64,000 nucleotides of DNA. Origin: an uncultured Clostridia bacterium. Lineage in GTDB: Bacteria > Bacillota > Clostridia > Monoglobales > Monoglobaceae. Numbering within the stretch: position 1 is the stretch's first letter; every line of letters starts with the position of its first letter. Both the position numbers and the translations under genes were made by a program. The DNA is taken from positions 62,001 through 126,000 of the forward strand of contig CANQQJ010000001.1 of the NCBI GenBank assembly GCA_947625905.1, given 5' to 3'. Shown here piece after piece: positions 1 to 64,000 of the stretch. Below the pieces are notes generated by a model. The model saw nothing but the letters and a program-made list of their open reading frames with translations, was not told where the DNA came from and searched no databases.

Positions 1-39
1 CCCGCAAACCAACAAATTATATGTAACATTATAAGGGGG

Positions 40-98
40 GCGGACGACCTCGGTCGCACGCGTCGGTATGCTTGCGTACCAAGTGATAAATATAGAAA
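40..98. repeat. Paired short palindromes upstream of the RAYT gene
   Basis: Two hairpin-forming palindromes lie in tandem: CGACCTCGGTCG near 46-57 and GGTATG-CTTG-CGTACC near 66-81. RAYT transposases are typically flanked by REP palindromes that they recognise, so these are the best candidates for this enzyme's cognate REPs. That link is an inference from position. The first 100 bases show no other gene. Confidence 0.45.
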
Positions 99-108
99 GG
101 GCGCAGCC

Positions 109-597
109 ATGTCGGAATTACCTAAAAGAAAGCGTAACCGCATAAAAGATTTTGATTATGCCGAACCGGGCGGATATTTTATAACAATATGCACCCGCGG
201 CAATAGATGTATTTTGAGCGATATTGTTTGTGAAGATAGATCTGATAATATAAAAAATAATTATACTAAAATTGGGTCGATTGTCGATAAGTATTTAAAT
301 ATGATAGAATCATCGTATCAAAATGTGTCATTGGACAGATATGTTATTATGCCGAATCATGTGCATCTAATATTAATCCTGTCGAGCGGGACGCCGGGGT
401 CGTCGTCCCCTACGATCAGTCAGATTATCAGCGCATTTAAGCGGTTTGTAAACAAAGAAATCGGATATTCGATTTGGCAGCGCTCGTTTTATGACCATAT
501 TATAAGGGAAACGAGAGATTATGAAGAAATCAGTTTATATATTGAAAATAATCCCATGAAATGGAGATTTGATAAATTTTATACCGAGCAGGAGTGA
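109..597 (+). CDS. REP-associated tyrosine transposase (RAYT, Y1/HUH family)
   Basis: The 162-residue protein belongs to the IS200-like single-domain HUH transposases that are domesticated or associated with REP palindromes. The N-terminus carries the usual RAYT segment (GGYFITICTRGNRCIL), the HUH motif is PNHVHLILIL near residue 83, and the C-terminus has the family signature YIENNP, whose Tyr is the likely nucleophile, followed by KW. These enzymes cleave and join single-stranded DNA at REP hairpins. The start has a purine-rich site (GAAAGGG) ahead of it. Base use is clearly more AT-rich than the neighbouring gpsA, which suggests lateral gain. Its stop lies only 6 nt before gpsA and overlaps the gpsA ribosome-binding site. 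Confidence 0.9.
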   Translation: MSELPKRKRNRIKDFDYAEPGGYFITICTRGNRCILSDIVCEDRSDNIKNNYTKIGSIVDKYLNMIESSYQNVSLDRYVIMPNHVHLILILSSGTPGSSSPTISQIISAFKRFVNKEIGYSIWQRSFYDHIIRETRDYEEISLYIENNPMKWRFDKFYTEQE

Positions 598-603
598 AAC
601 AAA

Positions 604-1620
604 ATGTCAAAAATAAGCGTTATAGGAAGCGGCGGCTGGGGAAGCGCGGTCGCCATAATGCTCGCCGAGAACGGGCATGACGTGACGGTTTGGTCGTACC
701 TTGAGAGCGAGTGCGAAGATCTTAAAAAATACCGCGAAAACAAGCCGTTCCTGCCGGGCGTCAGGTTCCCGGACGGCATATGCTTTACGAATGATATAAG
801 CTGCGCGAAGGGCGCCGATATAGTTGTTATGGCGACCCCGTCACACGGTGTTCGCGCCACCGCAAAGGCCATGGCGCCGTATATAAGCGATGGGCAGCTT
901 GTGGTCAATATAGCCAAGGGCATCGAGGAGGGGACCTACTGCACCTTGTCGCAGGTCATAAAACAGGAGATACCAAACTGCGCGATCGCGGTCATGTCGG
1001 GCCCGAGCCACGCCGAGGAGGTCTCCCGCGGGATCCCGACGACCAATGTCGTGGCCTGCGCGGATGAAAAGATCGCCCGATATGTGCAGGACTCGTTTAT
1101 GAACCCGAATTTCAGAATATACACCAATCCCGACGTTTTGGGAGTGGAGCTGGGCGGCTCGCTTAAAAACGTGATCGCGCTGTGCGCCGGCATACTCGAC
1201 GGCATGGGCCTGGGCGACAACACTAAGGCTGCGCTGATGACGCGCGGACTTGTCGAAATGTCGCGCCTGGGCGTGGCTATGGGCGCCAAAGCCGAGACGT
1301 TCAGCGGCCTTTCCGGACTGGGCGATCTGATCGTCACCTGCACCAGCATGCATTCCCGCAATCGCAGGGCCGGAATACTTATTGGACAAGGCAAGACCGC
1401 CGAAGAAGCGAAGAACGAGGTCAAGATGGTGGTCGAGGGCGTGCGCACCTGCCGCGCCGCGAAGGAACTTTCGGAAAAATATGGGATAGAGATGCCGATA
1501 GTCAACGAGGCTTATAAAGTGCTGTTTGAAAATATGTCGACTGCGGAAGCGCTTAAAAACCTGATGGGCAGAGACAAGAAGCACGAAAGCGAAAAGGCGT
1601 TCCTGCGCCTCGGTGAATAA
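604..1620 (+). CDS. gpsA: Glycerol-3-phosphate dehydrogenase [NAD(P)+]
   Basis: Reduces dihydroxyacetone phosphate to sn-glycerol 3-phosphate for phospholipid synthesis in the cytoplasm. The 338-residue protein has full family length. The Rossmann motif GSGGWGSA lies at residues 8-15, the conserved MSGPSHAEEV is near residue 135, the catalytic-Lys region GGSLKNVIAL is near 190, and FSGLSGLGDLIVTC is near 240. The start is fixed by AGGAG about 9 nt upstream, inside the end of the RAYT gene. In many Clostridia gpsA follows plsY and der; here a RAYT occupies the upstream position. No promoter is visible in the gap, so it may be read through the RAYT gene. Confidence 0.97.
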   Translation: MSKISVIGSGGWGSAVAIMLAENGHDVTVWSYLESECEDLKKYRENKPFLPGVRFPDGICFTNDISCAKGADIVVMATPSHGVRATAKAMAPYISDGQLVVNIAKGIEEGTYCTLSQVIKQEIPNCAIAVMSGPSHAEEVSRGIPTTNVVACADEKIARYVQDSFMNPNFRIYTNPDVLGVELGGSLKNVIALCAGILDGMGLGDNTKAALMTRGLVEMSRLGVAMGAKAETFSGLSGLGDLIVTCTSMHSRNRRAGILIGQGKTAEEAKNEVKMVVEGVRTCRAAKELSEKYGIEMPIVNEAYKVLFENMSTAEALKNLMGRDKKHESEKAFLRLGE

Positions 1621-1670
1621 ATTGTGATATTACCGTAACTTTTTTGTAAGGAAGAGCAACTACTGTTTTA

Positions 1671-1699
1671 TTGCCATCGTATCGGAAATGTGATATAAT
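1671..1699 (+). promoter_or_regulatory. Housekeeping promoter for the aquaporin gene
   Basis: TTGCCA and TATAAT are separated by 17 nt, and the following AT-rich leader runs about 60 nt to the aquaporin ATG. Confidence 0.7.
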
Positions 1700-1761
1700 A
1701 TTATAAAATTATAATTAAAATTTATTTAAAATTTATAATTTATATTAAGGGGTTGAAATCT

Positions 1762-2484
1762 ATGAAAAAGTACATTGCCGAATTTATCGGCACAGCGGTA
1801 TTGGTCATCTTCGGCTGCGGAAGCGCGGTCGCGGCGAACACGCTCGTAGGCAAACTTGAATTCGGTCAGTCCGCGCTTTCGGGAAGCGCGCTGGCGCTGA
1901 CCACGCTGCTGATCGCGTTCGCGTTCGGCTTGGTCATCGTGGCGATGGCGTACTCGATCGGCAACATATCGGGATGCCATATCAATCCGGCGGTCTCGAC
2001 GGGCATGCTGGTTTCGGGCAAGATGACGGTCAACGATTATATCGGCTATCTCGTGGCTCAATTTTTGGGCGGCATAGCGGGAGCCTTGATCCTCCTGGCG
2101 ATGCTCGGCACCGCCGCGAACGGTCTCGGCCAAAACGGATACGGCGAGGCCAGCGCGATAGGCGCCAATATGGGACAGGCGTTTTTGGTTGAGGTCGTGC
2201 TCACGTTTGTGTTTGTAATCGCGATAATCGGCGTCACAAGCAAGACCGAGAACACCGCAGTAACGGGCCTTGTTATAGGCCTCACGCTGACTCTGGTCCA
2301 CATACTCGGAATTCCCTTTACCGGAACATCGGTTAATCCGGCTCGAAGCTTCGGTCCCGCTCTGGTTATGCTGTTCGCGGGTGAGTCGCAGCCGATCGCT
2401 CAGGTATGGCTGTTTATAGTCGCGCCGATAATTGGCGCGATCCTTGCGGCTGTTGTCTATAAGGCTCTTGCCTCCGAGAAATAA
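1762..2484 (+). CDS. MIP-family aquaporin, water-type (AqpZ-like)
   Basis: A 240-residue membrane channel with six predicted helices and two NPA half-helices, CHINPAVS near residue 72 and SVNPARS near 193. The His before the second NPA (LVHILGIPFTGTSVNPARS) matches the helix-5 selectivity His of water-specific AqpZ rather than the Gly typical of glycerol facilitators, so water transport is more likely than glycerol uptake despite the adjacent gpsA. The ATG at 1762 was preferred to TTG at 1753 because AAGGGG lies 9 nt before it. The gene has its own promoter and terminator and appears monocistronic. Confidence 0.93.
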   Translation: MKKYIAEFIGTAVLVIFGCGSAVAANTLVGKLEFGQSALSGSALALTTLLIAFAFGLVIVAMAYSIGNISGCHINPAVSTGMLVSGKMTVNDYIGYLVAQFLGGIAGALILLAMLGTAANGLGQNGYGEASAIGANMGQAFLVEVVLTFVFVIAIIGVTSKTENTAVTGLVIGLTLTLVHILGIPFTGTSVNPARSFGPALVMLFAGESQPIAQVWLFIVAPIIGAILAAVVYKALASEK

Positions 2485-2494
2485 TTTGTTTTTC

Positions 2495-2522
2495 AAAAAA
2501 GCCCTTCGGGGCTTTTTTGTTT
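2495..2522 (+). terminator. Rho-independent terminator after the aquaporin gene
   Basis: AAAAAGCCC and GGGCTTTTT form a stem around a TTCG tetraloop, with the T-run built into the 3' arm. Confidence 0.92.
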
Positions 2523-2531
2523 TATAAGCTA

Positions 2532-2560
2532 TTGTAATCCGCCGGGTTATGTGTTATAAT
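2532..2560 (+). promoter_or_regulatory. Promoter for the lipoprotein-queuosine operon
   Basis: TTGTAA, a 17-nt spacer and TATAAT lie 45 nt before the lipoprotein ATG. No second promoter is evident before queD, so this may drive the whole run. No preQ1 riboswitch motif was recognised in the leader. Confidence 0.65.
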
Positions 2561-2605
2561 TAAATAACGGTATTTGTTCGACTTGTCTTGGGGAGGAATG
2601 TTGTT

Positions 2606-4249
2606 ATGAAAAAGGTATTGGTTTTGGCCGCGGTATGCTTCGCGCTTCTGCTTTGCGGCTGCGGCGAGAACGAGATCGGGATGACGGGCATGATATATGA
2701 TTCGCATTCCATGGATCGGTATTCCGCGAACGGGACCTACAAATCGGGCAATGCAAATTTAAGCGGGTCGGGCGGGTTTGCGCCGTCGATGGATCCCGAT
2801 TATTTTGACACCGAGTTTGAGAAATATGTGAATATGTCGGATCCCGAAGACCCGTATTATCATTACATACTGTGCGGCACCGAATACGGAACGGAGCTCA
2901 AGGCGCCTATGGAAATCTACGGCGCGGGCGGGAAAAAATATCTGAGCCTTGATGCTGTGGCGCGCATCAATGATATGAATTTTGCGTCCGGGGACGCGCC
3001 CGCCGGCGCACTTGATCCGATTTACGCGGCGCTTAAGGAGCGGCTCGGAAGCGATTGTTTCGTGCAGGTCGGAGACGACTTTTCGGGCGACAGTGCCATT
3101 TTCGGATATACCGACGAGGTTCGGAATATCGCCGCGGGCTATGCGCTTCTCGGCATAAACTCAAACAACGGAATAAGGCCGTTTGCCGACGCCGCGCAGC
3201 GCGATTATCTTTATGACAGCTTGAGCGGCTTCGACTCGGGCATTGTGGAAAAGACCGAAAACGGATACTCCGTCACGGTCGACAGCAGGACAAGCAGAGC
3301 CGTGACCGACAGATTGGATAAGTACATGGCGGACAACGCGGAGCACGCGTACTCGGCCTACGCAGGATACGCCGAAAGTCTTGGATTTGATCTTGAGCTG
3401 AGCAGCGAGTTTGATTTTATGGCTAACAACCTCAGAAAGCTGAGCCGCGACGAGTTTATCGAGCATATCCGCGAAAGCATCGCGCGAGAGAAAGCCGAGC
3501 CGCTCGATAACAAAAACAGCGTAACGCTCACGACCGAGCTTATCGACGGGACATATACAAACACTTACGAGACCGTGCGGGATTATTCGTATATCCAAAG
3601 TTCCGGCAGCCGCGAAATGTACGAGCACAGCTTTTTAGAGAACAGTTACGACGCGCCCTACGCTATAGAATCCTTCACGGAAAATATCACACCCGCGGAT
3701 GTTGAGAAAGCGCTGCCCGAAAATGTTGTTTCTTACGAGGAGTATAAGGCGTTATATGACGAGCTGGACCCGGTGGCCGCGATCGAGTTTGAGCAACAAG
3801 ACTATTCCGAAAACGGCGATAGCATAGACGCGCAGATACCGGAAGCGAATTTTACCACAACAAGATTCGCTATGGCGTTCGCGTCGGAAAAGCGCGTTTC
3901 GGGCATGTCGTATCCGATATCTTATTCCGATTTCGGCCTGGAAAGCGGGCCCGGAATAAGGCTGCTCACCGACGAAAACGGCAGCATATATGTTCCGCTG
4001 AGAGCCACGGCCGAACGTCTCGGCGAGAATGTGGTCTGGAATGAGAACGCGGGATGCGCGTTTATCGAGCGGAACGGGGAATTTATAAAGACAGACGGAA
4101 CGCTGTTTAGAGCGAATCCCTTTTCGGAGGAGATGTGGTATATCAAGGCGCGGGATCTCGGAAAGCTCGGCTATAACGTTGACTATTCCGAAACGCTTTA
4201 CTGCGCTGATTCCGACCGCAAAGACTACAAAATTACTATTTCAAAATAA
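2606..4249 (+). CDS. Lipoprotein with C-terminal stalk (copper amine oxidase N-like) domain
   Basis: A 547-residue exported protein. The N-terminus MKKVLVLAAVCFALLLCGCG is a signal peptide with a lipobox, so the mature protein is probably anchored by a Cys. Residues from about 445 to the end form a stalk-type domain (IYVPLRATAERLGENVVWNE ... WYIKARDLGKLGYNVDY), a fold common in secreted clostridial proteins. The middle 400 residues are acidic and Tyr-rich and were not recognised. The ATG at 2606 has GGGGAGG 10 nt upstream. Only 32 nt separate it from queD, so it is probably co-transcribed with the queuosine genes, although no functional link is known. Confidence 0.8.
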   Translation: MKKVLVLAAVCFALLLCGCGENEIGMTGMIYDSHSMDRYSANGTYKSGNANLSGSGGFAPSMDPDYFDTEFEKYVNMSDPEDPYYHYILCGTEYGTELKAPMEIYGAGGKKYLSLDAVARINDMNFASGDAPAGALDPIYAALKERLGSDCFVQVGDDFSGDSAIFGYTDEVRNIAAGYALLGINSNNGIRPFADAAQRDYLYDSLSGFDSGIVEKTENGYSVTVDSRTSRAVTDRLDKYMADNAEHAYSAYAGYAESLGFDLELSSEFDFMANNLRKLSRDEFIEHIRESIAREKAEPLDNKNSVTLTTELIDGTYTNTYETVRDYSYIQSSGSREMYEHSFLENSYDAPYAIESFTENITPADVEKALPENVVSYEEYKALYDELDPVAAIEFEQQDYSENGDSIDAQIPEANFTTTRFAMAFASEKRVSGMSYPISYSDFGLESGPGIRLLTDENGSIYVPLRATAERLGENVVWNENAGCAFIERNGEFIKTDGTLFRANPFSEEMWYIKARDLGKLGYNVDYSETLYCADSDRKDYKITISK

Positions 4250-4281
4250 TTGACAAAATTTAAAAATACAGGAGAAATATT

Positions 4282-4701
4282 ATGTACACGATTTCATGTG
4301 AGACGCATTTCGATGCGGCGCACTTTCTCAAAGGGCACGGCGGCAAATGCGCCAATATCCACGGCCACCGCTGGAGGGTCCGCGCGTATGTCGGCGCGGA
4401 GGAGCTTATTCCCGAGGGAGAGAGCCGCGGAATGGTAATTGATTTCGGCGAGATAAAGCCGAGACTTAGAAAAATAGCGGACAGCCTCGACCACAAGCTG
4501 ATCGTCGAGAACGGGACCTTGCTGCCAGAGACGGCGGCCGCCCTTGAGCGCGAGGGCTTCGCGGCGGCTGTCGTGCCGTTCAGACCGACCGCCGAAAACT
4601 TTGCAAAATACATATACGACGAGCTGTGCGCGGACGGCATCAAGCCGGGCAAGGTCCGCGTGTACGAATCGGAGGACGCCTATGCGGAATACAGCGAATA
4701 A
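4282..4701 (+). CDS. queD: 6-carboxy-5,6,7,8-tetrahydropterin synthase (QueD)
   Basis: Second step of preQ1/queuosine precursor synthesis, converting 7,8-dihydroneopterin triphosphate to 6-carboxytetrahydropterin. The 139-residue length is normal. Zinc ligands H14, H27 and H29 are present in HFDAAHFL and NIHGHRW, and the catalytic Cys is C23. A PTPS-family biopterin enzyme is the alternative, but the neighbours queE, folE, queC and queF settle the role. AGGAG lies 8-9 nt before the ATG. Its 3' end overlaps queE by 20 nt, which suggests coupled translation. Confidence 0.94.
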   Translation: MYTISCETHFDAAHFLKGHGGKCANIHGHRWRVRAYVGAEELIPEGESRGMVIDFGEIKPRLRKIADSLDHKLIVENGTLLPETAAALEREGFAAAVVPFRPTAENFAKYIYDELCADGIKPGKVRVYESEDAYAEYSE

Positions 4702-5368
4702 TATAACGTTCCCGGTGTGCGAAAAATTCGTCAGCATAAACGGCGAGGGCAGGCGCGCCGGGCAGACCGCGGTGTTTATAAGGTTCCGCGGCTGCAATTT
4801 GCGCTGCTCCTACTGCGACACCGCGTGGGCAAATTCCCCGGAAGCGCCCGCGGAGGAGCTGACGGCGGACGATATCTTGAGATATATCGAAAGCACGGGC
4901 ATAACGAACGTCACTCTGACCGGCGGCGAGCCGCTGCTGCGGACCGGGATCGGCGGCCTAATGGCGAGGCTTAACTCTGCGGGAAAGAGCGTTGAGGTCG
5001 AGACAAACGGCGCGGTGCCTCTCGATGCGTTTTCAGAGAGCGGCACAAGACCCGACTGCTTCACTGTGGACTATAAGCTGCCCTCAAGCGGCATGGAGGA
5101 CAAAATGGTTCCGAGCAATTTTGATCTCCTCGGCCGCGGCGACTGCGTAAAGTTTGTGGCGGGCTCCGAGGGCGATCTCAGCCGCACGCTTGAGATCATA
5201 AAAAAATACGATCTGACCGAGCGCTGCGGAGTGTATATAAGCCCGGTGTTCGGCGCTATAGCCCCTAAAGACATAGTCGATTTTATGATAAGGCAAAAAC
5301 TTAACCGCGTAAATTTGCAGATACAGCTCCACAAAGTTATTTGGGAGCCCGACAGGAGAGGTGTGTAA
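4682..5368 (+). CDS. queE: 7-carboxy-7-deazaguanine synthase (radical SAM)
   Basis: Radical SAM enzyme that contracts 6-carboxytetrahydropterin to 7-carboxy-7-deazaguanine. In the 228-residue protein the cluster-binding CX3CX2C is C38, C42 and C45 ([11 protein letters not shown]), and TLTGGEPLL follows as the SAM GGE motif. The reading frame is open upstream to 4544, but the ATG at 4682 gives the normal family start ([11 protein letters not shown]). It overlaps the end of queD, and its TAA shares bases with the folE ATG at 5368. Confidence 0.95.
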
Positions 5369-5943
5369 TGATAGACGAAAAAGCGATAGAAAAGCATGTG
5401 CGGGGGATTTTGGAGGCTCTGGGCGACGATCCGGAGCGCGAGGGCCTCAAAGACACCCCGAAACGGGTGGCGAAAATGTATTCCGAGGTCTTTGAGGGCA
5501 TGAACTACACAAACGATGAGATAGCCGAGATGTTCAACAAGACCTTTGAGGACGACCCCGACTCGTACCAGAGTTCAAATGATATGGTGATCGTCAAGGA
5601 TATAGAGATATTCAGCTACTGCGAGCATCACATGGCGCTGATGTACAACATGACCGCGTCGGTGGCGTATATACCGCGGGGCAAAGTCATAGGACTCAGC
5701 AAGATCGCCAGGATAGCCGACATGGCGGCGAAGCGCCTCCAGATACAGGAGCGGCTGGGCGCCGACATAGCCGAGATAATCCAAAAAATAACCGAAAGCC
5801 CCGACGTGGCGGTGATAATCGAGGCGAGCCACAGCTGCATGACGGCGAGAGGAATATCAAAGCCGTCGGCCAAAACGCGCACAAGAACGCTGCGCGGCAG
5901 GTTTGAGACCGACGAGAAGCTTGCGGAAAGGGTAATGGGGTGA
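5368..5943 (+). CDS. folE: GTP cyclohydrolase I
   Basis: Converts GTP to 7,8-dihydroneopterin triphosphate, the shared entry point for queuosine and folate. The 191-residue protein carries zinc ligands C85, H88 (SYCEHHMAL) and C157 (SHSCMTARG). The ATG overlaps the queE stop codon as TAATG. Its position inside the que operon suggests that it mainly supplies QueD. A separate folate salvage gene, folT, lies at 54.6 kb, so the organism may rely on imported folate. Confidence 0.95.
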
Positions 5944-5947
5944 CAAA

Positions 5948-6634
5948 ATGACAAAAGCGAAAAAAGCATTGGTTCTGCTGAGCGGCGGAGTGGACAGCGC
6001 CACCGCCTTGGCTGCGGCCGCGGACGAGTTCGGCGCCGAAAACGTGACGGCTCTCTCGATATATTACGGCCAGAAACACGTTAAAGAGATCGAGGCGGCG
6101 GAAAAAATCGCCGCGCATTACGGCGTGAGGCGGCTCGAGCTTGACCTGACCGATATGTTCAGGTTCAGCGATTGCTCGCTGCTGAGCAAAAATCCCGACG
6201 CCGAGATCCCCAAAGAGAGCTACGGCGAGCAGGTTAGCAAAACGGGCGGCGCTCCGGTCTCAACCTATGTGCCGTTCCGCAACGGACTTTTTTTGTCGGC
6301 CGCCGCGGCGTACGCGGTGAGCCTCGGCGCGGACGAGATATTTTACGGCGCCCACAGCGACGACGCGGCGGGAAACGCGTATCCCGACTGCAGCGAGGCT
6401 TTTAACAGCGCCATGAACGCTGCCATATACGAGGGCACGGGGCGCCAAGTCAGGATCCGCGCGCCGTTTGTGGGCATCACAAAGAGCGAGGTCGTGGCGA
6501 TGGGAGTAAAGCTCGGCGTGCCATACGAGATGACCTGGAGCTGCTACGAGGGCGGAGATAAGCCCTGCGGCGTGTGCGGAACCTGCCGCGACCGAAAAGC
6601 CGCATTCGAGGCCAACGGCCTTGATATAGATTAA
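5948..6634 (+). CDS. queC: 7-cyano-7-deazaguanine synthase
   Basis: ATP-dependent conversion of 7-carboxy-7-deazaguanine to preQ0. The 228-residue protein starts with the PP-loop motif LSGGVDSAT (residues 11-19) and ends with the zinc-binding cluster [21 protein letters not shown] at the folE stop serves as the ribosome-binding site, with a 4-nt gap between the genes. It is the fourth gene of the que operon. Confidence 0.96.
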
Positions 6635-6651
6635 AAAAGAGAGGAAATTTT

Positions 6652-7116
6652 ATGAATCGAAAAAACGAAAACCTGACCCTTTTGGGAAACAAAAACACCG
6701 AATATAAATCAAACTACGCGCCCGAGGTGCTCGAGACGTTTGAAAACAAGCACAAGGAAAACGATTATTGGGTGCGATTCAACTGTCCCGAGTTCACGTC
6801 GCTCTGTCCGATAACCGGACAGCCCGACTTTGCCGAAATAATCATATCCTATGTGCCCGACGTCAAAATGGTCGAGAGCAAGTCGCTCAAGCTGTATCTG
6901 TTCAGCTTCAGGAACCACGGCGATTTTCACGAGGACTGCGTGAACACGATAATGAAGGATCTGATAAAGCTGATGGAACCCAAGTATATCGAGGTGTTCG
7001 GGCGGTTCACGCCCCGCGGCGGCATCTCTATACATCCGTACGCCAACTACGGCAGACCCGGCACAAAATGGGAGCAGGTCGCCTTTGACCGCCTCATCTC
7101 CCGCCCCGCTGATTAA
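6652..7116 (+). CDS. queF: NADPH-dependent preQ0 reductase
   Basis: Reduces the nitrile of preQ0 to preQ1, which tRNA-guanine transglycosylase inserts into tRNA. The 154-residue protein is the short, unimodular form typical of Firmicutes. The catalytic Cys is C52 in [10 protein letters not shown], with the conserved Asp at 59, and the NADPH-binding segment is [24 protein letters not shown] lies before the ATG. It is the last gene of the operon, followed by a strong terminator. Confidence 0.96.
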
Positions 7117-7128
7117 AAACAGAAAAAT

Positions 7129-7157
7129 AAAAAGCACCGAAAATTCGGTGCTTTTTT
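7129..7157 (+). terminator. Terminator of the queuosine operon
   Basis: AAAAAGCACCGAA and TTCGGTGCTTTTTT form a long hairpin ending in six T residues, two bases before the convergent tRNA. Confidence 0.93.
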
Positions 7158-7158
7158 A

Positions 7159-7233
7159 TGGAGCGGAAGACGAGATTCGAACTCGCGACGTTCACCTTGG
7201 CAAGGTGACGCTCTACCACTGAGCCACTCCCGC
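7159..7233 (-). tRNA. tRNA-Gly (anticodon GCC)
   Basis: Read on the minus strand, the 75-nt sequence forms a full cloverleaf. The acceptor stem is GCGGGAG/CTTCCGC with one G-T pair, the D-arm is GGCTCAGTGGTAGAGC, the anticodon loop is TTGCCAA (GCC), the T-loop is GTTCGAATC, and CCA is encoded at the end. Confidence 0.97.
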
Positions 7234-7285
7234 ATAAGCGCTCTCTTTGAACGCTTAATAATTATAGCAAATTAAAATACGTTTG

Positions 7286-8170
7286 TCAAGACTTTTTTGA
7301 AAGTTTTTTATTTTTCCCGTTCTTTTTCTTTTTTGAGTCGAGCATGAGCCGCGTTTCCTGAATTTCCTCGCGGGTCTTGAGCTTTGGTATCAGACTTGTC
7401 ACGAGACGGCCCTTGCCGCGTGTCTTTATGTAAAGAAATCCGAATATCGAGAACACGATCGCGCCGATGCAGTTGACGATCAAGTCCTTCATTGTGTCGA
7501 CGAGCCCCACGTCAAGGTACGAGCCGTCAATCACCCAGTCCCGCGGAACGCCGTCGATGGTGCCCGAGATAACGGTGCGCGTCACGTCTTTTATTGTGAT
7601 TGGGTCATTGAGGCCGCTTGGGTTGAGCAGCACCGAGGCTATGTCGTGGACCATCCAGTCCTTTTGCATATCTGTCAGGAAGATACGGTCCATGCCGTAT
7701 TCGAAAAATTCCCACAGCACGCCGATCGTCATAGAGAAGCAGAACGTCACAAACGCCACGAACCACGGCGACATGGTGATATGTATCCTGGGCGACTGGT
7801 TGAGTATGTCGATCATGGCAAAGCCTATGGACGCCATAATGAATCCGTTTATCGTGTGCAGTATCGTGTCCCACAGCGGAATGATGGTATAAAAGCTCTG
7901 TATCTCGCCCATTATTTCCGCCGCGAAAATGAAGAACAGGATTATCACCTCAAGCAGTATCGGCATTTTTATGTTGAGCCGATGATCCACAAATGTCGGG
8001 ATAGTGAAAAGCAGGATCGTCAGTATGCAGGTAAAAACATTTGTGTAGTTGCCCATGAAAAACTGCCTGATCATGACCAAGATAACAAGCGCGCTCAGCA
8101 CAATATGGATGATCTTGCGCTTGTCGCTTTTTTTCTTTTTTTCGGCGTCATTCAAATGATTTGCGTTCAT
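7286..8170 (-). CDS. Multi-pass membrane protein (resembles the DUF2238/YjdF family)
   Basis: A 294-residue protein with about seven hydrophobic segments and a highly basic C-terminus (DSKKKKNGKNKKLSKKS). Conserved-looking segments PLWDTILHTINGF near residue 103 and GVLWEFFEYGMD near 155 recall the DUF2238 family, for which no function is established. The family call is from memory and moderate. It is monocistronic on the minus strand between the tRNA and the spoIIIA operon, with its own promoter. The AT content of the 3' end is high because of the Lys codons. Confidence 0.7.
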   Translation of the reverse strand: MNANHLNDAEKKKKSDKRKIIHIVLSALVILVMIRQFFMGNYTNVFTCILTILLFTIPTFVDHRLNIKMPILLEVIILFFIFAAEIMGEIQSFYTIIPLWDTILHTINGFIMASIGFAMIDILNQSPRIHITMSPWFVAFVTFCFSMTIGVLWEFFEYGMDRIFLTDMQKDWMVHDIASVLLNPSGLNDPITIKDVTRTVISGTIDGVPRDWVIDGSYLDVGLVDTMKDLIVNCIGAIVFSIFGFLYIKTRGKGRLVTSLIPKLKTREEIQETRLMLDSKKKKNGKNKKLSKKS

Positions 8171-8205
8171 TCCGAGGCCCCCGTTAAATAATATTCCAAT
8201 TAGAT

Positions 8206-8233
8206 ATTATATCACTGTTTCACGATATGTCAA
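8206..8233 (-). promoter_or_regulatory. Promoter of the 7286-8170 membrane protein
   Basis: On the minus strand TTGACA, a 16-nt spacer and TATAAT lie about 36 nt before the ATG. Confidence 0.7.
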
Positions 8234-8252
8234 TATCAAAATTAGCGCCGCC

Positions 8253-8286
8253 GCATGTTCTACTTTCGGACAAAGCCTCATACAAT
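8253..8286 (+). promoter_or_regulatory. Possible sigma-E promoter of the spoIIIA operon
   Basis: CATACAAT at 8279-8286 matches the sigma-E -10 consensus well. The -35 region (GCATGTT at 8253-8259) is a poor match and gives a 19-nt rather than a 14-15-nt spacer. The operon is sigma-E controlled in Bacillus, so this is the likely promoter, but the -35 is uncertain. Confidence 0.4.
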
Positions 8287-8321
8287 ACTAAAAACAAGCC
8301 GATCAGAGATAAGGATAAACG

Positions 8322-9245
8322 GTGACGGAAATGGGAGAATATGACGGAATTTTAAAATTTATCCCGCAGGGGAACCTGCGGCGGGCGCTGGAGCGGGCGC
8401 TCGGCGGCGTGAAGGCCGAGGAAATACGCTTGCGCAGCGAGAGGCCGCTGTCGGTGTATGACGGGCATGTGCGTTATGTGACGCCCGCGGGTGAGCTCAG
8501 CGCTGCCCCGTCCGACGGTTTGATAGTGAGCAAAGCGGCGGTGACCGCGGTTTTCCGTGCCTTGTGCGAAAATTCGCCCTACGCCTACGCCGACGAGATA
8601 CGCCGCGGATTTGTGACCCTGAGGGGCGGCCACCGCGCAGGCTTCACGGGGCGCGCGGTGTTGGGACGGGACGGAGACGCGGAAAGCTTCAGAGACATAA
8701 ACTCGATAAATATCAGGATCGCCCGCGAGATAATCGGCTGCGCCTCGCCCTATATCGGCGGCATCGTGCGGGGAGGGAGAGTAAAAAGCGCGCTTGTCAT
8801 AGCGCCGCCCGGGCTGGGAAAGACTACTTTTCTGCGCGACGCGGCGCGGCTCATATCAAACGCGGGCTTCAAAGTCGGCATATCAGACGACCGCGGCGAG
8901 ATAGCCGCCATGTTCCGAGGCGCGCCCTCAAACGATATAGGCGCGAATACCGACGTGGTGGAATACGCGCCCAAGGGCCGCGGCGTTGAAATTCTTATCC
9001 GCACTATGTCGCCGCAGGTCATAATCACAGACGAGATAGTGACCGAGAGTGAGGTCCGCGCCGTCTGTCTGGCAAAGGGCAGCGGCGCCGCGGTGATCGC
9101 CTCGGTCCACGGCGGCTCGTTTGACGAGCTGAGCCGGATGCCCATTTTCAGGCCGCTGTTTGAAAACCGCGTGTTCGACCTGCTTATCCTGATCAAAGGC
9201 AGGAGCGGAGGCATGCTCGACGCGGAAGTCAGGCGGGCGGTATGA
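8322..9245 (+). CDS. spoIIIAA: Stage III sporulation protein AA (ATPase)
   Basis: Predicted mother-cell ATPase of the SpoIIIA-SpoIIQ channel that supports the engulfed forespore; related to secretion ATPases. In the 307-residue protein Walker A is APPGLGKTTF (residues 161-170) and the Walker B-like segment is PQVIITDEI (231-239). A GTG start at 8322 is preferred because AAGGA lies 6 nt upstream; an ATG at 8331 is the alternative. It is the first gene of a compact eight-gene operon and overlaps spoIIIAB by 4 nt. Confidence 0.95.
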   Translation: MTEMGEYDGILKFIPQGNLRRALERALGGVKAEEIRLRSERPLSVYDGHVRYVTPAGELSAAPSDGLIVSKAAVTAVFRALCENSPYAYADEIRRGFVTLRGGHRAGFTGRAVLGRDGDAESFRDINSINIRIAREIIGCASPYIGGIVRGGRVKSALVIAPPGLGKTTFLRDAARLISNAGFKVGISDDRGEIAAMFRGAPSNDIGANTDVVEYAPKGRGVEILIRTMSPQVIITDEIVTESEVRAVCLAKGSGAAVIASVHGGSFDELSRMPIFRPLFENRVFDLLILIKGRSGGMLDAEVRRAV

Positions 9246-9763
9246 CTATCAAGCTGATCTGCGCCGCAGTCATAATACTGGGCTGCGGCTCCGCGGGTAT
9301 GTCGGCGGCCTCCGCGCTGGACGCGCGGATAAGGCAGACACGCGGATTTTCGGACGCGCTCGGACTTTTGGAGATCGAGATGACGGTCAACAACTCGGTT
9401 CTCAGCGAGGCGCTGTATGCCGCGTCAAAGCCGCAGAGCGGAGTTGTTAAAGATATTTTCTTGGGGGCCGCGCGAGGGGTCGAAGCTCTCGGCGGCGGCG
9501 ATATGAGTGAGGTGTGGCGCATGGCGATCGAAAACAACAAAAAGCGGCTCTGCGTGAGCGCGGACGCGCTTGACATAATATCGGCGTTCGCCTCAAGCCT
9601 CGGCCGCGGCGACCGAGAGCGGGAGAGAGACAATATCCGCGCCGCCCGTGAAAAGCTGCGCCTCGAGGAAGAAAAGGCGCGGCTCAAAAAGGCCGAAAGC
9701 GGCAGACTGTACCGCAGTCTGGGTTTCGCCTGCGGCATACTGATAACGGTGCTTTTGCTTTGA
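9242..9763 (+). CDS. spoIIIAB: Stage III sporulation protein AB
   Basis: A 173-residue membrane-anchored protein of the SpoIIIA channel. It has an N-terminal hydrophobic segment, a helical Arg/Glu-rich middle and C-terminal part (near residues 125-155), and a final hydrophobic segment, which is the family layout; it resembles a type II secretion GspF-like component. The ATG overlaps the spoIIIAA stop codon, and the position second in the operon supports the call more than any motif does. Confidence 0.9.
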   Translation: MTIKLICAAVIILGCGSAGMSAASALDARIRQTRGFSDALGLLEIEMTVNNSVLSEALYAASKPQSGVVKDIFLGAARGVEALGGGDMSEVWRMAIENNKKRLCVSADALDIISAFASSLGRGDRERERDNIRAAREKLRLEEEKARLKKAESGRLYRSLGFACGILITVLLL

Positions 9764-9782
9764 CAAAAACGGAGGGGATAAA

Positions 9783-9980
9783 ATGACGGGCGTTGACTTG
9801 ATTTTCAGAGTGGCGGCGATCGGAATACTTGTGGCTGTGCTCAACATGCTGCTGTGCCGCGCCGGACGCGACGATCAGGCTATGATGACGACGATCGCGG
9901 GGCTTATCGTGGTGCTGCTCATGGTGATACGCGAGATAAGCAATCTGTTCACCATGATACAGGACATATTCGGGCTGTAG
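9783..9980 (+). CDS. spoIIIAC: Stage III sporulation protein AC
   Basis: A 65-residue protein with two transmembrane segments, standard for SpoIIIAC. It is predicted to be a membrane component of the mother-cell side of the SpoIIIA-SpoIIQ channel. GGAGG lies upstream of the ATG and the stop is 2 nt before the spoIIIAD ATG. Confidence 0.93.
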   Translation: MTGVDLIFRVAAIGILVAVLNMLLCRAGRDDQAMMTTIAGLIVVLLMVIREISNLFTMIQDIFGL

Positions 9981-9982
9981 CC

Positions 9983-10375
9983 ATGGAGATAGCGAAGATC
10001 GTGGGTATCGGGCTTGCCGGAGGCGTGATCTCGATTCTGATACGGCGGTCAAAGCCCGAGCTTTCAATGATGGTGCCGATCGCGGTGTCGATCATCGTGC
10101 TGCTCGGCGTGATGCCCTATCTCGGAGGTATCGTCGGAGAATTGAGCGACCTTTCGGCCGCTGCGGGAATAAACGGCGCGTATATGACGGTCATAATAAA
10201 AATCATCGGCGTGTCATATCTGGCGTCGTTTTCGGCGGAGCTGTGCAAGGACGCGGGCGAAAACGCGATTGCGACAAAGATCGAGCTGGGCGGCAAGCTT
10301 ATGATACTCGCCATGTCGGTGCCGATAATAAAGCGGCTGCTCGATCTTGTGAGGGAGATAATTATGTACAAGTGA
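9983..10375 (+). CDS. spoIIIAD: Stage III sporulation protein AD
   Basis: A 130-residue protein with about four hydrophobic segments, typical of SpoIIIAD. The frame is open from 9854, but the upstream part overlaps spoIIIAC in another frame and is not protein-like; the ATG at 9983 starts the hydrophobic family N-terminus (MEIAKIVGIGLAGG). It is probably translationally coupled to spoIIIAC, from which it is separated by 2 nt. Confidence 0.93.
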   Translation: MEIAKIVGIGLAGGVISILIRRSKPELSMMVPIAVSIIVLLGVMPYLGGIVGELSDLSAAAGINGAYMTVIIKIIGVSYLASFSAELCKDAGENAIATKIELGGKLMILAMSVPIIKRLLDLVREIIMYK

Positions 10376-10381
10376 GAAAAT

Positions 10382-11545
10382 ATGCGAAGTCATAAAATCA
10401 AAACTGTCGTAATACTCGCGGCGGCGGTCATGCTCTTCTGCGGCGCGGCGCACGCCGAGGAACCGTCCGCGCCTCAAGACCTCGTTGATGAGTATTTAGG
10501 GATATACGGAGAGAGGCTCGACGAGGGCGCGGGCGGAGTGATCTTCGACGCGTTAACGCCGTACGCGGACGGTTTCTCGATAGGCGAGCTGCTTTCGAGA
10601 ATAGCGGCCGGGGATGTTCCGTTTGATATAAAGTCGCTGTCGCGCGAGCTGTTTCGGGCCTTGAGCGGGAAAATTCTGTCAGCGGCAAAAAACATGGCCG
10701 GAGTCCTGGCGGCGGCCGTCCTCAGCGCTTTTTTGGCAAACTCTGTCAGTGGATTCGAGCGCGGCGCGGCGTTTAAGGCGGCGACGTACGTCTGCTTTAT
10801 AGCGGTGGCGTCGATGGCGGCGTCGGTGTTTTACGGCTGCCTTGTGAGCGCGTCTTCCGCGATTGAAAACCTGGCTGTTTTTATGCGCTGCGCCGTTCCG
10901 GTAATGATGACGGCCCTGCTGTCAAGCGGAGCCGCGGTCAGCGCCGCCGCCCTTGAGCCGACGCTGCTGGCTATCATAGAGATAGCTGTGAGCCTTATCC
11001 GCTCGGTCTTTGTTCCGCTCGTCATGATAGGGGCTGGGCTGGGCACGGTGAACGCCATGTCCGAGGGGCTCAAGACCGCGCGCCTGGTCGAGTTTATAAA
11101 CGGAGCCGTGAAGTACGGTCTGAGCGTGCTCTTGATGATATTCACGGCGTTTTCCGGGCTCCGGGGCATTGCCGCATCGGGCGCCGACGCGCTGACGCTC
11201 AAGCTCACCAAGTTCGCCTCGTCGAATCTGATACCGCTTGTGGGCGGAATATTGTCCGACTCGGTCGAGACCGTCATGAGGTGCGGCGCGGTGATAAAAA
11301 ACGCTCTGGGCGTTTTGGGGATAATCCTCGTGTTTTTCATCGCGCTGACGCCGGTGCTTGAGATCGTCTCGGCGCTGGTCGTATTTCGTCTGACCGCTGC
11401 TCTGTGCGAGCCTATCGGCGAAAAGAGCGTCACCGAATGTCTGAGCGTGATGGCGGACGGGATCGCAGCCGTGTTTTCGATGCTGGCGGCCGTGTCGATC
11501 ATGTTTATCATAATGCTGACCGTTATGATAAGCGTTTCGGTTTAG
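10382..11545 (+). CDS. spoIIIAE: Stage III sporulation protein AE
   Basis: The largest membrane protein of the SpoIIIA complex, 387 residues. A cleavable-looking signal peptide (VVILAAAVMLFCGAAHAEEP) is followed by an acidic segment and then about seven to eight hydrophobic segments from residue 105 to the end, matching the family. An 89-nt gap with a hairpin separates it from spoIIIAF, while the other genes in the operon are separated by 30 nt or less. Confidence 0.95.
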   Translation: MRSHKIKTVVILAAAVMLFCGAAHAEEPSAPQDLVDEYLGIYGERLDEGAGGVIFDALTPYADGFSIGELLSRIAAGDVPFDIKSLSRELFRALSGKILSAAKNMAGVLAAAVLSAFLANSVSGFERGAAFKAATYVCFIAVASMAASVFYGCLVSASSAIENLAVFMRCAVPVMMTALLSSGAAVSAAALEPTLLAIIEIAVSLIRSVFVPLVMIGAGLGTVNAMSEGLKTARLVEFINGAVKYGLSVLLMIFTAFSGLRGIAASGADALTLKLTKFASSNLIPLVGGILSDSVETVMRCGAVIKNALGVLGIILVFFIALTPVLEIVSALVVFRLTAALCEPIGEKSVTECLSVMADGIAAVFSMLAAVSIMFIIMLTVMISVSV

Positions 11546-11560
11546 CGGCCGAGCGCTTTG

Positions 11561-11619
11561 GCAAACACTGATTAAATAGGGCGCGCCAAGCCGCGAGGCG
11601 TTATTTATTCGGTGTTTGC
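11561..11619 (+). repeat. Inverted repeat inside the spoIIIA operon
   Basis: GCAAACACTGATTAAATA (11561-11578) and TATTTATTCGGTGTTTGC (11602-11619) are complementary at 16 of 18 positions. They enclose a GC-rich 23-nt segment that can form CGCG/CGCG. No T-run follows, so it does not look like a terminator. It lies in the only wide gap of the operon. Confidence 0.75.
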
Positions 11620-11634
11620 TTTGGGAGAAAAGCT

Positions 11635-12171
11635 ATGGAGAGTTTAAGACAGTGGGCGTATTCCGTGGCGGCGACGGTGGTGTTCGGCACCCTTGCCGAG
11701 ACCGCGCTGCCGTCCGACTCATACAGAAAATATATCCGCCTTATACTGGGCATGGTGCTTTTGCTCACGCTGACAAAACCCGCCGCCGCGCTGATAAGCG
11801 GCGGCCTCGGCGAAGCAGCGGAGGAGTACGCCGCCTCGTTTTCCGCGGCGGAGGAGCAAACCGAGCGCGAGGCGGCCGAAATAGAGGAAAAGCAGAAAAA
11901 CGACATTATAAAAATATATAAGGACAGCTTGGAGAGCAGCGTCGCGGAGGGTATTGAGCGCGAGTGCGGAGCGGTCCCGACGAGGGTCGAGGCCGAGATC
12001 TCCGACTCGGTGTTCGGCAGCCTTGAGGGAATGATCATCGAGACAGAGGCCGCGGACGCCTCAAAGAGCGCGGAGATAAAAGCGGCGGCGGCCGAAATGA
12101 CGGGGCTGCCGAGCGGCAGAATAACGGTTAAGGAGCGCGGCGCGGGAGCACAAAATGGAAAAACAGACTAA
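11635..12171 (+). CDS. spoIIIAF: Stage III sporulation protein AF
   Basis: A 178-residue protein with two N-terminal hydrophobic segments (about residues 5-50), then a Glu-rich helical region (residues 60-100) and a small C-terminal domain predicted to be a ring-forming module as in other SpoIIIAF proteins. GGGAG precedes the ATG. The 3' end overlaps spoIIIAG by 17 nt. Confidence 0.9.
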   Translation: MESLRQWAYSVAATVVFGTLAETALPSDSYRKYIRLILGMVLLLTLTKPAAALISGGLGEAAEEYAASFSAAEEQTEREAAEIEEKQKNDIIKIYKDSLESSVAEGIERECGAVPTRVEAEISDSVFGSLEGMIIETEAADASKSAEIKAAAAEMTGLPSGRITVKERGAGAQNGKTD

Positions 12172-12754
12172 CAAACAAACGCTTGCGCGGTGGATAGCGG
12201 ATTTTTTTCAAAAATTCCGGAGCCGCGGAGGCGATGACAAAAATCGCGTAAATCCTATTGTTATCCTGGCGATCGCCGCGGCGGCGCTCACGCTTGTTTT
12301 CATAAAGCCCGGCGCGGGCAGGGACGGAGCCGAAAAGAAAGAGCCTGCCGCCTCGTCGGAGCTTGTGTCGCAGGACGAGTACGTGACAAAAACAGAGAGG
12401 GAGCTTCGGGATATACTTAGCAAGATCAGCGGCGCGGGCGAGGTCAGCGTGAGGATCTATATCGACAGCACCAACGAGAAGGTGCTGGCAAAGGACAGCA
12501 AGACCAGCAGCGAGGTCAGCGAGAGCGAAAGCGGTAAAAAGGAAAGCAGCACCGGAGAGTCAAAGCCCGCCGGAGCCTCGGGAGGCCTCGGCAGCGGCGG
12601 CGAGCCTTATGTGGTGCGGGAAAAGCTGCCCTATCCCATAGGCGTGGTGGTAGTTGCCGAGGGCGCCTCGGACGAAAGAGTCAGGAACGAGATATACGAG
12701 GCCGTGAAGGCGCTGTACGGTCTGTCGGCCAACAGGATCAAAGTCACATATTAA
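12155..12754 (+). CDS. spoIIIAG: Stage III sporulation protein AG
   Basis: A 199-residue bitopic protein with one transmembrane segment (VILAIAAAALTLVFIKP, about residues 31-48). Its extracellular domain is a YscJ/FliF-like ring-building motif, interrupted by a Ser/Glu/Gly-rich loop (about residues 115-150) as seen in other SpoIIIAG proteins. SpoIIIAG forms a large ring in the intermembrane space of the engulfed forespore. It overlaps spoIIIAF. Confidence 0.93.
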   Translation: MEKQTNKQTLARWIADFFQKFRSRGGDDKNRVNPIVILAIAAAALTLVFIKPGAGRDGAEKKEPAASSELVSQDEYVTKTERELRDILSKISGAGEVSVRIYIDSTNEKVLAKDSKTSSEVSESESGKKESSTGESKPAGASGGLGSGGEPYVVREKLPYPIGVVVVAEGASDERVRNEIYEAVKALYGLSANRIKVTY

Positions 12755-12783
12755 AAAATACATAAATAAAGGAGACTGAATCT

Positions 12784-13473
12784 ATGAATTCCAAAAAAAG
12801 CAAAAAAACGAACAAGAGCGGCGGCGAGGGCAAAGCCCGTCTGCGGGGCGGCAGACAGCTGCTCGTGGTGGGTCTGGTGGCTCTGGTCCTTGCGGCGGGA
12901 TACTATCGCTGGACGCTGGGCAGCATCGAAAACGAGGCGGTCAGCGTGTCAAGCACCGCCGGACCCGAATCCCCTTCTCCCGCAGATGCGGCAAAAAAAG
13001 AGGACGCCGAAACATTTTGGTCAAAAGACAAGGACGACGAAAAGAGCGATGATAACAATAACACCGATAATAACGACGGCGGAGAAACAGAGCCAAGCGG
13101 CGAAAACGACAGCAAACAGAGCGATTCGGCGAGCGTGATAATAAAAGCCAGACAGGACAGAGACAGGCTCAGGGGCGAGACCATGGACCGTTGGAAGGAG
13201 ATCGCCGCCAACTCGGACGCGTCGGAAAGCGCGAAAAAAGAGGCGGAGGACAGCGTGCTCAGGCTGACGGAGTATTCCGAGCAGGAGAACGCCATCGAGA
13301 CCAACGTGAAATCCAAGGGCTTTGACGACTGCTTCGCTCAGGTCACCGACAGCGGCGTGTCCGTGATAGTAAAGGGCGGCAAAACGGACAGCGCGGCGGT
13401 GGCTCAGATCAAGGATATCATAATCGCCGAGACCGGAGCCGCGGCGTCAAAAATAAAAATAAGCGCCGAGTAA
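12784..13473 (+). CDS. spoIIIAH: Stage III sporulation protein AH
   Basis: Mother-cell partner of forespore SpoIIQ. The 229-residue protein has a basic N-terminus, one transmembrane segment (about residues 25-43), a long linker rich in Asp, Asn, Ser and Lys (about 55-120), and a YscJ-like domain (about 125-229). The linker is low-complexity and probably spans the intermembrane space. AAAGGAG precedes the ATG. It is the last gene of the operon; no terminator is obvious after it. Confidence 0.94.
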   Translation: MNSKKSKKTNKSGGEGKARLRGGRQLLVVGLVALVLAAGYYRWTLGSIENEAVSVSSTAGPESPSPADAAKKEDAETFWSKDKDDEKSDDNNNTDNNDGGETEPSGENDSKQSDSASVIIKARQDRDRLRGETMDRWKEIAANSDASESAKKEAEDSVLRLTEYSEQENAIETNVKSKGFDDCFAQVTDSGVSVIVKGGKTDSAAVAQIKDIIIAETGAAASKIKISAE

Positions 13474-13526
13474 TTCGCGCCGCATCTGCAAAGTAATAAA
13501 AATAACAATTAAATTCAAAATATTTA

Positions 13527-13555
13527 TTGTAATCTTAAAGCTGTTATGATATAAT
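13527..13555 (+). promoter_or_regulatory. Promoter for the asp23-nusB-xse-ispA operon
   Basis: TTGTAA, a 17-nt spacer and TATAAT lie about 50 nt before the asp23-like ATG, in a 133-nt AT-rich gap that separates the sporulation operon from housekeeping genes. Confidence 0.7.
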
Positions 13556-13606
13556 TTAATAAAATAACGGCAATAAATTGAATTTAGTTGCACAGGAGGT
13601 TTTATT

Positions 13607-14260
13607 ATGGCAGAGGAAAACAAGACCGTAAAAGAGCAGGAGACCCATAAAAGCGGCAGCGTCAACATTTCCAATGACGTTGTGTCGATCGTGGCTTCTC
13701 TCGCGGCGGGCAGCGTCAAGGGCGTGTCGGGCATGGTGAGCTCTATGTCGGGCGGCATAGCCGAGCTGCTGGGCAAAAAGAATATGTCAAAGGGCGTCAA
13801 GGTGAGCGTCGCGGACAAGGACGTGACCCTCAATCTCTCGATCATAGTGGAGTACGGCGCTAAGATCCCCGACGTAGCGTGGGAGATCCAAGAGAAGGTA
13901 AAGAGCGAGGTCGAGGCCATGACGGGTCTTAATGTTGTCTCGGTCAACGTCAGCGTCGAGGGCGTTAACGTGCCCAAAAACGATGCGGGCAAAATCCCCG
14001 CAAAGCCCGTAAAGGGCGCGGACGGCGAGCCCGCGGCTCAGATCAAGGAAACCGCGGAAGAGGCGATCGAGATAATAGCCGAAAAAGCGGAAGATATCGC
14101 CGAAAAAGCCGAGGAAAAGGTCGAGGAACTGATAAGCAAGGCCAAAGACGCGGCCGATGATGACGAGGATATCGACGAGGACGCCGACGATGAAGCGCAG
14201 GACATTGTTATCGAGATCACCGAGCCCGAGGAACCCGCCGAAGAGCCGGAGGCCGAATAG
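13607..14260 (+). CDS. Asp23/Gls24-family protein (YqhY-like) with long acidic tail
   Basis: A 217-residue protein. Residues 15-125 form an Asp23/Gls24 domain (GSVNISNDVVSIVASLAAGSV...), and residues 135-217 are a Glu/Asp/Ala-rich tail predicted to be helical then disordered. In Bacillus the ortholog yqhY sits between accBC and nusB and affects fatty-acid synthesis. Here the order spoIIIAH-yqhY-nusB is kept but accB and accC are missing. AGGAGG gives a strong start. Confidence 0.88.
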   Translation: MAEENKTVKEQETHKSGSVNISNDVVSIVASLAAGSVKGVSGMVSSMSGGIAELLGKKNMSKGVKVSVADKDVTLNLSIIVEYGAKIPDVAWEIQEKVKSEVEAMTGLNVVSVNVSVEGVNVPKNDAGKIPAKPVKGADGEPAAQIKETAEEAIEIIAEKAEDIAEKAEEKVEELISKAKDAADDDEDIDEDADDEAQDIVIEITEPEEPAEEPEAE

Positions 14261-14284
14261 AGCGAGGCGGCTTTGACTAAAAAT

Positions 14285-14671
14285 ATGGACAGAAGAAAAG
14301 CGAGAGAACACGCGTTCACAATGATTTTTCAGTATAAATTCCGCCCGAGCGACGCCGAGGAGATCATTGCGGAGTTCCTTGAGGAAAACGACCCCGCGAA
14401 CCAGAGAAAATATATTGAGGGCGCCGTGCGCGGAACGATCGAAAACATTGACGCGATCGATAAAAAAATATCGGAATATTCCAAGGGCTGGAGCGTTGAC
14501 CGAATAAACGCCGTCAGTCTGGCGGCGCTGCGCCTGGGCGCTTACGAGCTGCTGTTTTGCGATGATATTCCGAATCCGGTGGCGGTCAACGAGGCGGTCA
14601 ATCTGACCCGAAAGTTCGCGGGTCCCGAGACGGTGGACTTCGTCAACGGAATACTCGGCAATATGAAATAG
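14285..14671 (+). CDS. nusB: Transcription antitermination factor NusB
   Basis: RNA-binding component of the rRNA antitermination complex. The 128-residue helical protein begins with the classic MDRRKAREHAF and contains YSKGWSVDRINAVSLAALRLGAYELLF and IPNPVAVNEAVNL segments typical of NusB. A TTG at 14273 extends the frame by four codons, but GAGGCGG is then only 2 nt away, so the ATG at 14285 is preferred. Confidence 0.95.
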   Translation: MDRRKAREHAFTMIFQYKFRPSDAEEIIAEFLEENDPANQRKYIEGAVRGTIENIDAIDKKISEYSKGWSVDRINAVSLAALRLGAYELLFCDDIPNPVAVNEAVNLTRKFAGPETVDFVNGILGNMK

Positions 14672-14700
14672 AGATCGAAAAACAGAAGTAAGGTGCGGAA

Positions 14701-15924
14701 ATGAATTATCAGCGCGAACCGTTTACCGTGACCCAGGTCAATCTGTATATCAAGCAGGTGCTGGGGCGGGACGATATTTTAAATAATATACTTGTAAAGG
14801 GTGAGCTTTCGAATTTCAAGGCTCACTCTTCGGGACATATGTATATGTCCCTGAAAGACGAGACCGGCGTCATGCGCGCGGTCATGTTCAGGAGCGCTGC
14901 GGCGCGGCTCGCGTTCAGGCCCGCAAACGGCATGAAGGTGATAGCCCGCGGCAGGATCGGGGTGTACGAGCGCGACGGACAGTATCAATTATACATAGAG
15001 CATATGGAACAGGACGGAATAGGAGACCTTCACATCGCGTTCGAGCGGCTCAAGAAAAAGCTGGACGAGGAGGGTCTGTTTTCGCCGAGCCATAAAAAGC
15101 CGCTGCCCAAGTATCCCAAGCGCATCGGCGTTGTGACCGCGCCCACGGGAGCGGCGATACGGGATATACTTAATATCCTGACCCGCCGTTTTTCGTATTC
15201 CGACGTGGTGCTCTATCCCGTGCTGGTGCAGGGTGAAAACTCGGCGCGCAGCATAGTTGAGGCGATAGAGTATTTCAATGCTTCCGACTCGGTCGACGTG
15301 CTGATCGTCGGCAGAGGCGGAGGCTCTATCGAGGACCTGTGGTCGTTCAACGAGGAGATTGTTGCGCGGGCCATATATAGCAGCCATATTCCGGTCGTTT
15401 CGGCCGTGGGGCATGAGATAGATTTCACGATATCGGATTTTGCAGCCGATCTCAGGGCGCCCACTCCGAGCGCGGCGGCGGAGCTTGTCGTTCCGTCGCA
15501 GGTCGAGCTGCGCGAAAAGTTCAACAACGTGTACGCGCGCCTTTATTCCTGCGCGAACCGAATAGTTGAGCGGGGCAGACTGCAGCTTAAGGTCAGCGCC
15601 GAGAGCGCGGCGCTCAAAAATCCGATGGCGATAATCGACAACAGCCGCATATATCTGGACTCTTTGAGCAAGACCATGGAGGGCGCGTACAAAAACATCA
15701 TGGGCGACAAGCGGCGCAATCTTGCGGTCACAGCCTCGAAGCTCGACGCGCTTAGCCCGCTGGGGGCTTTGAGCCGCGGATTTTCTCTGACGAGAGACGA
15801 GAGCGGCGCGGTGGTGAAAAGCGCGAAACGGTTAAACAAAGGCGACAAGATCAGCGTGACGCTCAGCGACGGAACCGCCCGAGCCACGGTCGATAACATA
15901 GAATTTGAGGAGAATCATGGATAA
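14701..15924 (+). CDS. xseA: Exodeoxyribonuclease VII large subunit
   Basis: Catalytic subunit of ExoVII, which degrades single-stranded DNA. In the 407-residue protein the OB-fold lies at about 8-105, and the catalytic domain includes RIGVVTAPTGAAIRDI near 140, GRGGGSIEDLWSFN near 201 and SAVGHEIDFT near 235. The C-terminal half is helical. folD, which often precedes xseA in Bacillus, is absent. The stop overlaps xseB by 8 nt. Confidence 0.96.
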   Translation: MNYQREPFTVTQVNLYIKQVLGRDDILNNILVKGELSNFKAHSSGHMYMSLKDETGVMRAVMFRSAAARLAFRPANGMKVIARGRIGVYERDGQYQLYIEHMEQDGIGDLHIAFERLKKKLDEEGLFSPSHKKPLPKYPKRIGVVTAPTGAAIRDILNILTRRFSYSDVVLYPVLVQGENSARSIVEAIEYFNASDSVDVLIVGRGGGSIEDLWSFNEEIVARAIYSSHIPVVSAVGHEIDFTISDFAADLRAPTPSAAAELVVPSQVELREKFNNVYARLYSCANRIVERGRLQLKVSAESAALKNPMAIIDNSRIYLDSLSKTMEGAYKNIMGDKRRNLAVTASKLDALSPLGALSRGFSLTRDESGAVVKSAKRLNKGDKISVTLSDGTARATVDNIEFEENHG

Positions 15925-16156
15925 CACAAAAGATTTATTTGAAAAAAATTTAAAAGAGCTTGAGGGCGTCGTAAAAACGCTTGAGGGCGGAGAGGTCACT
16001 CTCGACCAAATGCTCGAGCTGTTCGAGCGCGGCATAGTGCTGACCAAGCAGTGCACAAACGCCCTTGACTCGGCCGAGCAGAAAATAAACATACTTATGA
16101 AAAACAAAGAGACCGGCGAGATAGTCGAGCGGCCCTTCGGAGGCGCGGGTGAGTAA
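15917..16156 (+). CDS. xseB: Exodeoxyribonuclease VII small subunit
   Basis: A 79-residue helical protein of normal family length, containing the conserved LKELEGVVKTLEGGEVTLD. The ATG at 15917 is chosen over the TTG at 15905 because GAGGAG lies 4-5 nt upstream. It overlaps xseA by 8 nt, which fits balanced production of the two ExoVII subunits. Confidence 0.94.
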   Translation: MDNTKDLFEKNLKELEGVVKTLEGGEVTLDQMLELFERGIVLTKQCTNALDSAEQKINILMKNKETGEIVERPFGGAGE

Positions 16157-17081
16157 TATGCCGAGCGTTTCAAACAATTTAAATGATTTTGACAATACTT
16201 TAAAAAATATTGTCCGCGCTGTGAACGAAAAGCTCGAAGGTATCGCGGCAGTGCCCGACGCGCCCGAGTCGGCGGTGTATGAGGCGATGAGATACAGTCT
16301 GCTGGCGGGAGGCAAGCGCCTTCGGCCTGTTTTGACAGTCGCCGCGGCTGCGATGCTCGGCGGAGACACCGACGACGCCCTGACGGCGGGCTGCGCTCTT
16401 GAGTGCGTGCACACATACTCGCTGATACACGACGATCTGCCCTGCATGGACAATGACGATTTAAGGCGCGGCAAGCCCACCTGCCATAAGGTTTTTCCGG
16501 AGAACATCGCGCTTTTGGCGGGCGACGGGCTTTTAAACCGCGCGTTTGAAATTCTGTCCGATATGTCGGAATTTAAGTCGATAAGCGAAAAGACCGCGCT
16601 GCGGCTGATCGGGCTGCTGTCCGCGGCGTCTGGCGCAAACGGAATGATAGGCGGACAGGTTATCGACCTTATGAGCGAAAACAAGCCCGGCGTGCCCGAA
16701 GATCTGCTGCTCAGAATGCACAAAAAAAAGACCGGCGCCATGATCGAGGCGGCCGCGCTTATGGGCGCCGCCGTATCGGGCGTCTCTGCGGGTTCCGCCG
16801 AATATTCGGCAGTCGGCCGTTTCGCGAGGAATTTGGGCTTGGCGTTTCAGATACAGGACGACATTCTGGACGTCACGGGAAACGAGGCCGTTTTGGGCAA
16901 GCCGATAGGGAGCGACGAGCAGGAGGGCAAAACCACGTTCGTGACGCTGCTGGGCATTGACGGCGCGGAAAAGCGGCAAAACGAGTATACCCGCGCGGCG
17001 GTCGGGGCGCTCGATATTTTCGGCGAAAAGGCCGCGTTCCTAAAAGAATTGGCGCGGCGGCTGGTTTTAAGAGACAATTAG
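16149..17081 (+). CDS. ispA: Polyprenyl (farnesyl/geranyl) diphosphate synthase
   Basis: Chain-elongating prenyltransferase that joins isopentenyl and allylic diphosphates. The first aspartate-rich motif is DDLPCMDNDD near residue 97 and the second is FQIQDDILDVTG near residue 235; the intervening C-X-residue pattern is that of short-chain bacterial FPP synthases. The 310-residue frame uses a GTG start with GGAGG 5 nt upstream; an ATG at 16158 is possible. It overlaps xseB by 8 nt. Confidence 0.95.
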   Translation: MSNMPSVSNNLNDFDNTLKNIVRAVNEKLEGIAAVPDAPESAVYEAMRYSLLAGGKRLRPVLTVAAAAMLGGDTDDALTAGCALECVHTYSLIHDDLPCMDNDDLRRGKPTCHKVFPENIALLAGDGLLNRAFEILSDMSEFKSISEKTALRLIGLLSAASGANGMIGGQVIDLMSENKPGVPEDLLLRMHKKKTGAMIEAAALMGAAVSGVSAGSAEYSAVGRFARNLGLAFQIQDDILDVTGNEAVLGKPIGSDEQEGKTTFVTLLGIDGAEKRQNEYTRAAVGALDIFGEKAAFLKELARRLVLRDN

Positions 17082-17099
17082 CTGACGGGGCGTAAATAT

Positions 17100-17573
17100 A
17101 TGAGAATAATTCACGAATTTATTGACAATCAAATATTTTTTATTGTGCTTTTCGCGTGGCTGACGTCATGCGTCCTGAAAGGCCTGATCGAGATATGCAG
17201 AACGAGGCGCATAGATTGGGGCAGATTTTTCGGCCCCGGCGGAATGCCCTCGTCCCATTCGACGATCGTTTCCAGCCTTGCCACCTGCGTCGGCATTTAT
17301 GAAGGATTCGACTCGCCTCTGTTTGTGGTATGCTGCGCGCTGGCGCTTATCGTTATGTACGACGCGTCGGGAGTGCGCCGCGCCGCGGGCGAGCACGCCA
17401 AGATAATCAATATAATAGTCGAGGCATGGGAGGAAGCGTGGGAGAGCAAAAATCCGTTCCTGAGCGATGAAAAACTCAAAGAGATTTTGGGCCACACTCC
17501 CCTTCAAGTAGCCGCCGGCGCCGTCTTAGGCATAGTTTTCTCAATAATCGCCTGCGCGATTGCGGGAGCATAA
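17100..17573 (+). CDS. Divergent PAP2-family membrane protein (YuiD-like)
   Basis: A 157-residue protein with about four hydrophobic segments. The conserved core GGMPSSHSTIVSSLA near residue 42 and YDASGVRRAAGEHA near 84 match the divergent PAP2 family, whose role as a lipid phosphatase is predicted rather than shown. It is 18 nt downstream of ispA, so a link to isoprenoid diphosphate metabolism is plausible. Likely the last gene of the operon. Confidence 0.9.
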   Translation: MRIIHEFIDNQIFFIVLFAWLTSCVLKGLIEICRTRRIDWGRFFGPGGMPSSHSTIVSSLATCVGIYEGFDSPLFVVCCALALIVMYDASGVRRAAGEHAKIINIIVEAWEEAWESKNPFLSDEKLKEILGHTPLQVAAGAVLGIVFSIIACAIAGA

Positions 17574-17586
17574 TTTAAATTTTGTA

Positions 17587-17615
17587 TTGACAATGTAAAC
17601 CGCATGTAGTATAAT
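17587..17615 (+). promoter_or_regulatory. Promoter of the RelB/YafQ module
   Basis: TTGACA, a 17-nt spacer and TATAAT lie 30 nt before the antitoxin ATG. An imperfect AAAAC/GTTTT repeat between 17623 and 17641 could be part of an autoregulatory operator. Confidence 0.8.
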
Positions 17616-17644
17616 AATATCAAAACAACGAAAGGGGTTTTATT

Positions 17645-17923
17645 ATGGCTACAACACCGACTCAGATACGCGTTGAGGAAAACACAAAAAAAATCGCCGT
17701 TGAACTGCTCGAGGGACTCGGACTTAATCTGTCCGACGCAGTGAATATGTTCCTGCGTCAGGTGGTTTTGCAGAGGGGTCTCCCGTTTGAGGTAAAGTAT
17801 CCCGAGTATAAAGACGAAGTGCTGGAAGCAATGGCCGAGGCCAAAAAGATCAGCCGCGACCCGAGTGTTAAGGCATACAGTGATGTTAATTTGATGTTCA
17901 GGGAGATATTAGATGAAGCTTAA
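17645..17923 (+). CDS. RelB/DinJ-family antitoxin
   Basis: A 92-residue protein with an N-terminal ribbon-helix-helix type DNA-binding segment (TQIRVEENTKKIAVELLEGLGLN) and a conserved AVNMFLRQVVLQRGLPFEV. The C-terminal part should wrap the toxin. It is followed by the toxin with an 11-nt overlap. DinJ-type antitoxins repress their own promoter; the promoter is just upstream. Confidence 0.92.
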   Translation: MATTPTQIRVEENTKKIAVELLEGLGLNLSDAVNMFLRQVVLQRGLPFEVKYPEYKDEVLEAMAEAKKISRDPSVKAYSDVNLMFREILDEA

Positions 17924-18194
17924 CGTAAAATACACAAGCCGATTCAAAAAAGGCCTAAAGCTGGCGGCTAAAAGAGGTCTTGACATATCGCTGCTTGAGA
18001 GTGTGGTTGTGAAGATTCAAAACCGTGTTCCTTTGGATGAAAAATACAGAGACCACGCTTTAAGCGGAGATTACGCGGGCTACAGAGAGTGTCATGTTCA
18101 GCCGGATTGGCTTTTGATTTATTTGATCGAGGACGATATTCTTACGCTTACTCTGGTTGAAACCGGCACGCACGCGGATTTATTCAAGAAATAA
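17913..18194 (+). CDS. YafQ-family mRNA interferase toxin
   Basis: Ribosome-dependent endoribonuclease toxin of the RelE superfamily. The 93-residue protein keeps the YafQ pattern DHALSGDYAGYRECHVQPDW (positions about 52-71), LLIYLI and a C-terminal TGTHADLFKK, which cover the catalytic His, Asp and Phe positions. The ATG lies inside the end of the antitoxin gene. The pair appears intact. Confidence 0.93.
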   Translation: MKLNVKYTSRFKKGLKLAAKRGLDISLLESVVVKIQNRVPLDEKYRDHALSGDYAGYRECHVQPDWLLIYLIEDDILTLTLVETGTHADLFKK

Positions 18195-18202
18195 AAAATA
18201 TA

Positions 18203-18231
18203 TTGACAAAACCAAAAAACCGTGATATTAT
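18203..18231 (+). promoter_or_regulatory. Promoter of the thrS T-box leader
   Basis: TTGACA, a 17-nt spacer and TATTAT lie 9 nt after the toxin stop, immediately before the T-box RNA. Confidence 0.85.
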
Positions 18232-18237
18232 TCTAAA

Positions 18238-18492
18238 AGAGCGATGAACGAGACAGTAACACACCGTAAAAGCTCAAAGAGAGGAAGCGCCGAGGGCTGA
18301 GAGCGCTTCCGTGCGGGCGGCGTGTGAACACCACTCGGGAGCTGCGCACTGAAAGACTGTTCGACTAAGTGCCGCCGTCCGTCCGCGACAAGGACATAAT
18401 AAGAGACAGCGAAAGCTGTAATTAGGGTGGAACCGTGCGTAAAATTATGCACCCCTAAGGCTCGGAGTATTCCGCGCTTTAGGGTGTTTTTG
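18238..18492 (+). promoter_or_regulatory. T-box riboswitch controlling thrS (Thr, ACC specifier)
   Basis: A T-box leader of about 255 nt. The 5' part begins AGAGCGATGAACGAGACAGTA, the stem I AGAGAG motif follows, and the specifier ACC at 18330-18332 sits in GAACACC and reads threonine. The T-box bulge sequence AGGGTGGAACCGTGCG lies at 18424-18439. A terminator (CACCCCTAA ... TTTAGGGTG, then TTTTT at 18487-18491) competes with the antiterminator. Uncharged tRNA-Thr should allow read-through into thrS. Confidence 0.95.
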
Positions 18493-18527
18493 CTTTTTAA
18501 ATATAATAAACGAAAGGAAATTTAAAA

Positions 18528-20273
18528 ATGGATGAACAACTGCAAACATTAAGACACTCGGCGTCGCACGTGATGGCGCAGGCGATAAAGCGCCTGTGGC
18601 CGGACGTAAAGCTGGCGATCGGCCCGGCAATCGACAACGGATTTTACTATGACTTCGACACCGAGCACACATTCACAAACGACGATCTTGAAAAGATCGA
18701 GGCCGAGATGAAAAAAATCGCCAAGGAGAACCTCAAGATCGAGCGTTTCGAGCTGCCCCGCGACGAGGCTCTCGAACTGATGAAGGATGAGCCCTACAAG
18801 ATCGAGCTTATCAACGACCTGCCCGAGGGCGAGACGATCTCGTTCTACAAGCAGGGCGAGTTCACCGACCTGTGCGCGGGCCCGCACGTGAACTACACCG
18901 GAAAGGTTAAGGCCGTGAAGCTGCTCAGCGCCACGGGCGCGTATTGGCGCGGCGACGAGAAAAACAAGATGCTCCAGCGCATTTACGGCACGGCTTTTAA
19001 AAACAAGACCGAGCTCAACGAATACCTCGAGCAGATGGAGGAAGCCAGAAAGCGCGACCACAACAAGCTGGGCCGCGAGCTTGAGCTGTTCACCACGGTC
19101 GATTATATCGGCCAGGGACTGCCGATCATGCTGCCCAAGGGCGCGAGGGTTATCCAGCTTCTGCAAAGATTCGTAGAGGACGAGGAACAGAAGCGCGGCT
19201 GGCAGCTGACCAAAACTCCGCTCATGGCAAAGAGCGACCTCTATAAGATCTCCGGACATTGGGACCACTACAAAGAGGGCATGTTCGTTCTGGGCGACGA
19301 GGAAAAGGACAAAGAGGTTTACGCGCTGCGTCCCATGACCTGCCCGTTCCAGTACCAGGCGTTTTTGAACCGCGGCCGCTCGTACCGCGACCTGCCCATG
19401 CGCCTCAACGAGACGTCGACATTGTTCAGAAACGAGTCGTCGGGCGAGATGCACGGCCTTATCAGAGTGCGCCAGTTCACGATTTCCGAGGGACACCTGA
19501 TGTGCACCCCCGAGCAGCTCGAGGACGAGTTCAAGGGCTGCCTGGAGCTGTGCAACTTCATGCTTGAGACCCTTGGTCTTGACGAGGACGTTTCCTACAG
19601 ATTTTCTCAGTGGGACCCAAACGACCGCGAAAAGTACATCGGCACTTCCGAACAGTGGGACGAGGCGCAGGGCGTTATGAAAAACATTCTGGACGACCTC
19701 AAGATCCCCTACGTTATCGGAATAGGCGAGGCGGCGTTCTACGGCCCGAAGCTTGACATTCAGATAAAGAACGTGTTCGGCAAAGAAGACACGCTTATCA
19801 CGATCCAGATAGACCAGATGCTGGCCGAGAAGTTCGGTATGGAGTATGTGGACAAGGACGGCACCAAGAAGAATCCATATATAATCCACAGGACCTCGAT
19901 CGGCTGCTACGAGAGAACGCTGGCGCTGCTTATCGAGAAGTACGCGGGCGCGTTCCCCACATGGCTGGCCCCGGTGCAGGTAAAGGTCCTGCCAATTTCC
20001 GATAAGTATATGGAATACGCCGAGAGCGTAAAGGCGGAGCTTGACAAGTACGGTATCAGAAACGAGCTCGACACCAGAAAAGAGAAGATAGGCTACAAGA
20101 TCAGAGAGGCGCGTCTGGAGCGCGTGCCGTATATTCTGGTCGTGGGCGAGAAGGAGCAGGAAGAAAAGGCTGTTTCGGTCCGCGACAGAAAGAACGGCGA
20201 CATCGGCTCAATGCCCATGAGCGACTTCCTGGCGCTTATCCTGGATAAAATAGCCTCAAAATCCAAAGACTAA
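18528..20273 (+). CDS. thrS: Threonyl-tRNA synthetase, form lacking the TGS domain
   Basis: Charges tRNA-Thr. The 581-residue protein starts directly at the editing domain (RHSASHVMAQA near residues 9-18) and thus lacks the N-terminal TGS domain of the usual 640-residue enzyme. Class II motif 2 is FRNESSGEMHGLIRVRQFT, motif 3 is GCYERTLALLIE, and the zinc Cys is in RPMTCPFQYQ. The start is secure: AAAGGA lies upstream and the T-box terminator directly before it. Short forms are known in some Clostridia. Confidence 0.96.
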   Translation: MDEQLQTLRHSASHVMAQAIKRLWPDVKLAIGPAIDNGFYYDFDTEHTFTNDDLEKIEAEMKKIAKENLKIERFELPRDEALELMKDEPYKIELINDLPEGETISFYKQGEFTDLCAGPHVNYTGKVKAVKLLSATGAYWRGDEKNKMLQRIYGTAFKNKTELNEYLEQMEEARKRDHNKLGRELELFTTVDYIGQGLPIMLPKGARVIQLLQRFVEDEEQKRGWQLTKTPLMAKSDLYKISGHWDHYKEGMFVLGDEEKDKEVYALRPMTCPFQYQAFLNRGRSYRDLPMRLNETSTLFRNESSGEMHGLIRVRQFTISEGHLMCTPEQLEDEFKGCLELCNFMLETLGLDEDVSYRFSQWDPNDREKYIGTSEQWDEAQGVMKNILDDLKIPYVIGIGEAAFYGPKLDIQIKNVFGKEDTLITIQIDQMLAEKFGMEYVDKDGTKKNPYIIHRTSIGCYERTLALLIEKYAGAFPTWLAPVQVKVLPISDKYMEYAESVKAELDKYGIRNELDTRKEKIGYKIREARLERVPYILVVGEKEQEEKAVSVRDRKNGDIGSMPMSDFLALILDKIASKSKD

Positions 20274-20280
20274 TATTGCC

Positions 20281-20460
20281 TCGCCCATTGGGGAGAGGTG
20301 GATTTCCGCCTAAGGCGGAAAGACGGAGAGGGGTTAACATAGGTACTGGGAATTAGCAACTAGGGACTAGGTCTCCATCTCAGTCTGCTTTGAAGACAAT
20401 AGTTAGCGGTGACCCGCGAATCGCCGCGTTTGTAGGGACGGATATTATCCGCCCGCTCAA
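20281..20460. repeat. Cluster of REP-like repeats between thrS and the DUF362 gene
   Basis: No gene. It contains a hairpin element (TTGGGGAGAGGTGGATTT, then CCGCC-TAA-GGCGG, then AAAGACGGAGAGGGGT, 20289-20335), a TAGGGACTAGG-type repeat (20352-20372), and CGGATATTATCCGCCCGC (20440-20457). All three families recur elsewhere in the window. Confidence 0.8.
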
Positions 20461-20490
20461 TTTTAAAAATATAATATTGAGGTGAATAAT

Positions 20491-21375
20491 ATGCAAAAAT
20501 CAAAAGTTTATTTCACAGACAAAATAACGCCCGAGGCCGTGATCGAGATGTACAAGGTCTTAAACCGCGAGCTTCCCGGAAAAACAGCGGTCAAGCTCCA
20601 TTCGGGCGAGAAGGGCAACCAGAACTATCTGCGCCCCGAGTTCCTGCGCCCGATGATAGAGTATGTAGGCGGCACGGTGGTCGAGTGCAACACCGCCTAC
20701 GACGGCGAGCGCAACTATACCGACAAGCATATAAAGCTCATTGAGGAGCACGGCTGGTCAAAATATTTCAATGTCGATCTGATGGACGCCGAGGGCCCCG
20801 ATCTCAGTCTCAAGGTCCAAAACGGCAAGGTCCTCAAAGAAAATCTGGTGGGCAAGAACATCACGAACTATGATTCAATGCTGGTGCTGTCCCACTTTAA
20901 GGGCCATCCGGCGGGCGGCTACGGCGGAGCGCTGAAGCAGCTCTCGATCGGCTGCGCGTCCACCGTGGGCAAGTGCCTTATCCACTCGGGCGGCACGATA
21001 ACCGACCAGAACATAGTCTGGGAGCACATGGCCGAGCAGGACATTTTCTGCGAGTCCATGGCGGACGCCGCCATGACCGTGCATCAGATGTTCGGCGATA
21101 AAATCGCGTACGTCAACATGATGTGCAACCTTTCTGTCGACTGTGACTGCTGCGCGGTGGCCGAGGACCCGTGCATGGCGGACATAGGTATCCTGTCTTC
21201 CCTCGACCCCGTGGCTCTCGACAAGGCGTGCATGGACCTGATCTACTCATCAAACGACCCCGGCCGCGGCCACTTTATCGAGCGCGTCGAGTCGCTCCAC
21301 GGCTCCCACACAATAGACGCCGCCACCGACCTCGGCTTCGGCACAAAAGAATATGAGCTTATAAAAATTGATTAG
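20491..21375 (+). CDS. DUF362 domain-containing protein
   Basis: A 294-residue protein of the DUF362 family, often linked to iron-sulfur proteins but here without a ferredoxin domain. The conserved segments are TAVKLHSGEKGN near 36, LVLSHFKGHPAGGYGGALKQL near 132, and CDCCAVAEDPCMADIGIL near 222, with four Cys that could bind a metal or cluster. Function is not established. The ATG at 20491 (TGAGGTG 7 nt upstream) is preferred to a GTG at 20482. A terminator follows. Confidence 0.88.
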   Translation: MQKSKVYFTDKITPEAVIEMYKVLNRELPGKTAVKLHSGEKGNQNYLRPEFLRPMIEYVGGTVVECNTAYDGERNYTDKHIKLIEEHGWSKYFNVDLMDAEGPDLSLKVQNGKVLKENLVGKNITNYDSMLVLSHFKGHPAGGYGGALKQLSIGCASTVGKCLIHSGGTITDQNIVWEHMAEQDIFCESMADAAMTVHQMFGDKIAYVNMMCNLSVDCDCCAVAEDPCMADIGILSSLDPVALDKACMDLIYSSNDPGRGHFIERVESLHGSHTIDAATDLGFGTKEYELIKID

Positions 21376-21389
21376 AAATTTATGTTTAT

Positions 21390-21417
21390 CCGCTCGGCCA
21401 TGCCGAGCGGATTTTCG
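21390..21417 (+). terminator. Terminator after the DUF362 gene
   Basis: CCGCTCGGC-CAT-GCCGAGCGG is a perfect 9-bp stem followed by ATTTTC. Confidence 0.85.
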
Positions 21418-21468
21418 GTATATTTATTTCACTGGTTTTAAAATTCCAAATAATTATCAAAATTTACA

Positions 21469-21497
21469 TTGACCTTTTTAAAATAATGTGATAAAAT
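21469..21497 (+). promoter_or_regulatory. Promoter of the 21501-21667 RNA
   Basis: TTGACC, a 17-nt spacer ending in TGTGA and TAAAAT place the start of transcription near 21504, at the first base pairs of the RNA's closing stem. Confidence 0.75.
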
Positions 21498-21500
21498 AAA

Positions 21501-21667
21501 TCTGCCACGTATTTTAATATGTTTATCCTGTAATAGTTTGCGCTTTAGCTAAAAGCGCACGCTTTGATTGTCATATCTATTACAGGTTGAACATGACGTG
21601 AATGCGTGGCAGCATAAATCAAGGCTGCGTTTTTATGCGCGGCTTTGAAAAAGGCCGCGTATTTTTT
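21501..21667 (+). ncRNA. Candidate structured RNA (6S-like layout or attenuator leader)
   Basis: A 165-nt region with its own promoter and a strong terminator. The closing stem CTGCCACG/CGTGGCAG pairs 21502-21509 with 21605-21612. A 16-18-nt internal bubble leads to a perfect 10-bp stem CCTGTAATAG/CTATTACAGG (21527-21536, 21577-21586), inside which GCGCTTTAGCTAAAAGCGC (21540-21558) forms a further hairpin. The closing stem's 3' arm can also pair as GCAGC/GCTGC (21609-21628) before TTTTT, giving two mutually exclusive folds. The layout of closing stem, bubble and apical stem recalls 6S RNA, but the size and sequence were not matched to any known class. Confidence 0.55.
21636..21667 (+). terminator. 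Strong terminator ending the structured RNA
   Basis: CGCGGCTTT and AAGGCCGCG pair around a GAAA tetraloop, extended by two outer pairs, followed by TTTTTT. Confidence 0.9.
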
Positions 21668-21711
21668 GTGCTGTTTTTCGCTTGGATCCGAGTTGTTCAA
21701 AGGAGGTAATT

Positions 21712-21753
21712 TTGAGCATTATTAAAAAATTACGCAAAAAAACAAATAATTAA
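21712..21753 (+). CDS. Possible 13-residue leader peptide
   Basis: A TTG start 5 nt after a perfect AAAGGAGG (21699-21706) opens a 13-codon frame (MSIIKKLRKKTNN) that ends 28 nt before the next gene's ATG. The strong ribosome-binding site with no other gene suggests translation, but short Lys-rich frames arise easily by chance in AT-rich DNA. Confidence 0.3.
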   Translation: MSIIKKLRKKTNN

Positions 21754-21781
21754 ATAATAATAAAATCACAGGAGGTATTTT

Positions 21782-22894
21782 ATGAAAAAACTGATTTGCT
21801 TAATTTTGGCTGCTGTTATGCTTCTGAGCATGCCGGTGTACGCCGAAAACGAAAACGTGGAAATTTCTTTCAAGGTTGGCGACAGTATGCTGACGATAAA
21901 CGGTGAAAAAATCGAGGTGGAAAAGCCGTATGTAGTCGGAGCGGGCACGACTTTGGTTCCGATCAGGGTCATATCCGAAGCGTTTGGAGCGGCGGTCGGC
22001 TGGGTCGAGGAAAGCGAAACGGTGACCGTTGATTATGAAGATATCGGAATAGTGCTTCAAATCGGTAACAAAACCGCGTCGGTTAACGGAACGCCGGCCG
22101 AGCTTGCGGAAGCTCCGCAGCTGACCGACAGAGGCTTTACCATGATCCCTTTAAGATTTATTTCCGAGACATTTGGGGCTGATGTGAGCTACGACGATGC
22201 GGCCGAGGAGATTACAGTTTCCAAAAAAGCGGCATCTGAACCGACCGTTACAGTCTCGCCCGTGCCGACTGCCGCAGCCTCGCCGACGCCGACTGCCGCG
22301 GCGGCATCAGCGCCTGCGCCGAACGCCGACATTCCGAAAATCAGCGAGGCGGATAAGGCCGCGATCAATGATATATATTATGATATAAGATACGACTTCG
22401 AGCAGCGGTCGCTTCCCGGCTGCATATATGACGAAACGGAAGAAAAAGACATAAACGATCAAAATGATTTCAGTCAGCTGATTTATAAAGCGTGGAGAGT
22501 CACGGCTTACGCGGATGTTATCTCCTTGTTGGTCGATTCGGATACGGATTACGCGTTTGACAACAATGAAGATTTGAATGTTTTTCTCGAAAATGCTGTG
22601 AATGAATGCGGTCTCGCGCCCGAGGAAAATATAACAAAGATAGATTATGTTGATGGAAACAACGGGGATAAGATCGCGATAATTACAATGAAAGATTATA
22701 ACGAGCTTCTCATGTGCAAATATATCGGGATCAGGTATAACAAGGTCGGCGGATTTACGGTGTACACCCTTGAAACCAGTTTTGACGGAGCATACGCGTT
22801 TTGTGCTGTTTTCCCGGACAGCCGCGGAAATTTCGGATTTATAAAGCCGGATTATGACACATTTGTTCAAGCCGTTAAAAACGGAAAAATCTGA
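21782..22894 (+). CDS. Secreted protein with N-terminal stalk (copper amine oxidase N-like) domains
   Basis: A 370-residue exported protein. The signal peptide is MKKLICLILAAVMLLSMPVYA. Two stalk-like repeats span about residues 30-145 (LVPIRVISEAFGAAVGW; MIPLRFISETFGADVSY), followed by a Pro/Thr/Ala-rich linker (155-180) and an unrecognised acidic C-terminal domain. AGGAGG precedes the ATG. After the TGA at 22892-22894 the same frame continues for 52 codons with a second stalk-domain tail (see 22895-23053). The gene may be a product of recombination between surface-protein paralogs. Confidence 0.85.
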   Translation: MKKLICLILAAVMLLSMPVYAENENVEISFKVGDSMLTINGEKIEVEKPYVVGAGTTLVPIRVISEAFGAAVGWVEESETVTVDYEDIGIVLQIGNKTASVNGTPAELAEAPQLTDRGFTMIPLRFISETFGADVSYDDAAEEITVSKKAASEPTVTVSPVPTAAASPTPTAAAASAPAPNADIPKISEADKAAINDIYYDIRYDFEQRSLPGCIYDETEEKDINDQNDFSQLIYKAWRVTAYADVISLLVDSDTDYAFDNNEDLNVFLENAVNECGLAPEENITKIDYVDGNNGDKIAIITMKDYNELLMCKYIGIRYNKVGGFTVYTLETSFDGAYAFCAVFPDSRGNFGFIKPDYDTFVQAVKNGKI

Positions 22895-23053
22895 TTCGGC
22901 GACGGAGAGCGCAAGGCGATCCCGATAGACGGCGGTTTGCATTATGACACATATTGGGCAAGGCTCCGCGACCTTGAAAAGTTTGGATATAAGATAAACT
23001 ATACAACAATAAACCCCGAAAATGACAGCTTTGAGATTGAAATAAGTAAGTAA
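22895..23053 (+). pseudogene. Remnant 3' end of a stalk-domain gene
   Basis: Directly in frame after the preceding TGA, 52 codons end in a normal TAA and encode WARLRDLEKFGYKINY ... PENDSFEIEISK. This resembles the C-terminus of the stalk domain of the lipoprotein at 2606-4249 (ARDLGKLGYNVDY ... KITISK). Either a nonsense codon split one gene or the tail was left by recombination. The last 45 bases have a relative after the gene at 23714-25792. Confidence 0.7.
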
Positions 23054-23063
23054 CCCGTTAGGC

Positions 23064-23262
23064 TCCCCTTCCTTTAGGAGGGGGAGTCGTTCTTTGCCTC
23101 CTCCCGGGAGGAGGTGGATTTTCGCCAAAGGCGAAAAGACGGAGGTGGCAACGTAGGGACTAGGGAATAGGGTCTAGGGACTAGGCTTCCCCCCCCTCAG
23201 TCTGCGGACAAGTCGGAGCCTGCCCGCAAAACATCCCCTAAAATCGGGGGGGGGATGTTTAT
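23064..23262. repeat. REP-like repeat cluster between surface-protein genes
   Basis: No gene. It contains the hairpin element at 23096-23148 (CCTCCTCCCGGGAGGAGGTG, then TTTTCGCC-AAA-GGCGAAAA, then GACGGAGGTGG), nearly identical to the reverse copy at 62458-62511. A TAGGGACTAGGGAATAGG repeat follows at 23153-23186. AAACATCCCC/GGGGATGTTT (23229-23260) resembles the hairpin after spoVT. Confidence 0.85.
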
Positions 23263-23377
23263 TTGTGTTGTTTGGCCGATCAACGTAAAGTGAAAAGCAT
23301 AAAATTTTCCGGACGATATTGAAATATATAGGGAAATATGATACAATATAAATGACAACATGGGGTGATACCGTTTT

Positions 23378-23698
23378 TTGACGGAAGAGAGGCGCGCTTT
23401 ATGGTTGACAGTGTTAAATATAAGGCGAAAGAATCCGCAAGCAGCTAATATTCAGGCTGAATCGGCAGAAAATGGAATTTATATTATGACTCCTGATAAT
23501 CAAAAAATATATCCTAAATGTGTTGTATCCAATAATGTTATTACAGTATATCCTCCGAGTCAAACAGGTTACATTGAAGATGCGAAATACGTATTACATA
23601 TACAAACATCCATGAAATCAAAAGGCGGTAATCATTTATCGAGCGAGAGGGTTATTCCCTTATATATTTTAAATGATTATGCCGTATGGAATTATTGA
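23378..23698 (+). pseudogene. Ig-like domain fragment, probably a decayed surface-protein gene
   Basis: A frame of at most 106 residues with no good start: it opens with TTG and lacks a ribosome-binding site or signal peptide. IYIMTPDNQKIYPKCVVSNN ... YVLHIQT resembles the second half of bacterial Ig-like (SbsA/Big-type) domains in S-layer proteins. The N-terminal strands expected of such a domain are missing. It lies 16 nt before the SLH-protein gene. A functional short gene is possible but less likely. Confidence 0.35.
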
Positions 23699-23713
23699 GA
23701 ATAGGGGGTCAAT

Positions 23714-25792
23714 ATGAAAAGAATAATTGGAATTATTTTTTGTGTTATATGTGTATACAGTCTTACCATATCGGCGGCGGAACAAAGAATAGATGGCGGA
23801 GTTTATGATTTAAACGGGGATATGCAGAGAACTGCAAGATTATATTTGCATGATCTTAAAACAATAGCAGGCGAAGAAAAGAACCTTGCGTATTCGGAAA
23901 ATATTCCGGAACATGTGAATTTCGATTCGGAAATTCTCGCTAGCGCCAATGAAGGAGATTTGGTTTTGGTATGGGATATGAGAACCGATGATATAAAGGA
24001 CCCATATCCTGAAATTGAGCCTGCACGCGCTGTGGCAGAGCTGCCTCAGCCCGGTGGAGTAGCTGTGTTCTTTGGAGAAAAATACCGTTTGTTTTTTATG
24101 GGACAGGAAGATCAACATTTAACTAATATATCCGAGAACATCTTATCAAGCAGTTATACAGGGGTTAGTTTTACAGCTGATAAGCTTGGCGTGTATGTTA
24201 TATATGCAGAACCAATGCTTTATACCGTAACATTTTATAATGATGTTCCAAAACGTAATGATGATGGGAGCGAAATTGATCCCGAAGTTTATTTCACGAC
24301 AGATAGGATGGATCGAAACGATATTATTGATTTTCCTCCGATACCGGAAAAGCAAGGATATGTTTTCTGCGGTTGGAAAGTTCGGATGGGAAGCGGGATA
24401 TTTTTCTGCGACCCTCAACCGTTATTTCCGGGATACAATTTGGAGTATTTTGCAGCATGGTGTGAGGCGGATAAGTATGAACCGATTGAAATTACGCTTA
24501 CATCGAAGGAGCCCCTTGTTAAAGGCAGGGAGGACGGACAGAAACTTCTTTTAAAAACCAACTACGGTATATTCCGCGAAGAAGAATTTCCGGCAGAATG
24601 GCGCAAAGACTATGACGCCGCAGAGAACGAGGAGCAAAAGGCGGAGATCCTTGCTTGGTGGAAATCGCAGTGGAACATAAAGGGAAGTGATGAACTTCTT
24701 GTAGAAAAAGTAGAGAGATTAGATGAAAAAACATTGGAATTAACTCTGTCGGGGAACAGCGGCAGTGTTTACGGCGATTTGCAAATACAGGTCGAATTTA
24801 ATCATGAGTTGCTTTCCCCGGAACCATATACCGATGAAAACGGAAATTCGATCACCTATGATGATACCAAGATACAGATGGATGAGGACGGTGTTCGAGC
24901 GCAGATGTACCAAACGGAACCGTTTATGATATCGGGACAAACACGCAGCACGGGCGGCGGCGCGGGCGGAGGCGGAACGATAGCGGCGCCGAAGGCAAGT
25001 CTGCAGTCGGGCGAAGTGGCGGCCGGAACAAAGCTTGAGCTTACGAGCGGATACAATAACGCCCAAATATATTATACAACGGACGGAACAACACCAAGCG
25101 AAAAAAGCACGCTGTATACCGAACCGATCACGATCGATAAAGATATGACGGTAAAATATCTGGCGGTGGTAAACGGGCGTTCCGGCAAAGCGGAAAGCAG
25201 GACGTTTACGGTCATAAAACCGACGATAGAGATAAAGGCAAACGCGGAGCGGATCCGCTATATCACCGGCCGCAGCGGCAAAGAGTTTTGTCCTGATGAA
25301 GCGATCACGCGGTATGAGATGCTTTCGGCGCTGAACAGCTTGGTTGAAATAAGCAACGCCGCGGCCTCGGCTCCGTTTTCCGATGTGCCGAAGGAATACG
25401 AAAAACTTGTCGGATCATTTGCCGGCGCGGGGATCATCGAGGGGTATGAAGACGGAAGCTTTCGGGGCGACGGCGGACTGAGCCGAGCCGAATTTGTAAA
25501 AGTCATGGCGATCGTTCTGGATGTCAAACCGGCGTATAAAGACGCGGCTTTTTCGGATACTGCGGGACATTGGGCAAAAGAGTATATCGCGGATTTTGCG
25601 AGGCTCGGTTATTTGAAGGGATATGAGGACGGAACATTCAGGCCGGACGAGCAAATCACCCGAGCGGAGTTTACCGCTGTGATAAACCGTATTGTCAAAA
25701 ACAGCAACGCGCCGCTTGGAAATATTTTCACGGATGTGCCCGACACGCATTGGGCAAAAGACGATATTTTAAAGGCCTATTATACACAATAA
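23714..25792 (+). CDS. Secreted S-layer-homology (SLH) protein, 3' end truncated
   Basis: A 692-residue cell-surface protein. A signal peptide is at residues 1-21; an InlB/Listeria-type repeat (YTVTFYND ... GYVFCGWKV) at about 155-235; a chitobiase C-terminal-like domain (IYYTTDGTTPSEKSTLY) at about 425-500; and SLH repeats from about 507. SLH repeats bind secondary cell-wall polymers. The third SLH repeat stops after HWAKDDILKAYYTQ, about 25 residues short. The stop is created where the sequence joins a stalk-gene tail with a one-base shift, so the truncation looks like a recombination scar. AT-rich in its first half. Confidence 0.85.
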   Translation: MKRIIGIIFCVICVYSLTISAAEQRIDGGVYDLNGDMQRTARLYLHDLKTIAGEEKNLAYSENIPEHVNFDSEILASANEGDLVLVWDMRTDDIKDPYPEIEPARAVAELPQPGGVAVFFGEKYRLFFMGQEDQHLTNISENILSSSYTGVSFTADKLGVYVIYAEPMLYTVTFYNDVPKRNDDGSEIDPEVYFTTDRMDRNDIIDFPPIPEKQGYVFCGWKVRMGSGIFFCDPQPLFPGYNLEYFAAWCEADKYEPIEITLTSKEPLVKGREDGQKLLLKTNYGIFREEEFPAEWRKDYDAAENEEQKAEILAWWKSQWNIKGSDELLVEKVERLDEKTLELTLSGNSGSVYGDLQIQVEFNHELLSPEPYTDENGNSITYDDTKIQMDEDGVRAQMYQTEPFMISGQTRSTGGGAGGGGTIAAPKASLQSGEVAAGTKLELTSGYNNAQIYYTTDGTTPSEKSTLYTEPITIDKDMTVKYLAVVNGRSGKAESRTFTVIKPTIEIKANAERIRYITGRSGKEFCPDEAITRYEMLSALNSLVEISNAAASAPFSDVPKEYEKLVGSFAGAGIIEGYEDGSFRGDGGLSRAEFVKVMAIVLDVKPAYKDAAFSDTAGHWAKEYIADFARLGYLKGYEDGTFRPDEQITRAEFTAVINRIVKNSNAPLGNIFTDVPDTHWAKDDILKAYYTQ

Positions 25793-25833
25793 ATCTCGAA
25801 AACGACAGCTTTGAGACAGAAATAAGTAAATAA
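25785..25833 (+). pseudogene. Frameshifted stalk-gene tail after the SLH gene
   Basis: TATACACAATAAAT then CGAAAACGACAGCTTTGAG and AAATAAGTAAATAA repeat the end of the remnant at 23000-23053, with one base missing in the ACAACAAT segment. The loss makes the TAA that ends the SLH gene. It is too short to be a gene. Confidence 0.7.
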
Positions 25834-25834
25834 A

Positions 25835-26012
25835 TAACCCCTCTCCGCCTGCTTCGCAGGCACCATTAAGGAAGCTCTTAGTCAAAATTGCAAGCAATTT
25901 TGAAATATAGCTTTGAACCCGCAAGCAAGCTTGCTGATTATCCCCAAGGGGAGAGGCAGAATCCGGCTCGCCCCTTGGGGAGAGCTGTCACCGAAGGTGA
26001 CTGAGAGGTGTC
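25835..26012. repeat. Composite REP-like element, interrupted
   Basis: No gene. CCTCTCCG-hairpin-CAC on the left (25838-25864) and CCCCAAGGGGAGAGG on the right (25941-25955) are the two halves of one element, separated by about 75 bp that carry TCAAAATTGC/GCAATTTTGA. A second element, GGCTCGCCCCTTGGGGAGAG with GTCACCGAAGGTGAC and TGAGAGG, follows at 25963-26012 and recurs at 28429-28477 and 62520-62566. Confidence 0.8.
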
Positions 26013-26027
26013 AATGCTCAAAAATCC

Positions 26028-26055
26028 AAACATCCCCCGAAATAGGGGGATGTTT
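26028..26055 (-). terminator. Terminator of spoVT
   Basis: A perfect 11-bp stem, AAACATCCCCC/GGGGGATGTTT with a 6-nt loop, lies 3 nt after the spoVT stop on the minus strand and is followed there by GGATTTTTG. A related hairpin at 23229-23260 suggests that the stem may also be a dispersed repeat. Confidence 0.8.
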
Positions 26056-26057
26056 TC

Positions 26058-26594
26058 TTATTCAAGGGCTTTGCTCAAAAATCCGGCGGCGGTCTCGGCG
26101 AGCTTTTGCTCTACCTCGTTCATGCTCTTTTCGGGCTCGGCGATAAATATTACCGTTCCCACGGGGTCGCCGTCATGTACGATCGGGGCCACAACTCCGG
26201 CCTTGTACTTGTCGTTATCGTCGATTATCTTGATGCTGCCGCCCTCGTCGGTCGAGCAGAACAGCGATTTTTTCTCCATTATGCGCTCTACCTCGCCCGA
26301 CACGCGCTTTTCCTTGAGCTCGCGCTTGCCCGTGCCGCTGGCGGCTATAACGCTGTCTTTGTCGGTTATGCAGGTCAAAAGTCCGGTCGACTTGTTGAGC
26401 GTGTCGGCGTACTGCAGCGCGAATTCGCCCAGTTCGCCGATCGGCGAGTATTTTTTGAATATCACCTCGCCGTCGCTTTCGGTAAAAATTTCCAGAGGAT
26501 CGCCCTCATGGATCCTAAGGGTCCTTCTTATCTCCTTCGGTATTACTATTCTGCCCAGGTCATCTATTCTTCTGACAATTCCTGTCGCTTTCAT
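26058..26594 (-). CDS. spoVT: Stage V sporulation protein T
   Basis: Transcription factor that tunes late forespore (sigma-G) genes. The 178-residue protein has an AbrB-type DNA-binding domain (MKATGIVRRIDDLGRIVIPK, residues 1-50) and a GAF-like C-terminal domain (about 55-178, with STGLLTCITDKDSVIAASG). Length matches Bacillus SpoVT. AAAGGAGCG precedes the ATG. Monocistronic and divergent from trkA. Confidence 0.96.
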   Translation of the reverse strand: MKATGIVRRIDDLGRIVIPKEIRRTLRIHEGDPLEIFTESDGEVIFKKYSPIGELGEFALQYADTLNKSTGLLTCITDKDSVIAASGTGKRELKEKRVSGEVERIMEKKSLFCSTDEGGSIKIIDDNDKYKAGVVAPIVHDGDPVGTVIFIAEPEKSMNEVEQKLAETAAGFLSKALE

Positions 26595-26785
26595 ATATAT
26601 TATCGCTCCTTTATTCTGAATTTAATAAACAAATTTGGCTTTAAAACAAAATCTGTAACAATATTATCTGTAAACGGCGGTATTAATATACTCCGATGAT
26701 AGGTGGAATAATTTTGAAATTTTTAATTTCTCATTTAATTTTTTGTAAAAATTCGGAAGGTTATGTAATTTTTGAAAATAACATA

Positions 26786-26814
26786 TTGATATTTTATTAT
26801 TGATATGGTAAAAT
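26786..26814 (+). promoter_or_regulatory. Promoter of trkA
   Basis: TTGATA, a 17-nt spacer ending in TATGG and TAAAAT lie about 70 nt before the trkA ATG. The 290-nt gap between spoVT and trkA is AT-rich and holds no further gene. Confidence 0.75.
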
Positions 26815-26885
26815 AAAAATGTTAGGCAGTTGATGCCGAGACATTATTAAATTTTTTGGATATATCGCTATATGGAGGAGTGTTT

Positions 26886-28289
26886 ATGTCTATACTCAAA
26901 AAATTTATGCCCAACAAGGGAAAGACCTTGAAGATCATAATCGTCGGCACCGGAAAGGTGGGCTCAACGCTTGCGGGAAAGCTGGCGGAGGAGGGCTGCG
27001 ACGTTACGATCGTGGACAAGAACCGCGAGGTCGTGGATAAGCTCGCCGAGGCCTACGACATTATGGGGGTAGTGGGCAACGGCTCAAGCTACGGAACGCT
27101 GATCGAGGCCGGCGTCGAGAGCGCCGATCTGACCATCGCGGTCACCGACAGCGACGAGCTGAACCTGCTGTGCTGCACGCTCGCGAAAAAGGTGGGCGAC
27201 TGCACCGCGGTAGCCAGAGTACGCGACCCCGACTACAGCGACGAGCTGGACTACCTCAGAGACAAGCTGGGTATTTCTATTATAATCAATCCCGAGCTTG
27301 AGGCCGCCAAGGAGATCGCTAGAATACTGCATTTCCCGCTGGCCATATCGGTCAACTCGTTCGCCAAGGGAGCCGCGGAGCTTATCAAGTTCAAGATCCC
27401 GTCGGACAATTTCCTCGACGGCATGAAGCTTTCGAGCTTTCAGAACAACAGCTCGTTCAATGTTCTGATCTGCATCGTTGAGCGGGGCGACATGGTATAT
27501 ATCCCCAACGGAACCTTCGAGCTGCGCACGGGCGATGTGATATCGTTTATCGCCACTCCGCACGACTCGTTTGAGTTTTTCAAGCGCATAAATATCGAGA
27601 CCAGAAGCGTCGGCTCGGCTATGATAATAGGCGGAGGAAAGACCTCGTTCTATCTGGCGCGGCAGCTTGTGCGCACGGGTATGGATGTCAAGATCATCGA
27701 GGTAAATCCCGCGCGCTGCGAGGAGCTGAGCAACCTTCTGCCCGACGACGTTGTTATCGTGAACGGCAACGGGACCGACGAGGGGCTGCTCAATCAGGAG
27801 GATATAACGCACGCGGGCGCGCTTATCCCGCTCACGGGCATCGACGAGGAAAACGTGCTGCTCTCGCTCTACGGAATGAAGGTGGCTCCGGGGATCAAGG
27901 CGATCACCAAGGTCAATCATATAAACTTCAGCAGCGTTATCAACGAGCTGGAGCTTGGCAGCGTGGTATATCCTAGGCGGATGACCGCCGAGACGATCAT
28001 AAAATACGTCCGCGCCAGGAAGAACACGATCGGCAGCGATATAGTAACGCTTTATCACCTGTCAAACGACAGGGTGGAGGCGATAGAGTTTAACGTTCAC
28101 GGTGAGCTCAAGCACACCGACAAGCCGCTTAAGGAATTGAAACTCAAGGACAATCTTCTGATCGCGTGCATTTACAGAGACGGCAGAGCGTTTATTCCCG
28201 GCGGCGACGACGTGCTCAAGGCGGGCGACTCGGTAACGATCGTCACAACTCACAAGGGACTCAGCAGCATAGAAGAGATCTTTGATTGA
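26886..28289 (+). CDS. trkA: Trk system potassium uptake protein TrkA
   Basis: Cytoplasmic NAD(H)-binding regulator of the TrkH channel. The 467-residue protein has two RCK halves, each with a Rossmann domain (IIIVGTGKVGSTLAGKLAE near 18-36; SAMIIGGGKTSFYLARQL near 245) followed by a TrkA-C domain. The ATG at 26886 with GGAGGAG 5 nt upstream is preferred to the TTG at 26856. trkH follows after a 280-nt repeat region. Confidence 0.95.
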   Translation: MSILKKFMPNKGKTLKIIIVGTGKVGSTLAGKLAEEGCDVTIVDKNREVVDKLAEAYDIMGVVGNGSSYGTLIEAGVESADLTIAVTDSDELNLLCCTLAKKVGDCTAVARVRDPDYSDELDYLRDKLGISIIINPELEAAKEIARILHFPLAISVNSFAKGAAELIKFKIPSDNFLDGMKLSSFQNNSSFNVLICIVERGDMVYIPNGTFELRTGDVISFIATPHDSFEFFKRINIETRSVGSAMIIGGGKTSFYLARQLVRTGMDVKIIEVNPARCEELSNLLPDDVVIVNGNGTDEGLLNQEDITHAGALIPLTGIDEENVLLSLYGMKVAPGIKAITKVNHINFSSVINELELGSVVYPRRMTAETIIKYVRARKNTIGSDIVTLYHLSNDRVEAIEFNVHGELKHTDKPLKELKLKDNLLIACIYRDGRAFIPGGDDVLKAGDSVTIVTTHKGLSSIEEIFD

Positions 28290-28310
28290 TCTCGAAGATG
28301 TTAAATGAAC

Positions 28311-28393
28311 GTTCGCGGGATGATATTTGCGATTTTGATTATTGTTTCCGCGTAATCACTATTCACTAATCCCTAATCACTACGTTGGCAGGT
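28311..28393. repeat. Long direct repeat, copy 1
   Basis: An 83-bp unit from GTTCGCGGGATGATATTTGC through CACTAATCCCTAATCACTAC to GTTGGCAGGT. Copy 2 at 28479-28562 differs by a short change near the middle and by GCAGG versus GGAGG at the end. Confidence 0.95.
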
Positions 28394-28478
28394 GCGGATA
28401 TTATCCGCCCGCCGGCACGGATTGTAAACCCCTCTCAGTCACCTACGGTGACAGCTCTCCCCAAGGGGCGAGCCGGGA
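28394..28478. repeat. REP-like segment between the direct repeats
   Basis: An 85-bp spacer with CGGATATTATCCGCCCGC (also at 20440) and an inverted copy of the GCCCCTTGGGGAGAG / GTGAC hairpin element found at 25963 and 62520. No gene. Confidence 0.85.
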
Positions 28479-28562
28479 GTTCGCGGGATGATATTTGCGA
28501 TTTTGATGTATTGTTTCCGCGTAATCACTATTCACTAATCCCTAATCACTACGTTGGGAGGT
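28479..28562. repeat. Long direct repeat, copy 2, carrying the trkH ribosome-binding site
   Basis: An 84-bp relative of 28311-28393. Its final GGGAGG is the ribosome-binding site of trkH. In copy 1 the same position reads GGCAGG. Confidence 0.95.
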
Positions 28563-28569
28563 CATAGCT

Positions 28570-30042
28570 TTGAATTTTAAGGCTGTTAGTTATATACTCG
28601 GCTGGATACTTAATATCGAGGGCGCGCTGCTGCTCCTGCCGTTTCTGGTGGGAATAATATACGGCGAGCCCCAGGCCTATTCGTTTTTGATAATGGCGGC
28701 CGTTTGCCTGGCGTGCGGCGGTATTTCCATATTCAAAAAGCCGAAAAACCTGACATTTTATACCCGCGAGGGTTTTGCCGTAACCGCGCTCACATGGATC
28801 GTGATGAGTCTTTTCGGCTGTCTGCCGTTTGTGATAAACGGCGATATACCGAATTTCACCGACGCGTTTTTTGAGACCGTGTCGGGCTTTACCACAACGG
28901 GAGCCAGTATACTCAACGACGTTGAGGCGCTGTCGCACGCGTCGCTTTTCTGGCGCAGCTTCACTCACTGGATAGGCGGCATGGGCGTTCTGGTGTTCCT
29001 GCTGGCGCTGATACCGATGACGGGCGGCTCGCCCATGAACATCATGAAGGCCGAAAGCCCGGGCCCGACCGTCAGCAAGCTGCTGCCCAAGGTTCGCGAG
29101 ACCGCGGTAGTGCTTTACGCGATATATATAACGCTGACCGTGGCGGAGTTTTTGTTTTTGATATTGGGCCGCATGCCTGTGTTTGACGCGCTCACCACCG
29201 CGGTGGGAACCGCGGGTACCGGAGGCTTCGGCATAAAGGGAGACAGCATGGCGAGCTATTCGCCCTATATCCAATGGGTAGTCGCAGTGTTCATGATGCT
29301 GTTCGGCGTCAATTTCGCGGTGTACTTTTTGCTGTACAGAAGAAAGTTCCGTGCCGCCGCCTCACACGAGGAAGCCAGATATTACATAATCATAATACTG
29401 CTGGCGGTGGCAGTGATCACGGGCTCGCTTTATATCACCGGTTCGATGCCCGAGATGGGCTTTGCCGACAAGGTGCGGCACGTGTTCTTCCAGGTGGCGT
29501 CTATCATAACCACCACCGGATTTACAACGATAGACTACGAGACGCTGTGGCCGCAGTTTGCTGTTATGATACTGCTCGGTCTGATGTTTATGGGCGCCTG
29601 CGCGGGCAGCACGGGCGGCGGAATCAAGGTCTCGAGGATCGTGACCCTGCACCGCACCGTCAAAAAAGAGATAACCCTGTTTTTCCACCCCAAACGCGTC
29701 ATGAACGTGAGGAGCGAGGGAAAGACGGTCCCGACCGAGACGATACGCTCGATAAACGTTTTTATCTGTGCCTATATATTCGTGTACGCGGCGTCGGTGC
29801 TGCTGATATCGTTTGACGGATATGACTTTACCACAAACTTTTCGGCGATAGCTGCTACCATAAACAACATCGGACCCGGTCTCGGAAAGGCAGGTCCGTC
29901 CGAATGTTTCTCGCTGTTTTCGGGATTTTCGAAATACGTAATGGCGTTTGATATGCTGGCGGGCAGACTTGAGCTTTATCCCATGCTGGTGCTGCTGGCG
30001 CCCGAGTTCTGGAAAAGCGTTATCCCGATCCGCAAAAGCTGA
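28570..30042 (+). CDS. trkH: Trk/Ktr potassium uptake membrane subunit
   Basis: The pore subunit of a K+ uptake system, 490 residues with the repeated helix-pore-helix layout. Selectivity-filter-like segments are FTTTGASIL near 111, VGTAGTGGFG near 216, ITTTGFTT near 313 and a divergent INNIGPGLG near 434. The start is TTG with GGGAGG 8 nt upstream, supplied by the repeat. It pairs with trkA upstream. The C-terminus APEFWK is typical of TrkH. Confidence 0.95.
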   Translation: MNFKAVSYILGWILNIEGALLLLPFLVGIIYGEPQAYSFLIMAAVCLACGGISIFKKPKNLTFYTREGFAVTALTWIVMSLFGCLPFVINGDIPNFTDAFFETVSGFTTTGASILNDVEALSHASLFWRSFTHWIGGMGVLVFLLALIPMTGGSPMNIMKAESPGPTVSKLLPKVRETAVVLYAIYITLTVAEFLFLILGRMPVFDALTTAVGTAGTGGFGIKGDSMASYSPYIQWVVAVFMMLFGVNFAVYFLLYRRKFRAAASHEEARYYIIIILLAVAVITGSLYITGSMPEMGFADKVRHVFFQVASIITTTGFTTIDYETLWPQFAVMILLGLMFMGACAGSTGGGIKVSRIVTLHRTVKKEITLFFHPKRVMNVRSEGKTVPTETIRSINVFICAYIFVYAASVLLISFDGYDFTTNFSAIAATINNIGPGLGKAGPSECFSLFSGFSKYVMAFDMLAGRLELYPMLVLLAPEFWKSVIPIRKS

Positions 30043-30085
30043 TAATAAGTATAAATTATATATACAAAGAAAGGAGACATGAACA

Positions 30086-31453
30086 ATGTCTGAAATTCCC
30101 TACAAAATATATCTGAGCGAGAGCGAGATGCCCAAACAGTGGTACAACCTCCGCGCGGATATGAAAAACAAACCCGCTCCGCTGCTCAATCCCGGCACGC
30201 TTCAGCCGATGAAGGCGGAGGAGCTGGAAGGCGTTTTCTGCGCCGACCTTGTTGCTCAGGAGCTTGACAACGACACAGCTCATTTTGACATTCCCGAGGA
30301 GATCCTGAACTTCTACAAGATGTACCGCCCGTCGCCATTGGTTCGCGCGTACTGCCTTGAGAAAAAGCTCGGCACCCCCGCGAAGATCTATTATAAATTC
30401 GAGGGCAACAACACCAGCGGCAGCCATAAGCTGAACTCGGCGATCGCTCAGGCCTACTACGCCAAGAAGCAGGGCCTTAAAGGCGTTACCACCGAGACGG
30501 GCGCGGGCCAGTGGGGCACGGCTCTCTCTATGGCGTGCGCTTACTTTGACCTCGACTGCAAGGTATATATGGTAAAGGTTTCGTATGAGCAAAAGCCGTT
30601 CCGCCGCGAGGTAATGAGGACCTACGGCGCGTCGGTAACACCCTCGCCCTCAACAGAGACCGAGGTCGGCAAAAAGATACTGGCCGAGCATCCCGGAACC
30701 ACGGGCAGCCTGGGCTGCGCCATTTCCGAGGCAGTCGAAAAGGCCGTTTCGACCGAAGGCTACAGATATGTTCTGGGCAGCGTTCTGAATCAGGTGTTGC
30801 TGCACCAGTCGATAATCGGTCTTGAGACCAAGATAGCCCTCGACAAGGTCGGCGAGAAGGCCGACATCATCATCGGCTGCGCGGGCGGCGGCTCGAACCT
30901 GGGCGGCCTTATCTCGCCGTTTATGGGCGAAAAGCTGCGCGGCGAGAACGACTACAGAATCATCGCCATCGAACCCTCGTCCTGCCCCAGCTTCACGAGA
31001 GGCAAGTTCGCGTATGACTTCTGCGACACCGGAATGGTTTGCCCTCTGGCAAAGATGTACACTCTGGGCAGCGGCTTTATTCCCGCTCCAAACCACGCGG
31101 GCGGACTGCGCTATCACGGCATGAGCTCGATCCTGTCGCAGCTCTATCACGACGGCCTTATGGAAGCCAGATCGTACAAGCAGACCGAGGTATTTGAGGC
31201 GGCCGAGCTGTTCGCGCGCTGCGAGGGCATACTGCCTGCGCCCGAGAGCAGCCACGCCATCAAGGGCGCTATAGACGAGGCAATGAAGTGCAAGGAAAGC
31301 GGCGAGGAAAAGACCATCGTGTTCGGTCTCACCGGCACCGGATATTTCGATATGGTAGCCTACGAGAAGTTCCACGACGGCGAAATGACCGACTATGTTC
31401 CCACCGACGAAGAGATTGAGGAATATCTCAAAAAGCTTCCCAAAACCGAATAG
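30086..31453 (+). CDS. TrpB2-type tryptophan synthase beta-like enzyme
   Basis: PLP-dependent enzyme of the long TrpB2 subfamily, 455 residues. The Schiff-base Lys is in NTSGSHKLNSA near residue 117, with TETGAGQWG near 141 and the phosphate-binding GCAGGGSNLGG near 266. TrpB2 can act on indole and serine; no trpA or other trp gene is near, so it may serve indole salvage or another role. AAAGGAG precedes the ATG. No clear promoter was seen, so it may be read from trkH. Confidence 0.9.
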   Translation: MSEIPYKIYLSESEMPKQWYNLRADMKNKPAPLLNPGTLQPMKAEELEGVFCADLVAQELDNDTAHFDIPEEILNFYKMYRPSPLVRAYCLEKKLGTPAKIYYKFEGNNTSGSHKLNSAIAQAYYAKKQGLKGVTTETGAGQWGTALSMACAYFDLDCKVYMVKVSYEQKPFRREVMRTYGASVTPSPSTETEVGKKILAEHPGTTGSLGCAISEAVEKAVSTEGYRYVLGSVLNQVLLHQSIIGLETKIALDKVGEKADIIIGCAGGGSNLGGLISPFMGEKLRGENDYRIIAIEPSSCPSFTRGKFAYDFCDTGMVCPLAKMYTLGSGFIPAPNHAGGLRYHGMSSILSQLYHDGLMEARSYKQTEVFEAAELFARCEGILPAPESSHAIKGAIDEAMKCKESGEEKTIVFGLTGTGYFDMVAYEKFHDGEMTDYVPTDEEIEEYLKKLPKTE

Positions 31454-31469
31454 TCAATAAAAACAAAAA

Positions 31470-31503
31470 GGGCTCCCCGCCGGCGCGGAGAGCCCGAATT
31501 TTA
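31470..31503. terminator. Bidirectional terminator between trpB2-like gene and xylB
   Basis: GGGCTCCCCGC/GCGGAGAGCCC with one mismatch and a CGGC loop. T-runs flank both sides, longer on the minus strand (CTTTTTGTTTTT). The two genes converge on it. Confidence 0.9.
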
Positions 31504-33033
31504 TTATCTCAATATCTCGGCGACTTTCGCGAACTGCGGCTTGAGTGCTTGGTAGATGCCGCGGTATACGGGAAAGTATTTTTTGTATGTTTCAACGTTC
31601 TCGGGTATCGGCTTGATCGTGTCCTTAACGCTGATGACCGCCTCGCAGGCCTCGGGGACGCTTTTGTATATTCCGGCGCCTACCGCCGCCAGCAGCGCCA
31701 CGCCCAGCGCGGGTCCTTCGGAAACGTTTATCGTGTTGATGTCGCAGTCGAATATGTCGGCCTGCATCTGGCGCCATAGCTTGCTCTTGCCGCCGCCTCC
31801 CGAAGCGCGCACCTCCGAGGTGTCAACGCCCATTCCTTTGATTATGTCGAGGCAGTCGTTCAGGCTGTAGGCAACGCCCTCCATGACCGCGCGCAGCATG
31901 TCATACTTGTTGTGGCGCGCCGACAGTCCGAAGAACACGCCCTTCGCCGCGGGGTCGTTTATCGGGCTTCTCTCGCCCATCATGTAGGGCAGATAAATTA
32001 AACCGTCGCAGCCCGGAGCTACTCTCTCCGCCTGCTTATCCATCAGGTAGTACGGGTCAACGCCCATGCCTTCAGCAGCGTCCGTCTCGGCGCGGCAGAA
32101 GTTGTCGCGGTACCATTTGAGCGACAGTCCCGCGCCTTGGGTGCATCCCATAACGTGCCATTTTCCGGGAACGGCGTGGCACAGGATGTGCATCCTGCCG
32201 CCCTTGTCGATCTCAAGATTGTCCATATGGGCAAAAACAACGCCCGAGGTTCCGATAGTGGACGAGATGATGCCGGTCTTAACTATGCCGTTTCCCACGG
32301 CGCCCGCGGCTTGGTCGCCCGCGCCGCCCACAACGATCGTGCCCTCGCTGAGTCCAGTTAGCTCAGAGGCCTCGGCGTGGACGGTTCCGGTCACCTCGCA
32401 TGACTCGTACATCTTGCCCAGCAGGCTTTTGTCTATGTTTAATTTCTCAAGTATCTCATCCGACCAGCAGCGGTTTTTGATGTCCATCAGCTGCATTCCG
32501 CTGGCGTCCGAGACCTCGGTGGCGAACTCGCCGGTCAGTTTGTATCTTATATAGTCCTTGGGAAGCAGGATCTTGGAGGCCTTCGCGTAAAGCTCGGGCT
32601 CGTTCTTCTGCACCCACAGTATTTTCGCCGCGGTGAAACCCGTGATCGCGGGGCTGCCGGTTATCTCGATCAGCTTGTCTCTGCCGATCTTCTCGGTCAG
32701 CTCGTCGGCTTCGGCGGTGGTTCTCTGGTCGCACCAGATGATCGACTTGCGCAGCACGTTTCCGTCCTTGTCCAGCATGACCAGACCGTGCATCTGTCCC
32801 GAGAGTCCGACGCCCTTGATGTCCTTGGAGTCAACGCCCGACATCTCAATGACCGCCTTAACGCTTGAGTAGGTGGCGTGCCACCAGTCCTCGGGATCCT
32901 GCTCGGCCCAGCCGATCTTAGGCTGATAGAGCGGATATTCCACCAGATAGTCGGCCATAACGGTGCCCTTTTCGTCAAACAGCACGGTCTTTGTGCCGCT
33001 GGTGCCGATATCAACGCCTATAACATACCTCAT
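31504..33033 (-). CDS. xylB: Xylulokinase (FGGY family)
   Basis: Phosphorylates D-xylulose. The 509-residue protein starts with the ATPase motif VIGVDIGTSGTKTVLFDE, has IKGVGLSGQMHGLVMLD near 80 as in xylulokinases, QGAGLSLKWYRD near 291, and RASGGGGKSKLWRQMQADI near 405. The ATG at 33033 with AAGGAG 10 nt upstream is preferred to a TTG at 33039. No xylA or transporter is nearby, so the gene is isolated. It has its own promoter. Confidence 0.94.
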   Translation of the reverse strand: MRYVIGVDIGTSGTKTVLFDEKGTVMADYLVEYPLYQPKIGWAEQDPEDWWHATYSSVKAVIEMSGVDSKDIKGVGLSGQMHGLVMLDKDGNVLRKSIIWCDQRTTAEADELTEKIGRDKLIEITGSPAITGFTAAKILWVQKNEPELYAKASKILLPKDYIRYKLTGEFATEVSDASGMQLMDIKNRCWSDEILEKLNIDKSLLGKMYESCEVTGTVHAEASELTGLSEGTIVVGGAGDQAAGAVGNGIVKTGIISSTIGTSGVVFAHMDNLEIDKGGRMHILCHAVPGKWHVMGCTQGAGLSLKWYRDNFCRAETDAAEGMGVDPYYLMDKQAERVAPGCDGLIYLPYMMGERSPINDPAAKGVFFGLSARHNKYDMLRAVMEGVAYSLNDCLDIIKGMGVDTSEVRASGGGGKSKLWRQMQADIFDCDINTINVSEGPALGVALLAAVGAGIYKSVPEACEAVISVKDTIKPIPENVETYKKYFPVYRGIYQALKPQFAKVAEILR

Positions 33034-33076
33034 TTTCAAACACTCCTTTTTCGGTTAAATAATATTTATTAATATA

Positions 33077-33105
33077 AATATAACATATCGGTTTACGTTT
33101 TGCAA
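33077..33105 (-). promoter_or_regulatory. Promoter of xylB
   Basis: Minus-strand TTGCAA, 17-nt spacer, TATATT, about 43 nt before the ATG and just after the end of the DUF4160 gene. Confidence 0.65.
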
Positions 33106-33110
33106 TGATT

Positions 33111-33389
33111 TTAGCAATAAAAACTGATTTTATCGGTTACAAAAAACTTTTTCCATTCAATGCAGATCAAAAAGAACTGGGCCGATATAAATTCAAGCAG
33201 CTCGTTTAATTCTTTCTGAGGAATATTGCTTCCGTTGCTTGCGAGAACGCAGCCGCCGGAGCTCGTAAGCCATACCTTTGTACTGTTAGGTCCGGGTTTG
33301 CCTTTTGCAATATGCACATGAATCGGCTCGCCGAATTCGTTAGACCAAAAAAATATTTTGTAACCGCTTACTGTAAACAGATTAGGCAA
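33111..33389 (-). CDS. DUF4160 domain-containing protein
   Basis: A 92-residue protein whose first half, LFTVSGYKIFFWSNEFGEPI then HVHIAKGKPG, matches the DUF4160 pattern (a short fold with an HVH/HFH motif). Function is unknown; the family is often encoded in two-gene modules reminiscent of toxin-antitoxin pairs. A TTG start at 33389 with GGAGG 8 nt upstream is preferred to the 114-residue frame starting further out. It overlaps the upstream gene by 8 nt. Confidence 0.8.
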   Translation of the reverse strand: MPNLFTVSGYKIFFWSNEFGEPIHVHIAKGKPGPNSTKVWLTSSGGCVLASNGSNIPQKELNELLEFISAQFFLICIEWKKFFVTDKISFYC

Positions 33390-33651
33390 TGTTAATACCT
33401 CCGCTCGCTGCGTATTTATATAACAGATGCGCGTTGCTGTGCAGTAACTTTTCAAACATTTCTATTTCGCTGTCCGTATATCCGTTTTTGTATATCCAAT
33501 TGTAATCGGGAAGCTCGCATCTGGCAGAGTCAAATCCGTTATCCGTAGGCCGCTCGAAATGCACAAGCACCTTTTTCTTTCCGTCATCATCAATGATATG
33601 CGAATGAACGATTTCCGTTTCGTCAGAGAGAGTCATGTAAGGATACATCAT
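33382..33651 (-). CDS. Small hypothetical protein paired with DUF4160
   Basis: An 89-residue acidic protein (MMYPYMTLSDETEIVHSHI ... VHFERPTDNGFDSARCELP) with no recognised domain. The ATG at 33651 is supported by GGAGG 9 nt upstream. Its 8-nt overlap with the following gene and the shared promoter suggest co-function. It may be the partner of the DUF4160 protein in an undescribed two-component module; this is an inference from arrangement. Confidence 0.8.
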   Translation of the reverse strand: MMYPYMTLSDETEIVHSHIIDDDGKKKVLVHFERPTDNGFDSARCELPDYNWIYKNGYTDSEIEMFEKLLHSNAHLLYKYAASGGINIA

Positions 33652-33676
33652 AATTATCAACCTCCGTTATGCTTGT

Positions 33677-33705
33677 ATTATATCATATTATTTCTGCCAA
33701 ATCAA
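33677..33705 (-). promoter_or_regulatory. Promoter of the DUF4160 module
   Basis: Minus-strand TTGATT, 17-nt spacer and TATAAT, about 26 nt before the first gene. Confidence 0.75.
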
Positions 33706-33710
33706 TATCA

Positions 33711-33739
33711 GAATTAAATTTAATGCGAAAGCATAGATT
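33711..33739 (+). promoter_or_regulatory. Possible sigma-E promoter of ylbJ
   Basis: GAATTAA and CATAGATT are separated by 14 nt, near the sigma-E pattern. Bacillus ylbJ belongs to the sigma-E regulon. The match is loose at -35. It would place the start of transcription less than 15 nt before the ATG. Confidence 0.35.
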
Positions 33740-33756
33740 TAACCGGAGGTGGTTTT

Positions 33757-34866
33757 ATGAGATGGCTCAGGGGCGCGGTTATGCTGTGCCTGTGCTGCAT
33801 GATCCTGTGTATGGGGCTTTGGCCCGAACGCTGCATGAGCGCGGCGGCGGACGCCCTGGCGCTGTGCGCGTCGTCGGTGATCCCGTCGCTGTTCCCGTTT
33901 TTTGTCGCCAGCAATCTGCTCGTGGCGCTGGGCGGCGCCGAAATATGCGGCAGAGCGCTGAGCGGCGTTATGCGGCCCGCATTCAGGGTCGACGGCAGCG
34001 GCGCTCTGGCGGTGGTCCTCGGGATAATCAGCGGCTATCCCGTCGGCGCGGGCTGCGCCGCGGAGCTTTATGATTCGGGAAGAATATCCAAAACCGAGGC
34101 GGAGCGGCTGCTGTGCTTTTGCAACAACTCGGGCCCGCTGTTTATAATCGGCACGGTGGGCGCCGCCATGAGCGGCAGCGCCCGCATCGGCGGAATATTA
34201 TATATAATTCACATAGCCGCGGCGCTGCTGGCGGGCTTTGTGGCCGCGCGCCTCATACGAGGCGGAGAGGAAGTTATAAACCCGAGGCTTGTTAAAAACC
34301 GTCATGCGGCCGCGAAGCTCGCGGACGCGTTCGGCGGCTCGGTGGCAAAGAGCGTCACGACGATCTTAAACGTGTGCGGCTTTGTTGTGTTTTTCGCGGT
34401 GGCGGAGAGCGTCATTCCGCGGTTTTGCGGGCGCGAGTTTTTAAACTGTCTGCTCGAGATAACGGGCGGGCTCGCCGAGGTCTCAAAAATGAGCATGGCT
34501 CCGGGGCTCAAGTTTCCGCTTATCTCGATGTTTCTGGCGCTGTCGGGCCTGTCGGTGTTTTTCCAGACCGCCTCGATCATATCGGGCAGCGGCCTTTCGA
34601 TGAAATACTACGCGCTGGGCAAGGCGGTCCAGGCGGCGTTCGCCTTCGGTCTGACCTTTGCCGCCGCGCCGCTTTTGGGCGGAGGCTTCGCGGACGCGTT
34701 TTTGGCGGACGGCGGACAGCTTTCCGAAAATTCATTGTATCTTTACACCCTTCCTCCGCTTGACGTAAAGCGCTATCTTATCCTGGTTGGCGGCGAGATA
34801 TTGTGGTGCGCCTTGATCGTCGGCGGGCTGTGGCTCGCGTCAAAAATTCTGCCCGATAAGGATTGA
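33757..34866 (+). CDS. ylbJ: Sporulation integral membrane protein YlbJ
   Basis: A 369-residue polytopic protein of the nucleoside-recognition (Gate) fold family. Typical YlbJ segments are SSVIPSLFPFFVASNLLVALG near 40, GIISGYPVGAGCAAEL near 91, LLCFCNNSGPLFIIGTVG near 113. In Bacillus it is needed for spore formation in the mother cell. CGGAGG precedes the ATG. Two further hydrophobic blocks lie in the C-terminal half. Confidence 0.93.
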   Translation: MRWLRGAVMLCLCCMILCMGLWPERCMSAAADALALCASSVIPSLFPFFVASNLLVALGGAEICGRALSGVMRPAFRVDGSGALAVVLGIISGYPVGAGCAAELYDSGRISKTEAERLLCFCNNSGPLFIIGTVGAAMSGSARIGGILYIIHIAAALLAGFVAARLIRGGEEVINPRLVKNRHAAAKLADAFGGSVAKSVTTILNVCGFVVFFAVAESVIPRFCGREFLNCLLEITGGLAEVSKMSMAPGLKFPLISMFLALSGLSVFFQTASIISGSGLSMKYYALGKAVQAAFAFGLTFAAAPLLGGGFADAFLADGGQLSENSLYLYTLPPLDVKRYLILVGGEILWCALIVGGLWLASKILPDKD

Positions 34867-34911
34867 CACTTTTCGGCGCGTGTGATAAAATCAAGGCGGA
34901 GGAGCGAGCAA

Positions 34912-35088
34912 ATGAACAGCAATTGCGAGGAATGTATTTATTACGATTACGACGAGGACTACGAGGAATACGTGTGCCAGGCCAACATGGACGAGGACGA
35001 TATGGCGAGGATAATGCTCGGGCGGCACAAGGAATGTCCGTTCTACCGCCCCGGAGACGACTACACCATCGTCCGCAAGCAAAACTGA
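34912..35088 (+). CDS. Small Cys-rich acidic protein (resembles DUF6472)
   Basis: A 58-residue protein with four Cys (CEECIYY ... YVCQ ... ECPFYR), many Asp/Glu and Tyr, ending TIVRKQN. The Cys pairs suggest a small metal site. It resembles a family common in clostridial genomes that I recall as DUF6472; function unknown. The ATG at 34912 with GGAGGAG 7 nt upstream is chosen over the upstream frame. Confidence 0.75.
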   Translation: MNSNCEECIYYDYDEDYEEYVCQANMDEDDMARIMLGRHKECPFYRPGDDYTIVRKQN

Positions 35089-35102
35089 TAATACGCTTCA
35101 AG

Positions 35103-35127
35103 GCCTTCCGAGTTTATTTCGGAAGGC
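35103..35127 (+). terminator. Terminator after the small Cys protein
   Basis: GCCTTCCGA/TCGGAAGGC hairpin followed by a weak T-rich tract. Confidence 0.7.
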
Positions 35128-35136
35128 TTCGTCGTG

Positions 35137-35165
35137 TTGACAATCCGTCTGTTTTCGGGTATAAT
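35137..35165 (+). promoter_or_regulatory. Consensus promoter of the flavodoxin gene
   Basis: TTGACA, a 17-nt spacer and TATAAT, both perfect, about 50 nt before the ATG. Confidence 0.9.
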
Positions 35166-35216
35166 TTAACTTGTGGCGCATATATTGGTTAGAAACAACG
35201 ATTGGAGCGTGATGTT

Positions 35217-35741
35217 ATGAACACAATTGTAATTTATAAAAGCAAATACGGCTCCACAAAGCAGTACGCCGAGTGGATAGCGGAGGAGCTGGGCTGCGGC
35301 GCGGTGAGCGCGAGGGACATTAATGCGGCCGAGCTTGAAAAATACGATAACATAATTTTCGGCGGCGGCATGTACTCCGAGAGCATTGACGGCGTGTCGC
35401 TTATCACAAAAAATTTTGACAAGCTTAGTGACAAAAAAGTCGTTATATTCACTGTCGGTCTGACCGACCCCGGGCACAAAAAATATTATAAGTCGGTGGC
35501 GGACAGGAACCTGAGCCGGGAGATACAGAGCCGCGTAAAGATATTCAATCTGCCCGGCAAGATGATAATGGAGGAACTGAGCTTTGTGCACCGCAAGGAG
35601 CTGGGCGTTTTGAAGGCTGTCCTTTCCAAGAAGACCGATCTCAGCGAGGACGGCAAGCTGCTGCTTGAGCTGTGCGGCAAGAGCAATGACTTCACGGATA
35701 AAGACGCGATCGCGCCCATAGTGGCCGAGTTTAAAAAATAA
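35217..35741 (+). CDS. Flavodoxin-domain protein
   Basis: A 174-residue cytoplasmic protein with a flavodoxin fold. The FMN phosphate loop is YKSKYGSTKQYA (residues 6-17), and NIIFGGGMYSESIDG near 48 is the second FMN-binding loop region. It resembles flavodoxin-like proteins related to HemG. The substrate and partner are unknown. The ATG at 35217 (GGAG 9 nt upstream) is preferred to a TTG at 35202. A YfcE gene follows 17 nt downstream. Confidence 0.88.
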   Translation: MNTIVIYKSKYGSTKQYAEWIAEELGCGAVSARDINAAELEKYDNIIFGGGMYSESIDGVSLITKNFDKLSDKKVVIFTVGLTDPGHKKYYKSVADRNLSREIQSRVKIFNLPGKMIMEELSFVHRKELGVLKAVLSKKTDLSEDGKLLLELCGKSNDFTDKDAIAPIVAEFKK

Positions 35742-35758
35742 TACAGAATGGTGATAAA

Positions 35759-36304
35759 ATGAAACTGATGATAGCGAGCGACATACACGGCTCAAAATAT
35801 TACTGCGAAAAAATGCTTGAGGCGTACCGCCGCGAGGGAGCGGAACGGCTTGTCCTGCTCGGCGATATTCTGTACCACGGGCCGAGGAACGATCTGCCGC
35901 GGGAATATGACCCGAAGGCGGTGATCGAGGCGCTCAACGGGATTTCCGGCGAGATACTATGCGTGCGCGGCAACTGCGACACCGAGGTAGATCAGATGGT
36001 GCTCGATTTTCCGATCATGGCGGACTACGCCGTGATTTTTGACGGCTCTGTCATGTATCTGAGCCACGGCCATATATACGGCGAGGATGACCCGCCCAAG
36101 GGTTTAAGAGGCGGCGCTCTTATCTGCGGCCACACCCATATCCCCAAGTGCGAGGAAAAGAACGGGTATGTTTATATAAACCCCGGCTCGGTCTCGATCC
36201 CGAAAGAGGGCAGCCGACATTCCTATATCATATACGAAAACGGTGAATATATCTGGAAAGACTTAAAAAACGGCGCCGAATACCGACGCCGCAAGCTTGA
36301 TTGA
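35759..36304 (+). CDS. YfcE-family phosphodiesterase
   Basis: A 181-residue metallophosphoesterase. The metal ligands are in SDIHG (8-12), LGDI (34-37), RGNCD near 77, SHGHIYG near 102 and CGHTHIP near 123. YfcE enzymes hydrolyse phosphodiesters in vitro with a poorly known physiological role. AATGGTGATAAA precedes the ATG. It is the second gene after the flavodoxin. It converges on prmC with a 9-nt gap. Confidence 0.94.
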   Translation: MKLMIASDIHGSKYYCEKMLEAYRREGAERLVLLGDILYHGPRNDLPREYDPKAVIEALNGISGEILCVRGNCDTEVDQMVLDFPIMADYAVIFDGSVMYLSHGHIYGEDDPPKGLRGGALICGHTHIPKCEEKNGYVYINPGSVSIPKEGSRHSYIIYENGEYIWKDLKNGAEYRRRKLD

Positions 36305-36313
36305 TTTTAAAGC

Positions 36314-37165
36314 CTACAAGGTTCCGAGGACCGCGCGGTCGATGCCCGCGAGGTCGGGGATTATCTCGATCTTCGCGTATCCTTTGGAGTACATCATGTC
36401 CGCCACGTCGTCCGCTTGGTTTATCCCGACTTCAAACGCCGTGATGCCGCCTCTTTTCGGGGCGGTTTTTTCGGTTATAACTCTGTAAAAGTCGAGGCCG
36501 TCATCGCCGCCGTCAAGGGCACCGAGTGGCTCGTGGCCCACGATCTCGGTCTGAAGGCCGAATATGTCGTCGGTCGGGATATACGGCGGATTTGACACGA
36601 TGCAGTCATATTCCGATTTTCTTATCTCGGCGCAAACCGCCTCGTCTTTGATATCGCCGAGGACAAAATTCATCCGTCCGCTCAGTCGGTGCCGCTCTCC
36701 GTTACGCTTCGCGACGTGCAGGGCTTTCTCTGAGATATCAAGGCAGGTCACCGACGCACGCGGCAGATAATACGCCAGACTGACGCCGATGCAGCCGCTG
36801 CCGCAGCCGATGTCCAGTATCTTGACGGCGCCGCGGCTTTTCAGCTTTTCTATCACCGCCTCGACCAATATTTCGGTGTCCGCGCGCGGGATAAGCACGT
36901 GTTTGTTTACCTCAAAATCAAGCGACATGAACTCGGTTTTGCCGATGATATACCGAACGGGCATACCGCTCAGCCGTCTGTTTATCGCCGCGTTGACCTC
37001 GATCGCGGCCGCGTCCGACACGGCGGGATCGCGGGTCAAAAGCTCGGTTTTGTCAATGCCGAGAACATGCATAATAATAAGGTCGGCGTCGAGCTCCGGA
37101 GAGCCGATGCCGCCGTGGTTTATAAGTTTTTCGTGAGCGCTCCTGCGCAGTTGTTTCAGTGTCAT
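36314..37165 (-). CDS. prmC: Release factor glutamine methyltransferase
   Basis: N5-methylates the GGQ Gln of peptide chain release factors. The 283-residue protein has an N-terminal helical domain (1-80), SAM motif I VKILDIGCGSGCIGVSLAYY near 114, and the substrate motif SNPPYIPTDD near 187. The call is secure. prfA, which is often adjacent, is not here. The 44-nt gap from the DUF1385 gene contains a dispersed repeat. Confidence 0.95.
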   Translation of the reverse strand: MTLKQLRRSAHEKLINHGGIGSPELDADLIIMHVLGIDKTELLTRDPAVSDAAAIEVNAAINRRLSGMPVRYIIGKTEFMSLDFEVNKHVLIPRADTEILVEAVIEKLKSRGAVKILDIGCGSGCIGVSLAYYLPRASVTCLDISEKALHVAKRNGERHRLSGRMNFVLGDIKDEAVCAEIRKSEYDCIVSNPPYIPTDDIFGLQTEIVGHEPLGALDGGDDGLDFYRVITEKTAPKRGGITAFEVGINQADDVADMMYSKGYAKIEIIPDLAGIDRAVLGTL

Positions 37166-37170
37166 CTTTT

Positions 37171-37212
37171 TAGTACCTATTCGCTAATCACTAATTACTA
37201 ATCACTACGTTA
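37171..37212. repeat. CTAATCACTA-type repeat between prmC and the DUF1385 gene
   Basis: TACCTATTCGCTAATCACTA then ATTACTAATCACTACGTTA matches the end of the 28.3-28.6 kb direct repeats (CACTAATCCCTAATCACTAC then GTT). Its CGTTA includes the DUF1385 stop codon, read on the minus strand. Confidence 0.85.
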
Positions 37213-38241
37213 CCATATGTCTGCCGTTTCGTCCTCGGGGATAACGGCGGTAAGGGACCTTATCGCAACTTCTATCATGCTGTCGTCGGGCTCGTTGGTC
37301 GTTATGTGCTGGAACCACATTCCGGGCGCGCTGATGGCGCGGGTAAACGGATTGTCGTGTCTGCCTGCGAACTTGATGATCTCATACGATATTCCCGCCA
37401 CTATCGGCAGCAGCAGCAGACGCAGTATAACGCGCCATATCGCCCAGGGCATAGCCGAAAAGATCACGCCGATCCTGGGGATGGCGGCGAATGTTTCCTG
37501 CTGCCACGGTATGATCGAGAAAACCAGAATACTGATAACCATAACTATAAGCAGAAAGCTGGTTCCGCACCTCGGGTGCAGCCGCGACTGGACGCGCACG
37601 TTCTCGACCGTCAGCGGCAGACCCTTCTCGTAGCAGAAGATCGACTTATGCTCGGCGCCGTGGTACATAAACACGCGCTTGATATCCTTCATCTGCGCCA
37701 CAAGTGACAGATACAGAACGAAGATCGCTATTCGCACAACTCCCTCGATCAGGGTCAGCATCGTGCCGCTTTCAACATGCAGAAAGTCGGTCATAAAGCC
37801 CGCGATAAGCGTGGGCAGAAGTATAAACAGACCGACCGACAAAAACAGCGACAGTATGACCGAGCAGTAGATAACCACGTTCATGGCGGCCTCCGAGTCC
37901 AGCTTTTCGTTAAGCCACTTCTCGAACCTGCCGGGTTCCTGCTCTATCTCGTTGCCGTCCTCGTCCACGTCAAAAAATTTGGCCGAGAACATCAGCGCCT
38001 TGACGCCGATTATCATTGAGCCGAAAAAGTTGACGCAGCCGCGGATTATCGGCAGCTCCGCGACCCTGCCCGATTTTTTCTTTTTTATTTCCTGCTCGTC
38101 CACAATGATCTCGCCGTCGGGCTTGCGCACCGCGGTGGCGATCTTGAACGGGCCGCGCATCATAACGCCTTCTATAACCGCCTGCCCGCCGATCGACGTT
38201 TTCTTTGTCTTCCGGCAGGGGCTTTCGTTTTTATTTGGCAT
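37210..38241 (-). CDS. DUF1385 membrane protein (YqhQ-like)
   Basis: A 343-residue protein with about five hydrophobic segments. The N-terminal signature SIGGQAVIEGVMMRGP (residues 16-31) and YHGAEHKSIFCYEKGLPLT near 195 define the family. The cellular role is unknown; it is often near prmC and prfA in Clostridia. Its last codons lie in a dispersed repeat. It is part of a minus-strand series with the protease, birA and dnaE. Confidence 0.9.
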   Translation of the reverse strand: MPNKNESPCRKTKKTSIGGQAVIEGVMMRGPFKIATAVRKPDGEIIVDEQEIKKKKSGRVAELPIIRGCVNFFGSMIIGVKALMFSAKFFDVDEDGNEIEQEPGRFEKWLNEKLDSEAAMNVVIYCSVILSLFLSVGLFILLPTLIAGFMTDFLHVESGTMLTLIEGVVRIAIFVLYLSLVAQMKDIKRVFMYHGAEHKSIFCYEKGLPLTVENVRVQSRLHPRCGTSFLLIVMVISILVFSIIPWQQETFAAIPRIGVIFSAMPWAIWRVILRLLLLPIVAGISYEIIKFAGRHDNPFTRAISAPGMWFQHITTNEPDDSMIEVAIRSLTAVIPEDETADIW

Positions 38242-38319
38242 GTATTTTCTCCTTTTTTAAAACCTGTTCTCTTATTATATCACAATGATCATTATATTTC
38301 AATAAATATAATGTGAATT

Positions 38320-39420
38320 TTATTGGTCTTTGTATATTCGTCTGGGGCTCGGTTTTGCCGAGTTGCTCATCGGATTGCGTCTCACGGGGCGCGGCTCCGA
38401 AAAACCGTTTGAAGCGTTCGGCGGCGGAGGAGCGGGCGGCGCGTTTTCCTCGCTTTCCGTTCGGCTTGCGGCCGCCATTCGGCTAAGCGCCTTTATCTGA
38501 ACGCTCTGCTTTTTGAGCGCGTCGATCGCTTTGTTAAGGTTCCTCTCCGACGCTTTGACTTTTTCCTTCTGAGAAAGCATGGCGAGCATCAGTATAAAGC
38601 ACAGCACGGCTATGACGATAACTCCGCCCAGCAGGATCTTGTTCTCATTCTGAATCGTTTTTAATATGTCGTTATACTGGTTCCTTAGGCTGTTGGAATA
38701 CTGCTCGTAGGATTCCTGCGTTCCGCCCTCGATCGAGGAGCTTTGAATGATCACGCCGCTCAGGCCCTCAAGATCGGTGTCCGAAATATCAGCGTAGTTC
38801 ACTTCGATGTTGAGTTCTCTCAGAAAGTCCACTACCGAGGTCATAGGTATCGCGAGAGATATCCTGTCCGCGTCCTGCACCTTCATGTTGTTAACGCCTA
38901 TGACCTGACCCAGCTCGTTGAGCAGCGGCCCGCCGCTGTTGCCGGGATTGATCGCCGCGTCCGTCTGTATATATGTCACGCCGTCAACCTCTCGTTCGGC
39001 GGTGGAGAGGATCCCGCCGCTTACCGTGAAGCCCAGTCCCTGAGGCGAACCCACCGCGAAAACCTGTGCGCCCAGAGGCGGGATGTCAGTCGTCATGGGT
39101 ATGGTCGGCAGGTCACCGCCGATCACCTCAACGAGGCTCAGGTCACGCGCCTCGTCAGAGCCTATGAGCCGTCCCTCGAGCAGCGCGCCCGAGCGTGTCT
39201 CGATGGTGTATCTGGTAGTCGTGTCGACCACATGGTGGTTGGTAACGATCATGTTTCCCGAGATCGCGAAGCCCGTGCCCACCGAATTGGAGGAGTGCAC
39301 TACAACGACCGAGTCGCAGATCTCGTCCATGTTGAATCCGATAGCGCAGCAGATCGAGCTCGCGCACAGCAGCATGAGCGCGAGTGCCGACGCGGCAAAT
39401 TTTTTAAGGTTCTTTTTCAT
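38320..39420 (-). CDS. Membrane-tethered S1C (trypsin-like) serine protease
   Basis: A 366-residue protein with an N-terminal signal or anchor (residues 6-27), a chymotrypsin-fold protease domain (about 30-215) and no PDZ domain. The catalytic triad is visible: His in TNHHVVD, Asp in EARDLSLVEV and Ser in GNSGGPLL. A transmembrane helix (LGGVIVIAVLCFILMLAML, about 266-285) is followed by a helical Lys/Glu segment and a Pro-rich basic tail. The protease would be outside the membrane and the tail inside. Substrate unknown. Confidence 0.88.
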   Translation of the reverse strand: MKKNLKKFAASALALMLLCASSICCAIGFNMDEICDSVVVVHSSNSVGTGFAISGNMIVTNHHVVDTTTRYTIETRSGALLEGRLIGSDEARDLSLVEVIGGDLPTIPMTTDIPPLGAQVFAVGSPQGLGFTVSGGILSTAEREVDGVTYIQTDAAINPGNSGGPLLNELGQVIGVNNMKVQDADRISLAIPMTSVVDFLRELNIEVNYADISDTDLEGLSGVIIQSSSIEGGTQESYEQYSNSLRNQYNDILKTIQNENKILLGGVIVIAVLCFILMLAMLSQKEKVKASERNLNKAIDALKKQSVQIKALSRMAAASRTESEENAPPAPPPPNASNGFSEPRPVRRNPMSNSAKPSPRRIYKDQ

Positions 39421-39441
39421 GTTTTCTCCTTTATATTATGA

Positions 39442-40422
39442 TTATTTGAGGCGAATGCTTATTTCGCCGCTTTGCAGCGTTTTAACTCCCTCCGAGGTCT
39501 TAACGATAAGACCTCCGTTTTTGTTTATGTCTGCCGCCTCGGCGGTCTCGCCGGTATTGAGGATCTTTATCGTCTTGCCAAGGACCCGCGAGCGCTTTTT
39601 GTACTCGTCGATATAGTCCTTGATAAGGATCTTTTTGTCGTCCGTTATCTCGATCAGGTCGGTCATGCAGTTTATTATCTCGGCGATCAGGCGGTTGCGG
39701 TCGAGTTTTTCCTTGTCGCTGCCCAGCGAGCCCGCGACTCCGCGGAGTTCTTTAGGAAATTTGTCGGTGAACATATTGACGCCGATCCCGATGACCACGC
39801 TGTCGACGCCTCCCGTCTCAAAATCGGTGACCGCCTCGGTCAGAATACCGCAGATTTTTTTGTCGTTCAAAAAAACATCGTTAACCCATTTGATGTCGGG
39901 TTTGAGCCCGAACGCTTTCTCGATGGCTTTGCACACCGCCACAGAGGCCGCGGTCGTGAATCTGGCCGCCTCGTACGCGCCGACCCGCGGACACAGCAGA
40001 AAGCTCATGTAAACGCCGCTGCCCGGGGGAGAATAGAAGCTGCGTCCCTGCCTGCCGCGCCCCGCTGTTTGCTTTTCCGCGATAAACACGCGCTCAACGG
40101 GATGTTCGCAGCCGTGTTCCGCCGCGTATTGTTTGGCAACATTGTTGGTCGACGTGACCTCGGGATATATCGAGATCCGCTCCTCGAGAGCTTTGTCGTT
40201 TAAGTATTTGCCGATGATGGCGGCCGAGAGCACGTTGCCGGGCGACAGGACATAGCCTGAGTTTTGCTTGGCGCTGATGCTGTAGCCCTCGCCGCGCAGA
40301 GCCTTGACCGATTTCCATATCGAGGCGCGGGACACGCCGATCATCCGCGCCAGCTCCTCGCCCGATACGGTCTCTCCCATTTTTTGATTCAATATTTGAA
40401 GAACAGTCTCTTTTGTTGTCAT
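39442..40422 (-). CDS. birA: Biotin protein ligase and biotin repressor
   Basis: Biotinylates carboxylase subunits and can repress transcription. In the 326-residue protein an N-terminal winged helix (GEELARMIGVSRASIWKSV, about 18-36) precedes the ligase domain with the biotin-AMP loop GRGRQGRSFYSPPG near 125 and KWVNDVFLNDKKICGILTE near 182. The ATG at 40422 is supported by AAAGGA 9 nt upstream. accBC genes are not in the window. The gene follows dnaE by 23 nt. Confidence 0.94.
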   Translation of the reverse strand: MTTKETVLQILNQKMGETVSGEELARMIGVSRASIWKSVKALRGEGYSISAKQNSGYVLSPGNVLSAAIIGKYLNDKALEERISIYPEVTSTNNVAKQYAAEHGCEHPVERVFIAEKQTAGRGRQGRSFYSPPGSGVYMSFLLCPRVGAYEAARFTTAASVAVCKAIEKAFGLKPDIKWVNDVFLNDKKICGILTEAVTDFETGGVDSVVIGIGVNMFTDKFPKELRGVAGSLGSDKEKLDRNRLIAEIINCMTDLIEITDDKKILIKDYIDEYKKRSRVLGKTIKILNTGETAEAADINKNGGLIVKTSEGVKTLQSGEISIRLK

Positions 40423-40445
40423 TATTCTGCGTCCTTTCTGTTCAA

Positions 40446-43400
40446 TCATTTATTTATCATTCTTATATTTTCTTTTCCCAGCATGTTTTCAAGGATCGAT
40501 ACGCGGCCGTCTTCGGGGTCAATTGTGGCGCGCGCCTTTGACGTTTTCTTTTCGTCGGCGAAATACACGTAGATCTCGGTTCCGCCGCTCGCGCCGCTCA
40601 GCACTTGCTTTATCGCGTTCAGCTTTTCGCCGTCTCGGGTGTCAAGACGGATATAGAGCTTTGATGCCGGAGCCTTTTTGAGGGGCTCTATCGTCCTGAT
40701 GCGGACTTTGGGCGGCTGATTCTCGGTTATGTCCAGATCGCCTCGTATTTGAATAAGTTTGTCTTTTTCGATAAGGCTGTCGTAGGCCGCGACTCCCGCG
40801 GGGAACACCAGACATTCGATCGAGCCTGTCAGATCCTCAAGAGTGATATATTTCATTATTTCGTTTCGCTTGGTGCGGCGGGTGTGCAGTTCCGAGATTA
40901 TGCCTATCATTGTGACCGGCGTGTCGGAGGTAAAGGCGCCGTCCTCGTTTTCGAGAACGCTGAGTATCGTTGTTATGCCGGGCGAGAACTGCAAAGCGCG
41001 GCAGTCATCAAGCGGGTGGCCCGAGACATACATGCCTATGCTGTCTTTTTCCATGGCCAGCATGGCCGATTTGGGAAGCTCGGGCCTGTCTTTGAAATTG
41101 TCGGCGCCGGGCTTTTGCTCCGCCTCGCCGGGGCCCATATCAAACAGGCTGATCTGGCCCGGGATCTCGTTTTTGGCCGTCTGCGCGAATCTGTCAATGA
41201 CTGTTTCGTATTCGTACAGCAAAACGCTGCGCCTCAGTCCGAGACTGTCAAAAGCGCCGCAGCGTATCAGGTTTTCAACAACGCGCTTGGTTACCTTTTT
41301 GCCGGTCATTCTGCGGCAGAAATCGGTGAACGTCAGAAATCTTCCGCCGCGCTTGCGCTCGGCCTCAATCTCGCGCACAACGCCTTCGCCGACGTTTTTG
41401 ACCGCGCCCAGGCCGAACACGATGCCGCCGTCCTTGGCTTTGAATTTGCTGCCGCTCACGTTTATGTCGGGAGGGGTCATCTTGACGCCCTCGTTTTTCG
41501 CTATCAAAATATATTTGCTGATTTTTTCGGTGTGGTCGATGAACGAGTTTAAAAGCGCCGCGAAAAACTCGGCGGGATAGTGCCGCTTTAAGTAGGCGGT
41601 CTGATAGCCCACAACGGCGTACGCCGCCGCGTGGGATTTGTTAAAGGCGTACGACGCGAAATCCATCATCTCGTCGAATATCGAGCCCGCGGTTTTGCCG
41701 TCGATGCCGCGCTTTGCCGCGCCGCTTAAAAACACGTCACGCTCTTTCATCATCACGTCGGCCTTCTTTTTGCTCATGGCGCGGCGCACCAGATCGGCGC
41801 GGCCCAGAGAGTAGCCGCCCAGCTCGCGCACTATCTGCATGACCTGCTCCTGATAGATGATGCAGCCGTATGTCACCTTGAGTATCGGCTTCAGCAGCGG
41901 ATGCTTGTATTTTATGATCTTCGGGTCGTTCTTGTAGGCGAGGTAAGTGGGTATCGACTCCATCGGCCCCGGGCGGTAGAGGGAGATGCCCGCTATGATA
42001 TCCTCGAGGGACGATGGCTTAAGCTCGGTCATGAAACGCTTCATGCCCGCGCTTTCCAGCTGGAACACCCCGTCGCTTTTTCCCTTTGATATCATGTCGT
42101 AGACGTCTTTATCGTCAAAGGTTATATGGTCTACATCAATTTTCACGCCGTAGTTTTCATATATCATTTCCACCGCGTCGCGTATGACGGTCAGGGTGCG
42201 CAGCCCCAGAAAGTCCATCTTGAGCAGCCCGAGCCGCTCTATGGTAGTCATGGGGAACTGCGTGGTTATAACGTCGTCGTTTTTCTGCAGCGGCACGTAG
42301 TTGACGACAGGCTCCTTAGTGATAACAACGCCCGCTGCGTGGGTCGAGGCGTGACGCGGCAGCCCCTCAAGCTCCTTCGCGACATCGATAAGCCGTTTGA
42401 CCGCGGAGTCTCCGTCGTACATCTGCTTGAGCCGCGGATTTATGGCGAGAGCTTTGTCAAGGGTCATGTGCGGGACGAAGGGTATCTGCTTCGCCACCGC
42501 GTCGGCCGAGGCGTATGACATATTCAGAGCCCTGCCAACGTCGCGCACGGCCTGGCGCGCCGCCATTGTGCCGAACGTGATTATCTGGCACACGCGGTCG
42601 CTGCCGTATTTTTTGTTAACGTAATCAATGACCTCCTGCCGCCGCTCATAGCAGAAGTCCACGTCGATATCCGGCATGCTGACCCTTTCGGGGTTTAAAA
42701 ACCTTTCAAATATCAGGTCGTATTTTATCGGGTCGATGTTCGTGATGTTCAGACAGTACGCCGCGACGCTTCCCGCGGCGCTGCCCCTGCCGGGGCCGAC
42801 AGGTATCTCATGGTCGCGGGCGTATTTTATAAAGTCGCGGACGATCAAAAAATAGTCCACGTATCCCATGCTTTTTATGGTGTCGAGCTCATACATCATT
42901 CTGCGGTAAACCGCGCCGCTCTCGTCTTCGGGCTCGTTCGGGTAGCGGAACCGATAGCCGTCCATGCAAAGCTCGAATAAATATTCCTCCGCGGTTTTGC
43001 CGTCGGGGATGTCAAACTCGGGCAGGTGCAGCTTTCCGAACTCGATATCCACATTGCACCTTTCGGCGATTTTTATCGTGTTCTCAAGCGCCTCGGGAAT
43101 ATGGCCGAACAGCGCTTCCATCTCGTCCGCGGATTTCACATAGAGCTCCGAGCTTTCCATTTTCATGCGGTCGGGGTCGTCGACCGTTTTTCCGGTCTGG
43201 ACGCACATCAGTATGTCCTGAAATTCCGCGTCGCTCTTGCTCACGTAGTGTATGTCGTTTGTGGCTGCGAGACCCAGGTCCAGCTCCCGAGCCAGTTTTA
43301 TAAGGCCCGAGTTCAGCTTTTTCTGCTCATACAGGCCGTGGTCCTGTATCTCAACAAAGAAATTGTCTTTTCCGAATATGTCGATAAACTCTTTGGCGCA

Positions 43401-43868
43401 CTCCAGCGCCTTGTCGTAATTCCCGGCCAGTATCCTGCGTGACAGCGGACCGAACATACAGCCGCTCAGGGCGATTATGCCGCCGCTGTATTTTCTCAAA
43501 AGCTCGATGTCGACGCGGGGCTTGAAATAGAAGCCGTCAATAAAGCCGCTCGACACGATCTTCATAAGATTTTGGTAGCCCTCGTTGTTTTCCGCCAGCA
43601 GTATCAGGTGGTACCTTTCCTTGTCGAATTCGTACACCTTGTCAAACCTGCTGCGCACAGCCAGGTACACCTCACAGCCGAGAACGGGCTTGAGACCGAT
43701 TTTTTTCGCGTACTCATAAAACTCGATCACGCCGTACATATTGCCGTGGTCGGTGATCGCCATCGCGGTCTGACCCAGCTCTTTGGCGCGGTCGAGTATC
43801 TTCGGTATTGTGCCCTGCCCGTCTAGCAGGCTGTAAGCCGTGTGTGTATGCAGATGCGCGAAATCCAA
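40446..43868 (-). CDS. dnaE: DNA polymerase III alpha subunit
   Basis: Replicative or lesion-bypass polymerase of the DnaE type, 1140 residues. The PHP domain begins at once (FAHLHTHTAYSLLDGQG), the catalytic DxD is in SMPDIDVDFCYERR near 408, and an OB-fold (PVTMIGIISELHTRRTKRNE) lies near 1000. I chose the TTG at 43868: AGGAGG lies 8 nt before it, and family members start near this point. An ATG at 43892 has no ribosome-binding site and would place AGGAGG inside the gene. Confidence 0.95.
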   Translation of the reverse strand: MDFAHLHTHTAYSLLDGQGTIPKILDRAKELGQTAMAITDHGNMYGVIEFYEYAKKIGLKPVLGCEVYLAVRSRFDKVYEFDKERYHLILLAENNEGYQNLMKIVSSGFIDGFYFKPRVDIELLRKYSGGIIALSGCMFGPLSRRILAGNYDKALECAKEFIDIFGKDNFFVEIQDHGLYEQKKLNSGLIKLARELDLGLAATNDIHYVSKSDAEFQDILMCVQTGKTVDDPDRMKMESSELYVKSADEMEALFGHIPEALENTIKIAERCNVDIEFGKLHLPEFDIPDGKTAEEYLFELCMDGYRFRYPNEPEDESGAVYRRMMYELDTIKSMGYVDYFLIVRDFIKYARDHEIPVGPGRGSAAGSVAAYCLNITNIDPIKYDLIFERFLNPERVSMPDIDVDFCYERRQEVIDYVNKKYGSDRVCQIITFGTMAARQAVRDVGRALNMSYASADAVAKQIPFVPHMTLDKALAINPRLKQMYDGDSAVKRLIDVAKELEGLPRHASTHAAGVVITKEPVVNYVPLQKNDDVITTQFPMTTIERLGLLKMDFLGLRTLTVIRDAVEMIYENYGVKIDVDHITFDDKDVYDMISKGKSDGVFQLESAGMKRFMTELKPSSLEDIIAGISLYRPGPMESIPTYLAYKNDPKIIKYKHPLLKPILKVTYGCIIYQEQVMQIVRELGGYSLGRADLVRRAMSKKKADVMMKERDVFLSGAAKRGIDGKTAGSIFDEMMDFASYAFNKSHAAAYAVVGYQTAYLKRHYPAEFFAALLNSFIDHTEKISKYILIAKNEGVKMTPPDINVSGSKFKAKDGGIVFGLGAVKNVGEGVVREIEAERKRGGRFLTFTDFCRRMTGKKVTKRVVENLIRCGAFDSLGLRRSVLLYEYETVIDRFAQTAKNEIPGQISLFDMGPGEAEQKPGADNFKDRPELPKSAMLAMEKDSIGMYVSGHPLDDCRALQFSPGITTILSVLENEDGAFTSDTPVTMIGIISELHTRRTKRNEIMKYITLEDLTGSIECLVFPAGVAAYDSLIEKDKLIQIRGDLDITENQPPKVRIRTIEPLKKAPASKLYIRLDTRDGEKLNAIKQVLSGASGGTEIYVYFADEKKTSKARATIDPEDGRVSILENMLGKENIRMINK

Positions 43869-43950
43869 AGCCCTGACCTCCTGTTTTTTCATTTTATTTT
43901 ACAACAAAAATCATGATCAGTCAATATATAATCCGGATATCGGAGCGGTA

Positions 43951-44685
43951 TTAACTTAAAATTAACATTTTGATCAGCGCCAAAATCAACAGGTGGGCGG
44001 GGTAGAATATATAAAACAAATATTTTAAGTTCTTGCCCCGCTCTCCGCCGTACATGTCAATGAGCGGCAGCGCGGCGAGGGCGAAAAGCTGCATCGCCGC
44101 AGCGTATGCTCCCGCGCCGAAAAACAGCATATACGCGGATTTTGCGAGAGTGACCGCGCCGAACGCGGCAAATTGTCTGTTTTTGTCATTTCGGAATATC
44201 CCGAACGACAAGACCCATAGCACGCCGAACACGGCGTAGTCGCAGTGAAATGTCAGAAGCGCGAGCGCGGATATTACGACCGCCTTAAGCGCGGGCCTAA
44301 AGGACCCGCTGTGATAAGCCCGAAGCGCGGCGAGTCCCGTCGCAAGCGTGAAAAGCACGTTTAAATACAGAAATCCGTCCCAAATATCTGCTGCCGCCTC
44401 GGGCATTACCGCGGCGCGGAACATATAAAACGGGACCTGCGATGCCAAAGCGAAAGCGAGCAGGCGAATCATATATTTCTTAAGGTTTCTTGTCGCGGAA
44501 AAGCCCTCCGAAATAAAAAAGCACATGATCGGCATTGTCACGCGGCTTACCGCGTCAAGCGGCGGGACCGCGAGCGTGAACGCCGCCGCGCCCGCGGGCA
44601 CCAGAAAAGCCGCGTGCCCCGCCGCCATAGCGAAGATCGCGATCAGTTTAAGCTTTGATGCGGTCAATGTTTTTATGCTGCTCAT
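43951..44685 (-). CDS. TraX-family membrane protein
   Basis: A 244-residue polytopic protein. The N-terminal LTASKLKLIAIFAMAAGHAA and DAVSRVTMPIMCFFISEGF near 44 match the TraX family, in which F-plasmid TraX acetylates pilin. Chromosomal clostridial members are widespread and of unknown substrate; an acyltransferase role on the cell surface is an inference. No conjugation genes are near. It lies downstream of mgsA and after its terminator. Confidence 0.88.
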   Translation of the reverse strand: MSSIKTLTASKLKLIAIFAMAAGHAAFLVPAGAAAFTLAVPPLDAVSRVTMPIMCFFISEGFSATRNLKKYMIRLLAFALASQVPFYMFRAAVMPEAAADIWDGFLYLNVLFTLATGLAALRAYHSGSFRPALKAVVISALALLTFHCDYAVFGVLWVLSFGIFRNDKNRQFAAFGAVTLAKSAYMLFFGAGAYAAAMQLFALAALPLIDMYGGERGKNLKYLFYIFYPAHLLILALIKMLILS

Positions 44686-44702
44686 GCTTTCTCCCGATTT
44701 TT

Positions 44703-44728
44703 AAAAAGGCTCCGCCGAGCGGAGCCTT
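44703..44728 (-). terminator. Terminator of mgsA
   Basis: On the minus strand AAGGCTCCGC-TCG-GCGGAGCCTT is followed by TTTAAA, 5 nt after the mgsA stop. Confidence 0.88.
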
Positions 44729-44732
44729 CGTT

Positions 44733-45143
44733 TTACACAATACGTTTGGAATTGACATATTCGCGCCAGTCTAAGTCGCCGTGCTCAATGCCCATGATCA
44801 AAAGCTCGGCTGTCGCGATATTTGTGGCGAGCGGAACGTTATGAACATCGCACAGTCTGTACAGCGAGTCGATATTGGGCTCGTACTTTTGCTGTGTCAG
44901 CGGGTCGCGGAAAAACAATACCGCGTCGATTTCGTTATATGCGATCCTGGCGCCAATTTGCTGGTCGCCGCCGTCCACCCCCGGCAAAAAACACTTAATG
45001 GGAAGACCCGTGGCATCCGATACCACAGCTCCGGTTGTTCCCGTAGCGCAAATGTTATGCTTTTTCAATATTGCGCTGTATGATATGCAGAAATCGATCA
45101 TCAGATCCTTCTTTTTATCATGCGCAATAAGCGCTATGTTCAT
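44733..45143 (-). CDS. mgsA: Methylglyoxal synthase
   Basis: Converts dihydroxyacetone phosphate to methylglyoxal, a bypass of lower glycolysis under phosphate limitation. The 136-residue protein has the phosphate-binding ATGTTG near 33, [14 protein letters not shown] near 56-69 with the catalytic Asp, and [14 protein letters not shown] near 79. Length is normal for the short bacterial form. AAGGAGG lies upstream of the ATG. A leader of about 130 nt precedes it. Confidence 0.95.
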
Positions 45144-45214
45144 TTCCTTTCGCCTCCTTAAACTTCATAGTTTTGATAAAAGTGTCCGTAATTGTGCAGT
45201 TTGCTATGAATACT

Positions 45215-45233
45215 CATATTAAATTTTAATATG
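45215..45233. repeat. Perfect palindrome in the mgsA leader
   Basis: CATATTAAA-T-TTTAATATG, 9-bp arms with one central base, lies about 70 nt before the mgsA ATG and about 50 nt after its predicted start of transcription. It could be an operator or an RNA hairpin; nothing else identifies it. Confidence 0.6.
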
Positions 45234-45279
45234 GCTACCACAACCATTGTCTGAAAATAAACAATCTTCAAGCACTTAG

Positions 45280-45308
45280 ACTATACCACAAGTTTCACAA
45301 AATGTAAA
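45280..45308 (-). promoter_or_regulatory. Promoter of mgsA
   Basis: Minus-strand TTTACA, 17-nt spacer and TATAGT. The stretch from 45309 to 45380 is AT-rich with no gene. Confidence 0.75.
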
Positions 45309-45380
45309 GTCTTTTTTTAAAATAATTATATTATTTATCAAGAAATATTCAAAAAACGTCAAAAAAATCAAAATCAGTTA

Positions 45381-45407
45381 ATATATCTGTATAAGCTACA
45401 GATATAT
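45381..45407 (-). terminator. Terminator of the mre-PBP2 operon
   Basis: A perfect 11-bp AT-rich stem, ATATATCTGTA/TACAGATATAT with a 5-nt loop, follows the PBP2 stop on the minus strand and is followed by TAACTGATTTTGATTTTTTT. Confidence 0.75.
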
Positions 45408-45411
45408 TGCC

Positions 45412-47466
45412 CTAATCCGCGTTGTTATCGGCGGCCGAATCGGCTGTATTATTGATCCCGCCGTGATAAAGCTCCATGTATTTTTCGAATATATCTCTGC
45501 CGATCTGCGCCGCGAAAGAGCTTGTGGCGCCGTGCTCGATAACGACAGCGACCACGATCTCGGGGTCGTCGTAGGGTGCGAAGCCCGTGAACAGCACGTT
45601 GTCGGCGCCGTCGGATACCTCCGCCGTTCCCGTTTTGCCGCCGACCTTCAGCGCAAAGTCGTTAAACACCTTAGCCGCGGTTCCGTCGGCCACAACCCGG
45701 CGCATTCCGTCTTTGACCGCCTCAAACGTGGAGTCGCTGATGGGATTTTCTGAAATGATTTCGGGCTCGTTTTCCATTGTGACCTCGCCTGTCTCATAGT
45801 CGACCGTCCGCTTAACGAGGTGCAGGCGGTACCTTGTGCCCTTGTTCAGCATGGTGCTGATATAGCTCGCGATCTGCGCGGGAGTGAAAAGATTGTCCGA
45901 CTGGCCTATGGCGGTCTGCAGCACGTCGCCCGGCTGCCACTCTCCCCCGGCGGCCTCGCGTTCCTCGGGACCCGAGACCGTTCCGCTGCTTTCCGAAAGC
46001 TCGATGCCGGTAGGTTTGCCGAGACCGAATTTTTCGCAGTATTCGTCTATGGTGTCGATACCCATTTTTCTGCCTATGTCATAGAAGAAGTAATTGCAGG
46101 AAACTCCGATCGCCTCCGAAACGTTGATCGTGCCGTGGGTGGCGCCGCTCGATGAGTACACGAGGCATGTGGGGCGGTAGTCGGAATAATAGGTATAAAC
46201 GCCGCGGTCGGTGATGTAGGTGTCGGGTGTTATTGTTCCGCTCTCAAGGCCCGCGATTGATGTGAGTATCTTAAATGTGGAGCCCGGCGCGTATGCGCCG
46301 TTTAGAGCGCGGTTAAACAAAGGATTTGACTCCCGCTTTAAAAGCTTGTCATAATCCCGGGTGAATGTTTCCGGATTGTAGTTCGGATAAGACGCGATGG
46401 CGAGTATCTCGCCGCTTTTCGGGTCAACGGCGATCGCCGCGCCCGCGCCGTCGGAGCCGACGGCCTCGGTCACCCGCGTTTTGAGTGAGCTCTCGACGGC
46501 TTCCTGGAGATCCGCGTCGATAGTCAGCTCGGCATAGTTCCCGGGGTGGGGCGCTTCCGATGCCACCTCGTCGTCATATCTTCCGTCGGTCCCGAGACGC
46601 ACTCTGCGGTACCCGTCCTTGCCCTTAAGGTACGGCTCCAGCACGGCTTCAAGTCCGTCCTTGCCGATTATGTCGTTCATGCCGTAGCCTTGGTCCTTAA
46701 GTTTTTCGTATTCCTCGGCGTAAATTATGCCGGTCCTGCCGAGTATATGCGCGGCCATATTGCCTTTCGCGTAGGTCCTCACCGTGTCGATCGAGACATC
46801 CGCAAACCCTTGTGCGGCGTATGTCTCCTCGATTTTCTGCAGGACGATCTCGCTTACTCCGGTCGCCATTATAAAAGGATTGAGGCGGCCGAAATGGCGC
46901 TGCTCCATTTCGTAACGCACGGCGCACACGTCAAGCGCGGTCTGCGGGTCATACGCGTCGGACACGCCGTATTTATCCTCGTAATAGCCTACGATCTCGC
47001 GAAGTGTGGAGAAATCCGTCAACTCGTTTTCCGACTCCCATTCGGCTATTTTCCGCGGATACTCGGCGCTGTCGCTGTCTATGCCCTCAAAGACGTATTC
47101 CGGCGCGTCGGTCTCGGGGTTGTACGCGATCGGGAACGCAGAGCTCAGCGTTCCGCCGTTTTCGCGCAGAAGATCCGCGATATCGGCGAGATTTTGGTTG
47201 AGCTCATCGTTTGAAATATCGGTTTTGAATATCTGAATATTATACCCCGTTTTGTTTTCAACGATGGGAGAGCCGTTTCTGTCCAGAATTTCACCGCGCG
47301 GCGCCTTGCTGATGTATGTCCTGACCGAGCTGCCGTCCGCGGCGGCGCGATAGTCCTCGCCGTTCACTATCTGAAGGTTATACAGGCGGATGACGCAGGC
47401 GAGCGCCAGGCATCCCACGATGCCCGCCATAACCAGAGCCTTTACAGTTTTTTTGTTAAATTCCAT
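45412..47466 (-). CDS. mrdA: Penicillin-binding protein 2 (class B transpeptidase)
   Basis: Elongasome peptidoglycan transpeptidase, about 684 residues. One N-terminal membrane segment (KALVMAGIVGCLALACVI) is followed by a pedestal domain and a transpeptidase domain. Active-site motifs are STFK (GAYAPGSTFKIL near 399), SCN (IGVSCNYFF) and KTG (VGGKTGTAE). The ATG at 47466 has a GGTGAT site that overlaps the mreD stop; a GTG at 47475 is the alternative. Its place after mreBCD supports the PBP2 rather than a sporulation role. Confidence 0.95.
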   Translation of the reverse strand: MEFNKKTVKALVMAGIVGCLALACVIRLYNLQIVNGEDYRAAADGSSVRTYISKAPRGEILDRNGSPIVENKTGYNIQIFKTDISNDELNQNLADIADLLRENGGTLSSAFPIAYNPETDAPEYVFEGIDSDSAEYPRKIAEWESENELTDFSTLREIVGYYEDKYGVSDAYDPQTALDVCAVRYEMEQRHFGRLNPFIMATGVSEIVLQKIEETYAAQGFADVSIDTVRTYAKGNMAAHILGRTGIIYAEEYEKLKDQGYGMNDIIGKDGLEAVLEPYLKGKDGYRRVRLGTDGRYDDEVASEAPHPGNYAELTIDADLQEAVESSLKTRVTEAVGSDGAGAAIAVDPKSGEILAIASYPNYNPETFTRDYDKLLKRESNPLFNRALNGAYAPGSTFKILTSIAGLESGTITPDTYITDRGVYTYYSDYRPTCLVYSSSGATHGTINVSEAIGVSCNYFFYDIGRKMGIDTIDEYCEKFGLGKPTGIELSESSGTVSGPEEREAAGGEWQPGDVLQTAIGQSDNLFTPAQIASYISTMLNKGTRYRLHLVKRTVDYETGEVTMENEPEIISENPISDSTFEAVKDGMRRVVADGTAAKVFNDFALKVGGKTGTAEVSDGADNVLFTGFAPYDDPEIVVAVVIEHGATSSFAAQIGRDIFEKYMELYHGGINNTADSAADNNAD

Positions 47467-47471
47467 ATCTA

Positions 47472-47981
47472 TCACCGAAAAGTGTTAATGTTTTGTATGC
47501 CGAATAATTTGATCGTTCGTCTTATGCACCACAGCGCGGGCACTGTCAAAATGCCGTTCATTACCGCCTCGATAAAAATATTTTTGAGCGCGTACCAAAG
47601 CGGAACGTGTATCTCAAGCCCGGCGGTGTAGGGGATCAAATAAACGATCTCGGCCGCCGCCGTCGCCGCGGCGCCTATGCCCATAAAAACATAAAATGGC
47701 GGAGCGGAATAATATCTGCCGCCTATCGCGCCGCAAATATAACCGATGATCGCGAACGAGAGCATGTTGGTCCCGACCAGGCGCCCGATCAAAAAGTCGC
47801 AGATCAGACCGAAAACCATGCCGCAGAGCATTCCCTGAATTTTTCCGCACAGCAAAGCTATGGCGATCACCGCCACAAGAAACAGGTCGGCGTGAGTGCC
47901 GAAAATATTTATATAATTAAATATCATTGTTTGCAGTATCATTGCCGCCAGCAGCCAAGCGGCGTGATGCAGCACCTTCAT
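47472..47981 (-). CDS. mreD: Rod shape-determining protein MreD
   Basis: A 169-residue integral membrane protein with about five hydrophobic segments, the usual MreD form. It bridges MreC, MreB and the cell-wall enzymes. Motif content is low; the call rests on size, topology and position between mreC and mrdA. The start is 29 nt after the mreC stop. Confidence 0.9.
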   Translation of the reverse strand: MKVLHHAAWLLAAMILQTMIFNYINIFGTHADLFLVAVIAIALLCGKIQGMLCGMVFGLICDFLIGRLVGTNMLSFAIIGYICGAIGGRYYSAPPFYVFMGIGAAATAAAEIVYLIPYTAGLEIHVPLWYALKNIFIEAVMNGILTVPALWCIRRTIKLFGIQNINTFR

Positions 47982-48010
47982 TGTTTACACATCCAATCGT
48001 TTTTAAGCGG

Positions 48011-49099
48011 CTATTCCTCGTCGTAATCCTCGTCGATCTCGTCCCCGCTGTCATTTTCGTAATCGCTGTCCGAGCCGCTGCCCGAGTCGCTGTCGGAGTT
48101 GCTGTCGGAGTCGCTGTCCGAATCGCTGTCGGAGTCATTTTCCGAGCCGTCCTTGTCTTCGTTTTCCTTTTCCAAGCGTTCCCGCTCGGCGCGGTCGAGC
48201 TCCTCCTGCTTGCGCTCGGCTTCCTCGCGGGCTTCTTTCATGTTGGCGTTTTCCTCGTCAAGCACTATATCCATGCTGTTGGTTATCACAAAAACGGTGC
48301 GCAGATTACTCATGTCAACGCAAAGATCAACATACGCGGCCTTCGTCATTGTCACCGGGTCCTCGACGATCTCGGCGACCTTCCCCAGGCGGAATCCCGC
48401 CGGGAATATACCGCCGAGACCGGTCGTGGTCACATAGTCGCCCTCCTGCACATCCGTGGCTCTCGACATATTGGCGAGACGGAATTGCTGCTTTGTCCGC
48501 AGCTCCGCGCCGCCTTCGGCTATTACCAGATCGCGCGAGCGCTCTATCATAACGCCCGCCGAGAACGCGGGATCGGTTATCGTCATCACGGCGGCCCAAT
48601 TGGTTCCCGCCTCAACGACCTTGCCGATCAAAAATCCGTCCTCCGACACAACGATGTTGTTCTGCGCGATGCCGCTGTTTTTGCCTTTGTCTATCGTGAA
48701 GCCCGAGAACCAGTTTGACGGCTCGTCGGCCGCGACCGAGGCGGCGGTCATGTCAAGATCGGTGTTGTCGTTTCTCAGCTCAAGCATCCGTTTTAAGCGG
48801 TCGTTCTCTTTTTCAAGATCCTCGCTGCCGCTCAGACGATTTTCGTAATCCGAGTTTGCCTTTTCAAGCTCGGCGACCCGTGACCTCAGATCCTTGAGCA
48901 GCCCCAGGCTGTGGGTCACGTCATACGTGTTTGCGCTTATGTTTTTAAAAAATTTCCGGACCGGGCTTACGGCGGTCATGACCGCGTTCTCCGGCGCGGG
49001 CGCGTCGTCATACACGCCGAACAATACCAGCAGCGCGAGGATGAGCGCTGCGCAGGCGCCGATGATCAATTTTGTTTTATGCTCGTTTATAAATTTCAA
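48011..49099 (-). CDS. mreC: Rod shape-determining protein MreC with Ser-Asp repeat tail
   Basis: A 362-residue bitopic protein. A transmembrane segment (IIGACAALILALLVLFGVY, 12-30), a coiled coil (about 65-110) and the beta-rich MreC domain (about 115-275) are standard. The last 50 residues or so are unusual: a Ser-Asp dipeptide run, then Asp/Glu, ending DYDEE. Ser-Asp tails occur in some surface proteins but are not typical of MreC. The tail would be extracellular. Confidence 0.92.
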   Translation of the reverse strand: MKFINEHKTKLIIGACAALILALLVLFGVYDDAPAPENAVMTAVSPVRKFFKNISANTYDVTHSLGLLKDLRSRVAELEKANSDYENRLSGSEDLEKENDRLKRMLELRNDNTDLDMTAASVAADEPSNWFSGFTIDKGKNSGIAQNNIVVSEDGFLIGKVVEAGTNWAAVMTITDPAFSAGVMIERSRDLVIAEGGAELRTKQQFRLANMSRATDVQEGDYVTTTGLGGIFPAGFRLGKVAEIVEDPVTMTKAAYVDLCVDMSNLRTVFVITNSMDIVLDEENANMKEAREEAERKQEELDRAERERLEKENEDKDGSENDSDSDSDSDSDSNSDSDSGSGSDSDYENDSGDEIDEDYDEE

Positions 49100-49121
49100 C
49101 TGAATCTACATCCTTTGGATT

Positions 49122-50138
49122 TTAATAGGTTTTGCGGGCCCTGCCGTTTGTCAGAGCCGAGCGCAGCAGGCTTTTGTTTTTAAGGGCCATGGCCGCGCCT
49201 TTGGCGGTGGAGCATATCGGGTCTTCCGACATATAGACGTTGATGCCCGTGCTGCTTTTTATCAGCTTGCCCAAGCCGCGCAGGGCTGATCCGCCTCCGG
49301 TCAGAATGATTCCGGTCTCCAGCAGGTCCGCCGAAAGTTCGGGCGGGGTTTCCTCGAGCACGGCGCGGACCGTTTCGATTATCCGCGTTATGTCCTCGCG
49401 TATGGCGAGGTTAAGCTCGTTTGAGCTTATCGCCACGGTTTTGGGAACGCCGCTGTACATATCCTTGCCCTTGACCGAAACGATCTCGCTGCCGACGGAA
49501 CCCAGAGCGTTCGCCAGGCGCAGCTTCACCTTTTCGGCGGTGCCGCGGGCGATCTCTATATTATACCGTTTTTTTATCATTTGTATTATGTCGTTGTCTA
49601 TGGCGTTTCCGGCCACCTTGACTGATTTTGAGACCACAACTCCGCCGAGCGACACGGACGCCGCCTCGGTCGTTCCCGCGCCGACGTCGACCACAACGTA
49701 TCCCTTGGGCTCGTTTATGTCAATGCCCGCGCCGATGGCTCCCGCCAAAAGCGACTCGATCAGATACACGTCTTTAACGCCCGCCGAGATAGCGGCCTCC
49801 TCAACGGCGCGCCTTTCCACATCTCCTATCCCGGGCGGCACGCAAACCGCCGCGCGGACCTTTGAAAACGGGCTGCTGAGGCCGCCCGCCAGCAAGCTTT
49901 TGAGCAGGCCGACAGCCGCGTCAAAATTGGTTATCGCGCCGTATTTCACCGGCTCTGTCACGGTAACGCCGTCGCTTGCGCGGCCGAGCATCTCCAGTGC
50001 CTTTTCGCCCGCCGCCGTGACCTCGCCGCTCGAATTTATCGCCACCGCCGTGGGCGCGTTTGCGATCACCTTGTTTTCTTTCCTGCTGAAGATCCGTGAG
50101 TTGGCCGTTCCCAGATCTATACCCAAATCTATTGCCAT
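49122..50138 (-). CDS. mreB: Rod shape-determining protein MreB
   Basis: Actin-like filament protein that organises lateral wall synthesis. The 338-residue protein has the phosphate-1 motif LGIDLGTANSRI (5-16), the phosphate-2 motif VVVDVGAGTTEAA near 148 and ILTGGGSALRGL near 278. Typical actin-fold order. The first gene of mreBCD on the minus strand, following maf by 12 nt. Confidence 0.95.
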   Translation of the reverse strand: MAIDLGIDLGTANSRIFSRKENKVIANAPTAVAINSSGEVTAAGEKALEMLGRASDGVTVTEPVKYGAITNFDAAVGLLKSLLAGGLSSPFSKVRAAVCVPPGIGDVERRAVEEAAISAGVKDVYLIESLLAGAIGAGIDINEPKGYVVVDVGAGTTEAASVSLGGVVVSKSVKVAGNAIDNDIIQMIKKRYNIEIARGTAEKVKLRLANALGSVGSEIVSVKGKDMYSGVPKTVAISSNELNLAIREDITRIIETVRAVLEETPPELSADLLETGIILTGGGSALRGLGKLIKSSTGINVYMSEDPICSTAKGAAMALKNKSLLRSALTNGRARKTY

Positions 50139-50150
50139 ATATACCTCCGA

Positions 50151-50726
50151 CTATATAAGCGTTTTAACGCCGAATTTTTCGTTTAGCACGCGGCACAGCC
50201 GGCTGACCGGCAGTCCCACCACGTTGAAGTAGTCGCCGCTTATGCTCTCCACCAGCAGCGAGCCGTATTCCTGTATGCCGTAGGCGCCCGCCTTGTCCAT
50301 AGGCTCGCCCGTGTTCACGTAGCTTTCGATCTGCTTGTCCGAGAGCTCACGGAATTTAACGTCGGTCCTGACGTATTCGCTGACGGTTTTATGACCGTCA
50401 GTGACGGTTATGCCGGTGTAAACGCGGTGGGTCCTGCCCGAGAGCTCCCGAAGCATTTTTGCCGCTTCGTCTCTGTTTGCGGGTTTGCCCAGAATTTTAT
50501 CATCTATCGCGACGACCGTGTCGGCTCCGATAACGATAGCCGGCTCCGTTTCTCGCTCCGCCACCCACAGCGCCTTGGTTCTCGAAAGCCTTGTCACCGT
50601 GTCCTTGGGATGTTCTCCGGGCACTGTTTTCTCCTCGCAGTCCGCGGTTTTTACCTCATATTCTGTCCCGAGATTTTTGATCAGCTCGCGCCTTCTGGGC
50701 GAAGCCGACGCCAAAATTATTTTCAT
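50151..50726 (-). CDS. maf: Maf-family nucleotide pyrophosphatase
   Basis: House-cleaning dNTP or modified-nucleotide pyrophosphatase. In the 191-residue protein the N-terminal motif LASASPRRRELI (4-15), SRTKALWVA near 49, and VIGADTVVAIDDKILGKP near 65 are family signatures. In Bacillus and Clostridia maf commonly precedes mreB, as here. Confidence 0.95.
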   Translation of the reverse strand: MKIILASASPRRRELIKNLGTEYEVKTADCEEKTVPGEHPKDTVTRLSRTKALWVAERETEPAIVIGADTVVAIDDKILGKPANRDEAAKMLRELSGRTHRVYTGITVTDGHKTVSEYVRTDVKFRELSDKQIESYVNTGEPMDKAGAYGIQEYGSLLVESISGDYFNVVGLPVSRLCRVLNEKFGVKTLI

Positions 50727-50766
50727 TGGTACTTCTGTCCTTTATCGTATTTGATGCGTTCGATGT

Positions 50767-52929
50767 TTAAATTTTTATTCTGTTCGCCTTTTCGGTGATA
50801 GCACCTTTATAATAGTGAAATCTGGTAAACTCGCGCGGGCGGTAATTCCCGCCGAAGCACGCCGCGCATATTTTTTTGACCGCGTCTCCGCCTTCGATCG
50901 TAAAGCAGAGGTTGAGCAGCGCGGCGCCGCTTTGTTTGACTTCGCCCATTTTGTCGCACATAAACGTGGGGCACGTGTTTAGCAGCACCGTTTTGCAGCT
51001 CCCGCCGTCGCGGATGATCGGAAATTTTTTGCCCAATCGGTCGGTGAGATAATTTATCTCGTTTCCGCAGGGGCAGCGCCCGAGATTTCTCGCGACGCAG
51101 TTTTCGGTGAGCATAAGCGGCTGATATCCGTATATAACGATTTCGCACGGCAGGCACGCGGCGGTTTCCCGTATCTGGGCCATGTTCAGCTCGGGCGAGA
51201 GAAAAATCGAGCGGAGGCCCGCCGATCTTCTCATCAGTTCCGCCGACAGACCGTTGGTTATGTTGAGCCGACGTCCGCCGAAGAGCTCAAACTCGTCCCG
51301 CCTCAATATCTCGGATATATTCTCGATCCTGAGCCTCGTGAACCCGAGCCCTTTGAGCCGCTTTAACTGCTTTTCGTAATTCTCGTACTCGTCCTTGTGC
51401 ATTATATTCCGCGGCAGAATGATTATTCTTTCCGTCTCGGGCTCATACGGCGCGGGATCTTCGCAAAGCTCGTCAATCGGCACGCCGATATATGCGAGCT
51501 CTTTTTCGTTTTCGCGCTCAAACTCAAGCAGCGCGCGGAACTGTCCGCGATCGCGCACATCCGCCGTGACGCCGCGCCTCTCGGGGCCGTCGGGGATATC
51601 GTTCGGCGGAGGAGGAAGCTTGGGCTTTGCGGGACCGGCCCCGTCGTACCGCCTCAGGATATCGGCTTTGACATTCTCGAGCGCGAGCCGCCGCAGCGCG
51701 TTTATTTCCGACAGCGGGGCGAATCCGCCGCCGTGTTTTACGCTTATATCGTCAAACTCAAAAACGCTGCCTCCGGTTTTTGAAAGCTGGCCGATGATTT
51801 TGTCTGCGTCGGTAGGTTTGGTTTTCGCCGCCTGCACGATATAATCGCTTTTCACATCGGTTGACGCGCCGCTTTGGGCTTTGACCTTTAGCCGTATCGG
51901 AGCGCCCGTATTAAAACGGATCTCCGCCTTAAGCGGGATCTTAAAGTTGTTTTCGTTTTGAGCCGCGCGCGCAAGGACCGCCTTTTCGGCCTCTCGGACG
52001 CTTTCGGCGTAGGGGTTGTCGGGCTTGTCGAAGGCGAACATTCTCGGTCCCGTTTTGCCGTCAAAATATCCGGAGCTTAGCCCGCCGCGGTAAAATACGC
52101 GGTTTAGTCGGTCAAGCTCGTCTTTGGTCGGCTTGCGCCGCTCGTCAAGGCAGCGTCTGTAGATCTCAACGACCGACGCCGTATATGCGGCGCCCTTCAT
52201 GCGTCCCTCTATTTTGAGCGACGCCGCGCCGCAGTCTGTCAGCTTATCTATCTCGTTTATCAGAGCCATGTCTTTAAGGCTCAGAACGAATTTTTCGCCT
52301 CTGTCGGTACGGTACGGCTGCCTGCATGGCTGCGCGCACCTGCCGCGGTTGCCGCTTCTGCCGCCCAGCGCGCTGCTCATCAGGCATTGGCCCGAGTAGG
52401 ACATGCACATGGCGCCGTGGACGAATATCTCGGTTTCGATGCCGCAGTTTTCGGAAATGTATTTTATCTCGTCAAAGCTCAGCTCCCTCGCGAGCACCAC
52501 CCGCGAAAATCCCAGCTCCGCCGCGGCTTTGGCGCCGTTTAGATTATGCACCGTCATCTGGGTGCTGGCGTGGAGCCCGAGAGCGATATTGTGCCGCCGC
52601 GCAAGCTCGGGGATCGCCGTATCCTGAACGATCACGCCGTCAACGCGGGCGCTTTGGAGAAATTTCAAAAAATCAACGAGCTCGGGGATTTCCCGGTCCC
52701 CGACGAGCGTGTTGACCGCGGCGTACACCTTCGCGCCTCTTAAATGCGCGAATTGAACGCAGCTTTCGATCTCGGCACGCTCAAAATTGTCGGCGTAGCT
52801 CCGCGCGCCGAAGTTCTTGCCCGCCAGATAGACCGCGTCGGCGCCCATCGCGAGCGCGGCGCGGAAGCACTCGTAATTTCCCGCCGGAGCCAGAAGCTCG
52901 GGCGGTTTTTTGCCCGGCAAGCTGTTCAT
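50767..52929 (-). CDS. U32-family peptidase (possible 23S rRNA hydroxylase, RlhA-like)
   Basis: A 720-residue protein. Residues 10-330 form the U32 barrel (LLAPAGNYECFRAALAMGAD; FVHGAMCMSYSGQCLMSS), with Cys in SGNRGRCAQPCRQPY that in relatives are linked to a cofactor site. A DUF3656-like middle domain (370-430) and a C-terminal domain with a second Cys set (NLGRCPCGNEINY) follow. E. coli RlhA hydroxylates 23S rRNA C2501; whether this protein does so is unknown. The ATG at 52929 is 4 nt before the zapA stop end, with no strong ribosome-binding site. Confidence 0.88.
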   Translation of the reverse strand: MNSLPGKKPPELLAPAGNYECFRAALAMGADAVYLAGKNFGARSYADNFERAEIESCVQFAHLRGAKVYAAVNTLVGDREIPELVDFLKFLQSARVDGVIVQDTAIPELARRHNIALGLHASTQMTVHNLNGAKAAAELGFSRVVLARELSFDEIKYISENCGIETEIFVHGAMCMSYSGQCLMSSALGGRSGNRGRCAQPCRQPYRTDRGEKFVLSLKDMALINEIDKLTDCGAASLKIEGRMKGAAYTASVVEIYRRCLDERRKPTKDELDRLNRVFYRGGLSSGYFDGKTGPRMFAFDKPDNPYAESVREAEKAVLARAAQNENNFKIPLKAEIRFNTGAPIRLKVKAQSGASTDVKSDYIVQAAKTKPTDADKIIGQLSKTGGSVFEFDDISVKHGGGFAPLSEINALRRLALENVKADILRRYDGAGPAKPKLPPPPNDIPDGPERRGVTADVRDRGQFRALLEFERENEKELAYIGVPIDELCEDPAPYEPETERIIILPRNIMHKDEYENYEKQLKRLKGLGFTRLRIENISEILRRDEFELFGGRRLNITNGLSAELMRRSAGLRSIFLSPELNMAQIRETAACLPCEIVIYGYQPLMLTENCVARNLGRCPCGNEINYLTDRLGKKFPIIRDGGSCKTVLLNTCPTFMCDKMGEVKQSGAALLNLCFTIEGGDAVKKICAACFGGNYRPREFTRFHYYKGAITEKANRIKI

Positions 52930-52931
52930 TC

Positions 52932-53489
52932 TCACTTGTCGATCGGTGAATTTTTCGGCATGCCGCGGCTTATCACGCTCGAGCCGTATTTGCTCTGCAT
53001 TTCTTTTATCGGAGCCGATTCCTGCCGCTGCGGCTGTCTGTAGGTCTGCTGAGCGCGGGGCTGTTCCGCCGCGCTTCTGTACTGACGGCTTTCGGTCTGT
53101 CTTTGCTGAGTCTGTATCATGCGCAGATTCTCGAGCTCGGTGTCTCGCTTGGCAAGCTCGATCTCAAGCTTGTGCATATCCTCTCTGAGATTCTCGACCT
53201 CAAGTTTCTTTTCCTCGAGCTCCGCTCCGGTTTTCTGCGCGTCCTCCATATATCCGCCGATCTCGTTTCTCAGATTGCCGAGCGAGTCGCTCGCTTTCAG
53301 GAGCTCGTCCGCCAGGTTCATGCACGCCATCACCGACAGCATCGCCGTGCTCAGATGGCCGTTGGTGTTTTTCACCTCGGAAATTTTTTTGTTGACAAGG
53401 AGAGCCACGCGCTGAACGTATTCCTCGGGCTCGTTGCTCACCACAACATATTCCATATTATTAATTTTAACTTCCATTTTTGTGTCCAT
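52932..53489 (-). CDS. zapA: Cell division protein ZapA, long form
   Basis: FtsZ-associated division protein. In the 185-residue protein, residues 5-75 are the ZapA head (VKINNMEYVVVSNEPEEYVQ ... LSVMACMNLADEL), residues 80-135 are a coiled coil, and the last 50 residues are Gln/Arg/Ser-rich and probably disordered. Typical ZapA is about 85-110 residues, so the tail is an extension. It is probably co-transcribed with the nudix gene upstream. Confidence 0.9.
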   Translation of the reverse strand: MDTKMEVKINNMEYVVVSNEPEEYVQRVALLVNKKISEVKNTNGHLSTAMLSVMACMNLADELLKASDSLGNLRNEIGGYMEDAQKTGAELEEKKLEVENLREDMHKLEIELAKRDTELENLRMIQTQQRQTESRQYRSAAEQPRAQQTYRQPQRQESAPIKEMQSKYGSSVISRGMPKNSPIDK

Positions 53490-53514
53490 ATCCTTATCAA
53501 CCCCTCGTTTAAAA

Positions 53515-54060
53515 TTAAGACTCGCGGCGCTTTAAATACTCAAGGGCCTTGAATACCCCGAATATCGTTTTCGCGTCGTTGATCTCGTTGTTCATTATCA
53601 TGTCAACAACCTTTGATGTCTTAATATATTCGATGTCCAGATATTCGTCCGGGTCAAGATGCGCCTCGCCGGGCGTAAGACCGGTCCCGAGGTACAGATG
53701 CGTGACCTCGTCTGCGAATCCCGGCGACGGGTACATATATCCAAGATACACAAAGTTTTCCGCTGTGTACCCGGTTTCCTCGCCGAGCTCGCGTATGCCG
53801 CACAGGCGGTGATCCTCGCCCTTGTCCAGCTTGCCCGCCGGCACCTCGTATATCGCCTTTTCGATCGGTTTTCTGAACTGCTTTACCATGATGATCTCGT
53901 CGCTGTCGGTTATCGCCACGATGCCGACTCCGCCGGGGTGCTCGATTATCTCGCGCTCCGCCAAATTCCCGCCCGGCATTTCGACCGTATCGACCCGCAG
54001 CCGTATAATGCGCCCGTCGAATATCTCTTTCGAGGAGACGGTCTTTTCGTTATATATCAT
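53515..54060 (-). CDS. Nudix hydrolase, ADP-ribose pyrophosphatase type
   Basis: A 181-residue cytoplasmic hydrolase. The Nudix box fits GX5EX7REUXEEXGU exactly (GKLDKGEDHRLCGIRELGEE then TGY). Upstream EHPGGVGIVAITDSDEIIMV and the VPAGKLD context are typical of ADP-ribose pyrophosphatases. The ATG at 54060 is used; a GTG at 54069 is possible. It is probably the first gene of the nudix-zapA-U32-maf-mreBCD-mrdA run. Confidence 0.92.
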   Translation of the reverse strand: MIYNEKTVSSKEIFDGRIIRLRVDTVEMPGGNLAEREIIEHPGGVGIVAITDSDEIIMVKQFRKPIEKAIYEVPAGKLDKGEDHRLCGIRELGEETGYTAENFVYLGYMYPSPGFADEVTHLYLGTGLTPGEAHLDPDEYLDIEYIKTSKVVDMIMNNEINDAKTIFGVFKALEYLKRRES

Positions 54061-54155
54061 TCGCTTCACTTCTTTTCTTAATTATATTGGGCCTTGCGCG
54101 CATCCAAACTCCCGAAGGCGGCCGACGCGCCGCAACATATTTTCCCTATCTTATT

Positions 54156-54184
54156 ATTAAACCACAAATTGTTAAAAAAATCAA
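54156..54184 (-). promoter_or_regulatory. Promoter of the nudix-zapA-mre run
   Basis: Minus-strand TTGATT, 17-nt spacer and TTTAAT, about 95 nt before the nudix start. The rest of 54185-54335 is AT-rich DNA with no gene seen. Confidence 0.55.
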
Positions 54185-54335
54185 GTGATTTTGACGAATA
54201 TAGGCTGCGAGTTTGAAAATTTTTTGCGCTTGGCGGCGCGGCGGCAAAATACGCGAAAAAATTAACGAATAAATTTTCCGCCGCTCCGCGTTTATGGTCA
54301 AATCCCATAACAATGCAATATTTTGCCGAAACCTA

Positions 54336-54364
54336 TTGACAGCGGAGTATCAGCGGATTATAAT
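54336..54364 (+). promoter_or_regulatory. Consensus promoter of folT-folC
   Basis: TTGACA, a 17-nt spacer and TATAAT, both perfect, just before the THF riboswitch. Confidence 0.92.
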
Positions 54365-54397
54365 AAAAGCGAAATTTGTGTTTTGAAAATAAAATTT

Positions 54398-54494
54398 GAA
54401 GAGTAAGAGCGCGTGCGTTAAGTGTTGTCGGGACGGGGAGTTGTCCGATGAACGAAAAGCTTAGGCTTGCGGTTCGCGCTTTGCATCCCGCTTC
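54398..54494 (+). promoter_or_regulatory. Tetrahydrofolate (THF) riboswitch
   Basis: The sequence follows the THF class core: closing stem GAAG/CTTC, GAGTA, the pairing AGCGCG/CGCGCT, then TGCGTTAAGTG, GGGACGG, AACGAAAAGC and TTTGCATCCCGC. The pseudoknot partners GGGA and TCCC are present. It precedes a folate transporter, the known target of this class. Between 54495 and 54560 a CTGC/GCAG hairpin with TTTTC may act as a terminator or the control may be on translation. Confidence 0.92.
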
Positions 54495-54580
54495 ATAGAG
54501 CAATGTTAAAATTCTGCGCGCATAAAGCAGTTTTCTTTACCTTGCTATATGGGTGAGGCTGAAAGGAGGCTGTTATTTTT

Positions 54581-55129
54581 ATGCAAATTTCCGATCAAAA
54601 AAACAAAAGTCAAAAAGGCGGCGCCCGAGGGCTTAAAACGCTTATCGCTGCAGCGCTGCTGATCGCGCTCAGCATGACACTTAAGAGGTTCAGCATAACC
54701 GCGGGGCCGTTCAGGTTCAGTCTTGAGAATTTGCCGCTGCTGCTGTCGGGCATCATGCTGGGCCCGGCCGTCGGCTTTGTCTGCGGCGTCGCGGCGGACA
54801 TTCTGGGCTGCTTTATATCGGGCTTCACGATAATCCCGATAATCACGCTCGGCGCCGCGGTGATAGGCTGCGTGCCGGGCATAGTGTACGGACGCTGTCT
54901 CAAGAACCGCCCCGCGCTGCGGATAATCGCGGCGGTGGGACTCGCGCACCTTATCGGCTCGGTGGTCATAAAGTCGATAGGCCTGCACCTGGCCTACGGC
55001 AGTCCGTGGACCATGCTGGCGCTGAGAGCACCGCTCTACATATTAACCGGAGCCGTCGAGGCGTATATAATTTATCTGCTGATGAAAAACAAGGCGTTTG
55101 TCCGCCGAATTGAAGATATGAGGAAATAG
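54581..55129 (+). CDS. folT: Folate ECF transporter S component
   Basis: Substrate-binding membrane protein that captures folate and docks to the shared ECF energy module, which lies elsewhere. The 182-residue protein has about six helices and the family-typical RFSLENLPLLLSGIMLGPAVG near 47, followed by GVAADILGCFI near 72. AAAGGAGG precedes the ATG by 11 nt. Control by a THF riboswitch confirms folate as the substrate. Confidence 0.95.
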   Translation: MQISDQKNKSQKGGARGLKTLIAAALLIALSMTLKRFSITAGPFRFSLENLPLLLSGIMLGPAVGFVCGVAADILGCFISGFTIIPIITLGAAVIGCVPGIVYGRCLKNRPALRIIAAVGLAHLIGSVVIKSIGLHLAYGSPWTMLALRAPLYILTGAVEAYIIYLLMKNKAFVRRIEDMRK

Positions 55130-55132
55130 AAA

Positions 55133-56386
55133 ATGCGCGAAACACCCGAACAATATTTCAAAGCTCTGCCCAAAAGAGGCAGCAAGCCCGGGCTTGAGCG
55201 GATAAGCGAGCTTTTGTCGCTGCTTAACGAGCCGCAAAACGGCATGAATATAATACACATAGCCGGCACCAACGGCAAGGGCTCGGTCTCAAAAATGCTT
55301 GAGGGCATCCTCTGCGCCGCGGGATATAGATGCGGCTTGTTTGAGTCGCCCTGCCTCGTCTCGCCCGATGAGTATATAAGGGTAGACCGAAAGCCCGTTG
55401 AACATGAGGATTTCCTGAGACTTTGCGGCATTGTCCGTGACGCCGAGCAAAGCATGACCGACAAGCCCGCCGAGTTCGAGGTGCTGACCGCGATGGCGCT
55501 GCTTTATTTCAAGGAGCGGCGCTGCGATATCGTGATACTGGAGGCATGCATGGGCGGAAGGCGGGACACCACGAATATATGCCCGTCGCCGCTTCTGTCG
55601 GTCATAACCGACGTCGCTCTTGACCACACCGAGTATCTGGGCTCGACCGCCGCCGAGATCGCCGCCGAAAAGGCGGGCATAATCAAGCGCGGCCGCCCGG
55701 CTGTGTTCGGCGGGACCGACCCCGAGGCTTCGGATGTGATAAAAAGCGAGTGCGAAAAACTCGGCTCGCCGCTTGTGACCGTTGATCACGGGCGGCTTGA
55801 AAATCCGAGATTTTCACTTGAGCGGACCGTGTTTGATTTCGGGAAATATAAAGAGCTTTCCATGCCGCTGCTCGGAGCGTATCAGCCGAAAAACGCGGCT
55901 GTCGCGCTGACCGCGGCGGAGGTTCTTTGCAAAAACGGTTTAAAGCTCGGCCGCGACAACATATACGAGGGCTTCGGAACTTTGCGCCACCGCGGCAGAT
56001 TCGAGTTGCTGCGCCGCGGCCCGATCGTTATCTACGACGGCGCCCACAATCCGAACGGAGCGGCGAAGGCCGCCGAGAGCCTGAAAATTTACTTCGGAGA
56101 AAAAAAGGCGGCGCTTGTTATGGGAGTCATGGCCGACAAGGATTATGAAAAAATGATCGAGATCTTAGCGCCCCGAGCCGAGCGCTCGTTCGCGGTGACA
56201 CCCGACAACCCCCGCGCGCTGCCCGCGAAGACATTGGCGGAGCGTTTTGAGGCCTTCGGCGTTCCGTCCGAGCATTTTTCGTGCGTGGCAGATGGCTGCC
56301 GCGCGGCGATCCGTTACGCCCAAACCAAAAAGCTCCCCGTTATAATAATGGGAAGCCTCTATATGTATAAGGATATTATATTTTAA
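55133..56386 (+). CDS. folC: Folylpolyglutamate synthase / dihydrofolate synthase
   Basis: Adds glutamates to folate and so traps it in the cell. The 417-residue Mur-ligase-fold protein has the P-loop IAGTNGKGSVSKML (residues 43-56), the Mg-binding GRRDTTN near 143, DVALDHTEYLG near 163 and YDGAHNPNGA near 302. It follows folT by 3 nt, so uptake and retention of folate are coupled under the THF riboswitch. Its stop directly abuts the convergent toxin gene. Confidence 0.95.
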   Translation: MRETPEQYFKALPKRGSKPGLERISELLSLLNEPQNGMNIIHIAGTNGKGSVSKMLEGILCAAGYRCGLFESPCLVSPDEYIRVDRKPVEHEDFLRLCGIVRDAEQSMTDKPAEFEVLTAMALLYFKERRCDIVILEACMGGRRDTTNICPSPLLSVITDVALDHTEYLGSTAAEIAAEKAGIIKRGRPAVFGGTDPEASDVIKSECEKLGSPLVTVDHGRLENPRFSLERTVFDFGKYKELSMPLLGAYQPKNAAVALTAAEVLCKNGLKLGRDNIYEGFGTLRHRGRFELLRRGPIVIYDGAHNPNGAAKAAESLKIYFGEKKAALVMGVMADKDYEKMIEILAPRAERSFAVTPDNPRALPAKTLAERFEAFGVPSEHFSCVADGCRAAIRYAQTKKLPVIIMGSLYMYKDIIF

Positions 56387-56701
56387 TTAACAAAGTAAAT
56401 TTGCGTAGTCGCGTCTGCAATCCAAAATATAATCCAAATAAACCGTATTGCCTTTGATCTGATAGATCAACAAATACCTTTTTGCGGCAAGCTTTTTGCG
56501 GTATTTATTTTTTGGCAGCAGCTCATGATAAAGCCACGGGAAGCTTTCGGGCATAAAAGCCAATGATTCAATTTCCGAGATCAATTCTTTGTGAAGGCGT
56601 TTCGCGGCATCCGGAGCCACGCGCGCCAAAAAAGCGATATGATTTTTAAGCTCCGAAGCGGCTCTGTCGGAGATTATCACGTTATATTCTTTAGTCGCCA
56701 T
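56387..56701 (-). CDS. RelE/ParE-family toxin
   Basis: A 104-residue protein of the RelE/ParE superfamily. DRAASELKNHIAFLARVAPDAA near 12 and the Arg-rich strand RKKLAAKRYLLIYQIKGNTV near 68 are typical, with a basic C-terminus. The target, ribosome or gyrase, cannot be told. It overlaps its antitoxin by 11 nt. Its stop codon adjoins the folC stop. Confidence 0.9.
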   Translation of the reverse strand: MATKEYNVIISDRAASELKNHIAFLARVAPDAAKRLHKELISEIESLAFMPESFPWLYHELLPKNKYRKKLAAKRYLLIYQIKGNTVYLDYILDCRRDYANLLC

Positions 56702-56969
56702 TGCCTGCCTCCGCTATAGTGTCCGAAAGCATTTTGTCAAGCTCGCGGACCGTATATCCGCGTTTGCCGGATAGTCTGTCTTCCTCGACCGCGATAAGCT
56801 CCTCGCGCAGCTTCAGCATTTTTTCGCGCCTTGTAAAGGCCTCGATGTCCATAACAACCAGATCGCCCTCGCCGTTTTTGGTGAGATAAACGGGCTCGCC
56901 GGTGGTTTTGCAATAATTTGAAATGTCATTATAGCTGTTTCTTATCGCCGCTGACGGTTTAATATTCAT
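56691..56969 (-). CDS. Phd/YefM-family antitoxin
   Basis: A 92-residue protein with a Phd/YefM DNA-binding N-terminus (MNIKPSAAIRNSYNDISNYC; PVYLTKNGEGDLVVMDIEAF) and a Glu/Arg-rich C-terminal helix that should bind the toxin. The ATG at 56969 with GGGG 9 nt upstream is preferred to 56984. Promoter directly upstream, so the pair is autonomous. Confidence 0.92.
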   Translation of the reverse strand: MNIKPSAAIRNSYNDISNYCKTTGEPVYLTKNGEGDLVVMDIEAFTRREKMLKLREELIAVEEDRLSGKRGYTVRELDKMLSDTIAEAGNGD

Positions 56970-57012
56970 AGCTATCAACCCCATACAAAAATTTTATATT
57001 TATTTTTATATA

Positions 57013-57041
57013 ATAATACTATAAAAATGATACAGTGTCAA
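57013..57041 (-). promoter_or_regulatory. Promoter of the Phd/RelE module
   Basis: Minus-strand TTGACA, 17-nt spacer and TATTAT, about 44 nt before the antitoxin ATG. Confidence 0.85.
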
Positions 57042-57049
57042 GCGGACAT

Positions 57050-58114
57050 TTATAATTCAATCAAATCTTTTGTCAGCTTGGTGAGGTTTTCGCAGCCGTT
57101 TTCGGTGACGGCGACAAGGTCCTCTATCCGAACGCCGGTCTTGCCGTAGATATATATCCCCGGTTCGCAGGACACCACCATTCCGGGCTTGAGAATTATA
57201 TCGCTTTTGGGCGACAGGTTGGGCAGCTCGTGTATCAAAAGGCCAACTCCGTGGCCCAGCGAGTGGCCGAAGCATTTGCCGTACCCCGCGTTTTCGATGA
57301 CTTGTCTCGCCGCGGCGTCCGCCTCTTTTCCGGCTATCCCGGGGCGTATGGTGTCAAGGCCGGTCTGCTGCGCTTCTTTTACGATGTTGTATATTTTCTT
57401 GAACTCCGGCTCCGCCTTTCCGACGACTACCGTTCGTGTCATGTCGGAGCAATAGCCTTTATAAACGCAGCCGAAGTCCATCAGGACGGGCTCGTTGTTT
57501 TTTATCGGGTTTTCGCCGGGAACTCCGTGGGGCAGGGCGCAGCGCGCTCCGCTCAGCACGATGGTGTCAAACGATGTCTTTTGCGCTCCGCGCTTTTTCA
57601 TAAAATACTCAAGCTCCGCCGCGATATACGACTCTGTGACGCCCGGCTTTATAAGCCCTAGAACATGGTCAAAGGCGTCAACGCCGATCTGCTCCGCCTC
57701 GGCTATGAGCTCAAGCTCGGCTTTGGTTTTGATCATGCGCAGCTCGTCTATCCTGTTCCCCGCAGGGCGGAATTCGGTCTCGGGCAGCATCTTTTTAAGC
57801 CTTTCGAGCGCCGCCGCGGTCAAATGCTCGTCTTCAAAAATCAGAGCTGTTATCCCCAAGCTTTCGGCAAAGCCGCGCAGCATTTCGGTAAGCGGCGCGT
57901 CGGCTCCGAACTCGCGCACCTCAAAACCGCGAAGCGCCTCCTCCGAGGCGGCGCCGGTATAGCGCGAGTCGACCATAATATAGTTGTGTTTCTCGGTTAT
58001 AAGCACGTACCCCTCGCCGCCCGAAAATCCGCTTGCCGCCCGCATGTTGTGCGGCGACGTCAGCAGCGCGCCCTCGCCGGGCTTAAGGCCGAGAGATGAA
58101 AACAAATTTGTCAT
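57050..58114 (-). CDS. Xaa-Pro aminopeptidase (M24 family)
   Basis: Dimetal exopeptidase, 354 residues. Residues 1-125 form the creatinase-type N-domain and the rest is the pita-bread fold. The five metal ligands can be assigned: Asp in MDFGCVYKGYCSDMTR (two), His in GHSLGHGVGLLIHE, Glu in SCEPGIYI and Glu in VRIEDLVAV. Often found near efp. It is the last gene of an operon with yqeG and the TIM-barrel gene. Confidence 0.94.
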   Translation of the reverse strand: MTNLFSSLGLKPGEGALLTSPHNMRAASGFSGGEGYVLITEKHNYIMVDSRYTGAASEEALRGFEVREFGADAPLTEMLRGFAESLGITALIFEDEHLTAAALERLKKMLPETEFRPAGNRIDELRMIKTKAELELIAEAEQIGVDAFDHVLGLIKPGVTESYIAAELEYFMKKRGAQKTSFDTIVLSGARCALPHGVPGENPIKNNEPVLMDFGCVYKGYCSDMTRTVVVGKAEPEFKKIYNIVKEAQQTGLDTIRPGIAGKEADAAARQVIENAGYGKCFGHSLGHGVGLLIHELPNLSPKSDIILKPGMVVSCEPGIYIYGKTGVRIEDLVAVTENGCENLTKLTKDLIEL

Positions 58115-58115
58115 G

Positions 58116-59003
58116 TCAGTTGCCCCCGTTTAAAAATTTTCTGTACAGCTTTTGCATCTGGGCGGCGTCGGACGTCTGGGTCCCCGCCGACTCGCATATG
58201 ATCCTGGGCGTCAGACCGCGCTCGGCGATAAGCACCGCGATCGGCTCAAAGTCGGGCTCGAACTCGGTCTCGGCCAATGTGTGATGCTTTTTTTCACCCG
58301 CTCGGGTGTACTCTATCCTGGAGTAGTGGGCGTGGAAGTTTTTCGCTCTCTCCGCGCCCAGCTTGTCATAAATGCGGTCGAATATCCCGCCGATCGCCTC
58401 TTTTGTGTTATATTCGCCCAGCGACTGCGCGTTTATGTGGCCGAAGTCGAGGGTCGGGATCATGCGCTCGTCGATCAGGCAGAGCTTTATCACCTCATCG
58501 ACGTTCCCGAGCTGCTTGACCTTGCCCATGGTCTCGGGGCATATCCTGATGTGTCCCAGCCCCGCCTCGTCGGCCGTCTTCACGGCGCGGCTCAGCGTGT
58601 CGGCCGCAAGGCGCAGCGCCTCGAGCCGCGTTATCTGCCCGCAGGAGCCCGAATGCACCACAATGCGGTCGGCTCCCATTTGATCGGCCGCTCTGAGGGT
58701 CTGCATGATATAGTCTATGCTGCGGTCGCGTTTTTCGGGCTCGACCGACGACAGGCTTATGTAGTAGGGCGCGTGTATCGAGAGGCGGATGTTTTTTTCG
58801 GTCGCGAGCTTTCCGAAGTCGCGTGCCGAGTCCTCGGATATCTTGACGCCTCTGCCGCACTGGTACTCATACGCCGAGAGCCCGTGCCCGCTCAGCCAGT
58901 CGGGTATTTGAAACACCGTGCGCCCGCCCGACTCGTAAAAATCCTCCGAGTTGCCCGCGGGACCGAACAGCGCGAAGTCCTCGTTTTTAAACTCAAGCTT
59001 CAT
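58116..59003 (-). CDS. Endonuclease IV-like TIM-barrel protein
   Basis: A 295-residue protein of the xylose isomerase-like barrel superfamily with the AP endonuclease family 2 look. The metal-ligand segments are LSIHAPYYISLSS near 74, IVVHSGSCGQ near 116, ICPETMGK near 153, LDFGHINAQS near 186, HAHYSRIEYT near 223 and ICESAG near 276. A DNA-repair role is plausible but sugar epimerase activity cannot be excluded. It overlaps yqeG by 11 nt and ends 1 nt before the M24 peptidase. Confidence 0.82.
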   Translation of the reverse strand: MKLEFKNEDFALFGPAGNSEDFYESGGRTVFQIPDWLSGHGLSAYEYQCGRGVKISEDSARDFGKLATEKNIRLSIHAPYYISLSSVEPEKRDRSIDYIMQTLRAADQMGADRIVVHSGSCGQITRLEALRLAADTLSRAVKTADEAGLGHIRICPETMGKVKQLGNVDEVIKLCLIDERMIPTLDFGHINAQSLGEYNTKEAIGGIFDRIYDKLGAERAKNFHAHYSRIEYTRAGEKKHHTLAETEFEPDFEPIAVLIAERGLTPRIICESAGTQTSDAAQMQKLYRKFLNGGN

Positions 59004-59502
59004 AGTAATCCTCGCCTTTCAGAACCAACTTTTCAAATTTCCGTTTTATGCCCACCAGCCCGGCGTCCTTTTGCGACACGGGCTTCACCAAAAGCGTGGA
59101 CATTCCCATGCGCCGTCCGCCGTATATGTCGGTGAACAGCTGGTCCCCGACAAGCAGCGTGCGGCTCGGGTCGGCGCCCATGTCGCGGCACGCCTTTTTC
59201 AGGTATTTTTTAAACGGCTTGAGAGCCGCGGCGTAATACGGCACGCCCAAAGACTCGGAAAATATTCTGACGCGCTTTTCGTTGTTGTTTGACACGATGT
59301 ATGTCTTTAGTCCCGCCTCGCGCAGCCGAACGAAAAATTCGACCGTGCGCTCGGGCGCCGCCGCGTCGTCGTATGTCACCAGGGTGTTGTCTATGTCGAA
59401 AATAACCGCCTCAATGCCGCGGCTTTTTATGCCGCTGATGTCAAGCTCGTATATGTCACTGAGATACATGTCCGGCAAAAAGCGGTCTTTGAGTCTGCCC
59501 AT
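58993..59502 (-). CDS. yqeG: YqeG-family HAD phosphatase
   Basis: A 169-residue HAD IIIA-type phosphatase. The nucleophile motif is AVIFDIDNTLVTYDD (residues 34-48), motif II is YIVSNNNEKR near 87, and motif III/IV is VGDQLFTDIYGGRRMG near 130. Substrate unknown, with suggested roles in lipid phosphate removal for relatives. The first gene of a three-gene operon. Confidence 0.93.
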   Translation of the reverse strand: MGRLKDRFLPDMYLSDIYELDISGIKSRGIEAVIFDIDNTLVTYDDAAAPERTVEFFVRLREAGLKTYIVSNNNEKRVRIFSESLGVPYYAAALKPFKKYLKKACRDMGADPSRTLLVGDQLFTDIYGGRRMGMSTLLVKPVSQKDAGLVGIKRKFEKLVLKGEDYYEA

Positions 59503-59531
59503 GTTTTTCCTCCGAATTTTTTAAAATAAAA

Positions 59532-59567
59532 GGACCGCAAAACAATTCGCTCGTCTTTTTGCGGTCC
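59532..59567 (-). terminator. Terminator of rpsU
   Basis: GGACCGCAAAA and TTTTGCGGTCC form an 11-bp stem around a 14-nt loop, followed on the minus strand by TTTTATTTT. It separates rpsU from yqeG. Confidence 0.88.
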
Positions 59568-59637
59568 AAATAAACTAATTAAATTAACATTCTAAATATT
59601 TTGCCGTTACGCGGCGGGGAATGTCAATAACAGAAAA

Positions 59638-59811
59638 CTAATACTTGCGCTTTCTTGCGGCCTCTGATTTCTTCTTGCGTCTGACGCTGGGCTTTTCATA
59701 GTGCTCTCTCTTTCTGACCTCGGATAAAACACCTGCCTTGGCGCATGAACGCTTGAAGCGGCGAAGCGCGCTGTCCAGCGATTCATTTTCTTTAACTCTA
59801 ACTTCTGCCAT
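59638..59811 (-). CDS. rpsU: 30S ribosomal protein S21
   Basis: A 57-residue basic protein with the S21 signature [20 protein letters not shown] and a Lys/Arg-rich C-terminus. The ATG at 59811 with GGAGGG upstream is used; the longer frame from 59847 is not protein-like. Monocistronic, with its own promoter and terminator. Confidence 0.97.
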
Positions 59812-59874
59812 TATTTTCTTCCCTCCCTCCGAGTATTTTAAAAACACTTAGAAGTCATAAACTCTACTCGAACA

Positions 59875-59903
59875 ATTATAACCGTTTAAAATTAATATGT
59901 CAA
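59875..59903 (-). promoter_or_regulatory. Consensus promoter of rpsU
   Basis: Minus-strand TTGACA, 17-nt spacer and TATAAT, both perfect, about 64 nt before the start codon. Confidence 0.9.
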
Positions 59904-59971
59904 GGCATTTTGCATAAAAATATTACAAGTTTTTTAAATATGCCGTCCATATCCCCAATATCCGCGGGTTA

Positions 59972-60931
59972 TCAGTAGAGCTTCCGCGGGTTTTGGGGCT
60001 CGGTGTTTTTCTCAAAAACAGCCTTTTCCTCGACGCTTGCGTCCTCCGCCATGTGGCGTTTTATCTGCCGCTCCGCGTTGTAACTTATGATAAACGCGCA
60101 GGTCGATGTCAGGATAACAAGCTCCGCGATCACATATATCGCCAGCAGCGACGTCATAGCCGTGCCGCTCAGCACAAATATTCCGATGTACCAAATCCCC
60201 AACGTCAGCGCCGCCAGAATAATTACGACCAGAATACTGTAGGGCAGGCTGGCAATGGCGAACAGAGCCGAGTTGCGCAGAAGCTGCGTGAATTTCAGGC
60301 GGTAGCGAACCATCAGCGGGTACACGAACAGATGCGATATGATGTAAAACGCGAACAGGCAGTAGACCAGATATTTGGCGTATTTGATAATGCCCTGCCG
60401 CGAGCCGTAGAAGGATATGCCGTAGAAAAACAGGAACATGAATATTATGTCGATGACAAACACCGCCAGCGACTGCCTGAGGTTGTCCTTTATCGCGTCC
60501 CAAAAGTCGCTCAGTATAAACGAGTGCTCCTCGCGGGAGTAGTTGCGCAGAACGTAGTGCATGGCCGCGTAAGCCGGGCCCGAGCCCCAAAAAGTGATAA
60601 AAAGTATCGTGACCGCCGCGCGTATGCCTATGTCCACGGCGCGGTACACCAGCAGAAAGTCGGGGTTGTTAAAGTCGGGAGCCGAGAGCCCCGCGATAGC
60701 CGCGATCTGGTTCGGAAACGAGCCGAATACCGCGTTTGAGAAAACGCCGCTCAAATAAAACAATATCAAAAACGCCGGGATATTGGCGAGGCAGAACAGC
60801 AGGTTCACCTGGATCATTTTCCAGAACTTGCGGATGTAGATCTCAAAAAACAGGACAGCGCCCTCGCTGCCAGCGCCGCTCTCGTCAACGCCTTTTCCTG
60901 GCTTGCTGTAATCTCTGTTAAAAATTCCCAT
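59972..60931 (-). CDS. YesL/DUF624-family membrane protein
   Basis: A 319-residue protein with about six hydrophobic segments. VNLLFCLANIPAFLILFYL near 42 and GSGPAYAAMHYVLRNYSREE near 117 are typical of the DUF624/YesL family, often near sugar transport genes; no such genes are near here. The ATG at 60931 with CGGAG 7 nt upstream is used. C-terminal 50 residues are hydrophilic. Confidence 0.85.
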   Translation of the reverse strand: MGIFNRDYSKPGKGVDESGAGSEGAVLFFEIYIRKFWKMIQVNLLFCLANIPAFLILFYLSGVFSNAVFGSFPNQIAAIAGLSAPDFNNPDFLLVYRAVDIGIRAAVTILFITFWGSGPAYAAMHYVLRNYSREEHSFILSDFWDAIKDNLRQSLAVFVIDIIFMFLFFYGISFYGSRQGIIKYAKYLVYCLFAFYIISHLFVYPLMVRYRLKFTQLLRNSALFAIASLPYSILVVIILAALTLGIWYIGIFVLSGTAMTSLLAIYVIAELVILTSTCAFIISYNAERQIKRHMAEDASVEEKAVFEKNTEPQNPRKLY

Positions 60932-61038
60932 AAAATTACTCCGTTTCATTACATATTAATTACTAAAAAGTATTATAGCACAACCGTTTTGAAATTGCAA
61001 CAACAAAAAACGCCGGTGCCGAAAGGCAGGGCGCTTGC

Positions 61039-61067
61039 TTGACAATATGTGTCGAATTTGGTATAAT
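61039..61067 (+). promoter_or_regulatory. Consensus promoter of the type I toxin-like locus
   Basis: TTGACA, a 17-nt spacer and TATAAT, both perfect. Transcription should start near 61074, in a leader of more than 100 nt before the peptide frame. Confidence 0.92.
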
Positions 61068-61149
61068 AAAAAACGTGGAAGCCGCCGCTTTGCCATGCGC
61101 GGGCGGCTTGACGGCTAAGACGGTTGCCTTGACATCCCGCTTGAGCGGA

Positions 61150-61305
61150 ATGGAGGCGAATGTACAGCTCTTGACGGGAAATATTCTCGAAAGGAGGTTG
61201 ATACATATTACTTTTTCTTGTTTTATAGGCGTGTGTACAGTTATCAGTACATTCGTCTGTGTGATCAAGTTTGTTCTTGATTTACACGATAGAAAGAAGA
61301 AGTGA
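61150..61305 (+). CDS. Small hydrophobic peptide, possible type I toxin
   Basis: A frame of up to 51 residues from the ATG at 61150, ending TGA at 61303. The C-terminal 35 residues hold one transmembrane segment (FSCFIGVCTVISTFVCVIKF) and a charged end LDLHDRKKK, the layout of holin-like or Fst/BsrG-type toxins. A strong AAGGAGG at 61191-61197 lies inside the frame, but no ATG, GTG or TTG follows at a useful distance; ATT at 61207 is 9 nt away. So either the ATG at 61150 with a weak site, or a rare start giving about 33 residues, is used. The family was not recognised. Confidence 0.5.
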   Translation: MEANVQLLTGNILERRLIHITFSCFIGVCTVISTFVCVIKFVLDLHDRKKK

Positions 61306-61329
61306 GCCGTCTGCTGCAACAGACGGCTC
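61304..61329 (+). repeat. Hairpin at the peptide stop codon
   Basis: GAGCCGTCTG-CTGCAA-CAGACGGCTC is a perfect 10-bp stem whose first bases include the TGA stop. No T-run follows, so it may protect or fold the mRNA rather than end it. Confidence 0.8.
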
Positions 61330-61403
61330 ATGATTATGTAGTGATATATTCACTATATATTGTGTAATGTCAACTTGCGGCAACCGTCCGGCCTTCCGCA
61401 ATT

Positions 61404-61432
61404 GAGAGGTTGCTTCGGCAATCTCTCTTTTT
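61404..61432 (+). terminator. Terminator of the type I toxin-like transcript
   Basis: GAGAGGTTGC-TTCG-GCAATCTCTC followed by TTTTT. With the promoter at 61039 it defines a transcript of about 360 nt. Confidence 0.93.
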
Positions 61433-61497
61433 ACATGATTATAATAACATACTCAAACCCAATTGTCAAGCAATATTTTAATTTTGTCATCAAAGCG

Positions 61498-62376
61498 CTA
61501 AGCGTATCTTTTAACTATCCTCATCACCGAGCCCAGGTAGGAGCCGCCGAATATGTTCAGGTGGTTCAGCAGCTGGTACAGGTTGTAAAGGTCGCGTCTG
61601 TCGGGATAGCCGGGCTCGAGCGGCGCCGCTTCGCGGTAGGCGGCGTAAAACCTTGAGTCAAAGCCGCCGAACAGCTCGGTCATGGCGATATCCGCCTCGG
61701 CGTGGCCGACATAGACCGCGGGGTCGATGAGCCAAGCCTCGCCGTCGGGCCCCGTCATAAAGTTGCCCGACCACAGATCGCCGTGGAGGAGGGAGGGGCG
61801 CCGGGGCTCGGTCAAGTAATTGCCGAGATCATCGAGCAGCGAGTTTATCCGCTTTATGTCGGACGCGCCGAAAAACCTTTCCGCGGCTTTAAACTGCGGC
61901 TCGAGGCGGCATTCTCGGAAAAAGTCTATCCAGGTGTCTTTCGGGGAATTGATCTGTCTTGTGCGCCCGATGTAGTTGCCTAAGTCAAAGCCGAAGCGTC
62001 CGCTGTGAACGTATGGCGATGTGTCCGCCGCGTGCATCGCGGCGAGGCGGCGGCCGAACGTTTCCCAAAAGCTTTTGGTGCGTCTGCCCTCCGAGACGTA
62101 TTCGAGTATCAAAAATGCCCGCCCGTTTTCCGAGCCGTACCCGAGCGCGCGGGGCGTGCCTATCGTTTCGGTTTTCGCGATGGCGCTCAGGCCCTCGATC
62201 TCGGCCTTGAAAAACCCGGGCGGGGCCGACCTGTTTGATTTCATAAAGGCGAGCCCGCCGTTTTTGAGCCGCAGCGCGAAAGCGTTGTTTATATCGCCGC
62301 CGTACAGCCGTTCGGACGATTCAACCTCCGAGCCGAACAACGCCGAAACCGCGGCATTTATTGATGAAAATTCCAT
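61498..62376 (-). CDS. Fructosamine kinase family protein
   Basis: A 292-residue protein kinase-like enzyme of the fructosamine/ketosamine kinase family, which phosphorylates glycated amines for their removal. The ATP-binding region is LYGGDINNAFALRLKNG near 24-40, and the catalytic loop is LLHGDLWSGNFM near 195, followed by DPAVYVGHAEADIAM. The ATG at 62376 with GGGAGAGG 5 nt upstream is used. It is convergent with the toxin-like locus. Confidence 0.9.
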   Translation of the reverse strand: MEFSSINAAVSALFGSEVESSERLYGGDINNAFALRLKNGGLAFMKSNRSAPPGFFKAEIEGLSAIAKTETIGTPRALGYGSENGRAFLILEYVSEGRRTKSFWETFGRRLAAMHAADTSPYVHSGRFGFDLGNYIGRTRQINSPKDTWIDFFRECRLEPQFKAAERFFGASDIKRINSLLDDLGNYLTEPRRPSLLHGDLWSGNFMTGPDGEAWLIDPAVYVGHAEADIAMTELFGGFDSRFYAAYREAAPLEPGYPDRRDLYNLYQLLNHLNIFGGSYLGSVMRIVKRYA

Positions 62377-62457
62377 AAAAACCTCTCCCACAGATTATTT
62401 ATTAATAATGTTATTTTAACATATCACCCCAAAATTTTCAACCCGAAATTCCGAGTT

Positions 62458-62716
62458 CCCACCTCCGTCTTTTCGCCTTCGGCGAAAATCCACCTCCTCC
62501 CGGGAGGAGGCATAAAATAGGCTCGCCCCTTGGGGAGAGCTGGCGCCGAAGGCGACTGAGAGGGGTTCGTTTCCCGCATCCGCACAAGTTACCCCTCTCC
62601 GTCAGGCTTACGCCTGACACCTCTCCCCAAGGGGCGAGGCAGACAGCCGCCTGGGGCTCCAATTCATTTATGAGGGGGATCCTAGTCCCTAGAATCTATT
62701 TTCCTATTCCCTATGT
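62458..62716. repeat. Array of four REP-like elements before the secreted-protein gene
   Basis: No gene. In order: an inverted copy of the 23096 element (62458-62511), a GGCTCGCCCCTTGGGGAGAG / GGCGCCGAAGGCGAC element (62520-62566), CCTCTCCGTCAGGC-TTAC-GCCTGACACCTCTCCCCAAGG, here given in two parts (62593-62612 and on to 62636), and a CCTAGTCCCTAGAATCTATT repeat (62680-62716). Confidence 0.85.
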
Positions 62717-62726
62717 TATTTTCCTG

Positions 62727-62755
62727 TTGACAAAACGGTCGTTATAGTGTATGAT
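62727..62755 (+). promoter_or_regulatory. Promoter of the secreted-protein gene
   Basis: TTGACA, 17-nt spacer and TATGAT, then a leader of about 175 nt before the ATG. A GGCTCG/CGGGCC hairpin lies near 62861-62880. No riboswitch class was recognised. Confidence 0.8.
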
Positions 62756-62936
62756 TACTATAGGTTATTACACCCTGAAACATGGTGGGATTTGATGTTT
62801 ATCCGACTGTTGTGAAAAAATTAACGATTCAATATAAAAATATTTACAAAGGTAAGAATCAGGCTCGGATATTTCGGGCCGTAAACAAAAGGGAGAAAAA
62901 TATCAGGCAACAATGAAATTGCAAGGAGGAAGTATT

Positions 62937-64000
62937 ATGAAAAACAAAAAATTATTATCATTTCTGCTGGCGCTGTCAATGATATTGGCGCTTGTGCCGT
63001 CGATAGCGGCGGCGGAGCCGAGCGACGGCGGAGCGGCAGTGTCCGCCGCGGACGAAGCGTTGACAGTGGACGAGACGGTGCCCGCCGAGCAGGACGAAGC
63101 GGCGCCCGCGGAGCAGATTGAAATTGAAGAAACAGCGCAGCCCGATATTATCGCGGCCGAGCCCGCCTATGAAGAAGGGCCCGAGATAGCCGCGGCGGAG
63201 GCGCAGCCCGCCCCCGAAATAGAGGAAGGCTTTGTCGAGCTGGCGGACGTCACATTGAGCGGCGCGTTTGTGCGCGAGAACAAAAACATCCCCGAGGATG
63301 TTAAAACGGGCATCGCGTCTCCGCAGCCCACAGATAATCAGATAATGTACGTGACTTTCAGCGACGGCGAGATCCCGAATGATACCGATAACCTGTGGTT
63401 CGAGATCGGCGCGCCCACGGGCGACTCGTACGGCGTGCAAGCAAAGGGCGACAACACGCACGCGACATTCGCGTGGAGCTTTCTTAATAAAGATAATTTC
63501 AAGTCTTGGCCGAAGCGCTATGATATCGAGGTCACGCCCGGCGCGCCTGTCGGCCAATACAAGATCAGAGTGTTTAAGAGTGAGAGTGAAATAGACGCAA
63601 GCCCGATCGAAAGTATCAATGGCGATATAAAAGGAGATAAAAGCAATGTGACCGAGATCACGACAAAGGACACTCCCCTTATCGTAACGGCGAGCGACGG
63701 CGCGGACAAAGTCCGTCTGATAAACGCGAAGTTCAAGGCGGATACCTCAAACGTCAGCATTTTTGATAATGATGTTGAAAAGAATCTGATCTGGACCGAG
63801 TTTTCGAGCAGGTTAGATCATGCCGCGGCTTTTAACGAGATTAACAAAACCTATGATCTTGATGGCAGCCTGTATCAGATCGAGATCGCCCGTCCCGCTC
63901 ACGGCCCGGCTGAAGGTCCGCAGGGTACACACGCGCCCAGCTCCATTTACCCGGGCAACGACATATCGGGCGATATCAGTGATGAGAATGTTGACGATCC
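62937..64000 (+). CDS. Large secreted protein, 5' part (runs off the window)
   Basis: An open frame of 354 codons to the window end. The signal peptide is MKNKKLLSFLLALSMILALV then PSIAAAEP. Residues 30-100 are Ala/Glu/Pro-rich and of low complexity, and from about 103 (VELADVTLSGAFVRENKNIP) a beta-rich region with many Asp/Gly residues follows. AAGGAGGA lies 6 nt before the ATG. Its repeats, size and neighbours suggest a surface or S-layer adhesin, but no domain was recognised and the 3' part is missing. Confidence 0.85.
   Translation, partial: MKNKKLLSFLLALSMILALVPSIAAAEPSDGGAAVSAADEALTVDETVPAEQDEAAPAEQIEIEETAQPDIIAAEPAYEEGPEIAAAEAQPAPEIEEGFVELADVTLSGAFVRENKNIPEDVKTGIASPQPTDNQIMYVTFSDGEIPNDTDNLWFEIGAPTGDSYGVQAKGDNTHATFAWSFLNKDNFKSWPKRYDIEVTPGAPVGQYKIRVFKSESEIDASPIESINGDIKGDKSNVTEITTKDTPLIVTASDGADKVRLINAKFKADTSNVSIFDNDVEKNLIWTEFSSRLDHAAAFNEINKTYDLDGSLYQIEIARPAHGPAEGPQGTHAPSSIYPGNDISGDISDENVDD

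What the first reader, a model, noticed from the sequence alone, without database searches (positions are those of the whole stretch)
61039..61432. Type I toxin-like locus with 5'-3' complementarity in its mRNA
The sequence shows a perfect promoter, a leader of more than 100 nt, a short membrane peptide ending in HDRKKK, a hairpin at the stop codon and a strong terminator. The leader (61119-61135) is complementary over 17 pairs to the 3' region (61367-61388). In known type I toxins such as hok and AapA, pairing of the mRNA's two ends keeps it untranslated until processing. The peptide family was not recognised. A minus-strand TTGACA at 61368-61373 could be part of an antisense RNA promoter, but its -10 is poor. 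A MITE with terminal inverted repeats is the alternative.
Basis: partly seen in the sequence, partly recalled or inferred. Interest (0 to 1): 0.72.

Follow-up and report, generated by a model that had tools for sequence, protein, structure and literature searches.

The report
Clostridial type I toxin–antitoxin candidate
This looks like a small bacterial self-poisoning gene whose messenger RNA pairs its two ends together, with an antisense RNA running back over its tail; it belongs to a family seen here in Clostridia and phage contigs that matched no known RNA or protein family we searched.

Summary
The locus (about 61035-61473) is one of 17 complete related elements collected from Clostridia genomes and IMG/VR contigs. 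Most share a near-consensus promoter, an mRNA beginning near GUGGAA, 5' and 3' ends that pair, a Shine-Dalgarno (SD) hairpin, a single-span peptide of 28-32 residues, a hairpin on the stop codon, and a convergent promoter. The terminal helix covaries (position 10: five pair types, 15 of 15 paired; permutation P about 7e-5).

Best reading: a type I toxin-antitoxin locus laid out like bsrG/SR4. Unlike hok/AapA, folding keeps the SD in a local hairpin whether or not the ends pair. Instead the 3' arm competes with a leader hairpin for one leader segment, and the antisense RNA resembles the mRNA's own 5' arm. Nine of 17 members seem to start on AUU or AUA.

Three sister species lack about 495 bp at this site with no evident target duplication, so a simple MITE is disfavoured. 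No transcript or toxicity has been measured, and the step that would turn translation on is unexplained. New variant of a known kind.

The parts
61039..61067 (+). sense promoter, TTGACA-17-TATAAT
   Evidence: 12/12; 11-12 of 12 in 14 of 17 elements, 7-9 of 12 in L007, L050 and L062
61075..61083 (+). 5' arm of terminal helix H1 (GUGGAAGCC), at the predicted transcription start
   Evidence: 6-7 nt after the -10 in 16 of 17 elements; covariation
61119..61135 (+). 5' arm of helix H2 (GACGGUUGCC, extended by UUGACAU)
   Evidence: fold; arm near-invariant in 17 elements
61124..61160 (+). leader hairpin LH, which competes with H2 for the UUGCC segment
   Evidence: predicted when the 3' arm is removed: mean pairing at least 0.73 in 16 of 17; no two-sided changes among its pairs
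61161..61205 (+). hairpin that holds the Shine-Dalgarno sequence AAGGAGG (61191-61197)
   Evidence: 4 of its consensus pairs have two-sided changes
61207..61305 (+). toxin-like peptide, 32 aa, one hydrophobic span, KKK end; apparent AUU start 9 nt after the SD
   Evidence: start assigned by hand; pooled pN/pS 0.29 among relatives
61303..61330 (.). stop-codon hairpin; on the minus strand the likely antisense terminator, its T-run lying in the Lys codons
61335..61359 (.). 3' UTR hairpin, variable in sequence
   Evidence: local hairpin predicted in 15 of 17, at least 2 sd better than shuffles in 7 of 17
61367..61388 (+). 3' arm of H2
61390..61399 (+). 3' arm of H1 (one extra base compared with most relatives)
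61404..61432 (+). sense intrinsic terminator
61441..61469 (-). antisense promoter, TTGACA-17-TATTAT
61293..61434 (-). predicted antisense RNA, about 140 nt
   Evidence: inferred from promoter and terminator; only the part 61399-61292 was folded
61003..61497 (.). segment absent from the same site in three sister species (approximate limits)

Best explanation
A type I toxin-antitoxin-like locus. Shown from sequence: two convergent promoters; a frame for a 32-residue single-span membrane peptide; 5' and 3' segments of the sense RNA (about 360 nt, 61074-61432) that pair under evolutionary constraint; and the promoter and terminator of an antisense RNA of about 140 nt that would overlap the mRNA from the stop codon to its 3' end. 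Inferred: the mRNA is made as a stable closed molecule with both ends buried and its SD in a local hairpin, and, with a poor AUU/AUA start codon, gives little peptide. The antisense RNA pairs with the mRNA's 3' part and strips the 3' arm from the 5' arm. The freed leader arm then folds onto the leader's GGAGGC stretch (hairpin LH), and the long duplex is a substrate for RNase III. If the antisense RNA is lost, as when a prophage or the locus is lost, the stable mRNA persists and the peptide damages the membrane.
For: 17 complete elements. Antisense promoter 10-12 of 12 in 17 of 17, and 6-8 T in the 9 bases after the stop-codon stem in 17 of 17. H1 covariation: position 10 has five standard pair types, 15 of 15 paired (window and L003 left out); permutation P 0.00007 with 10 representatives; partner slid by 1-2 bases 47-64 of 110 against 107 of 110. 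H2 mean pairing at least 0.86 in 15 of 17, and LH at least 0.73 in 16 of 17 once the 3' arm is removed. Highest 19-residue hydropathy 1.71-2.52 in the 16 peptides with an assigned start; pN/pS 0.29. Phage genes near some members and a present/absent site. One relative (L053) keeps the antisense half but not the leader. Published bsrG/SR4 has the same layout: 294-nt mRNA, 180-nt antisense, pairing at the 3' ends, refolding round the SD (PMC7430163 passages).
Against: No transcript, toxicity or antitoxin effect has been measured. No peptide scanned reached a curated family cut-off, and PHROGs gave only hits at E 0.095 or worse. Nine of 17 members lack ATG, GTG or TTG at the start position, and L048 has no clear start. 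Folding does not free the SD in either state, so how translation is switched on is unexplained. LH has no pair with two-sided changes in the 17-row alignment. L048 and L054 prefer LH over H2 at full length, and in L050 the leader GGAGGC becomes less, not more, paired when the 3' arm is removed. The sense promoter is weak in L050 and L062 (9/12, 8/12). The Lys-rich tail may owe its codons to the antisense T-run rather than to peptide function.
Confidence: 0.72

Rival explanations
1. A type I toxin locus of hok/AapA logic: end pairing keeps the mRNA inactive until 3' trimming opens it, and the antisense RNA catches the opened form.
For: 5'-3' pairing starting near the first transcribed bases, conserved with covariation; precedent of a 5'-3' interaction and a 3' activation step in AapA (PMC6733600 passages).
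Against: In silico removal of the 3' arm does not expose the SD in any of 17 elements, and on average hides the leader GGAGGC more (mean unpaired 0.35 to 0.11, L050 going the other way). The predicted antisense RNA covers the 3' end, not the leader.
Confidence: 0.15
2. An antisense-controlled membrane peptide that is not a self-toxin, for instance a phage-borne exclusion or regulatory peptide.
For: Several members lie near phage genes; toxicity is untested.
Against: Poor start codons, a buried SD and a dedicated antisense promoter point to tight repression; other members have non-phage neighbours.
Confidence: 0.09
3. A sense/antisense pair of regulatory RNAs whose open frame is incidental.
For: 9 of 17 members lack ATG, GTG or TTG at the start position; one more has no clear start.
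Against: Fewer non-synonymous than synonymous changes (pooled pN/pS 0.29, small counts); SD-to-start spacing of 7-9 nt and a hydrophobic span in 16 of 17.
Confidence: 0.03
4. A MITE with terminal inverted repeats.
For: 35-nt arms, 74% complementary; absent from this site in sister species.
Against: One copy in its genome, no evident target duplication, arms are promoters plus similar RNA starts, covariation between the RNA ends.
Confidence: 0.01

Closest known systems
bsrG/SR4 and txpA/RatA (Bacillus subtilis type I systems)
   Same: Antisense pairs with the mRNA 3' part; SD in a short double-stranded region; small hydrophobic toxin; bsrG/SR4 lies on a prophage. In bsrG/SR4 the antisense pairs with the 3' part of helix P1 and its binding lengthens the region hiding the SD (passages of PMC6562991 and PMC7430163).
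   Different: No match in the family libraries searched; here the mRNA 5' terminus pairs with its 3' end and the antisense resembles that 5' arm; many AUA/AUU starts. A direct sequence comparison with these toxins was not made.
aapA/IsoA (Helicobacter) and hok/Sok
   Same: 5'-3' long-distance interaction in the toxin mRNA, alternative hairpins (PMC6733600 passages).
   Different: Here the SD is predicted in a local hairpin independent of the end pairing, and the antisense RNA would overlap the 3' end.
par of pAD1 (Fst)
   Same: Convergent promoters, 33-residue toxin, SD hidden in a stem-loop, non-AUG (GUG) start (PMC7472228 passages).
   Different: par has direct repeats and one shared bidirectional terminator; here the repeats are inverted and the two terminators are separate.
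Clostridioides difficile convergent type I modules (CD2517.1-RCd8 and others)
   Same: Class Clostridia, convergent overlapping genes, long leaders (PMC6563280 passages).
   Different: Those toxins are 50-53 residues; sequence kinship was not tested here.

Membership tests
type I toxin-antitoxin (general) | small hydrophobic peptide gene with its own promoter and ribosome site | tested here: met
type I toxin-antitoxin (general) | antisense RNA complementary to the toxin mRNA | tested here: inconclusive
   promoter-like site and T-rich tail for it in 17 of 17; no transcript seen
type I toxin-antitoxin (general) | peptide toxic, antisense protects | not testable with these tools
   needs expression in a laboratory strain
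bsrG/txpA-like layout | convergent genes overlapping at their 3' ends | tested here: met
   from promoters and terminators only
bsrG/txpA-like layout | peptide sequence kinship | tested here: inconclusive
   no hit above cut-off in Pfam or NCBIfam for 9 of 16 peptides scanned; whether those libraries hold BsrG/TxpA models was not checked
Fst/par | direct repeats crossed by both RNAs and one bidirectional terminator | tested here: not met
   repeats inverted; terminators at 61303-61330 (minus) and 61404-61432 (plus)
Hol-Tox (PF16935) | match above gathering score | tested here: not met
   12.5 bits against 23.3, in L054 only, of 9 peptides scanned
hok/AapA | mRNA 5'-3' pairing | tested here: met
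hok/AapA | end pairing responsible for hiding the SD, removed by 3' trimming | tested here: not met
   by folding only: SD about equally paired without the 3' arm; not measured
MITE | many copies with target duplications | tested here: not met

The most novel reading that the evidence does not exclude
A switch by 5'-end mimicry: mRNA and antisense RNA carry the same 5' elements (GUGGAA, then AAGACGGUUGCC), so the antisense takes the place of the mRNA's own 5' arm on the 3' arm by strand exchange. This frees UUGCC to fold onto the leader GGAGGC and shuts off ribosome loading, so end pairing is the permissive state, the reverse of hok/AapA. Toxin output is further limited by AUA/AUU initiation.
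Probability: 0.25. Interest if true: 0.75.

Novelty: new variant of a known kind. Interest (0 to 1): 0.6.

Why it matters
It would add a family of type I modules in Clostridia and their phages that peptide-based annotation is likely to miss (tiny frames, AUA/AUU starts). It gives a covariation-supported example of an mRNA closed from near its first base to its 3' end, and a testable inverse of the hok/AapA logic. It also shows dense sharing of sequence: the peptide's Lys codons and stop codon form the antisense terminator, and in the members with a 6-nt gap the sequence just after the 3' arm overlaps the antisense -10.

Tried and rejected
Rfam: nothing at gathering score over the locus; Ref1C 25.8 bits against 90 and istR 18.8 against 45 are sub-threshold. 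Plasmid records: no match. Phage records: one match of 36 query bases (MT838668, E 0.08) that on reading looks like chance in coding sequence. A second leader pattern found 0 viral contigs. Of the other 7, three (L017, L019, L020) were read and are unrelated, as is the viral contig L032; four (L022, L025, L026, L031) were not read and are assumed chance. Leader micro-ORF AUGUACAGCUCUUGA: not kept in L024, better explained as the strand that pairs with the SD. The A:B leader pairing (CCCG with CGGG) is possible but was not tested by counts. Structure prediction of the peptide was not run.

Full report
Check of the observation. The 364-nt RNA folds at -153.4 kcal/mol against -103.2 (sd 5.1) for 100 shuffles. 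The fold shows more than was reported. Not only 61119-61135 but GUGGAAGCC at 61075-61083, at the predicted start of transcription, pairs with the 3' side (61390-61399), so the molecule would be closed from its 5' end. On the minus strand the scan finds TTGACA-17-TATTAT at 61469-61441 (11/12). The 701-base region gave 5 promoter-like sites against 1.6 expected.

Relatives. The element is single-copy in its own 2.96-Mb genome; a second short match is the stop-codon hairpin itself on the other strand. The own genome is counted in the figures that follow. With the 411-base DNA, 8 of 60 relatives and 8 of 38 genomes of the family match; with the leader alone, 8 of 51 of the order. A covariance model of the leader found 9 of 391 class genomes, four of them in other families (L045, L046, L047, and weak L048 at E 6.8e-5). 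A pattern of the 3' arm found 7 of 391 in the class, 0 of 398 in a phylum draw, and 3 of 95, 1 of 9 and 1 of 16 in three orders; the reversed-pattern control had 0 hits in the rows shown. The window's own genome does not match that pattern, so these pattern counts are lower bounds. In IMG/VR the 3'-arm patterns found 2 and 5 contigs, the stop-hairpin pattern 1 and two leader patterns only one chance hit. Record titles of relatives include uncultured Monoglobus, uncultured Ruminococcus and Clostridia bacterium. In all, 17 complete elements, the window included, were collected; L051 and L063 are partial. L053 keeps only the antisense half, beside a gene that I read as birA-like by eye.

Anatomy across the 17. 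The sense promoter scores 11-12 of 12 in 14; the exceptions are L007 (a duplicated segment pushes its -35 out of the scanned stretch), L050 and L062. The -10 lies 6-7 nt before GTGGAA in 16 of 17. An antisense promoter of 10-12 of 12 is present in 17 of 17; shuffles of the same stretch reached the score at most 4 times in 200 for any element. In five members (L048, L050, L054, L061, L062) the antisense -10 is 6 nt before the GTGGAA-like start, so both RNAs would begin alike. In five others (L007, L008, L024, L045, L047) the gap is 13-19 nt. In seven Monoglobus-type members including the window it is 37-41 nt, and in the window the sense terminator lies in that gap.

Covariation of the ends. 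For H1 the window and L003 were left out because their 3' arm carries an extra base; 15 rows remain. Positions 1-10 pair in 149 of 150 cells. Position 7 has G-C, A-U and G-U; position 10 has five standard pair types and pairs in 15 of 15; position 11 pairs in 8 of 15. With one representative per close group (10 rows) and the four variable positions, chosen after seeing the data, 37 of 40 cells pair against 29.9 in permutations (P 0.00007; Watson-Crick pairs only, P 0.00012). Sliding the partner by 1-2 bases drops pairing from 107 of 110 to 47-64. The permutation does not fully remove relatedness. H2 is nearly invariant, so it says little by covariation. In the 17-row leader alignment, 4 of 17 consensus pairs have two-sided changes, all in the SD hairpin; the leader hairpin LH has none. 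In a 14-row alignment (L054, L061, L062 not given) the stop-codon stem has two pairs with two-sided changes, from L048. In partial L051 the stem is kept while the stop codon is lost (read). A hairpin in the 3' UTR is predicted in 15 of 17 (not L004, L006), but only 7 of 17 are at least 2 sd more stable than shuffles and L062 is no better. Between window and L003 that region has 23 differing columns of 45, against 1 of 90 in the leader and 2 of 96 in the frame.

Two alternative leader states. In full-length folds H2 has mean pairing at least 0.86 in 15 of 17; L048 (0.14) and L054 (0.16) prefer LH. When the 3' arm is cut off in silico, UUGCC pairs with the leader GGAGGC stretch (LH at least 0.73 in 16 of 17; L061 0.34), and the mean unpaired probability of that stretch falls from 0.35 to 0.11. 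In L050 it rises instead, from 0.06 to 0.17. The SD is mostly paired in both states in all 17 (unpaired at most 0.33). So folding does not support the simple view that opening the ends frees the SD; the state-dependent site is the leader GGAGGC.

The peptide. It has 28-32 residues in the 16 elements with an assigned start, with one hydrophobic span and a Lys-rich end. By hand assignment the start is ATG in 5, GTG in 2, ATT in 3 (including the window), ATA in 6 and unclear in 1 (L048), 7-9 nt after the SD. Eight of the nine ATT/ATA members have other possible starts in frame: in the window an ATG 19 codons upstream and a TTG three codons upstream that touches the SD; GTG three codons upstream in L061; TTG three codons downstream in L050 and L062. 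In L047 an in-frame stop lies just before the ATA and the next ATG, GTG, TTG or CTG is 19 codons downstream, so a non-standard start is forced there unless the frame is dead. AUA and AUU starts with extended SD sequences are documented in Staphylococcus aureus (infC, ccpN, cvfC1; PMC13009471 passages). Pooled pN/pS is 0.29 over five pairs that are not all independent, with few changes. Nine of the 16 peptides were scanned against Pfam and NCBIfam and four against PHROGs. None reached a cut-off. The best sub-threshold hits were DUF6556 (16.4 bits against 28.1) and DUF4064 (15.2 against 32.1) in L054, COX14 (14.5 against 25) in L024, ComI (12.7 against 55) in L050, and Hol_Tox (12.5 against 23.3) in L054.

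Setting. Sister genomes G002, G004 and G005 have the two neighbouring genes without the roughly 495-bp segment and without a target duplication that I could see; G002 and G004 carry other family members elsewhere (L009, L005). G010 has the element at the same place; one 2860-bp alignment across element and flanks is 92% identical. L050, L061, L062 and L063 lie on contigs with phage genes near by (tail sheath, Rha-like and anti-repressor, terminase, tape measure), and L047 lies between an IrrE-like peptidase and a phage minor tail gene. In one search ten neighbours were scanned; others were citrate synthase (L048), phosphoglucomutase (L054), M56 peptidase (L004) and heparinase-like (L024), and three had no hit.

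Mechanism and comparison. The layout matches bsrG/SR4 and txpA/RatA: pairing at the 3' ends, SD in a short duplex, and for SR4 a refolding that hides the SD further (passages of PMC6562991 and PMC7430163). It differs from par/Fst (direct repeats, shared terminator) and from AapA (end pairing hides the SD). The part of the antisense RNA from the 3' arm to its tail folds into a 5' hairpin, weaker stems, then the terminator hairpin (six of 17 folded). I infer that it takes over the 3' arm, lets LH form and exposes the duplex to RNase III. The proposal that end pairing is the permissive state is the boldest reading and is unproven; the lack of two-sided changes in LH counts against it.

Print search. 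Searches for AUA/AUU starts with type I systems (15 of 413 and 10 of 123 papers listed) and for such loci more generally (20 of 43, 2 of 2, 12 of 37 and 1 of 1 listed) showed no title or abstract start that describes this family. That covers open-licence PMC papers only, and only the rows listed.

Noticed in passing
window 18235-18459 (+) and 54397-54495 (+): T-box leader and THF riboswitch at Rfam gathering score.
   Followed up: no
window 62520-62542, 62618-62640, 20278-20300, 25965-25987, 28452-28474: A 23-base palindromic repeat (CACCTCTCCCCAAGGGGCGAGGC-like) in 5 places, 0 expected by chance; related short repeats flank the kinase gene in G010 and G002.
   Followed up: partly
L053 (G435:C5) about 1400-1560: Antisense half of the element alone, leader lost: a possible orphan antitoxin.
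   Followed up: partly
L051 reverse strand, 3' element at 116: Stop-codon stem kept by paired changes although the stop codon itself is lost, so the peptide frame runs on.
   Followed up: partly
L007 about 125-170: Tandem duplication of the -10 box and GTGGAAAT start of the sense RNA.
   Followed up: no
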